Shown piece after piece: positions 1 through 30,181 of a stretch of DNA of 30,181 bases (positions are counted from its first letter, which is position 1; each line of letters begins with the position of its first letter). The position numbers and the translations under genes were made by a program. Location of the stretch: positions 1 to 30,181 of the IMG/VR virus record IMGVR_UViG_3300046010_002409, one strand, 5' to 3'. This stretch comes from a virus. The notes beneath the pieces are model-generated. The model saw nothing but the letters and a program-made list of their open reading frames with translations, searched no databases and was not told the origin of the DNA.

Positions 1-2
1 AA

Positions 3-176
3 GTGGAACTGGCGGAAGTTGAAACGTGGGAGAAAAGCAAAAGCCCTGCACAGAGATTACGCGGCGTTATGTTCCTGCTATTCAGTAAGAACTCGGAAGG
101 GCATCACGATTTCGATTCCTACTACAAAGCCAAGATGAACGGCATCATTGAACATTTCAAATCAAAGATTGACTAA
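3..176 (+). CDS. C-terminal end of a phage protein (truncated by window edge)
   Basis: An open frame runs in from the left edge and stops at TAA 174-176, giving the last 57 residues of a longer protein. The visible part is charged and probably helical, with the short motifs KSPAQRLRGV and, at the end, KMNGIIEHFKSKID. I associate similar tails with uncharacterised early proteins of Bacteroidetes phages, but that is from memory. No catalytic motif is visible. It reads in the same direction as the early genes that follow and is probably the preceding member of that arm. Confidence 0.6.
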   Translation: MELAEVETWEKSKSPAQRLRGVMFLLFSKNSEGHHDFDSYYKAKMNGIIEHFKSKID

Positions 177-267
177 CCAAAACAGGGGGCGCGCGGATCA
201 CGAAGCGTAACTGTAACACTAGACCTTTTACTAATCGGAGAATACCCGCCCTGTTAATTCTAGCAAC
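177..267. other. Intergenic region with a long-range inverted repeat
   Basis: No gene is seen in these 91 bases. AACAGGG (181-187) is the exact reverse complement of CCCTGTT (249-255). Next to it, GG 188-189 can pair with CC of 245-247 around a bulged G. The repeat encloses about 60 bases and ends just before the start codon at 268. It could be a leader hairpin or an operator for the helix-turn-helix gene. No T-run follows, so it is not an intrinsic terminator. Confidence 0.35.
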
Positions 268-537
268 ATGAACAAAGACAAACACCACAAAGCCTACGCA
301 ATGATTTTGCAACGGCTACTAAAAGGAAAGACGCTCACCGCGTCACAGTTCGCTCAGGAAACTGGCAACGTAAAGCTAAGTTCACGTGTCGGGGAACTTT
401 TTGAATATGGTTATCCATTTATCAGAAAGCAGTGGATTAACAGACCAAACGGAAAACGCATTATGAAGTACTGGATTGATAAGTCTGACATTCTTGTTGC
501 GAAAGAACTGGCAGTTAAATTTGGTTTTATCAAGTGA
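268..537 (+). CDS. Small helix-turn-helix DNA-binding protein (HTH_39-like)
   Basis: This 89-residue protein has the layout of small phage winged-helix proteins. A helix-turn-helix spans about residues 20-50 (LTASQFAQETGN followed by LSSRVGELFEYGYPF). Next comes a basic wing with NRPNGKRIMKYWI. The pattern of a short recognition helix, then R-x-x-E-L-x-x-x-G-x-P, then a strand ending in Y-W-I resembles the HTH_39 family. It is probably a transcriptional regulator of the early arm or a replication accessory factor; the sequence cannot decide. The start is ATG 268 in an A-rich context. The stop overlaps the GTG start of the next gene, so the two are coupled. Confidence 0.6.
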   Translation: MNKDKHHKAYAMILQRLLKGKTLTASQFAQETGNVKLSSRVGELFEYGYPFIRKQWINRPNGKRIMKYWIDKSDILVAKELAVKFGFIK

Positions 538-731
538 AGCACCTAAAGGTTAACCACAAAGACGGACGGATCGGTTACATCGTTCACGTTGATGAAATAC
601 GCAGCGACATCATGTACTACTTTCGGTACAAACGCGCGGAACATCTTACCTACGTTGGTGAACTTGTATCTGGTCGTTATCTGACAGCCGAAAAAAACTT
701 TCCTAAAACTTTGTTCGATCAATCCGAATAG
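534..731 (+). CDS. Small hypothetical phage protein
   Basis: A 65-residue basic protein with no family I recognise. It starts at GTG 534, overlapping the upstream stop in the arrangement GTGA, which supports translational coupling with the HTH gene and is why I accept the GTG. The sequence is rich in Y, R and K (IMYYFRYKRAEHLTYVGE) with no membrane segment or cysteine motif. The promoter for the next transcript begins inside its last codons (TTTG at 710-713). Confidence 0.55.
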   Translation: MKHLKVNHKDGRIGYIVHVDEIRSDIMYYFRYKRAEHLTYVGELVSGRYLTAEKNFPKTLFDQSE

Positions 732-740
732 TTATATTTG
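710..740 (+). promoter_or_regulatory. Bacteroidetes-type promoter for the replication genes
   Basis: TTTG (710-713), 19 bases, then TATATTTG (733-740) followed by C. This matches the Bacteroidetes primary sigma consensus TTTG-N19-TAnnTTTG without a mismatch. The predicted start of transcription is near 746, giving a leader of about 130 bases before the gene at 878. Confidence 0.8.
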
Positions 741-751
741 CAATTCACGGA

Positions 752-865
752 CTGAAACCCGTACGACAGAATGAAACAGATTTTACGAATAGCCTCCGTT
801 GGAGTAATGAGTTACATGGGTGTCTGTCGCCCGTTTCAGATGTAATGAATACGACTTCGGAGGCT
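752..865 (+). promoter_or_regulatory. Structured 5' leader with pseudoknot potential
   Basis: Three exact pairings can be read in the leader downstream of the 710-740 promoter. CTGAAAC (752-758) pairs with GTTTCAG (833-839). CGACAGA (764-770) pairs with TCTGTCG (823-829). In the loop they enclose, AGCCTCCG (791-798) pairs with CGGAGGCT (858-865), which lies outside the stem, giving a pseudoknot. The last strand contains GGAGG, 14 bases before the ATG at 878. Competing helices exist: GGGTG (818-822) with CGCCC (828-832), and TTACAT (812-817) with ATGTAA (840-845). The layout suggests a regulatory RNA acting on the replication gene. It matches no class I can name. Confidence 0.5.
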
Positions 866-877
866 TGATATTTTGTC

Positions 878-1525
878 ATGGCGAAAGACCCTGCATTCTT
901 ATTTTATCCTAATGATTACATCGGAGGTACTATGGGTATGTCCTTTGAAGAAAAGGGAGCGTACATTGAACTTTTAATGGCTCAGTTTAACCGAGGTCAT
1001 ATGACCCCTCATATGTGTGGTCAAATAGTTGGTCAAAATCTTTGGGAAGCCATTAAACATAAGTTCGTTCAGGATGCCGAAGGTTTGTATTACAATGTCA
1101 GATTGGATGAGGAAAAGATTAAACGTCAGAACTTTACACAATCTAGGCGTAATAATATGTCTGGCAAAAATCAGTATTCTAAAAAAGGTCATATGACCTC
1201 TCATATGGAAAATGAAAATGAAAATGTAAATCCAGTTACTACATCAACTACTACACAAGATGCTGATGGTGAATTAACACAAAACCAACAATTTGGAAAG
1301 CAATACTCCGAAAGCACACAGATGGAACACGCCATGAGGGTCGCACGTGATAATAAATTACCTTGCGACAGAGATTTTGTTTTGAAGTGCCTACGCAATT
1401 ACGTTGCTGAATTGGAGGCGAAAATGGACACGAAACAAACCTATAAGTTATTTGCAGAACACTTTATTTCATGGATGAATAAACACGGACACAAATTTAC
1501 CGCCAAAGAATTACCGAAGCTATGA
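878..1525 (+). CDS. DUF1376-like phage replication protein
   Basis: The first ~70 residues (PAFLFYPNDYIGGTMGMSFE, then GAYIELLMAQFNRG) match the DUF1376 layout found in phage replication-initiator-like proteins: an aromatic YPNDY-like segment followed by a helix in which cells or domains add a second winged-helix half. A polar, low-complexity linker follows (about residues 95-145, with ENENENV and TTSTTT). The C-terminal helical domain (about 146-215) includes LFAEHFISWMNKHG. By position, directly before a cytosine methyltransferase and the replicative helicase, it probably recognises the origin or loads the helicase. Two copies of a palindromic repeat lie inside the gene (995 and 1187). The stop overlaps the next ATG (ATGA). 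Confidence 0.6.
   Translation: MAKDPAFLFYPNDYIGGTMGMSFEEKGAYIELLMAQFNRGHMTPHMCGQIVGQNLWEAIKHKFVQDAEGLYYNVRLDEEKIKRQNFTQSRRNNMSGKNQYSKKGHMTSHMENENENVNPVTTSTTTQDADGELTQNQQFGKQYSESTQMEHAMRVARDNKLPCDRDFVLKCLRNYVAELEAKMDTKQTYKLFAEHFISWMNKHGHKFTAKELPKL
995..1198. repeat. Palindrome-containing direct repeats inside the replication gene
   Basis: The perfect 12-bp palindrome GGTCATATGACC occurs at 995-1006 and 1187-1198. Each copy is followed by (C/T)CTCATATG, making a near-identical direct repeat of about 20 bp. Two further GGTCA half-sites occur at 1019 and 1031. An A-rich tract of GAAAAT repeats starts at about 1206. Iteron-like repeats beside an AT-rich tract inside an initiator gene resemble the lambda O/ori arrangement, so this could be the phage origin. 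The assignment is an inference. Confidence 0.4.
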
Positions 1526-2301
1526 TTGACATGACACACGGAAGTTTATTTTCAGGTATTGGAGGTTTTGAGCTTGGAGCAGAATGGGCAGGTATTCCAA
1601 CGCTTTGGAATTGCGAAATAAATCAATGGAATAGAAAACTTTTAAATCATAGATTCCCAAATACTAAACAATATGAAGACATCAGAACACTCGCAAATCC
1701 CAGAAAAGTTAACATCATCAGCGGAGGTTTTCCTTGTCAAGATATTTCGGGGGCAAACACAAAAGCCAAAGGAATTAAAGGACACCGTTCAGGATTATGG
1801 GGCGAAATGTATCGCATTGTGGGGCAAGTTAGACCTGAGTACATCATCATTGAAAACAGCCCAAACCTTACTTTTCGAGGACTTGAACGAGTCTTATGCG
1901 ATCTTTCCGAAATCGGGTATGATGCGGAATGGCAATGTTTATCAGCTACAACCTTTGGATTCCGACATAGACGAGAACGAATATACATTATTGCCTACTC
2001 CAACACACACAGTAAGTTTTCAAGAGGGATGGGAAACGCCTTTATTGATGTGGAAGGGTTTAAAGACCCGAAAAAGTGGCGTGAGATTCGGAGCGAATTT
2101 AGCTTGGACACTGAAAAAATGGTATTTAGACACGAACAATGGGGAAGTGAAGGACAAGACATTATTGCCGAACCCCTACTTTGTGGAAATATTGATGGGG
2201 TATCCGAAATGGTGGACAGATTGGCGGGTTTAGGCAATGCAATAGTCCCTTTTATCGGGTACTATCTTTTTGAATGTATAAAAAATCACACGAAGCTATG
2301 A
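1522..2301 (+). CDS. DNA (cytosine-5-)-methyltransferase
   Basis: This 259-residue protein carries the C5-methyltransferase motifs in order. Motif I is FSGIGGFELG (about 10-19, SAM binding). Motif IV is GGFPCQDIS with the catalytic Cys72. Motif VI is ENS (111-113; ENV is usual). Motif VIII is FRHRRERIYIIA (about 147-158, QxRxR-like). Motifs IX-X are VDRLAGLGNAIVP near the end. It transfers a methyl group from SAM to C5 of cytosine. With no restriction endonuclease nearby it probably protects phage DNA from host restriction. The target-recognition region is short, as in phage enzymes. It overlaps its neighbours by a few bases on both sides. A second conserved frame lies inside it (1673-2233). 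ATG 1531 is an alternative start. Confidence 0.9.
   Translation: MIDMTHGSLFSGIGGFELGAEWAGIPTLWNCEINQWNRKLLNHRFPNTKQYEDIRTLANPRKVNIISGGFPCQDISGANTKAKGIKGHRSGLWGEMYRIVGQVRPEYIIIENSPNLTFRGLERVLCDLSEIGYDAEWQCLSATTFGFRHRRERIYIIAYSNTHSKFSRGMGNAFIDVEGFKDPKKWREIRSEFSLDTEKMVFRHEQWGSEGQDIIAEPLLCGNIDGVSEMVDRLAGLGNAIVPFIGYYLFECIKNHTKL
1673..2233 (+). CDS. Out-of-frame ORF overlapping the cytosine methyltransferase; possible overprinted phage protein
   Basis: This 186-residue ORF lies wholly inside the methyltransferase gene in the +1 frame. It would normally be dismissed as a shadow, but its translation looks like a protein family I know from phages. It has SLKTAQ followed by LLFEDL, then PKSGMMRNGNVYQLQPL, LLPTPTHT, and near the end LLPNPYFVEILMGYPKWW. 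Independent phage proteins with S-L-K-T-S-Q, W-P-x-S-G-M-M-R-N-G, L-P-T-P-T and N-P-x-F-V-E-x-L-M-G-F-P-x-x-W-T are familiar to me, often near dcm genes. Either both frames are used, or that family arose by overprinting and is not translated here. The start ATG 1673 has no clear ribosome site. Confidence 0.4.
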   Translation: MKTSEHSQIPEKLTSSAEVFLVKIFRGQTQKPKELKDTVQDYGAKCIALWGKLDLSTSSLKTAQTLLFEDLNESYAIFPKSGMMRNGNVYQLQPLDSDIDENEYTLLPTPTHTVSFQEGWETPLLMWKGLKTRKSGVRFGANLAWTLKKWYLDTNNGEVKDKTLLPNPYFVEILMGYPKWWTDWRV

Positions 2302-3680
2302 TCGAGGACAAACTAGCACCGCAAGACGCGGAAATTGAAAAAACCATTTTAGGGGCTGTTTTAGCGATTCAAGGCGCGTTTGATACCATAGCCCCACAAA
2401 TTACCGAAAGTGCCTTCTATGTGCCAAAGAATGCTTTAATCTGGCAAACTTTCCACCGAATCAAAAAGGACGGCAATCCGATTGATATGGTTACGACGGT
2501 GAAGCGGTTAAAGCAGGACGGGTATCTGGATGACGCAGGAGGGGTGATATACATATCCGAACTGGCGGCAAACTTCAACTACTCCGCTAACGTGGATATG
2601 CTGTGTCAATACCTGATGGAAAAGTACATCATGCGTTATGTCACGGACTATTCACAGAAGTTAATACAGCGTTGCACTCAGGATTCCGCAACGGTTCAGG
2701 ATGTGCGGTTATCGGTAAAGGGTCTTTACGATTTCGTACTGAAAACAGGGTTGAAAGGGAAGGACTACGTACACATCGCAGAGGCTATAAAACGCGATCA
2801 GGAACAGTACGATCGGAGGTCGGACGCACGGAACAAAGGCATACCTACGGGGATTAAAACGGGATTAAAAGAGGTTAACAGAATAACGGGAGGATGGCAG
2901 AAGGCTAACCTAGTGATTATAGCAGGTCGCCCGTCGATGGGTAAGACCGCCCTAGCTGAACACTTCGCTATGAACTCAGGAATACCGACCCTGTTTTTCA
3001 GTATCGAAATGTCGGAGGCTCAGATAACGCAGCGGATGGTGGTAACGGAATCTGGGATAGATGGGTATAGGTACAAACTGGCAACCCTTTCACCGTATGA
3101 GATTGTAACCGTTGATCAGGCACGTGATCATATACGCAAAATGCCGCTATTTATTAACGATCAGTCACCGATCAGCATTGACGATATGAAGGCAAAGGCT
3201 TTACAGTTCAAAGCTAAGCACGGGGAAATGTTGGTGATTGTGGACTACCTTCAATTAGTCAAGTCCGACCCTAGCATTAAGGTCAGGGAGCAACAGATAG
3301 CGGACGTATCGCGTGGACTGAAAGAGATCAGTAAGACGTGCGACTGCCCCGTATTGGCTTTGGCTCAGCTGTCCCGTGAAAACGAAAAACGCGGAGGGGA
3401 TAAGCGCCCGATACTTTCCGACCTTCGGGAATCAGGGCAGATCGAACAGGATGCGGATATAGTGATGTTTGTACACCGCCCCGAATACTACGGCATCACA
3501 GCGGACGAAAACGGCAACAGCACATCAGGTAAAGCTGAACTGATTATTGCTAAGAATCGTGACGGAGCGGTAGGCACTGTTAACGTCGGGTTCATCGGAA
3601 GCACCACTAAGTTCTACGACATTGATTCGGATAATTCAGGGTTAACCCCAAATAATTCTTTTCTTACAGACGCTTTTTAA
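2298..3680 (+). CDS. dnaB: Replicative DNA helicase, DnaB family
   Basis: This is a full-length DnaB: an N-terminal helical domain (about 1-100, starting DAEIEKTILGAVL) and a RecA-type ATPase. Walker A is GRPSMGKTA with Lys216. FFSIEMSE follows. The Walker B strand is LVIVDYLQLV. Sensor and arginine-finger segments are LAQLSRENEKR and DLRESGQIEQDADIVMFVHR. It unwinds DNA as a hexamer at the replication fork. I start it at ATG 2298, which overlaps the methyltransferase stop as ATGA, rather than at the ATG eight codons upstream. The length (460 residues) is normal. With the DUF1376 protein upstream it makes a phage-encoded replisome core that relies on host primase or an unrecognised small gene. 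Confidence 0.93.
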   Translation: MIEDKLAPQDAEIEKTILGAVLAIQGAFDTIAPQITESAFYVPKNALIWQTFHRIKKDGNPIDMVTTVKRLKQDGYLDDAGGVIYISELAANFNYSANVDMLCQYLMEKYIMRYVTDYSQKLIQRCTQDSATVQDVRLSVKGLYDFVLKTGLKGKDYVHIAEAIKRDQEQYDRRSDARNKGIPTGIKTGLKEVNRITGGWQKANLVIIAGRPSMGKTALAEHFAMNSGIPTLFFSIEMSEAQITQRMVVTESGIDGYRYKLATLSPYEIVTVDQARDHIRKMPLFINDQSPISIDDMKAKALQFKAKHGEMLVIVDYLQLVKSDPSIKVREQQIADVSRGLKEISKTCDCPVLALAQLSRENEKRGGDKRPILSDLRESGQIEQDADIVMFVHRPEYYGITADENGNSTSGKAELIIAKNRDGAVGTVNVGFIGSTTKFYDIDSDNSGLTPNNSFLTDAF

Positions 3681-3713
3681 CCAACACTTACGAAAACTAA
3701 AAACCACTAAAAC

Positions 3714-3881
3714 ATGAGCGCATTTGGAAACTATACTAAAGACGAGATTTGCGAAAACATCCAACGATTTATCGTCGAAAAGAAGCAAGAATATCCTGAT
3801 AAGAACACCAGCGAAATTATTACTGAGCTTATGGAAGTTATTCAATACGGCATCAAACGCGGATTAGAAGACATCGAATAA
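3714..3881 (+). CDS. Small acidic hypothetical protein
   Basis: A 55-residue ORF starts at ATG 3714 behind an A-rich leader (CTAAAAC before ATG) and ends with TAA at 3879-3881. It is charged and predicted helical (YTKDEICENIQRF, ITELMEVIQYGIKRG). It has no recognised domain. It lies 33 bases after the helicase gene on the same strand and fills an otherwise empty gap. A new promoter follows it. Confidence 0.55.
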   Translation: MSAFGNYTKDEICENIQRFIVEKKQEYPDKNTSEIITELMEVIQYGIKRGLEDIE

Positions 3882-3895
3882 TCTTTCACCGATGC

Positions 3896-3926
3896 TTTCT
3901 GATGTTAATTATTTTTACTAGGTTTG
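3896..3926 (+). promoter_or_regulatory. Probable Bacteroidetes-type promoter
   Basis: TAGGTTTG (3919-3926) followed by C is a perfect TAnnTTTGC -7 element. Nineteen bases upstream is TTTC (3896-3899), one mismatch from TTTG. It sits in the 90-base gap between two small genes and would start a transcript near 3932 for the genes from 3972 on. Confidence 0.55.
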
Positions 3927-3971
3927 CTTGTCCGCTGATGGTGGATAGGGAAACAAACTAAAACAGAAACA

Positions 3972-4292
3972 ATGAAAGAGCTAGAGCAAAACACTAGAGC
4001 TAAACTGGAAATATCAGTAAAGCAGAAAAAGCAAGTTCAGCATCAACTGATCGGTAAGATAATTCCACACGAAGGACATACAATCTGGCAAATCAATAAC
4101 GAAACTCTCGAAATTGAAAAAGCGAAATTCACAAACGCAACGTATCACATTGGAGGCGAAAACAAAAGAGAGATCATTACGAAGCAAGGCTACACATACA
4201 TTAGCGCCTTGAATAAGAAAAATGCTTTAAAGAAATTTGAACAGGGTAACAATGGCAGCAAGCCAATTAACGAAGAACAGCTAACATTATAA
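3972..4292 (+). CDS. Hypothetical phage protein
   Basis: A 106-residue, lysine-rich soluble protein with no family I recognise. It begins at ATG 3972 after the leader AAAACAGAAACA, which is repeated before the next gene at 4303. The N-terminal half is helical (RAKLEISVKQKKQVQHQL). The middle looks like beta strands (GHTIWQINNETLEIEKAKF). The end is a basic segment with alternating polar residues. It is the first gene after the promoter at 3896-3926 and is followed by a small membrane protein after 10 bases. Confidence 0.55.
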   Translation: MKELEQNTRAKLEISVKQKKQVQHQLIGKIIPHEGHTIWQINNETLEIEKAKFTNATYHIGGENKREIITKQGYTYISALNKKNALKKFEQGNNGSKPINEEQLTL

Positions 4293-4302
4293 AACAGAAA
4301 CA

Positions 4303-4560
4303 ATGAAAACAAACACAACAATTGTGCTTATTGCACTTATGATTATTGGATCAATTACTGCATTTGTATTGATGCCAGAAGGCAGAGTAGTTGAATATCG
4401 ACTTGATACAAACAATGGACGATATGGCAGCGGAGGTATGCGGATTCAAGTAGTAATCGAAAACGGTATTGATAGCTACATTCCTTGTGATGCTTTAAGT
4501 ATCAAAGAAGTTACGGCAATGTGCGATTCTCTCAATAGAAAACTAAACAGATCAAAATGA
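4303..4560 (+). CDS. Small single-span membrane protein
   Basis: An 85-residue protein with one N-terminal hydrophobic segment (about residues 5-24, IVLIALMIIGSITAFVLM) and a polar remainder ending in a helical ALSIKEVTAMCDSLNRKL. The hydrophobic segment could be a membrane anchor or an uncleaved signal. No lipobox is present. The function is unknown. The start is ATG 4303 in the same AAAACAGAAACA context as the preceding gene. The stop overlaps the next start (ATGA at 4557-4560). Confidence 0.55.
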   Translation: MKTNTTIVLIALMIIGSITAFVLMPEGRVVEYRLDTNNGRYGSGGMRIQVVIENGIDSYIPCDALSIKEVTAMCDSLNRKLNRSK

Positions 4561-5075
4561 AAACAGGAGTTGAAATAATTGCCGAAGAAAGGCAGCGACA
4601 TTCAAAAGTTGAAGGGTGGACACCTGAAAACGACGACGCATATGTATTTAACCAGCTTGCAAACGCTGCAATTGCATACGCAACGCCACCAGAACAAAGA
4701 GGAGGAGGTGGTGTTATCGTTCCAGAATGTTGGCCGTGGGATTTTAATTGGTGGAAACCTACACCAGAAAATCGTGTGAAAGAATTGGCAAAAGCAGGAG
4801 CGTTAATTGCCGCAGAGATTGACAGGTTGCAACGCAAAGAGAAAGGAGAGAATAATGAAATCATTCCACCAATGAGCGACAAACCGAAAACAGCCGTGCA
4901 GTGGCTATTTGATAAATACATTGGTAGATCAGGAATGATTTACACAGAAGATATTGAGAAAGCCCTAGCGATGGAACGTGAGCAGATTGAAAATGCGCAT
5001 GGCGAACAATACAATGATAAGACCGAAAAAGTAATTACAGGTAACCAATACTACACCGAAACCTACGGAGGATGA
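4557..5075 (+). CDS. Conserved phage protein, apparent fusion of two small families
   Basis: The N-terminal ~95 residues carry E-R-Q-R-x-S-x-x-E-G-W-T-P-E-N-D-D, then a helix with LANAAIAYA, WPWDFNWWKP and a terminal AGALIAAEIDRLQR. This is a pattern I know from many phage proteins of unknown function. After a short linker (KGENNEIIPP) comes a second piece, TAVQWLFDKYIG followed by DIEKALAMEREQIENAHGEQY and GNQYYTETYG. I know that pattern as stand-alone small proteins of Bacteroidetes phages. So the 172-residue gene seems to join two usually separate proteins. It overlaps both neighbours by four bases. Confidence 0.6.
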   Translation: MKTGVEIIAEERQRHSKVEGWTPENDDAYVFNQLANAAIAYATPPEQRGGGGVIVPECWPWDFNWWKPTPENRVKELAKAGALIAAEIDRLQRKEKGENNEIIPPMSDKPKTAVQWLFDKYIGRSGMIYTEDIEKALAMEREQIENAHGEQYNDKTEKVITGNQYYTETYGG

Positions 5076-5347
5076 GCCTACACCGATACGCAGCCAAACG
5101 CGACGCAAACGAACGCGAGATCATAAAAGCATTGCGCCAATTAGGAGCGGAGGTATATGAACTTTCCTCACGGTCAATTCCAGATTTGCTGATCGGATGG
5201 CGCGGGAAAAATTACCTCGTAGAAGTGAAACAGGAAAAGGGCAAACTGACCAAAGATCAGGAGCGATTTCACCAAACATGGACTGGTCAGGTAGCAATTA
5301 TTCGCTCTGTGGATGAGGCTGTTACGTTTCTTTTGGGAAAAAGATAG
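5072..5347 (+). CDS. VRR-NUC-like PD-(D/E)XK endonuclease
   Basis: This compact 91-residue nuclease has an N-terminal helix with NEREIIKALRQLGAEVYEL. The active-site strand pair is SIPDLLIGWRGKNYLVEVK, with Asp38, Glu51 and Lys53 as the expected D-E-x-K triad. A C-terminal strand/helix follows (TGQVAIIRSVDEAVTFL). VRR-NUC domains act as structure-specific nucleases, and small phage forms are thought to resolve branched replication or recombination intermediates before packaging. The start ATG 5072 overlaps the upstream stop as ATGA. All catalytic residues are present. Confidence 0.75.
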   Translation: MSLHRYAAKRDANEREIIKALRQLGAEVYELSSRSIPDLLIGWRGKNYLVEVKQEKGKLTKDQERFHQTWTGQVAIIRSVDEAVTFLLGKR

Positions 5348-5354
5348 GTAAATG

Positions 5355-5386
5355 TTTGCGCGGTAAATATATTTAGCTTTACTTTG
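5355..5386 (+). promoter_or_regulatory. Possible promoter, imperfect
   Basis: TTTG at 5355-5358 is followed by AT-rich DNA with TAGCTTTAC (5374-5382; consensus TAnnTTTGC, one mismatch, spacer only 15 bases) and TACTTTG (5380-5386; a shortened -7, spacer 21). Neither fit is perfect. The next gene begins at 5414 after a 37-base gap, which suits a short leader. Confidence 0.35.
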
Positions 5387-5413
5387 TCCAATCAAACTAA
5401 AACAACGACCAAA

Positions 5414-5605
5414 ATGGAAACTTTAGATTACATCGGAAAATTCAAACGCGCAGAGATTATTTCTTCATTTATCGCCTCGCTTATGAATTCTGGTAAATCA
5501 AAAGAGGACGCAGAGCATATTGTAGATTGTTGGATGTACGATCCTGCTAAATTGAAAATCATTAACGCTATGGCTGCAAGTGCAGCGGCATCACATAAAT
5601 TCTAA
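5414..5605 (+). CDS. Small hypothetical protein
   Basis: A 63-residue helical protein. I place the start at ATG 5414 because it follows the phage's typical leader (CTAAAACAACGACCAAA). An in-frame TTG at 5384 would add ten polar residues encoded by what looks like the leader. The sequence (KRAEIISSFIASLMNSGKSK, ending in an alanine-rich segment) shows no known motif. It is followed after 12 bases by another small gene. Confidence 0.55.
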   Translation: METLDYIGKFKRAEIISSFIASLMNSGKSKEDAEHIVDCWMYDPAKLKIINAMAASAAASHKF

Positions 5606-5617
5606 TTATCAAAAACA

Positions 5618-5794
5618 ATGGAAGATAATATATTCGACAGGGTGCAATTTGAGGCATGGATGCCTTGCAGATTTAATGGTATGTACGGCTATGTCCATGC
5701 GGTTAATTTTGATAAAAGGCAAGTTCTTTTCCGCCCTTGTGATGGCGACGATGAAGATGCTTTTTGGATTGATGCTGTAAACTTTGAGGAATAG
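5618..5794 (+). CDS. Small acidic hypothetical protein
   Basis: A 58-residue ORF starts at ATG 5618 behind AAAAACA, the usual start context here. It is probably a small beta protein (MPCRFNGMYGYVHAVNF, then KRQVLFRP) ending in an acidic patch (DGDDEDAFWIDAV). No family is recognised. The coding pattern seems to continue past the stop in the -1 frame (see 5788-5898). Confidence 0.5.
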   Translation: MEDNIFDRVQFEAWMPCRFNGMYGYVHAVNFDKRQVLFRPCDGDDEDAFWIDAVNFEE

Positions 5795-5898
5795 ATGACG
5801 AGCCACATTACTTCAATGCGCCAGACAATGATAAAGATTCTAGATTTTGCCGATGTGGTAAATATTTAAATGATAAAATACACTTTCGAGCATCATGA
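5788..5898 (+). pseudogene. Open Cys/His-motif frame without a start codon
   Basis: After the stop of the gene at 5618, the -1 frame stays open for 36 codons and encodes DDEPHYFNAP followed by FCRCGKYLNDKIHFRA. The C-x-C-G-x-x-x-x-D-x-x-H tail is a common ending of small phage proteins (CxxCG....H). This frame has no ATG, GTG or TTG after the in-frame stop at 5785-5787. It is therefore either a decayed gene, a sequencing or assembly indel, or the product of a frameshift near 5786-5791. Confidence 0.35.
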
Positions 5899-5993
5899 AA
5901 GAAGGAAACGAAAAAACAAACGTAAAAGCAAATCCACCAGATAAACGAACTTGTTTGGATTGATCATAATCACATTACAATTCTGTAAGATAT
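5899..5993 (+). other. Non-coding stretch before the RNA cluster
   Basis: I see no convincing gene here. A 22-codon ORF at 5895-5963 has no recognisable features. TTTG at 5954-5957 has no good -7 partner at the right distance. The stretch leads into the two stem structures and the tRNA. Confidence 0.4.
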
Positions 5994-6088
5994 ACAACTA
6001 GCATAGCGAGTATTAGGCGATAAATTCACGACCGATAAAACAGCAAAGTGCCTATTCGGAATATAAAAGCTGGTGCTATGTTAGTTGT
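5994..6088 (+). ncRNA. Candidate structured RNA domain with a 14-bp closing stem
   Basis: ACAACTAGCATAGC (5994-6007) pairs with GCTATGTTAGTTGT (6075-6088) over 14 positions with a single G-U pair. Inside, TAGGC (6014-6018) pairs with GCCTA (6050-6054). The interior is A-rich and does not look coding. The orientation is inferred from the tRNA 142 bases downstream and the surrounding genes. No Rfam family is recognised by eye. Confidence 0.5.
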
Positions 6089-6116
6089 TACTTCGCTGCA
6101 TCGTTCTTTAATTACT

Positions 6117-6223
6117 GGACACCGACACAACCGTATAACTATAAGGTCTGTGCTTGAAAGGAAGCATATCGAAAAGAGAAAGCGGATCGAGCATAGAAGC
6201 TAAGTAGTTGCGTGTCGGTGTCC
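6117..6223 (+). ncRNA. Candidate structured RNA domain with a 12-bp closing stem
   Basis: GGACACCGACAC (6117-6128) pairs perfectly with GTGTCGGTGTCC (6212-6223). AAC (6129-6131) with GTT (6207-6209) extends the stem past a two-base bulge. Within it TGCTT and AAGCA flank GAAAGG in a clear hairpin (about 6151-6166). Only seven bases separate this domain from the acceptor stem of the tRNA, so the pieces are probably one transcript that is later cut. It is not a tRNA: there is no T-arm motif. Confidence 0.5.
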
Positions 6224-6230
6224 TTACTTA

Positions 6231-6331
6231 CGCGTGGTAGCGGAATGGTAGACGCACCTAATTGTAGGATAATGGGAAATAGATAGTACTTTAATACTCA
6301 TTAATTGCAGGTTCGAATCCTGCCCACGCGA
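6231..6331 (+). tRNA. Aberrant tRNA or tRNA-like RNA, anticodon unclear
   Basis: Both ends are canonical. A perfect 7-bp acceptor is formed by CGCGTGG (6231-6237) with CCACGCG (6324-6330). A D-arm of Leu-like type reads GCGGAATGGTAGACGC. A perfect T-arm is GCAGG-TTCGAAT-CCTGC (6307-6323). A73 is unpaired and CCA is not encoded. The middle is abnormal: about 50 bases lie between D-arm and T-arm, and no 5-bp/7-base anticodon arm can be drawn. Instead there are CCTA-ATTG-TAGG (6257-6268) and a long hairpin TAATGGG (6270-6276) with CTCATTA (6297-6303). Candidate anticodons by position would be GTA or TAG, but neither has a good stem. Confidence 0.6.
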
Positions 6332-6345
6332 CAAATGCAAACACA

Positions 6346-6768
6346 ATGGATATGATAAGAATCAAACCAGAAGACGCGGTTAAAATTGAAGCCGCTTTTT
6401 ACGGATGCAACGAAATACTTGGCATCCCAGAGGAAATAATAAAATCTGAAACCCGTAAAGCGCCAGTGGTAGAGGCTAAAAGATTCATTTGCCACTATCT
6501 GAAGTTCAATACAAACCTGACCACTACAAGCATTGGGAATGCTGTTAACATTGATCACGCTACCGTGTTGCATCATGCTAGGCAGCATAATAACCTAATG
6601 CAAACAGACGCTCTGTACGCTATCAAGTATTCTAGTTTTGTTACCGCAGCGTCAAAGTTCAATAAGCCTAAGACGTTGCAAAGCATTCTGGGTGATGTTG
6701 AATATCAGATTAAGGCGCTATACGCTGAGCGCAGGACAATCAAGCGAATGATAAAACAGTTTAATTAA
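6346..6768 (+). CDS. DnaA domain-IV-like DNA-binding protein
   Basis: The 140-residue protein contains a segment (about 45-85) like the C-terminal DnaA-box-binding domain: R-K-A-P-V-V-E-A-K-R-F-I-C-H-Y-L, then TTTSIGNAVNIDHATVLHHA. The last part matches the DnaA signature (IG-x-x-x-x-x-x-D-H-[ST]-T-V-L-H-A). There is no AAA+ ATPase domain, so it cannot be an initiator by itself. It may bind DnaA-box-like sites to control replication or transcription. A basic helical tail follows (ALYAERRTIKRMIKQFN). The start is ATG 6346 (leader CAAACACA), 14 bases after the tRNA; ATG 6352 is also possible. Confidence 0.65.
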   Translation: MDMIRIKPEDAVKIEAAFYGCNEILGIPEEIIKSETRKAPVVEAKRFICHYLKFNTNLTTTSIGNAVNIDHATVLHHARQHNNLMQTDALYAIKYSSFVTAASKFNKPKTLQSILGDVEYQIKALYAERRTIKRMIKQFN

Positions 6769-6802
6769 CCCGCCTGAGAAAATGGCTTAGAGAAAACAAC
6801 GC

Positions 6803-7222
6803 ATGAAAGCAGACAAATTTAAAGTAGGAAACTTTATTTACGATCCCGAATGTGAACCGTATTATTTCCAAATTGAGGAGATACGAAAGTTCGAAGATCA
6901 TAATTTATGGGCTGTTTATCGCAAAGGCTCAATAAAGACAATAAATCCCGAACCAGTTATTATAACTGGAGAACATCTCGATAGATTTGGCTTCAGGAGG
7001 CATATAACATACACCGTTTCGGATGATTTTGGTATTTCAAACACAAAGGAAGTAATTGATTATAGGCTTAACGGATTCACTGTTACTTTTAAAAGTAACA
7101 AGTTTGTCCTTTCTGTCGATGGAACTTTGTCGCCAATTTATGTCGAATATCTTCATCAGATTCAGAATCTGTATGAAATGTTCCGTGACGAGGAGCTAAC
7201 AATTAAAACCGACAACGCATGA
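6803..7222 (+). CDS. Conserved hypothetical protein of Bacteroidetes phages
   Basis: A 139-residue mainly beta protein. Its opening (FKVGNFIYDP) and its ending (YVEYLHQIQNLYEMF followed by EELTI) match a pattern I know from numerous Bacteroidetes phage and prophage proteins, in which a K-x-G-N-x-V start precedes an L-H-Q-L-Q-N-L-Y-x-x-L tail. The function is unknown. No catalytic or metal-binding residues stand out. The stop overlaps the next ATG (ATGA at 7219). Confidence 0.55.
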   Translation: MKADKFKVGNFIYDPECEPYYFQIEEIRKFEDHNLWAVYRKGSIKTINPEPVIITGEHLDRFGFRRHITYTVSDDFGISNTKEVIDYRLNGFTVTFKSNKFVLSVDGTLSPIYVEYLHQIQNLYEMFRDEELTIKTDNA

Positions 7223-7434
7223 TCGACAAGTTCTACTACCTGATGGCTATCCTAGCCGCGATGTCAATAGGCTACTTTGTCTGCCGTAACATTGATCACA
7301 GAGAGCGCGAAAACACGCTACCGAATTACACCGTTACCGAAGTGCATCGGTACTATGCTGATTCTATCACGCACGAACTGATGAAGTACGACGAAGAAAC
7401 ACGAACATATAAAATTGTAAGAGATGAGTATTGA
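7219..7434 (+). CDS. Small N-terminally anchored membrane protein
   Basis: A 71-residue protein with a hydrophobic segment at residues 5-22 (FYYLMAILAAMSIGYFVC) followed by a charged tail with VTEVHRYYADSI. It is probably a single-pass inner-membrane protein with its tail in the cytoplasm or periplasm; orientation is uncertain. No function is recognised. It overlaps the next gene by 11 bases. Confidence 0.5.
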   Translation: MIDKFYYLMAILAAMSIGYFVCRNIDHRERENTLPNYTVTEVHRYYADSITHELMKYDEETRTYKIVRDEY

Positions 7435-7624
7435 CTTAAAGACTGACCAATACATCGAAGACCTCCGCGCTCAGGTTGACAATCTAAACGGCACTGTTGA
7501 CCACATGAGGGAATTCCTTATGTTTTACAGCAAATGCCAGATACACGATCACAGCGATAATATGAAACTCAAAACCATTCAGCAACTTTGCGACGAATGG
7601 CATATCGTACTAACCAACAAATAA
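7424..7624 (+). CDS. Small hypothetical coiled-coil-like protein
   Basis: 66 residues, starting at ATG 7424 inside the end of the preceding gene. The first half (YIEDLRAQVDNLNGTVDHMREFLMF) has heptad-like leucine and valine spacing and probably forms a short coiled coil. The second half is helical and histidine-containing. No family is recognised. It ends 13 bases before the next gene. Confidence 0.45.
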   Translation: MSIDLKTDQYIEDLRAQVDNLNGTVDHMREFLMFYSKCQIHDHSDNMKLKTIQQLCDEWHIVLTNK

Positions 7625-7637
7625 CTATCTTAGCCTC

Positions 7638-8000
7638 ATGGAACTAAAAGTAACACACATCGAAGCAACGATTCCGCAAGTGAGTTTCGTTTGCGATTAC
7701 AAATATGGAACTTTTCAGCAATCCGATTGTTTGTTGTATTTTGCTGGTACTACTCCTTTCAACTGCCAAGCTATTTTCTCATTATACGCGGATAATTTCC
7801 CGATAACAAACGACACGGCATTTCAGGTTGTAACAGCACATTTGTACGACGAAGACGGAAACGCCTACCACATCCGCCACTCCGCGCAACCGTCAATCAG
7901 CATCAACGGAAACGAAGTAACACTAACGTACACCGACTGCCTGTTACCGCTCAACGGCACGAACGGAACTATCATCGTGAAATTCATCAACCAACTCTAA
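7638..8000 (+). CDS. Hypothetical beta-rich protein, last gene of the early arm
   Basis: A 120-residue protein with alternating strands (VSFVCDYKYGTF, FQVVTAHLYDEDGNAYHIR, NEVTLTYTDCLLPL) suggestive of an immunoglobulin-like or jelly-roll fold. I recognise no family. It is the last rightward gene before the strong terminator at 8034-8058 and starts at ATG 7638 after a 13-base gap. An origin as a decoration or adhesion-type module is possible but not shown. Confidence 0.5.
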   Translation: MELKVTHIEATIPQVSFVCDYKYGTFQQSDCLLYFAGTTPFNCQAIFSLYADNFPITNDTAFQVVTAHLYDEDGNAYHIRHSAQPSISINGNEVTLTYTDCLLPLNGTNGTIIVKFINQL

Positions 8001-8033
8001 ATCCTCCATTGGTGTTTGCAACTCAGTAGTGGT

Positions 8034-8058
8034 AGCCCTGAGAAATCGGGGCTTTTTT
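8034..8058 (+). terminator. Rho-independent terminator of the early arm
   Basis: AGCCCTGA (8034-8041), a GAAA tetraloop (8042-8045) and TCGGGGCT (8046-8053) form an 8-bp stem with one G-U pair. Six T residues follow (8053-8058). It lies 33 bases after the last early gene and marks the left limit of the cassette region. Confidence 0.9.
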
Positions 8059-8059
8059 G

Positions 8060-8090
8060 TTGCATAGTTTGGTAAATTGTTTTAGCTTTG
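8060..8090 (+). promoter_or_regulatory. Promoter abutting the first attC-like site
   Basis: TTG (8060-8062), 20 bases, then TAGCTTTG (8083-8090) followed by C. The -7 element is a perfect TAnnTTTGC and the upstream element is TTG. Its predicted start lies at about 8096, inside the R'' box of the first attC. It would therefore read straight into the cassettes, like an integron Pc promoter, though no integrase gene is present. Confidence 0.5.
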
Positions 8091-8091
8091 C

Positions 8092-8168
8092 ACCTAACGT
8101 TTTGCAGCTATGCGCAGTTGTGTGTCGGCTTTGTGCGGTGGTAAAATTGCGTATAGGTGCTGTTATGC
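8092..8168 (+). repeat. attC-like recombination site A
   Basis: The R'' box is ACCTAAC (8092-8098, a perfect RYYYAAC). The arm CTATGCGCA (8108-8116) pairs with TGCGTATAG (8148-8156) over nine positions with one G-U. CAG (8105-8107) and CTG (8160-8162) continue the stem around an extrahelical GTG, as expected for attC. The R' box is GTTATGC (8162-8168). The 16-mer GTATAGGTGCTGTTAT recurs in site C. The cassette that should precede it (starting GTTAGGT) is missing. Confidence 0.7.
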
Positions 8169-8313
8169 TCTCCTTGCGGTTTTTCAGCACAAATATTCAA
8201 TCGAAGCACTGTTTTTTAATCTTTTTTTTGTGCGGTGGGCTAAAAATATTCACATTGAAAATCAACACTTTACAAATAAAATTACAAATAAGTGAAAAAT
8301 AATTGTAAAAATG

Positions 8314-8345
8314 TTTGGTACATACAAATATTCGGCTTATATTTG
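8314..8345 (+). promoter_or_regulatory. Cassette I internal promoter
   Basis: TTTG (8314-8317), 20 bases, then TATATTTG (8338-8345). Both boxes match the Bacteroidetes consensus exactly. It gives a leader of about 15 bases before ATG 8367 and makes the cassette self-expressing. The 145 bases between the attC and this promoter contain T-rich DNA with no gene that I can support. Confidence 0.8.
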
Positions 8346-8366
8346 TATCATCAAATCAGATAAACA

Positions 8367-8639
8367 ATGATACTTCAAGATTTAAAAGACAACAGAGAAA
8401 TGATAATCGCTTCAATTACTGAAAAAGTTGGCGAAGAAAATGTAAAAGCTGTGATGCAAACAATGGTTGGCGGTTTAGATTGCTGCGATACAATCGAAGA
8501 GTTAATTGATAGCGCAATTTCAATTAACGAATTTGAAGCAAGACCTAAGAAAAAAGAAAGCAAACTTGCTGCAATGATGGCTAATTCTCATCAAGATGAA
8601 AAATACAATCACTTAACTAAAGAATGGGAAAAAATCTAA
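8367..8639 (+). CDS. Cassette I gene 1, hypothetical helical protein
   Basis: 90 residues, start ATG 8367 in the context AGATAAACA, 22 bases after the promoter's -7 box. The protein is acidic at first and helical (EKVGEENVKAVMQTMVGGLD, then CCDTIEELIDSAISI) with a lysine-rich end. No family is recognised. It is the first of three co-directional genes in one cassette, which is unusual because most integron cassettes hold one gene. A toxin-antitoxin or defence role is conceivable, but nothing in the sequence shows it. Confidence 0.55.
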   Translation: MILQDLKDNREMIIASITEKVGEENVKAVMQTMVGGLDCCDTIEELIDSAISINEFEARPKKKESKLAAMMANSHQDEKYNHLTKEWEKI

Positions 8640-8650
8640 AAATCAATAAT

Positions 8651-8857
8651 ATGCAAAATCAAGAAATGTATTTCGTATTTGGAACAGCCGTTATAAATGG
8701 CTACAAAGAGACTGTTTACCTGACAAAATCAGGTGAAACTAAACAAAACGTAGAAAAAGAAGATTTGATGCTTTTTGAAAGTTCAAAAGCCGCTTTTGAA
8801 TACACTAAGGCAAAAAGTTTAGACTTGGCTGAATGGGATAAGTTATCAAATTTTTAA
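8651..8857 (+). CDS. Cassette I gene 2, hypothetical protein
   Basis: 68 residues from ATG 8651, 11 bases after the preceding stop. A longer version from ATG 8624 would overlap the previous gene and add nine lysine/asparagine-rich residues, so I prefer 8651. The pattern is strand-rich at first (MYFVFGTAVINGYKETVYLT), then a helix (SSKAAFEYTKAKSL). No family is recognised. The next gene begins two bases after its stop, showing an operon. Confidence 0.5.
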   Translation: MQNQEMYFVFGTAVINGYKETVYLTKSGETKQNVEKEDLMLFESSKAAFEYTKAKSLDLAEWDKLSNF

Positions 8858-8858
8858 T

Positions 8859-9143
8859 ATGCGTAAGATTTTTCACTTAGAAACCAAAGCAGACAACTCT
8901 CATAAATACTATGGGAGTTTGTCCGCTTTATGCTACGAAAATTCCGACTTGGGGATTTCAAAATTTACGCTTGACCGATTTGACTTTGATGCTTCAAATT
9001 TTGAAAACGCAATTTGCATTATCAGAAAATCAGTAATGAAAACTACTGGAAGCGTGGGAAAAAAAAGATTAAAAAAACTTCCACAAATGTCAAATCGAAG
9101 CGGTCACGTAGCAATGGAGCGTAACGGTTGGGGCTTTGCGTAG
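8859..9143 (+). CDS. Cassette I gene 3, hypothetical protein reading into the attC
   Basis: 94 residues from ATG 8859. The opening MRKIFHLETKADNSHKYYGS and the following LSALCYENSDLGIS look like a small protein type I have seen in Bacteroidetes, in which a short strand pair reports H-x-Y-F-G-S-L-x-A. I cannot name it. The C-terminus from about residue 87 is encoded by the R'' and L'' boxes of attC B (9119-9143), so the last residues are set by the recombination site. The tail after about residue 62 is basic and low in order. Confidence 0.5.
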   Translation: MRKIFHLETKADNSHKYYGSLSALCYENSDLGISKFTLDRFDFDASNFENAICIIRKSVMKTTGSVGKKRLKKLPQMSNRSGHVAMERNGWGFA

Positions 9144-9213
9144 TAGCCCTTAGTAGAAACTTAAAATTAACCACGACACTTGATAGGGCTATTACGCAAA
9201 ACCCTTGTTAGCT
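9119..9213 (+). repeat. attC-like recombination site B
   Basis: R'' is GCGTAAC (9119-9125). The main arm TTTGCGTAGTAGCCCT (9135-9150) pairs with AGGGCTATTACGCAAA (9185-9200) at all 16 positions with one G-U. GGG before it and CCC after it continue the helix past unpaired bases. R' is GTTAGCT (9207-9213). The loop is 34 bases. The size and design are those of an attC hairpin. Confidence 0.75.
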
Positions 9214-9233
9214 GCCGTTTTAAATTACAAATT

Positions 9234-9515
9234 ATGTCAGGAGGAAGATTTGATTACTTACAATATCGCATCACAGAAATAGTTGATGGAATTGAACAAG
9301 AAATAAGAAACAATAATGCCGAGCCAAGAAAAGAAGATTGGTTTGAGCCAAATAATTTTAAAGAAGAAACAATTAATGAGTTCAAAAAAGGAATTGAATT
9401 ACTAAAAAAGGCACAAATTTATGCCCAAAGAATTGATTGGCTTTTATCAGGCGATGATGGCGAGGAAACATTTCATCAACGACTTTCGGAGGACTTGTCT
9501 AAAAATGGCAGCTAA
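9234..9515 (+). CDS. Cassette II gene: conserved small protein (MSGGRF family)
   Basis: 93 residues from ATG 9234; a start at 9180 would lie within the attC. The opening MSGGRFDYLQYRITEIVDGI and the later FKKGIELLKKAQIYAQRIDW with LLSGDDGEETFHQRL match a widespread small protein family found in phages and bacteria, of unknown function. The protein is acidic and mostly helical. Its TAA stop (9513-9515) lies inside the R'' box AGCTAAC, a common economy of integron cassettes. It has no clear promoter of its own; readthrough from upstream may express it. Confidence 0.7.
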   Translation: MSGGRFDYLQYRITEIVDGIEQEIRNNNAEPRKEDWFEPNNFKEETINEFKKGIELLKKAQIYAQRIDWLLSGDDGEETFHQRLSEDLSKNGS

Positions 9516-9612
9516 CGGATTGCAGCTATACGAAGTAAAAGTGGCTACCACTAAACTTCAATATTTGCAGGATGCTCACAGACACTTTTATTTTGTATAG
9601 GTGCTGTTATGT
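9510..9612 (+). repeat. attC-like recombination site C
   Basis: R'' is AGCTAAC (9510-9516). The arm CTATACGAAGTAAAAGTG (9526-9543) pairs with CACTTTTATTTTGTATAG (9583-9600) over 18 positions with two G-U pairs. R' is GTTATGT (9606-9612). TTGCAGCTAT on the left and GTATAGGTGCTGTTATG on the right are shared with site A, showing a family of related sites. The loop is about 39 bases. Confidence 0.8.
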
Positions 9613-9672
9613 GTCTGGTTTAAAAAAGAAAAAAAGGGAGGGAAAAATGTTTTTAAAAAATTTTATTTTAAA

Positions 9673-10401
9673 ATGCAATTAGACAAAATATACAACAATG
9701 ACTGCTTAAACATTATGGCTCAAATGCCTGATGATTATTGCGACTTAACAGTTACTTCACCGCCTTATAATTTTAATGCAGGGAGTGGACTTGGAACGAA
9801 ATACAATAATACTTTTAAAGACAATTTAAGTCAAGAGCAGTATTTTGATTGGAGTGTAAAAGTGATTACAGAATGTATGAGAGTATCAAAATTGGTAGCT
9901 TGGAATATTCAACTGATTGCAGGAAATAAAGAAGCATTGTTAAAATACATTGGCTACTTTCATAAAGAGATTAGAGAAGTTTTGATTTGGGATAAGCAAT
10001 ATTCGGAACCTGCAATGAATGAAAAGGTATTTAACAGCGAATTTGAGTTTATTATTTTGTTTGATAAAAATGGAGGTGGCAGAAAAATCGAACAGGCACA
10101 ATTTGAAAGGGGAACAGTTGCTAATGTGATAAGACAAAACAAGAGTAAAAACTCAATCAAATCAAAGAATAAACAGGATAATCATTTTGCTGTATTCCCT
10201 GATGCGTTACCTGCAAAACTGATACACTACTTTAGCAAAGAAGGTGATGTGATATTTGAGCCATTTATTGGTAGCGGAACAACTGCTTTGAGTGCAATAA
10301 AATACAAACGAAAATTTATAGGATGTGAATTAGTAAAGGAATATTTTGATATAGCAGAACAAAGAATAAAAGATGCACAATCTCAAACCTCTTTATTTTA
10401 A
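9673..10401 (+). CDS. Cassette III gene: beta-class N4-cytosine/N6-adenine DNA methyltransferase
   Basis: 242 residues from ATG 9673; a GTG start at 9601 would begin inside the attC. The catalytic motif IV TSPPYN (28-33) comes first and the SAM-binding motif I EPFIGSGTT comes near residue 200, which defines the beta order. It ends with an RKFIGCEL-type segment and YFDIAEQRI. It methylates an exocyclic amino group of cytosine or adenine; the target site cannot be read from sequence. No partner nuclease is present, so it is an orphan enzyme, plausibly anti-restriction for the phage. AT-rich codon use differs from the flanking phage genes. Confidence 0.88.
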   Translation: MQLDKIYNNDCLNIMAQMPDDYCDLTVTSPPYNFNAGSGLGTKYNNTFKDNLSQEQYFDWSVKVITECMRVSKLVAWNIQLIAGNKEALLKYIGYFHKEIREVLIWDKQYSEPAMNEKVFNSEFEFIILFDKNGGGRKIEQAQFERGTVANVIRQNKSKNSIKSKNKQDNHFAVFPDALPAKLIHYFSKEGDVIFEPFIGSGTTALSAIKYKRKFIGCELVKEYFDIAEQRIKDAQSQTSLF

Positions 10402-10457
10402 AATGAAATTTTTTAAAAACATTTTTAGAGCGTGGGCTTTTATCTTTTTTAAACTTG

Positions 10458-10478
10458 CACATAACTACTGGCTTTGCG
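10458..10478 (+). repeat. Truncated attC-like site D (right end of the array)
   Basis: CACATAAC (10458-10465) contains a perfect R'' box ACATAAC and is complementary to the start of cassette III (9606-9613). TACTGGCTTTGCGCA follows, resembling the left arm of site B (GGGCTTTGCG). No matching right arm and no GTT box occur in the next 150 bases, so the site appears cut off here, marking the junction with phage DNA. Confidence 0.55.
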
Positions 10479-10535
10479 CATATTCATAGCGACAATCCCA
10501 GATAAGACAGAGATAACAGAACAAAAACGAACGAC

Positions 10536-10715
10536 ATGAAAAATAAATTGAAACCTGTACGATGTGGTAATTGTAAGTTTTTTAATCACACATACAAGCC
10601 GAGATATGATGGTATTTGCACAAAAGACAATGAATACACAGCAGAGCATAGAGTTTGCCACAAACTACCAACAGACGAAGATAGGAGAAATGCTAAATTA
10701 AGACGCAATAGATAG
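10536..10715 (+). CDS. Small four-cysteine zinc-ribbon-like protein
   Basis: 59 residues from ATG 10536 in the context ACGAC. The four cysteines fall in C-G-N-C (10-13), then G-I-C (28) and V-C-H-K (41), a typical small phage zinc-binding pattern beginning R-C-G-N-C-K-F-F. The C-terminus is very basic (DEDRRNAKLRRNR). It probably binds nucleic acid. It is the last rightward gene and converges on the leftward late arm, with nine bases between the two stop codons. Confidence 0.6.
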   Translation: MKNKLKPVRCGNCKFFNHTYKPRYDGICTKDNEYTAEHRVCHKLPTDEDRRNAKLRRNR

Positions 10716-10724
10716 TAAGTGTAT

Positions 10725-11216
10725 CTACTTTTGAAGAAATTTGTCTATCTGATCCTGCTTGTTGCGGCTGCCGATGGATGATCCGAAGTAATATCCGACA
10801 ACTCCCATCGCAATAGTCGTAAGCGATCCAACAATACCTGCCACTAGCATTTCTTTTTCAGCAGGTATGTCTTTAAATAAAATCGTGTACCACATCACGA
10901 AGCACGAACCCAATAACAACAAAGCCAATACTGGTTGAATGATCTTGTTTATCAGCGGTGCTTTCTCGGACGTTGCCACCTGTACCTCACGGTTACGCGC
11001 GGAATCAACGTCTTTTAGAATCAGTTCCAATTCGCTGTTCTGCGCTTTGGTTATTTCTTCCAGATGGCGGTTGATTTCCTTCTGTACCTCCGCCTTGAAT
11101 TCCTCTTTTTCCTGACCCGTAGTGATGAACTTATCCGCTACGTTTCCGACTGATGTAACGATGTCCGCTGCTTTGTCGCCTGCGATCTTGCTTACTATTC
11201 CTGCGATTAAACTCAT
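10725..11216 (-). CDS. Holin (3TM holin-like)
   Basis: 163 residues. An amphipathic helical N-terminal half (EEFKAEVQKEINRHLEEITKA) precedes two clear membrane helices (about 95-115, IIQPVLALLLLGSCFVMWY, and about 123-146, LVAGIVGSLTTIAMGVVGYY). The ending F-G-S-S-I-G-S-R-N-K is typical of the phage 3TM holin family. It would form the membrane lesions that release the endolysin and trigger lysis. It is the last gene of the late transcript and its start overlaps the stop of the preceding gene (ATGA at 11213-11216). No intrinsic terminator is visible after it. Confidence 0.75.
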   Translation of the reverse strand: MSLIAGIVSKIAGDKAADIVTSVGNVADKFITTGQEKEEFKAEVQKEINRHLEEITKAQNSELELILKDVDSARNREVQVATSEKAPLINKIIQPVLALLLLGSCFVMWYTILFKDIPAEKEMLVAGIVGSLTTIAMGVVGYYFGSSIGSRNKQDQIDKFLQK

Positions 11217-11641
11217 GCCTTTACAATTTCAATTTCAATTTCTTTTTCGTCCTTTAACAGTTTAACTATACGCTCTTCCTGAATAGTTGATTGATACACG
11301 GCATCAACACCGCGCGTAGTTCCGAGAATGATACATCCTAGCGTGTCCTTCTTACTGTTGCCCTTGTGGATGCGAATGCCTTGAAACCCTTCTACGTTGA
11401 CCAACAGCGGCAACGTGCGCTTCAATCGGACGGATGGCGTTACGATTACCTTGTACTTGCCATACGGAATACAAGTTTCACCGTACACTTTCAATCGGGT
11501 ATTTTCTTCAGTCGGTAAGTCCTGATGCAATCCGCGATCTTTATCCTCCAATGTTTCGCAGAAGTATTCACCATTTACATACAGTTTCCCGATTGTGGTA
11601 TTGTCCGTGAACGTATCACGAACTAGCTTTAGTTTTATCAT
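11213..11641 (-). CDS. DUF5675 family protein, probable lysis or cell-wall enzyme
   Basis: 142 residues matching the DUF5675 layout. Near the start comes TIGKLYVNGEYFCETLEDKD. In the middle is CIPYGKYKVIVTPS, then LPLLVNVEGFQGIRIHKGN and DTLGCIILG. The His of I-R-I-H and the Cys of L-G-C-I, 11 residues apart, recall the H...GC arrangement of L,D-transpeptidases, so a peptidoglycan activity is possible but not established. Its place between a multi-span membrane protein and the holin supports a role in lysis. I see no other endolysin candidate in the window. Confidence 0.65.
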   Translation of the reverse strand: MIKLKLVRDTFTDNTTIGKLYVNGEYFCETLEDKDRGLHQDLPTEENTRLKVYGETCIPYGKYKVIVTPSVRLKRTLPLLVNVEGFQGIRIHKGNSKKDTLGCIILGTTRGVDAVYQSTIQEERIVKLLKDEKEIEIEIVKA

Positions 11642-11990
11642 GTTTTCTAAATATCAACCAATACACTACGTTAAGGCTCACGAACACTACAAAGTCCATC
11701 GTACTGTCAGACACGTTTTCATTGATCATACAGTCCCAAACGTCCTTAGCCTGAAATATGAAGAACGTTCCCGATACAAGATACACCCACGATTCATTGT
11801 CGCGCTTATCCATCGGAACTAGCCGTGCCAGTGTCCAATACAGTGGCAACAGTGACTTACTCATAAACAGCGTTGCAGGGTAGTATTTGTAATACAACCA
11901 CTCAGAATCGCATTTAAACCACTCCAGAACAACGTAACTGTTTTGTATCAGTACATCAATCAGGATGAATATGTAAATGCGTTTAATCAA
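11616..11990 (-). CDS. Multi-span membrane protein in the lysis cluster
   Basis: 124 residues with hydrophobic segments at about 4-22 (RIYIFILIDVLIQNSYVVL), 38-58 (ATLFMSKSLLPLYWTL) and 97-114 (MDFVVFVSLNVVYWLIF), and a basic tail. It overlaps genes on both sides (8 bases upstream, 26 downstream), so it is translated with the lysis genes. It could be a second holin, an antiholin or a host-membrane modifier. No family is recognised. Confidence 0.5.
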   Translation of the reverse strand: MIKRIYIFILIDVLIQNSYVVLEWFKCDSEWLYYKYYPATLFMSKSLLPLYWTLARLVPMDKRDNESWVYLVSGTFFIFQAKDVWDCMINENVSDSTMDFVVFVSLNVVYWLIFRKHDKTKASS

Positions 11991-12354
11991 GGTTTAGATG
12001 TTTCTTGATAGCGTTAATATCGCGGCTCTGGTCTTTCTGAATTTCAGCGTGTGCCTGTTGCGCTTTTTCGGCATCAGCTAATCGCTTCAGTATTTCCGTG
12101 TCGGATTCTTTCAACTGCTTAATGTCCTTCGCTATATCCTCAACTTTACCTACGGCATTCTCTATCCGCTCCACGTATTCGTTGAACTTTTTAGTGATCC
12201 AGTTTCCGATCAGTTTTGCTATCCATCCGAATAGCATAGTCAGTAAAGCGACGAATAAGTACCCAAGATACTTAAGTCCTTCCTGTACTGCATTGTCTTG
12301 TGCTTCAGCCATAGGTCTTCTGTCTGAATCACTCAGGCAAAGGGTCTGTGCCAT
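11983..12354 (-). CDS. Membrane-anchored coiled-coil protein (XhlA-like or spanin-like)
   Basis: 123 residues. One membrane helix lies at about 29-50 (YLGYLFVALLTMLFGWIAKLI). A long coiled coil follows (about 55-115: RIENAVGKVEDIAKDIKQL, then EILKRLADAEKAQQAHAEI). This layout recalls haemolysin XhlA-type proteins or inner-membrane spanins, both lysis partners. The annotated start is ATG 12354; a second ATG 14 codons in (12312) would give a neater protein beginning MAEAQDN and is equally likely. A 15-bp palindrome lies just upstream. Confidence 0.5.
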   Translation of the reverse strand: MAQTLCLSDSDRRPMAEAQDNAVQEGLKYLGYLFVALLTMLFGWIAKLIGNWITKKFNEYVERIENAVGKVEDIAKDIKQLKESDTEILKRLADAEKAQQAHAEIQKDQSRDINAIKKHLNLD

Positions 12355-12364
12355 CGTGTTTCGG

Positions 12365-12379
12365 TTTGTAAGTTACAAA
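12365..12379. promoter_or_regulatory. 15-bp palindrome upstream of the lysis cluster
   Basis: TTTGTAA-G-TTACAAA is a perfect inverted repeat with a single central base. It sits 11 bases before the start at 12354, in the only gap (33 bases) separating the lysis group from upstream structural genes. It could be an operator. No promoter -7 box is placed correctly beside it. Confidence 0.3.
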
Positions 12380-12387
12380 TTTCCTGA

Positions 12388-12612
12388 CTAAGCGTTCGGC
12401 TTCGGTCTGCGTGGGCTACCTCCGATTGCAATAATCGTATTGTCTGGCAATGTACCCTGTAATTTAGTAGGGTCACTAATGCCGTCCGCGATTTCATATA
12501 GCGCGTCCAACTGATTACTCAGATCAGATTTGCTTACCGATTCTGGAAGTGCTGTCCAAAAATCACCGTTTGCCAAAAATAAAGCTGTTTCTTGAATGTT
12601 GAATGTTGTCAT
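12388..12612 (-). CDS. Small hypothetical virion-region protein
   Basis: 74 residues, acidic, from ATG 12612 in the repeated context GTAAAACA. It starts TTFNIQETALFLANGDFW and continues with a leucine-rich helix (SDLSNQLDALYEIADGI). The end is proline-rich and basic. No family is recognised. It lies between the acetylesterase gene and the lysis cluster. A short hairpin, GCACT with AGTGC, lies in the upstream gap (about 12628-12643). Confidence 0.5.
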   Translation of the reverse strand: MTTFNIQETALFLANGDFWTALPESVSKSDLSNQLDALYEIADGISDPTKLQGTLPDNTIIAIGGSPRRPKPNA

Positions 12613-12645
12613 TGTTTTACGTGCTATGCACTGGGGGAAGTGCGG

Positions 12646-14238
12646 TTAAAATCCATCTATTACTATTTTGTCGTAAAGTAATCCTGATATGGTCGTTATT
12701 CCAGATGCATCGTAATGTACTTCGTCTGTATCTGTTGTAGCCGTATCAGTATTAATTGTTCTGTAGTATGTCGTATTGGTCAACTGAACAGCGTCCTTAG
12801 CTGCGTTAACTGTTGATTTATACAGAAGTGTTCCCAATGTCTGATTTGCTGATAGTCTGCAATCGTAAAGGTAAGGGAAAGTAAAGAATACCTGCTGAAT
12901 CTTTGTATCAAATACTGAGTTTGCCTGACCCGTAAGCCAGTTCTGCCAACTTGTTTGATACGCATTAGCATAAGCCAATACCAACGAATCCGCTTCACCT
13001 TGTATCCAAATAAAGGCAATGTGATTTATAGTATATCCGTTAGAAAGTTCCCATTCCTTCAAGGCTGTAAGATCGTTGCTAAGCTGCGTAAACTCACCTC
13101 CGATCGGATTTCGTGACCATGACGGAGCGTTGTTTGCCAAGTACGAGCCGCCCTGAACGACCTTGAATACGTAGATCGTTTTTTCATATTGCAAATTCAA
13201 ACGTTCGCATAGTTCGTACTCTACACCATACTCATTCCCGCTCTGCGTGTCTGAGTATTGGTTGTTATTAAGAGTGCTATTAATGTTCTCAAATCCCGTT
13301 CCGTTCCATACTTTGAGCCATTGCAGTTCTCCTGTTAATCGTGACGGCAATTGCGCCATAGGCACTCGCCCTGATCCGTTTGATTGTCCTTCTATTGTAA
13401 CAACTGAAACCTGTTTTTCGGCAGGGCAATCGCTCACGCGGCTACCAGATACCATTCCTGCGGATGTAAACGCACCACCAGAAACTAAATCAGTCCATGT
13501 CCAATTTGTTGAGAATGTGGCAGACTGCGATGGATTTAAAAGCAATACCAAATTAGCATTCAACCCTGAGTTAGTGCGAACATCAAACGGCACACGCTCA
13601 TTGTAAAGTGCTGCAACATTACTAGCCGATAGGTTGTCGTTAAATATTGCAATCTGACCGACTTTAATATTGGAATAACTAGCGGCATCATTACGACCCC
13701 CTAAGTTGATAGCAGGTGACGAAATGTTATTGATAGTTGTAAATGTTCCCGTCTGCGTTGTTGTACCTGCTAATGCAAGTCCGTTACGATAAACAGTTAT
13801 GCGTGACGTAGCCGATAGCGTACCGTCATACACTATTGTAAACTGATTCCATTCGCGCGTTTCGCTGATTGATGCCGTTGAAACGTATGATATATCGTTG
13901 CTGCTATTGGTAAACAATCTAACCTGAAACTTTTCAGCGTTGGTAAAGTTGATCGTAAACTGACGCGCTGACGTTGCAGATGATTTATCGCGACATAGTA
14001 TAAACTGAGCGGTTGCAGGATTACTGTTTTTCTTAACCCATAACGAAATAGTAAACTGCTTATTTGATCCGACAATAGCATTGTTAATCAATGTAGATAT
14101 AGTCGAATCAGCAGTCATTATATCATCAGTAGCATCAAATGAGAAAGAGTTAGTTTCCCATGTTGGCGATGTATAATCTAATACGTTATAACCACCACCT
14201 CGCGGTGCAAAATATGGTCTTAGCCCCACCCCGATCAT
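12646..14238 (-). CDS. Virion-associated LamG-like lectin plus SGNH carbohydrate acetylesterase (SASA-like)
   Basis: 530 residues in two domains. Residues ~30-215 look like a concanavalin/LamG jelly roll (SFSFDATDDIMTADS, FTISLWVKK, WNQFTIVYDGT, IKVGQIAIFND). Residues ~275-525 carry SGNH/sialate-O-acetylesterase motifs: GQSN (284-287, nucleophile Ser286), GGSYLANN (about 363), WIQGEAD (411-417) and D-x-x-H (Asp505, His508). The domain would remove acetyl groups from surface polysaccharide, and the lectin domain would bind it. The position among connector and tail genes suggests it is on the particle and strips or recognises capsule or O-antigen during adsorption. The start overlaps the upstream gene stop (ATGA). 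Confidence 0.75.
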   Translation of the reverse strand: MIGVGLRPYFAPRGGGYNVLDYTSPTWETNSFSFDATDDIMTADSTISTLINNAIVGSNKQFTISLWVKKNSNPATAQFILCRDKSSATSARQFTINFTNAEKFQVRLFTNSSNDISYVSTASISETREWNQFTIVYDGTLSATSRITVYRNGLALAGTTTQTGTFTTINNISSPAINLGGRNDAASYSNIKVGQIAIFNDNLSASNVAALYNERVPFDVRTNSGLNANLVLLLNPSQSATFSTNWTWTDLVSGGAFTSAGMVSGSRVSDCPAEKQVSVVTIEGQSNGSGRVPMAQLPSRLTGELQWLKVWNGTGFENINSTLNNNQYSDTQSGNEYGVEYELCERLNLQYEKTIYVFKVVQGGSYLANNAPSWSRNPIGGEFTQLSNDLTALKEWELSNGYTINHIAFIWIQGEADSLVLAYANAYQTSWQNWLTGQANSVFDTKIQQVFFTFPYLYDCRLSANQTLGTLLYKSTVNAAKDAVQLTNTTYYRTINTDTATTDTDEVHYDASGITTISGLLYDKIVIDGF

Positions 14239-14528
14239 GATACGAAGTTATACGCGATCAACGAACCAGACGAAGCCGTAATAGCAACAATGTACGAACC
14301 CGAAGGAGCGCAAATGTAAGTTCCCGCTTTGAGCGTTTTACCGCTAAGGTTTGCCTGTGTCAGATAGTTTGTGGATGTAAATCCCGTAGGAGTTGTGTTC
14401 AGCGTTAATACGGTCAACACAGTATCTTCTAATACCGTGAATCCGTAAAATAGTTTACCAGTTACCGCGCTATCTGCTGATGAGATATGATAGCATCCTG
14501 CGTCTGCTGAAAGTCTTGAAAGTGTCAT
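14235..14528 (-). CDS. Small beta-rich virion protein
   Basis: 97 residues rich in T, S, A and G, with alternating short strands (KLFYGFTVLEDTVLTVLTL, GTYICAPSGSYIVAIT). The composition resembles small phage head-fibre, decoration or tail-attached proteins. It starts at ATG 14528 after GTTAAAACA-like DNA (TAAAACAATG context shared with 12612 and 18574) and is translationally coupled to the acetylesterase gene, perhaps as its attachment partner. Confidence 0.5.
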   Translation of the reverse strand: MTLSRLSADAGCYHISSADSAVTGKLFYGFTVLEDTVLTVLTLNTTPTGFTSTNYLTQANLSGKTLKAGTYICAPSGSYIVAITASSGSLIAYNFVS

Positions 14529-14532
14529 TGTT

Positions 14533-15006
14533 TTATGTTAAAGGGTTTTGATTAAATGGTATTGCGCATCTGTTATTCGGTAACTTCACGCGTATCGGTA
14601 TCATAAATTCTACCGTCGTTAAATTCTTTGGTGTCCGCTCCGTTCGTATGCTCATGTTTATTGTGGCGCTTTCTGATACATTCCAACCGTAGCGGCTATC
14701 CATGCACTGAGCAATGACATCTTCAGCAATACGAACCAGATCAGATTCTACCTCTAATTCGTTAACCTCACCGCGCTTCACGTTGTCCGCCAACACGATA
14801 TTCATGTTGTACACGTTCACGCGTCCCGATTCACGGCTGATAGAATCACACGCGACCCACATTTCAGGCGAATTCGTAGTGCCTGACAAATAGAACTCAT
14901 GCGGATCACCGTAGTAAAACGTGTGTATCTGCAAATGCTCACTAGCGATCACCCGAAGGTTTTCCACCAGTTGATTCAGCGTTTGTATGTTGGTTACTGT
15001 TGACAC
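14533..15006 (-). CDS. Probable neck or tail-completion protein
   Basis: 157 residues. It begins with a helix (IQTLNQLVENLRVIASEHLQI), then strands (TFYYGDPHEFYLSG, VNVYNMNIVLADNV) and another helix (LVRIAEDVIAQCMDS), ending in strands (TVEFMIPIRVKLP). This order and its place two genes after the portal suit a tail terminator or head-closure protein. The assignment rests on gene order and fold impression, not on a recognised signature. Confidence 0.5.
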   Translation of the reverse strand: MSTVTNIQTLNQLVENLRVIASEHLQIHTFYYGDPHEFYLSGTTNSPEMWVACDSISRESGRVNVYNMNIVLADNVKRGEVNELEVESDLVRIAEDVIAQCMDSRYGWNVSESATINMSIRTERTPKNLTTVEFMIPIRVKLPNNRCAIPFNQNPLT

Positions 15007-15053
15007 GTTTTTTGAATGCTTCTAATTTGGCTCTTGTTTTGTTACGTTTACGC

Positions 15054-15632
15054 TCAGAGGTCAACGGAATTGTTTCCTTTGCAGCATGGGTCGTATTTTC
15101 CATAGATCGAAGTGTTAGGCATGAACCATCCCGCACCGCGTTGTGATCGGTTCGGGTGTATTGTATCTACTCCATCCCCTGCGTCACTATACAGCGGATA
15201 ACTTGCATCGTTTTCAATAAGGTAATTGGTGAGGCGATCAGAGTATTCCTCAAAACGCTCACGGCAATACGTAACCATGTAATCCAAATCCGACTTACTG
15301 GCGGGGTTAGCGTTATCGCTAGTCTGCGTTACGATGCCTTTGTTACGGAACTTGTACGTAAAGATCATAACCCCATCAGCCAGTACGCGCCATTTTAAAG
15401 CGGGGTTGATTTTCTCAAACAACAAAGTCTGATTCAACGCGGTAATCGTGTTAGTGCGTACCTGCGTTTTCAGTTCTTCATACAATGCCGTTCCGACAAT
15501 CGGAAGAATGAACAATTCCTGCGAATCCCATATCAGTTCCCGCAGTTGTTGATGATCGTAATTCGATTCAACATAAGCCAATAACCCCGTGTCGTTGGCA
15601 TCCATGAATGTCGGTCTGTATATAGTTGGCAT
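15054..15632 (-). CDS. Head-tail connector (adaptor-like) protein
   Basis: 192 residues, mainly helical, directly downstream of the portal gene with a one-base gap. It has the look of Bacteroidetes phage adaptor proteins (DUF6712-like): PTIYRPTFMDANDTGLLAY, a helix with QLRELIWDSQELFILPIVG, then LLFEKINPALKWRVLADGVM and a long helix LDYMVTYCRERFEEYSDRL. The C-terminal ~40 residues are Gly/Asn/Cys-rich and probably extended. It would sit between the portal and the tail. The 47 bases before the next gene hold nothing recognisable. Confidence 0.6.
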   Translation of the reverse strand: MPTIYRPTFMDANDTGLLAYVESNYDHQQLRELIWDSQELFILPIVGTALYEELKTQVRTNTITALNQTLLFEKINPALKWRVLADGVMIFTYKFRNKGIVTQTSDNANPASKSDLDYMVTYCRERFEEYSDRLTNYLIENDASYPLYSDAGDGVDTIHPNRSQRGAGWFMPNTSIYGKYDPCCKGNNSVDL

Positions 15633-15633
15633 C

Positions 15634-17598
15634 TTACTTGATCTTAACTAATTGCTGTTTCCACGTATGGCGACACTGAGGCTGATTCACTCCGTCGTTA
15701 TTGTACCACCCTCCGCGTAAAGTCCAAACGTTGCGATCTTCTTTCGCTGAGATCTGATTGATTTCGTCACGGGTGTACACGCGGTTCAGTCCGATCAGAT
15801 CACGGCAGAACTTACGTGTGCGTTCGTTACCGTTTTCATCTTTTGGCAATATCGGTTCACCCATCCCTGCCGCCACGTCGTACTTGTAAACCACCTCATA
15901 TTTATCCGTCTTTGCAGGTTGCTCCGAGATAACATCGTTTCCTGCTTTGGTAACTTCGTTAACCTGCGTCTTTACGCCTTGAATGTCTTCCGTTCCCGAT
16001 GAAATGTAGCCGTTGTCAATTAGTCGCCCGATGGCATCACGAACTTCTGATGGTGTAACCTTCACCGCCTTAGCGATCACGTCAACAGGTGCGTATTTGT
16101 CCTTAGAAAGCAAATCCAATACAGAGCGGTCAATGCTTTTTACTTTAATATCGGCAAACTCAATACGCTCAAAGTCTTTTTCAAACTTTTCAATCTCGGA
16201 TGGATCGGTTGACGGGCAGTCACGCTCCGTGATCACCTCAAACATACTCGCATCACGCCCGAACTGAGCGAAGATGTCCATTTTTGCCGATGCGAACTTA
16301 CTTAGCGTCTGTGTTGTGGTAGTTTTTGCCCCTTTTAAGCCCACCAGTGAGCGCAATTCCTCCGCGCTGAGTGATTCTACCACTTTAGGCAATACTGCGT
16401 CTGGCAGCGCGTTTAATGCGTTCAGCATCTTTTGCGCTTTTTCGTCCACCACCGTATCAACTCCGAACGGGTTGAACTTTTTACTGATCAGCTTAATACC
16501 GACACCAAAATCCGACGCGAAAGTATTGAAAGTGTCCTCGAATGTCTTCTGAATCGGGTCTACATACGCACGCTGAAACGCGTTAACGTACATTTCCGCT
16601 TCATTACGCTGCCCTAACGCCCCTGCTTCGGTGTAACCTAGCAAAAGTTTAGGGTAGTGATGTGATGCCGTGATATGCAATACTGCCTGATCAACAATCT
16701 CTTTGTAAAGTGTCGACTGATCGGAAACAAGGCTGTCCTCTGCGAACATTCCCAATTCTTTCGACGGGGCAAAGTTCACCACAAGGCGCTCACCGTTTTC
16801 TCCGATGAAATTCTTCTTAATGCCGTCCACCATTTCCTCCTGTTGCTCAGGTGTTGGCAGTTCACCAATCACGTTAACGATCTTTGCAGGTGAGAAAGAC
16901 GCGGAAATATTTTTGAACTGAAAGTCAGTGTAGCGGATGTCGTTTTCTATCCACGTAACAGCGCCAATGTAATCAGGCACTCCGTAAATGTAACTTTCGG
17001 GAGCGTATGGCGTGTAATAGTAAACCTGATTGCCTTTTCTGTTCTTCGGATCGTATGCCGCGAATGTCTGAAAGTCTTCAGCCTCTGTTGGCTTTGGGTT
17101 TTTCTTTCTGTTGCCTTTTGCGTCCTGAATCCACCATTTCGACGTGTAGTAAAACTTAGAACGGTCTGCATTGGTGCGGATGTTCTTAACGTCGATATAT
17201 TTCAGCGTTGCTCCGCGTTTGCTTTTACCCCACTGCACCAAAACCGCATACGCTCCGAACTTCATATAGTCCAAAGCAATTCGGTTGTATGTTCCGTTCA
17301 AATCAACATCTGAAAACGGCTGTTGTAAGATTTTATTCGCTAGTGCCTTTTGTTCAATGCTGTGGATTCCCGTAGGATCGTAACCCAAACCACCGCCAAC
17401 AATATAACGAACCTTGCTATTGATAATAGCGTTATGAATAGACGAACGCATATACAGCGTTTCAAGGTAGTACGGATAGTCGTTATTCTCCCCGTAGGTG
17501 ATCCACTCCTGATCCTTCACCTCCAGAAACTTCGGCACTTTGCGGTTTTCAAACTGCACAAAGTGTGAACTGATCTTCCTGTCTATTGGCTTGTCCAT
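15634..17598 (-). CDS. Portal protein with C-terminal extension
   Basis: 654 residues. The N-terminal ~430 residues fit a phage portal (WITYGENNDYPYYLETLYM, AIINSKVRYIVGGG, then LKYIDVKNIRTN, YKEIVDQAVLHITASHHYP and EMYVNAFQRAYVDPI). Portals form the 12-subunit ring through which DNA enters and leaves the head. An unusual C-terminal part follows. A winged-helix-like stretch (about 497-545) includes DVIAKAVKVTPSEVRDAIG and LIDNGYISSG. The last ~70 residues have FCRDLIGLNRVYTRDEI, WTLRGGWY and CRHTWKQQ, a module I associate with Bacteroidetes phage capsid proteins. It starts 16 bases inside the preceding gene. Confidence 0.82.
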   Translation of the reverse strand: MDKPIDRKISSHFVQFENRKVPKFLEVKDQEWITYGENNDYPYYLETLYMRSSIHNAIINSKVRYIVGGGLGYDPTGIHSIEQKALANKILQQPFSDVDLNGTYNRIALDYMKFGAYAVLVQWGKSKRGATLKYIDVKNIRTNADRSKFYYTSKWWIQDAKGNRKKNPKPTEAEDFQTFAAYDPKNRKGNQVYYYTPYAPESYIYGVPDYIGAVTWIENDIRYTDFQFKNISASFSPAKIVNVIGELPTPEQQEEMVDGIKKNFIGENGERLVVNFAPSKELGMFAEDSLVSDQSTLYKEIVDQAVLHITASHHYPKLLLGYTEAGALGQRNEAEMYVNAFQRAYVDPIQKTFEDTFNTFASDFGVGIKLISKKFNPFGVDTVVDEKAQKMLNALNALPDAVLPKVVESLSAEELRSLVGLKGAKTTTTQTLSKFASAKMDIFAQFGRDASMFEVITERDCPSTDPSEIEKFEKDFERIEFADIKVKSIDRSVLDLLSKDKYAPVDVIAKAVKVTPSEVRDAIGRLIDNGYISSGTEDIQGVKTQVNEVTKAGNDVISEQPAKTDKYEVVYKYDVAAGMGEPILPKDENGNERTRKFCRDLIGLNRVYTRDEINQISAKEDRNVWTLRGGWYNNDGVNQPQCRHTWKQQLVKIK

Positions 17599-17963
17599 TT
17601 ATATTCTACGGTTACTTGCGGTGATGTGTACTGATGCGTATCTGTTCCCGTTACCTTCATCTGACCCGTTTCGCACAATGTCGTTGCCAGTCGGTAGTCG
17701 GTGTTGTTGCTGCTCGACTGCTCATACACGTAGTACGTATAGATTCCAGAGGGTAGCGTTAATGTGGTAAATCCCCCCTCCTCAATGTCGAACAGGTTAG
17801 AACGGTCTTTGTAGTTGTTGGCTACTTCGGTAATGATCTGAACGGCTTCAATGTTTGTAGCGTCATTGACAAAGCGCCACAGCCAGTACGGACTTGATAA
17901 CGTCTGTTTTTCTTTCAGCGTTACCGCGACCCGTGTAGTAGCATTGCGCGTGATGTTCAGCAT
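17583..17963 (-). CDS. Conserved structural-region protein
   Basis: 126 residues. It opens with MLNITRNATTRVAVTLKEKQ and SPYWLWRFVND, then GGFTTLTLPSGIYTYYVYEQ and a final beta strand. This layout (an initial N-E/R-T-T-x-x-V-x-V-T-L-x-E-K, a Y-W-L-F-R-F segment and L-P-x-G-x-Y-x-Y-x-V-Y-E-Q) recurs, as far as I recall, next to capsid and portal genes in Bacteroidetes phages. A virion or assembly role is likely. The start has the recurrent leader CGTCTTTACAGGT before ATG. A terminator lies just upstream (17995-18025), so expression needs readthrough or an unseen promoter. Confidence 0.55.
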   Translation of the reverse strand: MLNITRNATTRVAVTLKEKQTLSSPYWLWRFVNDATNIEAVQIITEVANNYKDRSNLFDIEEGGFTTLTLPSGIYTYYVYEQSSSNNTDYRLATTLCETGQMKVTGTDTHQYTSPQVTVEYKWTSQ

Positions 17964-17994
17964 ACCTGTAAAGACGTGAAAATGGCGTGTTGTG

Positions 17995-18025
17995 GAAAAA
18001 GAAAACCCGACCTTACGGGGTCGGG
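17995..18025 (-). terminator. Rho-independent terminator inside the late arm
   Basis: On the leftward strand CCCGACC pairs with GGTCGGG over 7 bp (18019-18025 with 18006-18012) with a six-base loop, followed by TTTTCTTTTT (17996-18005). It lies 34 bases after the gene at 18059-18574 and would lower transcription of the portal and later genes relative to capsid. Confidence 0.8.
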
Positions 18026-18058
18026 AATCCTTAGAAACAAAACTACACTTAACCTAAC

Positions 18059-18574
18059 CTAGAGATTATCGTAATTCGTGATATTCAGAATCGTGTCTTT
18101 CTCACGTCCTGTAAATGTTACGCTGTAACCGTTACGCTCATTGAAAGCCGTACCCGTTGCAGAACTTGAAGCCGATACAATCAACCCGCGCTCGTAACCG
18201 AATAACCACGCGTTGCCGTTGTTATCCTTTACCGCAACATGAACTAACATACCGTGCATATTATTCAGTGAATTGCGGAAAGCTACTTTCAATTTGTTGT
18301 TGATGTACGTGATCGTCTGCGTATGTACCGAAGTACCTGCTGCACGATCCGTAGCACCGTCGGAAGTCGCCACCGATGTTTCCTGTGCGCAATCGAAAGC
18401 GTACCAATCTGTCAGACCGTTACCCGCAAAGGTGATCTGACCAGACGTTACAGTAGCAAGCCCCGCAGATACAAGGGTCGCATCAAATGCACGAACCTTA
18501 ATCTGTGCCACGCCACCATTGCTGTCGTTACAGTCAATCGTGAATGAATTTAAAATGCTGTTTGAACAAGGCAT
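18059..18574 (-). CDS. Virion protein, probable tail-tube or head-decoration subunit
   Basis: 171 residues with many beta strands. The C-terminal half carries HTQTITYINNKLKVAFRN, then LVHVAVKDNNGNAWLFGYER, then GTAFNERNGYSVTFTGREKD. This pattern (N-G-x-x-W-L-L-G-x-x-x-G, a GTA linker, G-Y-x-x-T-F-T-G-x-E) is one I associate with abundant structural proteins of Bacteroidetes phages, of the tube or decoration type. It follows the major capsid gene after a hairpin and is itself followed by a terminator, as expected of a highly expressed protein. The start is ATG 18574 in TAAAACA context. Confidence 0.6.
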   Translation of the reverse strand: MPCSNSILNSFTIDCNDSNGGVAQIKVRAFDATLVSAGLATVTSGQITFAGNGLTDWYAFDCAQETSVATSDGATDRAAGTSVHTQTITYINNKLKVAFRNSLNNMHGMLVHVAVKDNNGNAWLFGYERGLIVSASSSATGTAFNERNGYSVTFTGREKDTILNITNYDNL

Positions 18575-18591
18575 TGTTTTATTGTGTTAAA

Positions 18592-18612
18592 GGGGAGGCG
18601 TCACACCTCCCC
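18592..18612 (-). terminator. Strong GC hairpin after the capsid gene (weak terminator or attenuator)
   Basis: GGGGAGG (leftward strand, 18606-18612) pairs with CCTCCCC (18592-18598) over 7 bp with a seven-base loop. Only TTT follows before AACAC, so termination would be partial. Such a hairpin may also protect the 3' end of the capsid message. Confidence 0.5.
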
Positions 18613-18629
18613 GTTATACATTCTGTTTA

Positions 18630-19622
18630 CTACGCTGTTGCGAATGATACCACCTGATCAGGGAACATCCATCCAGTAGTGAAGCGGTATGTTTCAGTCG
18701 AGTACAATTTCTTGTCCTTCTTCTCATACCACACCATTGAATCGTTGATGTCCGATACAAGGTCAGTTCCCAAATACGCCTGTGCTTTGTTGAAAGTCAG
18801 GATTCGGTTTTTGAACATCGCAGGAAGTGCGCTGTTGTTGTCTGCGTTCAATCCCGGTACGCCAACGATACGCTGACCTGTTCCCGGCATTTGCAGCTCA
18901 TAACGCGGTGTAGAACCGTCGTATTTGTAGTGGAACATATTCGCGTTCGTCAATGCGATAACCAATTTATCGAAAGTGTCCTCACCGCATACGGTTACTG
19001 TGTCTGTCTGACGACGCAGGTCAGAAGGCGTTGCCAACCATACGTTATTGAAGATCGTGATCACGTTTGAAGTAGTGATAGACGTGTGAGAGGTTCCCGC
19101 TACTGTCTGTGAATTCACATATCCGCCCGCAGTTTCGAGTGACTGCAAAAGACCGTTGAACTGCTTATAGTCTGTGTTTGATCCGCCCTGTGTCTTAGAA
19201 GACTGCCACATTGCGATCTCGAATTTCTTCGTAACGCGTGCGTCTTTGTCTTCCATTACGGTGTTCATGAATTCAGACGTTGCAGCGTTTTCATCCATGT
19301 TAGCACCTGCACGAAGATACTTCTGAGTAAACTTAGTGCGAAGGGTATCAAAACACCATTCGTTTTCAATTCCGAATGTGTCAACTGTCAGCGTAATATC
19401 TGCGAAAGTACCACCGTCGCCAGATGAGTTTTGAGCCGAACAACCACTGAGCGCCTGAAATACAGGGTCAGAAGTCATGTACGGAATCTTCTCCGAATAC
19501 TTGATACCTTCGTAAACGGTTACAAGCGGAATAGATACCGCACCGAAAACGATCTTACGTTTAATGTCCGAACGACCCTCTACGGTGTAGTTAGACAATG
19601 ATGATACTGTGAAACTTGCCAT
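18630..19622 (-). CDS. Major capsid protein (HK97-fold, probable)
   Basis: 330 residues, the usual length, directly after a scaffold-like gene. Segments such as DEWCFDTLRTKF-like EWCFDTLRTKFTQKYLRAGA, KFEIAMWQSS, NVITIFNNVWLATPSDL and QRIVGVPGLN with AMFKNRILTFNKAQAYLGTD fit the E-loop, P-domain and A-domain organisation of Bacteroidetes phage capsid proteins. It forms the icosahedral shell. The start ATG 19622 follows an A-rich leader (CAACAATAAACA). Neighbours (protease, scaffold, then tube/decoration protein) make the assignment firm. Confidence 0.75.
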   Translation of the reverse strand: MASFTVSSLSNYTVEGRSDIKRKIVFGAVSIPLVTVYEGIKYSEKIPYMTSDPVFQALSGCSAQNSSGDGGTFADITLTVDTFGIENEWCFDTLRTKFTQKYLRAGANMDENAATSEFMNTVMEDKDARVTKKFEIAMWQSSKTQGGSNTDYKQFNGLLQSLETAGGYVNSQTVAGTSHTSITTSNVITIFNNVWLATPSDLRRQTDTVTVCGEDTFDKLVIALTNANMFHYKYDGSTPRYELQMPGTGQRIVGVPGLNADNNSALPAMFKNRILTFNKAQAYLGTDLVSDINDSMVWYEKKDKKLYSTETYRFTTGWMFPDQVVSFATA

Positions 19623-19644
19623 TGTTTATTGTTGTTTGTGTTTG

Positions 19645-20283
19645 TTAGTGATTGAATGCTCTTTTTCTGTGTTCGATTACTTCTTCCTCGAAAGTCTTAA
19701 CCTTCGGGGTTTCTTTTTCAAACTTTACAGGCTCTTGCGGTGCTTCACCGAGTTCTGTTACCGCCTGATTGAGTTTTTCGATTGTCGCTGAAAACTTCGC
19801 TTTGTCCGCTTTCAGTTCCGCATTTTCCTGTTCGATTGCTGCGAACTTTGTAACGAGATCAGCAACCTGTGTTTTCAGTGCTTCGATTTCCGCTACCTTC
19901 TCGAAGATCATTTCCTTCTCAATGCGCTCGATTATCTGTGAAGGGTTTGGAGCGGTTGTTGCTGCGGGTGCTGCCGCTGTTGCATCCTGACCCATTTCCT
20001 GTTCAGTAGTCGCTGCGGGCGCTTTTACCTCCGCTACCGTGCCACCTGCTACGGTGAACACTGTACCGTCTTCTAGTGTGTACTCCCCGTCAGGAAGTGG
20101 CGCTTCACCTGCTTCGGTCATAACCATAACGGGTACACCCTGTGCGAGTGCTTCCCCTTCGATGCTTACCATTGTTCCGTCCGCGAGTTTCGCGTCCATG
20201 AACTTTTGCTTTTCTCCGAATGTTGCAAAAGCTTCTTTCAGCTTTGCCGCAAACGTCTGGATTTTCTCTTTTGTGATTTCCAT
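19645..20283 (-). CDS. Capsid scaffolding protein
   Basis: 212 residues. A lysine-rich helical start leads into two short beta repeats (LADGTMVSIEGEALAQG and YTLEDGTVFTVAGGTVAEV). An Ala/Pro/Thr-rich linker follows (about 88-112). A long coiled coil then spans about 113-180 (IIERIEKEMIFEKVAEIEAL, LVTKFAAIEQENAEL). It ends in a basic tail. This is the layout of a phage scaffold lying between protease and capsid genes. The D-G-T...G-G repeats are typical of Bacteroidetes phage scaffolds. It starts at ATG 20283 with the recurrent leader CGTCTTTAAAGGT. Confidence 0.7.
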   Translation of the reverse strand: MEITKEKIQTFAAKLKEAFATFGEKQKFMDAKLADGTMVSIEGEALAQGVPVMVMTEAGEAPLPDGEYTLEDGTVFTVAGGTVAEVKAPAATTEQEMGQDATAAAPAATTAPNPSQIIERIEKEMIFEKVAEIEALKTQVADLVTKFAAIEQENAELKADKAKFSATIEKLNQAVTELGEAPQEPVKFEKETPKVKTFEEEVIEHRKRAFNH

Positions 20284-20304
20284 ACCTTTAAAGACGTTGT
20301 GTGA

Positions 20305-20916
20305 TTATTTTGTTGATTTAATGATACTATCCAATGTTTCGATCAGTTCCGCGACGTGATCCGTCTGAGGCTTATGTGAGGCGAATATGTAGTCAACCAT
20401 CATCTCCATACTGAACCCTTTGTACTCCCCTGACTTTACCTTTGCCCACAGTTCGTCAGATTCAACATAGTAAGAATGCAACCACGTTCCGTCAGCGTAT
20501 TGCTGCTTCAACGCAACGGGCGCTTGTGTGCCACGCTGTGAATCAACGATAATGGATTCAATAAGGTATATTCCGTCGGGCTGTTGTGAGCGTTCGTGCA
20601 TTTCGTTAACTGAGTTGTAACGGTTGCCTTTTGCCCAGTCACGCACGAACAATTCAATATCTTCTTTGGTGAAGTAAACGTAATGTTCCCCGCGCTTTTC
20701 GTCACGTCTGTAAATCTTAAAGTCAGGGATCATTACCGCCCCTGTGATAATACGACGGTCTGAATCGGTCACTTCAAACTTAATCGGCTGCGATTCTTTG
20801 AACGCCACAAAGTTTGATTCAATGGCGGGGCTGTCTACTAATGCCGTGAAAATTTCCTCCGCGTCCGTTTCTTTGTCTGTGATCGTAAGCCGATACACTG
20901 GCAGATTACCTTCCAT
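20305..20916 (-). CDS. Prohead protease, XkdF-like
   Basis: 203 residues. It opens FTALVDSPAIESNFVAF, followed by RRIITGAVMIPDFKIYR and YVYFTKEDIELFV. The candidate catalytic residues are His in V-N-E-M-H-E (about 105) and Ser in K-G-F-S-M-E-M (about 168), matching the XkdF-type serine protease layout. It would cut the scaffold and capsid N-termini during head maturation. Gene order (protease, scaffold, capsid) supports this. The start is ATG 20916 with the leader TGTCTTTATTTGC. The stop lies 21 bases before the scaffold start. Confidence 0.75.
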   Translation of the reverse strand: MEGNLPVYRLTITDKETDAEEIFTALVDSPAIESNFVAFKESQPIKFEVTDSDRRIITGAVMIPDFKIYRRDEKRGEHYVYFTKEDIELFVRDWAKGNRYNSVNEMHERSQQPDGIYLIESIIVDSQRGTQAPVALKQQYADGTWLHSYYVESDELWAKVKSGEYKGFSMEMMVDYIFASHKPQTDHVAELIETLDSIIKSTK

Positions 20917-20934
20917 GCAAATAAAGACACGGAT

Positions 20935-20964
20935 TTTGTGATTTGTGGATTTTGTGTACCTTTG
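20935..20964 (+). promoter_or_regulatory. Rightward promoter in the late-arm gap
   Basis: TTTG (20935-20938), 18 bases, then TACCTTTG (20957-20964). Both boxes match the consensus, on the strand opposite the surrounding genes. Transcription would begin near 20970. Confidence 0.65.
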
Positions 20965-20969
20965 ACCGT

Positions 20970-21040
20970 GTTTGCGTTGGTGATGGGAGTTCCACGCAAC
21001 AGTAGGAAGGATGACCGCATCAGAAATGGTGCGGTTTTTT
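20970..21040 (+). ncRNA. Candidate small RNA of about 70 nt, opposite strand
   Basis: The region lies between a consensus promoter and an ideal terminator in a gap with no ORF. A first hairpin is TTGCG-t-TGG (20972-20980) with CCACGCAA (20992-20999), 8 bp and one bulge. A purine-rich single-stranded stretch follows (AGTAGGAAGGATG, 21001-21013). The terminator hairpin comes last. The 3' end overlaps the end of the tape-measure gene by two bases. The two-hairpin form with an exposed middle is typical of bacterial sRNAs. The target is unknown. Confidence 0.55.
21014..21040 (+). terminator. Rho-independent terminator of the candidate small RNA
   Basis: ACCGCATCA (21014-21022), GAAA (21023-21026) and TGGTGCGGT (21027-21035) form a 9-bp stem with one G-U. 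Six T residues follow (21035-21040). The GAAA loop is the same as in the early-arm terminator at 8034. It works only rightward: on the other strand no T-run follows. Confidence 0.85.
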
Positions 21041-22721
21041 AATACCTGCTTCTTTCCTCAGCCGTCCTTACATTCGTGTTCGTATCGTTGATTTCCTGAA
21101 CGCTGACATACATCGGGCGCATATCGTTGTTCTGATTGATAACCTGCCCTTGCTCATTGAGTAAGGTTGAAGGCTGTGTTGACGTTCCGACGTTCGGCTG
21201 TGTACTGAAATCCAACGAACCGCCACCACCGCCTCCCGATGCCGTAGCCGTTACAGAACCGCCCGAAGTGTCAACACGTAGGATTGCAGCGACACGTGCC
21301 AGACCCGAAGCAACGGCAACACCTGCCGCAATTGCAGCGCGTATAGGCGCATCAAGTGACGGAACGGACATCTGTGAAGCATACGCCTTTTGAGCGGCTA
21401 CATAGGTGTCTATTAACGTTAATGATGCCGATATAGCCTTCTGTGCTTTCGCGTTGTTTTTCATCAGCGAGGAAATAGCCTCCAATGTCTGCTTTGCCGA
21501 ATCAATCGCAAGGCTGTAACGCATTTCGTCTAACTTCTTAGCTTTCTCCGCTGATGCTTTCTCCGCGTCGTCCTTTTCTTTCTGGCGTTTTAATTTTTCA
21601 TTGCGATCATCCAGATACAACTTCATCCGTCTGCGCTGTGACGCTTCTTCCCGTTCGGCTCTATCTGCTTCGTCTTGATCGGCTGCTTCTTTCTGCTCAG
21701 CCATCAATTCAAGTTCACGCGCCCATGCTGCTTCGTTATCCGCTGCTTCCTGTTCACGTTGTGCCTTGCGTTCCTGATACGCTTTCTTTGAGTCCTCGCT
21801 TTTCTTCTGCGCTGACTTTTCTTCTTCGATGTCCAGAACCTTTAACTGATTCTGTAAGTCTTTCAGCGCCTCCTGCTGCTCTTTAATCTGATCAACGGCT
21901 TCCTGTGCGCGTTCTTTCTTATTAACAGCGATTGCCGCCTCTGCCTGATTCGTACCGTTAACAACGTCCGCAACACGGAGCAAAGATTCCCAAAGTGAAT
22001 CGTTATTTTTCACCTCCTCGACCTTCAACATACTTACCCGTAGTGAAGATTGAGCCTCTGCGATTTGTGCCTCTATCAGTTTGCGCTTAACAGCAATAAT
22101 TTGTTCTGTACTTGCTCCCTGCGCTGTGAGTAGTTCAATTTGACGATCGTATTCACGCGATAGTGTCGCTGTCGCTTCCTTTTGCTTTTCATATTCCCGT
22201 GTTGCTTTTGCCAGTTCTGAGTTAGCGTCTTGTTGCGCCTGATACACCTTATACACCGCAACGCTCAACGCTACCAACGCGGATGCTACGGCAATAATCG
22301 GGTTCGCCTTTACGGTATCATTGAACGCCTTAAATCCTTTCTTTAGCTTGTCAACGTCATTGATCGCCTGAGCAAAAGCCATAGCCGCCTGAACGCGCAT
22401 CATAGCCTTCTGTGCGTCTTCGGATTCGATACCTAGCAAAGCCATTGAAGATGTTACCAACTGAACGCCCGTAGCCGCGCCCGTTGCCATTTGCTGCAAC
22501 CCTTTGAACTGATCAGGATTTAGGGCGTTGATCTTCTCGTTCGCCTCTTCTACGCGGTCTTTCAGCCGTGCCGCTGCCGCTGCCAGTTTCTCGAATTCGG
22601 GCGTATCTTCCCCGACGGTTAACATCGCGGTTTTCAGTTCTTTCAACTGCTTACGAATCTCCCCGACTGAGTTTGCCGCGTTTGCGGTATTGATTACGAC
22701 ATCTAAATTAAGCTGTGCCAT
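21039..22721 (-). CDS. Tail tape measure-like protein
   Basis: 560 residues, long and helical. The N-terminal half has VNTANAANSVGEIRKQLKEL and a hydrophobic stretch at about 140-160 (NPIIAVASALVALSVAVY), as in tape measure proteins that insert into the membrane. The middle is an extreme coiled coil rich in E, K, A and R (about 270-400). Near the C-terminus are hydrophobic helices (IAAGVAVASGLARVAAIL) and a Gly-rich run (SGGGGGGS). It would set tail length and help DNA entry. It is short for a long-tailed phage, implying a short tail. The start is one base from the preceding gene. Confidence 0.65.
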   Translation of the reverse strand: MAQLNLDVVINTANAANSVGEIRKQLKELKTAMLTVGEDTPEFEKLAAAAARLKDRVEEANEKINALNPDQFKGLQQMATGAATGVQLVTSSMALLGIESEDAQKAMMRVQAAMAFAQAINDVDKLKKGFKAFNDTVKANPIIAVASALVALSVAVYKVYQAQQDANSELAKATREYEKQKEATATLSREYDRQIELLTAQGASTEQIIAVKRKLIEAQIAEAQSSLRVSMLKVEEVKNNDSLWESLLRVADVVNGTNQAEAAIAVNKKERAQEAVDQIKEQQEALKDLQNQLKVLDIEEEKSAQKKSEDSKKAYQERKAQREQEAADNEAAWARELELMAEQKEAADQDEADRAEREEASQRRRMKLYLDDRNEKLKRQKEKDDAEKASAEKAKKLDEMRYSLAIDSAKQTLEAISSLMKNNAKAQKAISASLTLIDTYVAAQKAYASQMSVPSLDAPIRAAIAAGVAVASGLARVAAILRVDTSGGSVTATASGGGGGGSLDFSTQPNVGTSTQPSTLLNEQGQVINQNNDMRPMYVSVQEINDTNTNVRTAEERSRY

Positions 22722-22722
22722 G

Positions 22723-23367
22723 TTATACTGTTCTGTAACCCATTACGGTTAATGTTGCCTGTAATACTGTATTAGACGCTGCAATCTCTGACCGTTGCAT
22801 TAACTGAATAGTTCCTGCTGTGCCACCTACCGAAACAATCCAGAACGAATGAATTGGTGTATTAGTGTTGATAGCACGAACGCCCGTACTTGCACCCGTT
22901 GTTGTTGCGTCTGCTAGTTGCTCCGTACCACCTAACGCGCTTGCTGATGTGCTTACGACATTCTGTCCTATGATGGTCGCCCCCGTCGGAATATCCAACG
23001 CCAAACTAATGCCCGTTGTCGTTGCTGCGGTTTGATACGCCCCATTCAACGTAACCAGATACTTTGTATTTGCCAACGCGGAAAACGACATTCCAGATAC
23101 GTTAGCAAACGCAGTCGTACTAACGGTGCTATTGCTTCCGAGTGTGGTGTACGTCCACTTATCAGCATATTGACTATGCGTATGTATAGCGTCTGCTTTA
23201 CCTGCTAAATCAGATACAAGCCCCGTTACTTCGGATTGGGCGTGCGTGTGCGATGTGTTGGCTTTGCCATTCAATAGCGTCTGCAAATCAGACTGACTGC
23301 TGATTGACCCTCCGATACTTCCCCATGAAGCACCGCCACCACCGCCTACTGATGTTAGAAATGTCAT
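22723..23367 (-). CDS. Tail fibre-like protein with HxH repeats
   Basis: 214 residues. After a Gly-rich start (VGGGGGASWGS) come two fibre repeats with His pairs: LLNGKANTSHTHAQSEVTG and LAGKADAIHTHSQYAD. H-x-H repeats in trimeric phage fibres coordinate metal ions. The C-terminal ~135 residues (MSFSALANTKYLVTLNGAYQ, TIIGQNVVSTSA, HSFWIVSVGG) look like a beta-sandwich tip, probably the host-binding part. It overlaps the preceding gene by one base. Confidence 0.65.
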   Translation of the reverse strand: MTFLTSVGGGGGASWGSIGGSISSQSDLQTLLNGKANTSHTHAQSEVTGLVSDLAGKADAIHTHSQYADKWTYTTLGSNSTVSTTAFANVSGMSFSALANTKYLVTLNGAYQTAATTTGISLALDIPTGATIIGQNVVSTSASALGGTEQLADATTTGASTGVRAINTNTPIHSFWIVSVGGTAGTIQLMQRSEIAASNTVLQATLTVMGYRTV

Positions 23368-26093
23368 TACGTTACAATGTATTGCGACCCCGTGTAAGTT
23401 AAGGTCAATGATTCATACTTATGATTCAGGTTAAATGTTGCTACTGAGTTATTATTAGAGTAAACGATATTCAATCCACCCCCTGCAACAGTTACCGTAC
23501 TGCCAGTCATGTTGAATACCTGAATACGATCATTCACCGTTAACACCGTGCTATTTAATGTAAGCGTCAACAATCCTGAACAGTAGTACGTTCCTGCCTC
23601 GGTTATCGTAGCATTCGCTGTAATAAAGTAAACGTTACGCGATCCGAATGTGTACTTGTTCCCGTCTATCCATACCTCCCCGCTCCGTGTCACCGTAACA
23701 TCATCTGATCGGATAACCACCGCCCCGATAACGTCAGGCTCGATAACAACACCCGAAGATGCCGCCACAAAGTTACGGGAAGCCTCAGAGCCTAGTGAGA
23801 TATTGTACCCGAACACCGCGTTACCAATACCTCCGTTAATCTGTATGCGTTCACCGACAAACGCGTTATTTGCTCCGCTATTACCACCGTCACCGCGAGG
23901 AACAACGTCCACGTTCCCGTTCGTGTTGTTCAGGTACGATAACAGAGAATAGGTAGAAGCGGTAAATACTTCTCGATTCTTGATAAGTACGAATTCGCAC
24001 TTCGTTACCTTGTTCTGTTCCGTGTTATAATCCTGAATCTTTAACAGCCTGTAATACTGCCCGTGAATAAAATACTGATCACGGAATGACAACCGCAAGA
24101 TGTCCAAAGGTGTGAGGTAAAAGTACCCCGTCAACATCTTACTGTTTCGGTCTGTGATTTCCTCGATGTACTTGCGGTGGTAACGATTCCACAGGTTGCC
24201 GTCTGTGTAGTTGGTAGCCGTGTAATAAATCTCACGCGGGTTGGTAAAGTTCAGATCAAACGTAGGCAATGATACCGAATCCAAATGACCTGACTGAGGG
24301 TAGGTCGTTTCCGAGTAAGTTGTGGACGCTGTGATATAGTTCCACTGATATGTTGTAGCAACCGCACCCGTAGCAATTAAACGACGCATACCGCTCTTAA
24401 TGCGCTTGCGGATATTACCGTTTTCTAGCGTGTAGATATGCGGATAGATGCGATCAGTAGTCGAATCCGATACCATTGGAGTAGAAGAGAATACAGACGT
24501 GTAAATGTTTTCATTCATCACGAAGTCATTCGTTACGTCATGCTTTTTCATCCCGTAACCTTCTGCCCATGTTTCTCGGTACTTCTTATTAAAGTAATCG
24601 TCCGAATCTTTCCACTGCAACACATACCGCTTAGCGTCCAATCCACCCATAGGAACAAGTTCCACAGGCTTTGACACGTCCAACTTATGCGACCAATCAC
24701 GATTCTGACCTGACCCGTAAAAGTCCGTAGCGGTATCAATATAAACCTTCTGAGGATTCGTGCGGTCAGGCTCGATCATCAGGTTAAAGTCCTTGATAAC
24801 GCTCATGAAGTAGTCCGACATCTTAATGTCATTAGGCAGCGCGGAGTTCATTGGAACTGTTGCACCTTCGACAATAGAAGCGTTACTGACTGAGTTAAAG
24901 AAGTTAGACGAACTGAGATTGAACTGTGCGTACTGCCAGCCAACGGGCGAACCGTTGCTGATAAACACGGGCGCTAAGTCCACCCAAACCGTATCACCTG
25001 CATTGCATAGTGTCGTTGGTGTTGTATGTGTGAATGTTACCGCTGATGAATTGTTGCCAGCTGATAATGATGCTACCTGATTTGGAATTAACTGTTGTGT
25101 TAAATAAGATATTGTTGCTCCTCGCTGTTGTTTAACTGTAACGACTAAATACGACGCTGCCACCCCTGAGAAGCTACCGCCAACCGCTGACCAATTAAAT
25201 GAACCAGATACTTTGAATTCGTAATATCCTGCACTTACGCACGTGAACGTGTAGGTGGCAGGGTTGTACTGCCCATCAGGATCAGATAGTTCAGTGTCAT
25301 ACGGAAAAGGCTCTGCGATACTTGACCACGTGGATTGATCCAATGCTGAAAAAGCCGAACTGATACGCGAATTAAACAACCTACTTGCAGCCGATGCCTG
25401 ATCTAATAAGAAAGCCGTACCCGTGAACGGAACTACAAAAGACCCGAACCGTGAACCGCTGATGAAAGGCGATTCATACTCATACCCTGCATACTCCACA
25501 ACCTTATCAAATATCACTTTCTCATACAACGCAGGATAGAAGTGATTCACATCCCAGTTCACCCCGTCGTTATCACCGTACTGAATCATCGGGTAATAAT
25601 ACCCTCCCGACGGGTTAATGGTTGTCCATGTAGCCTTTTGGTTCGTTCTGTTGTACACGTGATCGTATTCCGACACGTCCAAATCAGATAGCAGTGCGTT
25701 ACCTAGATTCGTGATGATGTTACCCAAATCACCGAACAGTTCACATATGTAAGTGATCTTTCCTAAATCCTGATTCTCGCGTTTGATACCACGCATCCGC
25801 AAGTACCCTCTAAACTGTTCCACTGAATCCACCATAACAACGGCAGTTGCTTTCAGGTTCGGATTGTAGTCAGGGTTAAAGTTTATCGCAGAGGTGTTCT
25901 GTATCTCGGTAAAGTCGAAAGCGTGTGAGAATACCTTGTTTGCCGTTCCATTGGCAGGAATCTCCACGGTACGGCTGAACCCTGCATTGCGTTTGTCGGG
26001 GTTTTTAATGTCCGCAATCGCTAATGTAAGGCTGATACCGACCTCTTTCTTTACGTCGACACGTATGCCGTTAATGTATAGTTCAGTCCTCAT
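23367..26093 (-). CDS. Large tail/baseplate protein with fibre-like C-terminus
   Basis: 908 residues, the largest gene. The N-terminus (MRTELYINGIRVDVKKEVGI, then RNAGFSRTVEIPANGTANKV, FRGYLRMRGIKRE and ITYICELFGDLGNIITNLGN) matches large tail proteins that I know from Bacteroidetes phages. The middle has many aromatic beta strands (YDTELSDPDGQYNPATYTFT). From ~740 it becomes a Gly/Asn/Ser-rich repeat-like structure (GERIQINGGIGNAVFGYNIS, AVVIRSDDVTVTRSGEVWID), suggesting a tip or spike. It probably forms the distal tail with receptor binding. It overlaps both neighbours by a few bases. Confidence 0.6.
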   Translation of the reverse strand: MRTELYINGIRVDVKKEVGISLTLAIADIKNPDKRNAGFSRTVEIPANGTANKVFSHAFDFTEIQNTSAINFNPDYNPNLKATAVVMVDSVEQFRGYLRMRGIKRENQDLGKITYICELFGDLGNIITNLGNALLSDLDVSEYDHVYNRTNQKATWTTINPSGGYYYPMIQYGDNDGVNWDVNHFYPALYEKVIFDKVVEYAGYEYESPFISGSRFGSFVVPFTGTAFLLDQASAASRLFNSRISSAFSALDQSTWSSIAEPFPYDTELSDPDGQYNPATYTFTCVSAGYYEFKVSGSFNWSAVGGSFSGVAASYLVVTVKQQRGATISYLTQQLIPNQVASLSAGNNSSAVTFTHTTPTTLCNAGDTVWVDLAPVFISNGSPVGWQYAQFNLSSSNFFNSVSNASIVEGATVPMNSALPNDIKMSDYFMSVIKDFNLMIEPDRTNPQKVYIDTATDFYGSGQNRDWSHKLDVSKPVELVPMGGLDAKRYVLQWKDSDDYFNKKYRETWAEGYGMKKHDVTNDFVMNENIYTSVFSSTPMVSDSTTDRIYPHIYTLENGNIRKRIKSGMRRLIATGAVATTYQWNYITASTTYSETTYPQSGHLDSVSLPTFDLNFTNPREIYYTATNYTDGNLWNRYHRKYIEEITDRNSKMLTGYFYLTPLDILRLSFRDQYFIHGQYYRLLKIQDYNTEQNKVTKCEFVLIKNREVFTASTYSLLSYLNNTNGNVDVVPRGDGGNSGANNAFVGERIQINGGIGNAVFGYNISLGSEASRNFVAASSGVVIEPDVIGAVVIRSDDVTVTRSGEVWIDGNKYTFGSRNVYFITANATITEAGTYYCSGLLTLTLNSTVLTVNDRIQVFNMTGSTVTVAGGGLNIVYSNNNSVATFNLNHKYESLTLTYTGSQYIVT

Positions 26094-27340
26094 CCGCGCT
26101 GTCTGTGGTATTCCTGTGCCAATTCAAATACAACCTTCACATTATGCAGTTCAATATCTCCGTACTGAGTTGCTTTCAACTCCATTTCAGTAGGTGATGT
26201 GATCGTGCCACGCAGTAATGTTGTGCCTAAATCTAAAAACACAACAGGACTTTCAATCATACGCTGAAACAGTAAGCTATCATCTAGGCTTATCCAATCC
26301 GACTGTAATTCATATCGTGCCTGTACGCGCGTATCGTGTACAATCGTTCCCGCGTCTGATTTCGTGTAAGTATAGGAGTTATTTGCGTGTGTGCCTAGTT
26401 TGCGCTTATACGTGTCTGTTGTTTTCTTGGTCTTGTAACGGTTGACCATCGTAAACGGCAATGAATCAAAAGCGCCTTTTGTAGTCAGGAAATGCAGCGT
26501 GATAGGTGTGCGACCTCCATAGCATTCTGTGTCGTTATTAAACGTAAATGTCGTTGATGTCGCATTGCCGAAGTAGTCCGTTAGCGTTACGTCATACCCT
26601 GACACTGAATTATCAATCAACGGCTGTGATCCTGAATAAAGCGTTGCGTTATTAAGTGAACGCGCACCGCATGAAAAGTACTGACGGTATTGGTAATAGA
26701 AAGGATTCTGATACGGGTTTTCAATTAATGCCGTTTGAATCGTATTATAATTTTCATCGTATGTCTTAATCTGAGCAAAGTAAACCGCCCCCGATGTCTG
26801 TGTGATGTAATGCAGAAACCGATCTTCAAAAGTATTTGAAAACGCGTAATACTGAGGCGATGTCATTTCATTTAGAAACGTATTCGTATCCTCAATAGCA
26901 ATATACCCTGTATAATCTAGGAAGTCAGTAGTATTGTACGCCCCGTTGAATGCGTACTTAGTACCCGTAACAGTTAACGCGGAGTAAGTAGTAATCGAAC
27001 CTAGCGCTCCGTATTGCTCCCCGAACTTAATCTCGTAGGGAACCATTGAATTAGCCGCAACTCCGAAACCGTTAACCGATTTGCTGATGTCGAAGTTATC
27101 ATTGGACTGATTTAAGATACCAAGATAATTCTCAACGATACGCCCGAAATCAAATACGCCTTCGTTATAATCGGGATCAGGGTTACATACCATGCGTAAA
27201 TGACCTGCAACACCGCTAACGTAAACATCCGCAACGTAGCGGAAATTACTCTGCCCCGCATTGGACGAATCCAACACCCATACAAGCGGATTATATACAG
27301 GCGACCATAACTCAGGGGCTTGCTTTACTACTATTGCCAT
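26090..27340 (-). CDS. Tail protein (probable distal tail/baseplate)
   Basis: 416 residues. It starts APELWSPVYNPLVWVLDSSN and continues with FRYVADVYVSG and VFDFGRIVENYLG, a signature I associate with tail proteins of Bacteroidetes phages. Strand-rich segments follow, with RYKTKKTTDTYKRKLG and SPTEMELKATQYGDIELHNV near the end. No enzymatic motif is visible. Its four-base overlap with the 908-residue gene downstream and the one-base overlap upstream show a tight tail operon. Confidence 0.55.
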   Translation of the reverse strand: MAIVVKQAPELWSPVYNPLVWVLDSSNAGQSNFRYVADVYVSGVAGHLRMVCNPDPDYNEGVFDFGRIVENYLGILNQSNDNFDISKSVNGFGVAANSMVPYEIKFGEQYGALGSITTYSALTVTGTKYAFNGAYNTTDFLDYTGYIAIEDTNTFLNEMTSPQYYAFSNTFEDRFLHYITQTSGAVYFAQIKTYDENYNTIQTALIENPYQNPFYYQYRQYFSCGARSLNNATLYSGSQPLIDNSVSGYDVTLTDYFGNATSTTFTFNNDTECYGGRTPITLHFLTTKGAFDSLPFTMVNRYKTKKTTDTYKRKLGTHANNSYTYTKSDAGTIVHDTRVQARYELQSDWISLDDSLLFQRMIESPVVFLDLGTTLLRGTITSPTEMELKATQYGDIELHNVKVVFELAQEYHRQRG

Positions 27341-27918
27341 TATTCAATGTCCTCCAATATTGTTACATCCACAGCCTCACCGATCACTGGCGCTAAGGCT
27401 ATCGACAAATCCTGCAATTCGTCTTCGTTGAATATCTCCGAATAGAACCCGTGACCTTTTGACTTATACCCGTACTTGTGAATCGAACGGCTGATAGCAA
27501 AGGAAAGGGATCGGTTCGCTTCGTTGACGTTCTTAAACCGCTTTACATATGTCTTTGTTTCGCCCTTTGAGTTCTTACGCTTCACCATGATCTGCATCGG
27601 TGGTGGTATTGCCCTGCGTGCTATCCACCCGCTCGACCCTGCCAACTTACGCTGCACAGTGCTACCCAATGAACGCGATCCCGTCTTTGTCTTACCTCGC
27701 CCCTGATCAACGAACTGAGCGTAGTCAGGCATCTGTATTGTCACCTTATACCCGTCTGGAATAACTTCAACAGGCATAACGATAATACTCTGTGCCAACG
27801 TTGACTGATCAAACCACTGATCTTTACTAACTAGGTTCTGACGGATGCGCTGACTTAACCCCGTAGCCCATTGGGTCAGGTAGTCCGTAACGTATTCGTC
27901 TGTTTCTTTACCTAGCAT
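27340..27918 (-). CDS. HK97 gp10-like neck or tail-completion protein
   Basis: 192 residues. It begins with a helix (VTDYLTQWATGLSQRIRQNL), then strands IIVMPVEVIPDGYKVTIQMP and the turn YAQFVDQGRGKTKTGSR, a typical V-D-x-G-x-G/R feature of gp10-like neck proteins. A basic middle region follows, with RKLAGSSGWIARRAIPPPMQ. The end is acidic. This fits a protein of the head-tail interface or tail terminator. It overlaps the frame-shifted chaperone gene by 11 bases. Confidence 0.5.
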   Translation of the reverse strand: MLGKETDEYVTDYLTQWATGLSQRIRQNLVSKDQWFDQSTLAQSIIVMPVEVIPDGYKVTIQMPDYAQFVDQGRGKTKTGSRSLGSTVQRKLAGSSGWIARRAIPPPMQIMVKRKNSKGETKTYVKRFKNVNEANRSLSFAISRSIHKYGYKSKGHGFYSEIFNEDELQDLSIALAPVIGEAVDVTILEDIE

Positions 27919-28189
27919 GATGCTGTTTCAGTTGTTCGATCTGTTCTTTATGTTCCGCCTGTATATCCGCCATCATTGCGAGGCGGTTGTAAAAGGCTAC
28001 AACCTTCATTTCGAAGTATTCTTTTTCCTTTGTGATGTCCCCGTCCGTGAGTTCGTAGATGACTTTGTACCATCCCCACTTCTCGAACGCAGTTCGTTTA
28101 GCGTTTGATTCAAACTGTTCAGATTCTCCTTGATTCGGTTGTCCAAAGAGTTTAAAATAGCCCTTTCTAATATCGGAGATACCTTGCAA
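27908..28189 (-). CDS. Tail assembly chaperone, second (T-like) frame
   Basis: This frame is open from the slippery T-run at 28188-28196 for 93 codons and has no ATG; the only early start codon is a TTG within the run. The protein (DIRKGYFKLFGQPNQG, then FEKWGWYKVIYELTDGDITK and MKVVAFYNRLAMMAD) resembles the T part of tail chaperones (W-G-W-Y-x-x-I-Y-x-L-x-x-G-D-I-x-K). It would be made as a fusion to the first 161 residues of the gene at 28671, giving about 254 residues. A separate TTG start is less likely. Confidence 0.6.
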   Translation of the reverse strand: MQGISDIRKGYFKLFGQPNQGESEQFESNAKRTAFEKWGWYKVIYELTDGDITKEKEYFEMKVVAFYNRLAMMADIQAEHKEQIEQLKQHHAR

Positions 28190-28671
28190 AAAAAAAGCGT
28201 GATGCCGTTCGCGGTGTCAGCAGGTAGGTCTTTGAATAGTTCGACCTTTTCCGAGTAGGTCAATGACTTACGCCATCTCTTAAACCATTTGCGTTCCTGA
28301 GCGAATACCGCAATGATCTGAGGCACTTTTGACCAGTAGTTATCTTTCGTTACGTTCAGAAGGTGAAGTTCAGCCAATTCGTTTACAGATGTGTCCGATA
28401 CGTTAGGATGAAAGTAGAATGTGTGCTTCCCTAGCTTAATACGCGGGTTATATGCGGATTTCGGCTCTGTGCTGAGTAGTTCGTATGCCTTTGTTCGTAG
28501 CTGTGCGAATTCAGCCCCTGACATAGCACTAACGGCATCCAATGATTGACCCGTGATAATGCTGATCAGGTTAATGTCGCGGTCTAGCAAGTCCACCGCG
28601 TCGGTAGTGTCCATGTCCAACAGCGCCATGATCTCAGGCATCTGTCGGGCTTTCACGTTACTCCAATCCAT
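28006..28671 (-). CDS. Tail assembly chaperone, first (G-like) frame
   Basis: 221 residues. It opens MDWSNVKARQMPEIMALLDM and LISIITGQSLDAVSAM, with GKHTFYFHPNVSD and VTKDNYWSKVPQIIAVFAQE. This is the layout of tail assembly chaperones in Bacteroidetes phages. Residues 159-161 (LFF) sit on the T9 run, where a -1 slip joins it to the second frame. If no slip occurs the protein ends in a 60-residue tail rich in S, N, T and K. The start has the recurrent leader CGTCTTTACGGGT before ATG 28671. The chaperone coats the tape measure during tail assembly. Confidence 0.65.
   Translation of the reverse strand: MDWSNVKARQMPEIMALLDMDTTDAVDLLDRDINLISIITGQSLDAVSAMSGAEFAQLRTKAYELLSTEPKSAYNPRIKLGKHTFYFHPNVSDTSVNELAELHLLNVTKDNYWSKVPQIIAVFAQERKWFKRWRKSLTYSEKVELFKDLPADTANGITLFFCKVSPILERAILNSLDNRIKENLNSLNQTLNELRSRSGDGTKSSTNSRTGTSQRKKNTSK
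28188..28196 (-). promoter_or_regulatory. T9 slippery run for -1 frameshifting
   Basis: On the leftward strand nine T residues read CTT TTT TTT TGC in frame. The heptamer T-TTT-TTT lets both tRNAs re-pair after a -1 slip, moving from the chaperone frame to the T-like frame, which is open from here on. The DNA also carries A9 on the opposite strand, so indel errors here should be ruled out. Confidence 0.6.
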
Positions 28672-28704
28672 ACCCGTAAAGACGGAGAAAAGGGGTTTCG
28701 TGGA

Positions 28705-28914
28705 TTAAGATTTACTATCCAGATAAACGTTTACACAGCTTATTGATGCCGTAGCCATGAAGTGCATATACGTCTTACTTCGCGGGTCGGATAGTTCCTG
28801 CTTTATTTTCTCACAATACAACTTTAGTGCATTGTCAATGCCTTCGTCACCTGATCCCCATGAAGCCCCGTAGTCGGATTCTACCTCAATTATTATTCTG
28901 TGTTTTCGTTTCAT
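28705..28914 (-). CDS. Small hypothetical protein
   Basis: 69 residues from ATG 28914; an upstream start at 28962 would overlap the terminase gene and add a stretch encoded by promoter-like DNA. The protein (KRKHRIIIEVESDYGASWGS, then DNALKLYCEKIKQELSD) is a likely alpha/beta fold. Its place beside terminase recalls small accessory genes, but no small-terminase helix-turn-helix is seen. A TATATTTG box ends five bases before the start codon. Confidence 0.5.
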   Translation of the reverse strand: MKRKHRIIIEVESDYGASWGSGDEGIDNALKLYCEKIKQELSDPRSKTYMHFMATASISCVNVYLDSKS

Positions 28915-28918
28915 GTGA

Positions 28919-28926
28919 CAAATATA
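28919..28926 (-). promoter_or_regulatory. Isolated -7 box before the gene at 28914
   Basis: TATATTTG on the leftward strand is a perfect -7 element. No TTTG or TTG is found at the right distance upstream. If used, transcription would start at or next to the A of ATG 28914, giving an almost leaderless message. Confidence 0.3.
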
Positions 28927-28933
28927 AAAGAAA

Positions 28934-30136
28934 TTAAAAGTGAACGCTAACAGCCTGAACAATCGGATTCTTTAACGAATGCCATGCAATAGCCGTAGCC
29001 ATGATGCCGTCATCGTGGAAACCGTATGGCGCTCCGTACTTTACCGTTCTGCTTTTGGCGTTGTATTCAAACGTAAACACGTCGAACTCCTTTTGTAGCC
29101 AGTCAACGGGCAGGAAGGTAGCCTCAGACTGCTGAGTACCTACCGCCAAAGATTCAATAGCGTCATTCTTGCTCTTAGCGTTTGTTACAAACGGGTTAAT
29201 GTTTCGGGGCTTTGCCACCTTGCCGCGTATCTGTTCGAGTATCGCGTCACCTATACTGTTGACTTCCACTAGTGTTATCGCGTTGTATTCGTCGATCTTC
29301 TTTGCAATCTTAGATGTGATGTTGTGCCACGTGTCATGCCTCCATCGGTCTATAAATACCTGATTGCCTTTTTCGTTGAATATAGACAGCACAGAGTAAT
29401 CGTCTGCCCTTCCCAAGTCCACACCTGCGTAATATTTAACCCCTCCCGTGACGTTGCTGTAAACAGGCGTAAAGATACCCGAGCCGCCATCTATGAACTC
29501 CGCTAAGTATTCCTGCCTAAATACGTGATCGGGTAAGGTAGCACGTGCGTCGTTTATTTCTTGCGGATTGATTAACGGGTTGTCATACGAAGTCATGGTG
29601 AAAGACTTGTACTGAGCGTTCACCCCGTTAAGATTGTAAAGGGTGTAAAAGTGGTTTTTACCCTTTGGCGTACTGATCAATAGGACTTTCTTTCCCTTTA
29701 CTAACACCGTAGCCCGTAGTACCTCCGTCCACGCTTCCTCGTCCATAAACGCGAACTCATCACACACTAGGTAATCGAAGGTAAAGCCTCGGATATTGTC
29801 GTAACGTTCCGCGCTAAAGAACTGCAAAGAAGACTTCCCGATCTTTATAGTCAGTTCCGTTGCGTTGGTCTGCATTATGCCGTAATCGGCAAACGCCTGA
29901 ACCATTTCCTCAAATACCTTCTTACTCTGCTTATACACAGGAGAAACCCATGCACACTTGCACCCGTCATGATTGAACATCCAATAAAACAGTTGGTTCA
30001 TCGCCAACATCGTTTTACCAAACTGGCGACCAATGTTCAGAACGTAATACTTGCAGGGATCATTGTTTATCGCCTGATGTATCTTCTGTTGGTTGCTGTG
30101 CGGATTGTAAAGTGTTACCGAAAGACGCTGTGACAT
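28934..30136 (-). CDS. terL: Terminase large subunit
   Basis: 400 residues, complete. The ATPase half has Walker A GRQFGKT (Lys41), a Walker B strand YLVCDEFAF (Asp126-Glu127) and the coupling motif VLLISTPKG (about 151-159). The nuclease half has acidic residues in YYAGVDLGRADDYSVL (Asp240), LVEVNS (Glu291) and HDDGIMATAIAW near the end, as in RNase H-like terminase nucleases. It cuts concatemers and pumps DNA into proheads. It is the first complete gene of the leftward late arm. The last 45 bases of the window (30137-30181) hold its leader, with no promoter visible. No small subunit is in the window. Confidence 0.93.
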   Translation of the reverse strand: MSQRLSVTLYNPHSNQQKIHQAINNDPCKYYVLNIGRQFGKTMLAMNQLFYWMFNHDGCKCAWVSPVYKQSKKVFEEMVQAFADYGIMQTNATELTIKIGKSSLQFFSAERYDNIRGFTFDYLVCDEFAFMDEEAWTEVLRATVLVKGKKVLLISTPKGKNHFYTLYNLNGVNAQYKSFTMTSYDNPLINPQEINDARATLPDHVFRQEYLAEFIDGGSGIFTPVYSNVTGGVKYYAGVDLGRADDYSVLSIFNEKGNQVFIDRWRHDTWHNITSKIAKKIDEYNAITLVEVNSIGDAILEQIRGKVAKPRNINPFVTNAKSKNDAIESLAVGTQQSEATFLPVDWLQKEFDVFTFEYNAKSRTVKYGAPYGFHDDGIMATAIAWHSLKNPIVQAVSVHF

Positions 30137-30181
30137 TGGTTAGTGTTTGGTGCTGTGTTGTTTCGTCACGCCACTGTGCTT

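Follow-up and report, generated by a model that had tools for sequence, protein, structure and literature searches.

Clusters of attC sites that lack an integrase (CALINs) have been described in phages by Qi et al. (2023; PMC9892861), including a cluster with methyltransferases in Polaribacter phage P12002L, and IntI1 recombined attC sites in the assay reported there. The locus described here is similar in that it is an integrase-less attC cluster with methyltransferase cassettes in a Bacteroidota phage, and the P12002L cluster contradicts the statement in an earlier note on this DNA that none had been described in a Bacteroidetes tailed phage. The published account differs in giving polarity just as divergent sites, and cassette boundaries, attC sites with start codons and a matching integrase lineage are unreported in it; our own covariance model (R2, below) finds sites in the gene direction in P12002L too. 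On the bacterial side, IntegronFinder 2 lists a single complete Bacteroidetes integron, from Salinibacter, in RefSeq complete genomes (PMC9024848), and the available taxon-specific attC models do not include this phylum (PMC8352920).

The DNA analyzed here (the window), 30,181 bases long, is the entire linear viral record G000 and includes genes for terminase, portal and DnaB-like proteins. Plus-strand genes border the array on one side and a minus-strand structural block on the other, and the array is a real integron-type cassette array. We consider it highly probable that it comprises three cassettes, each an attC followed by its gene or genes, without an integrase of its own, and that its attC sites are those of Bacteroidota integrons whose integrase lacks the IntI-specific insert.

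On the left, a phage gene of unknown function (120 aa, 7638-8000, plus strand) that is kept in relatives L136 and L144 is followed by a putative terminator, an AGCCC...GGGCT hairpin with a T run (8034-8058, plus strand), conserved in three relatives. Directly 5' of the array is a predicted promoter, TTG-N20-TAGCTTTG (8060-8090, plus strand), conserved in the window, L136 and L144 and similar to the Bacteroidota promoter consensus. Sites A (8089-8171, with box AAC at 8096-8098 and right box GTT at 8162-8164), B (9116-9216) and C (9507-9615), all on the plus strand, are each complete attC-like structures consisting of a TAAC box, an unpaired spacer, a long imperfect stem and a GTTA box. By the TAA^C rule established in relatives, unit 1 (8098-9124, plus strand) consists of attC A and three small ORFs (8367-8639, 8651-8857 and 8859-9143), the last of which extends into site B. 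Unit 2 (9125-9515, plus strand) joins attC B to a 93-aa ORF of unknown function (phrog_6724, 9234-9515), whose TAA stop at 9513-9515 forms the final three bases of the unit; a stop codon inside a box had indeed been noticed earlier. Unit 3 (9516-10464, plus strand) joins attC C, which is 95% identical to a site of locus L049, to an N6_N4 DNA methyltransferase (9673-10401; Pfam PF01555, 1.5e-33).

Boxes had been reported at four places, and this stands for A, B and C. The fourth, site D (10456-10465, plus strand; GCACATAAC / GCACATAA^C), is a single box: because it has the end box GCACATAAC but no right half, we read it as the end of the last cassette rather than a full site. It abuts an attI-like fixed array end read on the minus strand (10465-10507), which ends TAG^TT. 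Beyond it are a 59-aa ORF (10536-10715, plus strand) that is absent from L136 and a right-flank gene conserved in relatives (10725-11216, minus strand; 163 aa, holin-like hydrophobic stretches, PHROG unknown). With three attC sites and no integrase found in this linear and possibly incomplete record, the window falls within the definition of a CALIN (at least two attC without an integrase) and outside that of a complete integron, which has an integrase gene in cis, as phage locus L316 does; the reported array without an integrase is thus borne out. Apart from the array, the window gives an Rfam tRNA match at 6231-6331 (101 bases, 44 bits) that is absent from the ARAGORN calls; it may be a tRNA interrupted by an insertion or an element resembling a tRNA.

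The proposed attC sites were evaluated with two covariance models. The first, R1, was built only from attC sites adjoining genuine IntI genes (37 sites, in genomes sampled under the same phylum setting), and the second, R2, from 47 sites of the phage/Bacteroidota family with the window, L136 and L144 left out. R2 confirmed all three sites on the 30-kb window (B, E = 3.7e-13; C, 6.8e-12; A, 2.4e-9; next best match 0.18), although its training sites are homologous to those of the window, and the fully independent R1 was significant for B only (E = 0.0028), with sub-significant scores for A and C (7.8 and 7.1 bits) at exactly the right positions. Control sequence totalling 397 kb, from IntI arrays and from phage loci with no known array, yielded five R2 matches, all of them IntI-type attC sites. 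The stem of the R2 family covaries: 20 of 24 pairs are changed on both sides, the score is 0.476 against 0.156 in shuffled alignments, and there are 237 both-side-change cells against 87. An Rfam search of the window gave no attC family match, and a symmetric-hairpin scan missed the sites because their unpaired spacers are unequal. The exact attC pattern had no match in genome contigs, the left-arm pattern was found there at 25 loci, and a 16-mer singled out in the earlier note occurs in 55 viral contigs, of which roughly one in four to one in three are attC sites, set in many unrelated flanks.

Each cassette start had been said to complement the cassette's own end, and this is upheld both in the window (7 of 8 bases in cassette 1, 9 of 10 in cassette 2 and the first 7 bases in cassette 3) and more widely. 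Across 135 cassettes from 62 phage loci the box self-match averages 8.05 of 10 against 5.27 when shuffled (maximum of 300 shuffles, 5.60).

The polarity of the phage cassettes is the reverse of that in bacteria. With a single model and a single orientation definition for both sets, genes follow the attC reading in the phages by 122 to 4 and in host arrays by 1 to 46 (Fisher 5e-36); the phage loci were fetched by DNA pattern and not by gene direction, and as some duplicate one virus the counts are not independent events. Host genes are thus oriented toward their own attC in the canonical way and phage genes are not, with the same gene direction in nearly all phage loci. The unit boundaries tell the same way. 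Three loci, L226, L241 and L244, have in common a methyltransferase unit (product 99-100% identical) with unrelated sequence on both sides, which starts at an attC box and stops at the next box, and L243 and L251, which are 99% identical, differ by a one-unit indel of about 1.1 kb with both ends within TAACG, the finest resolution to which crossovers could be mapped. Co-inheritance across all homologous gene pairs was noisy (33 vs 16), so that the near-identical units alone are decisive. These breakpoints show that a phage cassette is an attC plus its downstream gene, and they place the crossover at TAA^C of the gene strand. The earlier picture of a cassette as a gene with its attC behind it is not borne out, since the shared units and the indel break at the box before the attC.

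Close relatives of the phage show extensive turnover at the same locus. L136 matches the window at 90% in the left flank and 92% in the right, yet at A it has another attC, and its cassettes are different ones that encode a Mom-family protein (9e-70) and an N6_N4 methyltransferase, and L144, with the left flank in common, has four attC sites of its own and a Lar-like restriction-alleviation gene (2e-10) among others. Three bases of the left box itself differ among the three closest phages (ACC, GGA and ACA) despite an otherwise conserved flank. In the more distant relatives L138, L139 and L142 attC sites adjoin the homologous right-flank gene, and in L141 variable sequence follows the conserved right-end element; a search for relatives through the 139-aa upstream protein found none. 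The entirely different cassettes of L136 and L144 argue for a cassette array and not a fixed block, and they provide the independent movement among closest relatives that the earlier reading predicted. Gain or loss of a single unit at the crossover point is seen in other relatives (L243/L251 and L226/L241/L244), whereas the window differs from L136 and L144 by the whole array. Homologues of site A occur with other flanks in more than 10 phage loci, and one methyltransferase type recurs with different neighbors (L226:1776, L241:7121, L242/L244 and L010:12137), an apparent sign of a cassette pool shared among phages. Two further observations concern relatives: the 2.4-kb contig of L144 repeats its left flank at both ends (2127-2378 and 1-138), so that the array looks circular, which may reflect either the assembly or a genuine circle, and in L139 the leftmost detected attC (2219-2297, minus strand) directly follows the apparent 3' part of a tRNA gene.

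The bacterial counterpart of these sites was sought in 296 genomes, whose phylum assignment rests on the 'phylum of Niabella' setting. Bacteroidota genomes with the attC family of the window have, near their arrays, a tyrosine integrase that matches TIGR02249 in two pieces, split at profile positions 180/238; in alignment, about 38 residues of the IntI-specific insert are missing. With scores of 168-211 bits against a curated cut-off of 265, these proteins lie outside the IntI family as defined, and within NCBIfam they match NF040815, 'site-specific tyrosine recombinase/integron integrase', best. Their N-terminal extension is variable, with HARP matches below threshold. A protein-only search found the integrase in 91 of the 296 genomes (about 31%), and 19 of 20 loci chosen by integrase protein alone, blind to attC, hold R2 attC sites. 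When the first attC's end box was used to predict where the first cassette starts, the expected attI box matched at 10 of 10 positions in 15 and at 9 of 10 in 10 of the 25 usable loci, and the predicted start lay 44-126 nt past the integrase stop in 23 of the 25. Integrase and attC also co-occur across 61 genomes (24/26 vs 14/35, p = 4e-5). The host loci share with chromosomal IntI integrons the attI box, the cassettes, the box complementarity and a foldable attC, but differ in the missing insert, the sub-cut-off score and the variable N-terminus of the integrase. They look like complete integrons, mostly of the layout known from Treponema (PMC3607928); that comparison is to another phylum and is one of layout. 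As to the earlier proposal of IntI-type recombination, its logic fits, while the enzyme family linked to the sites lacks the IntI-specific insert. TIGR02249 had no match in 24 phage records.

Classical IntI above the curated cut-off is present in 84 of the 296 genomes, more than published surveys suggest. Separately, nearly identical long attC sites recur in gut Bacteroidales (L155, L158, L160, L164, L167, L168 and L169) and in L146, a contig binned as Sporosarcina; this recurrence across gut Bacteroidales species and L146 suggests recent spread.

One virus carries the enzyme itself and serves as an independent test of the unit structure. In L316 (12802-18557 of the 64-kb virus record G360) there are ten attC sites in the phage arrangement, and a gene for an integrase of the insert-less family lies 54 nt past the box of the last unit, which makes this a complete phage-borne integron. 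The position of that gene beyond the last unit puts attI at the end of the array toward which the 3' ends of the genes point, as we infer for the window at 10465. There, the right-end element ends G^TT and is conserved in position and core in L136, L138, L139, L141 and L142, the sequences diverging after TAG^TT; the predicted empty site of the window locus is TAG^TTAnnnGCAAAGCTA. The element is without the inverted repeat and the TATAAACAA motif of host attI, and a host-like attI anatomy was rejected by the inverted-repeat score (host 5.2, phage 3.1, shuffled 3.7). The idea that arrays in general have a promoter ahead of their first attC found no support outside the phage group of the window (4/60 vs 0/135).

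A further property of the phage sites is that many contain a start codon. Of 173 distinct phage sites, 68 have an internal ATG from which a reading frame passes through the GTT box and on for at least 40 codons, compared with 4 of 173 on the reverse strand and 4 of 64 and 3 of 64 for host sites. Typical attC-encoded leaders are ...PADAKPVLPAV and ...ETAQLGIGAVMPR, and in L136 and L144 such frames run into the methyltransferase and Lar-like proteins. These frames differ by attC type, which is sensible only if the attC and the downstream gene move together. The window is no convincing example: site A is crossed by a single 61-aa frame, and 9673 is the probable start of the methyltransferase. Work on fused cassettes and translation signals in class 1 arrays (PMC4670013) likewise describes reading frames across attC boundaries, but there they are rare and result from attC loss, whereas here they are systematic and start within an intact attC. 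A leader resembling GCGGTTTTTTAGCACAAAACTTCAATCGAAGCACTG also follows many phage attC sites (window 8167-8210, L006, L010, L022, L033 and L045) and resembles a repeated AGCACTGAACTT motif in the loops of long host attC sites.

Could the array instead be an ordinary CALIN, with canonical gene-plus-attC cassettes that a classical IntI of the host had inserted? The attC architecture, the detection of site B by R1, the genuine IntI genes of the phylum noted above and the recombination of other phages' attC by IntI1 (PMC9892861) would all fit. We nevertheless regard this as improbable, because the shared units and the L243/L251 indel break before the attC and not at the GTT behind it, gene direction is anti-canonical in 122 of 126 scorable phage cassettes, and reading frames run across the GTT box at 68 sites.

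Two explanations dispense with integron insertion altogether. Phage genomes are mosaic, and homologous or illegitimate recombination between similar hairpins, without a site-specific integrase, might reshuffle genes in this way; crossovers resolved to TAACG at best and a site A that differs between close relatives are compatible with such exchange. Adjacent attC sites differ outside the box, however, leaving little homology to recombine, the box complementarity found across 135 cassettes would follow only if units were excised and integrated at the boxes, and L316 encodes an integrase beside its array, so that we give mosaicism just as small a chance as the ordinary CALIN. Far less credible still is that the hairpins are terminators or translational control elements in the transcript of a fixed anti-restriction operon. 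They are intergenic and many carry start codons, but gene content changes between near-identical phages while the flanks stay, identical attC sites are found with different genes, and in hosts the sites are linked to attI and an integrase.

We therefore return to the integrase-less array of attC-then-gene cassettes, for which we propose the following model. Each cassette would be a circularizable unit, an attC hairpin followed by one or more genes. During infection, while phage DNA is single-stranded, an insert-less integrase, supplied in trans by the host, by another phage or by an element residing in the same cell, would recognize the folded attC and join cassettes at TAA^C (G^TT on the other strand), either at the fixed right end beside the holin-like gene or between existing attC sites. 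The phage promoter in the left flank would transcribe the array, and in many phages translation would begin in the attC and continue through its arm. The cassettes supply anti-restriction functions (DNA methyltransferases, Mom and Lar) that turn over rapidly among near-identical phages, the presumed benefit to the phage being evasion of restriction.

In the open-access literature, with subscription papers and preprints outside the scope, we came across no account of an integron integrase lineage without the insert, of phage cassettes in this reversed build or of attC sites that carry start codons, and all three appear undescribed. The attC family of the window represents an apparently undescribed, widespread branch of Bacteroidota integrons. 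Complete integrons had been regarded as nearly absent from Bacteroidetes, with the one published case; about 31% of the sampled genomes carry an insert-less integrase linked to attC arrays. Searches based on IntI would score such arrays as integrase-less. On balance, we lean toward a broader hypothesis, in which this is a common Bacteroidota integron lineage that has escaped notice and phages maintain a private pool of reversed cassettes, in which the attC also serves to start translation and to encode a leader. If this is true, cassettes from phages would lie antisense in bacterial arrays and stay silent there, and those from bacteria would be silent in the arrays of phages. The need for the IntI-specific insert in acting on folded attC, and what determines cassette polarity, become testable. 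The phage loci show a system of gene exchange in which anti-restriction genes pass singly among near-identical genomes and the recombination site doubles as coding sequence.
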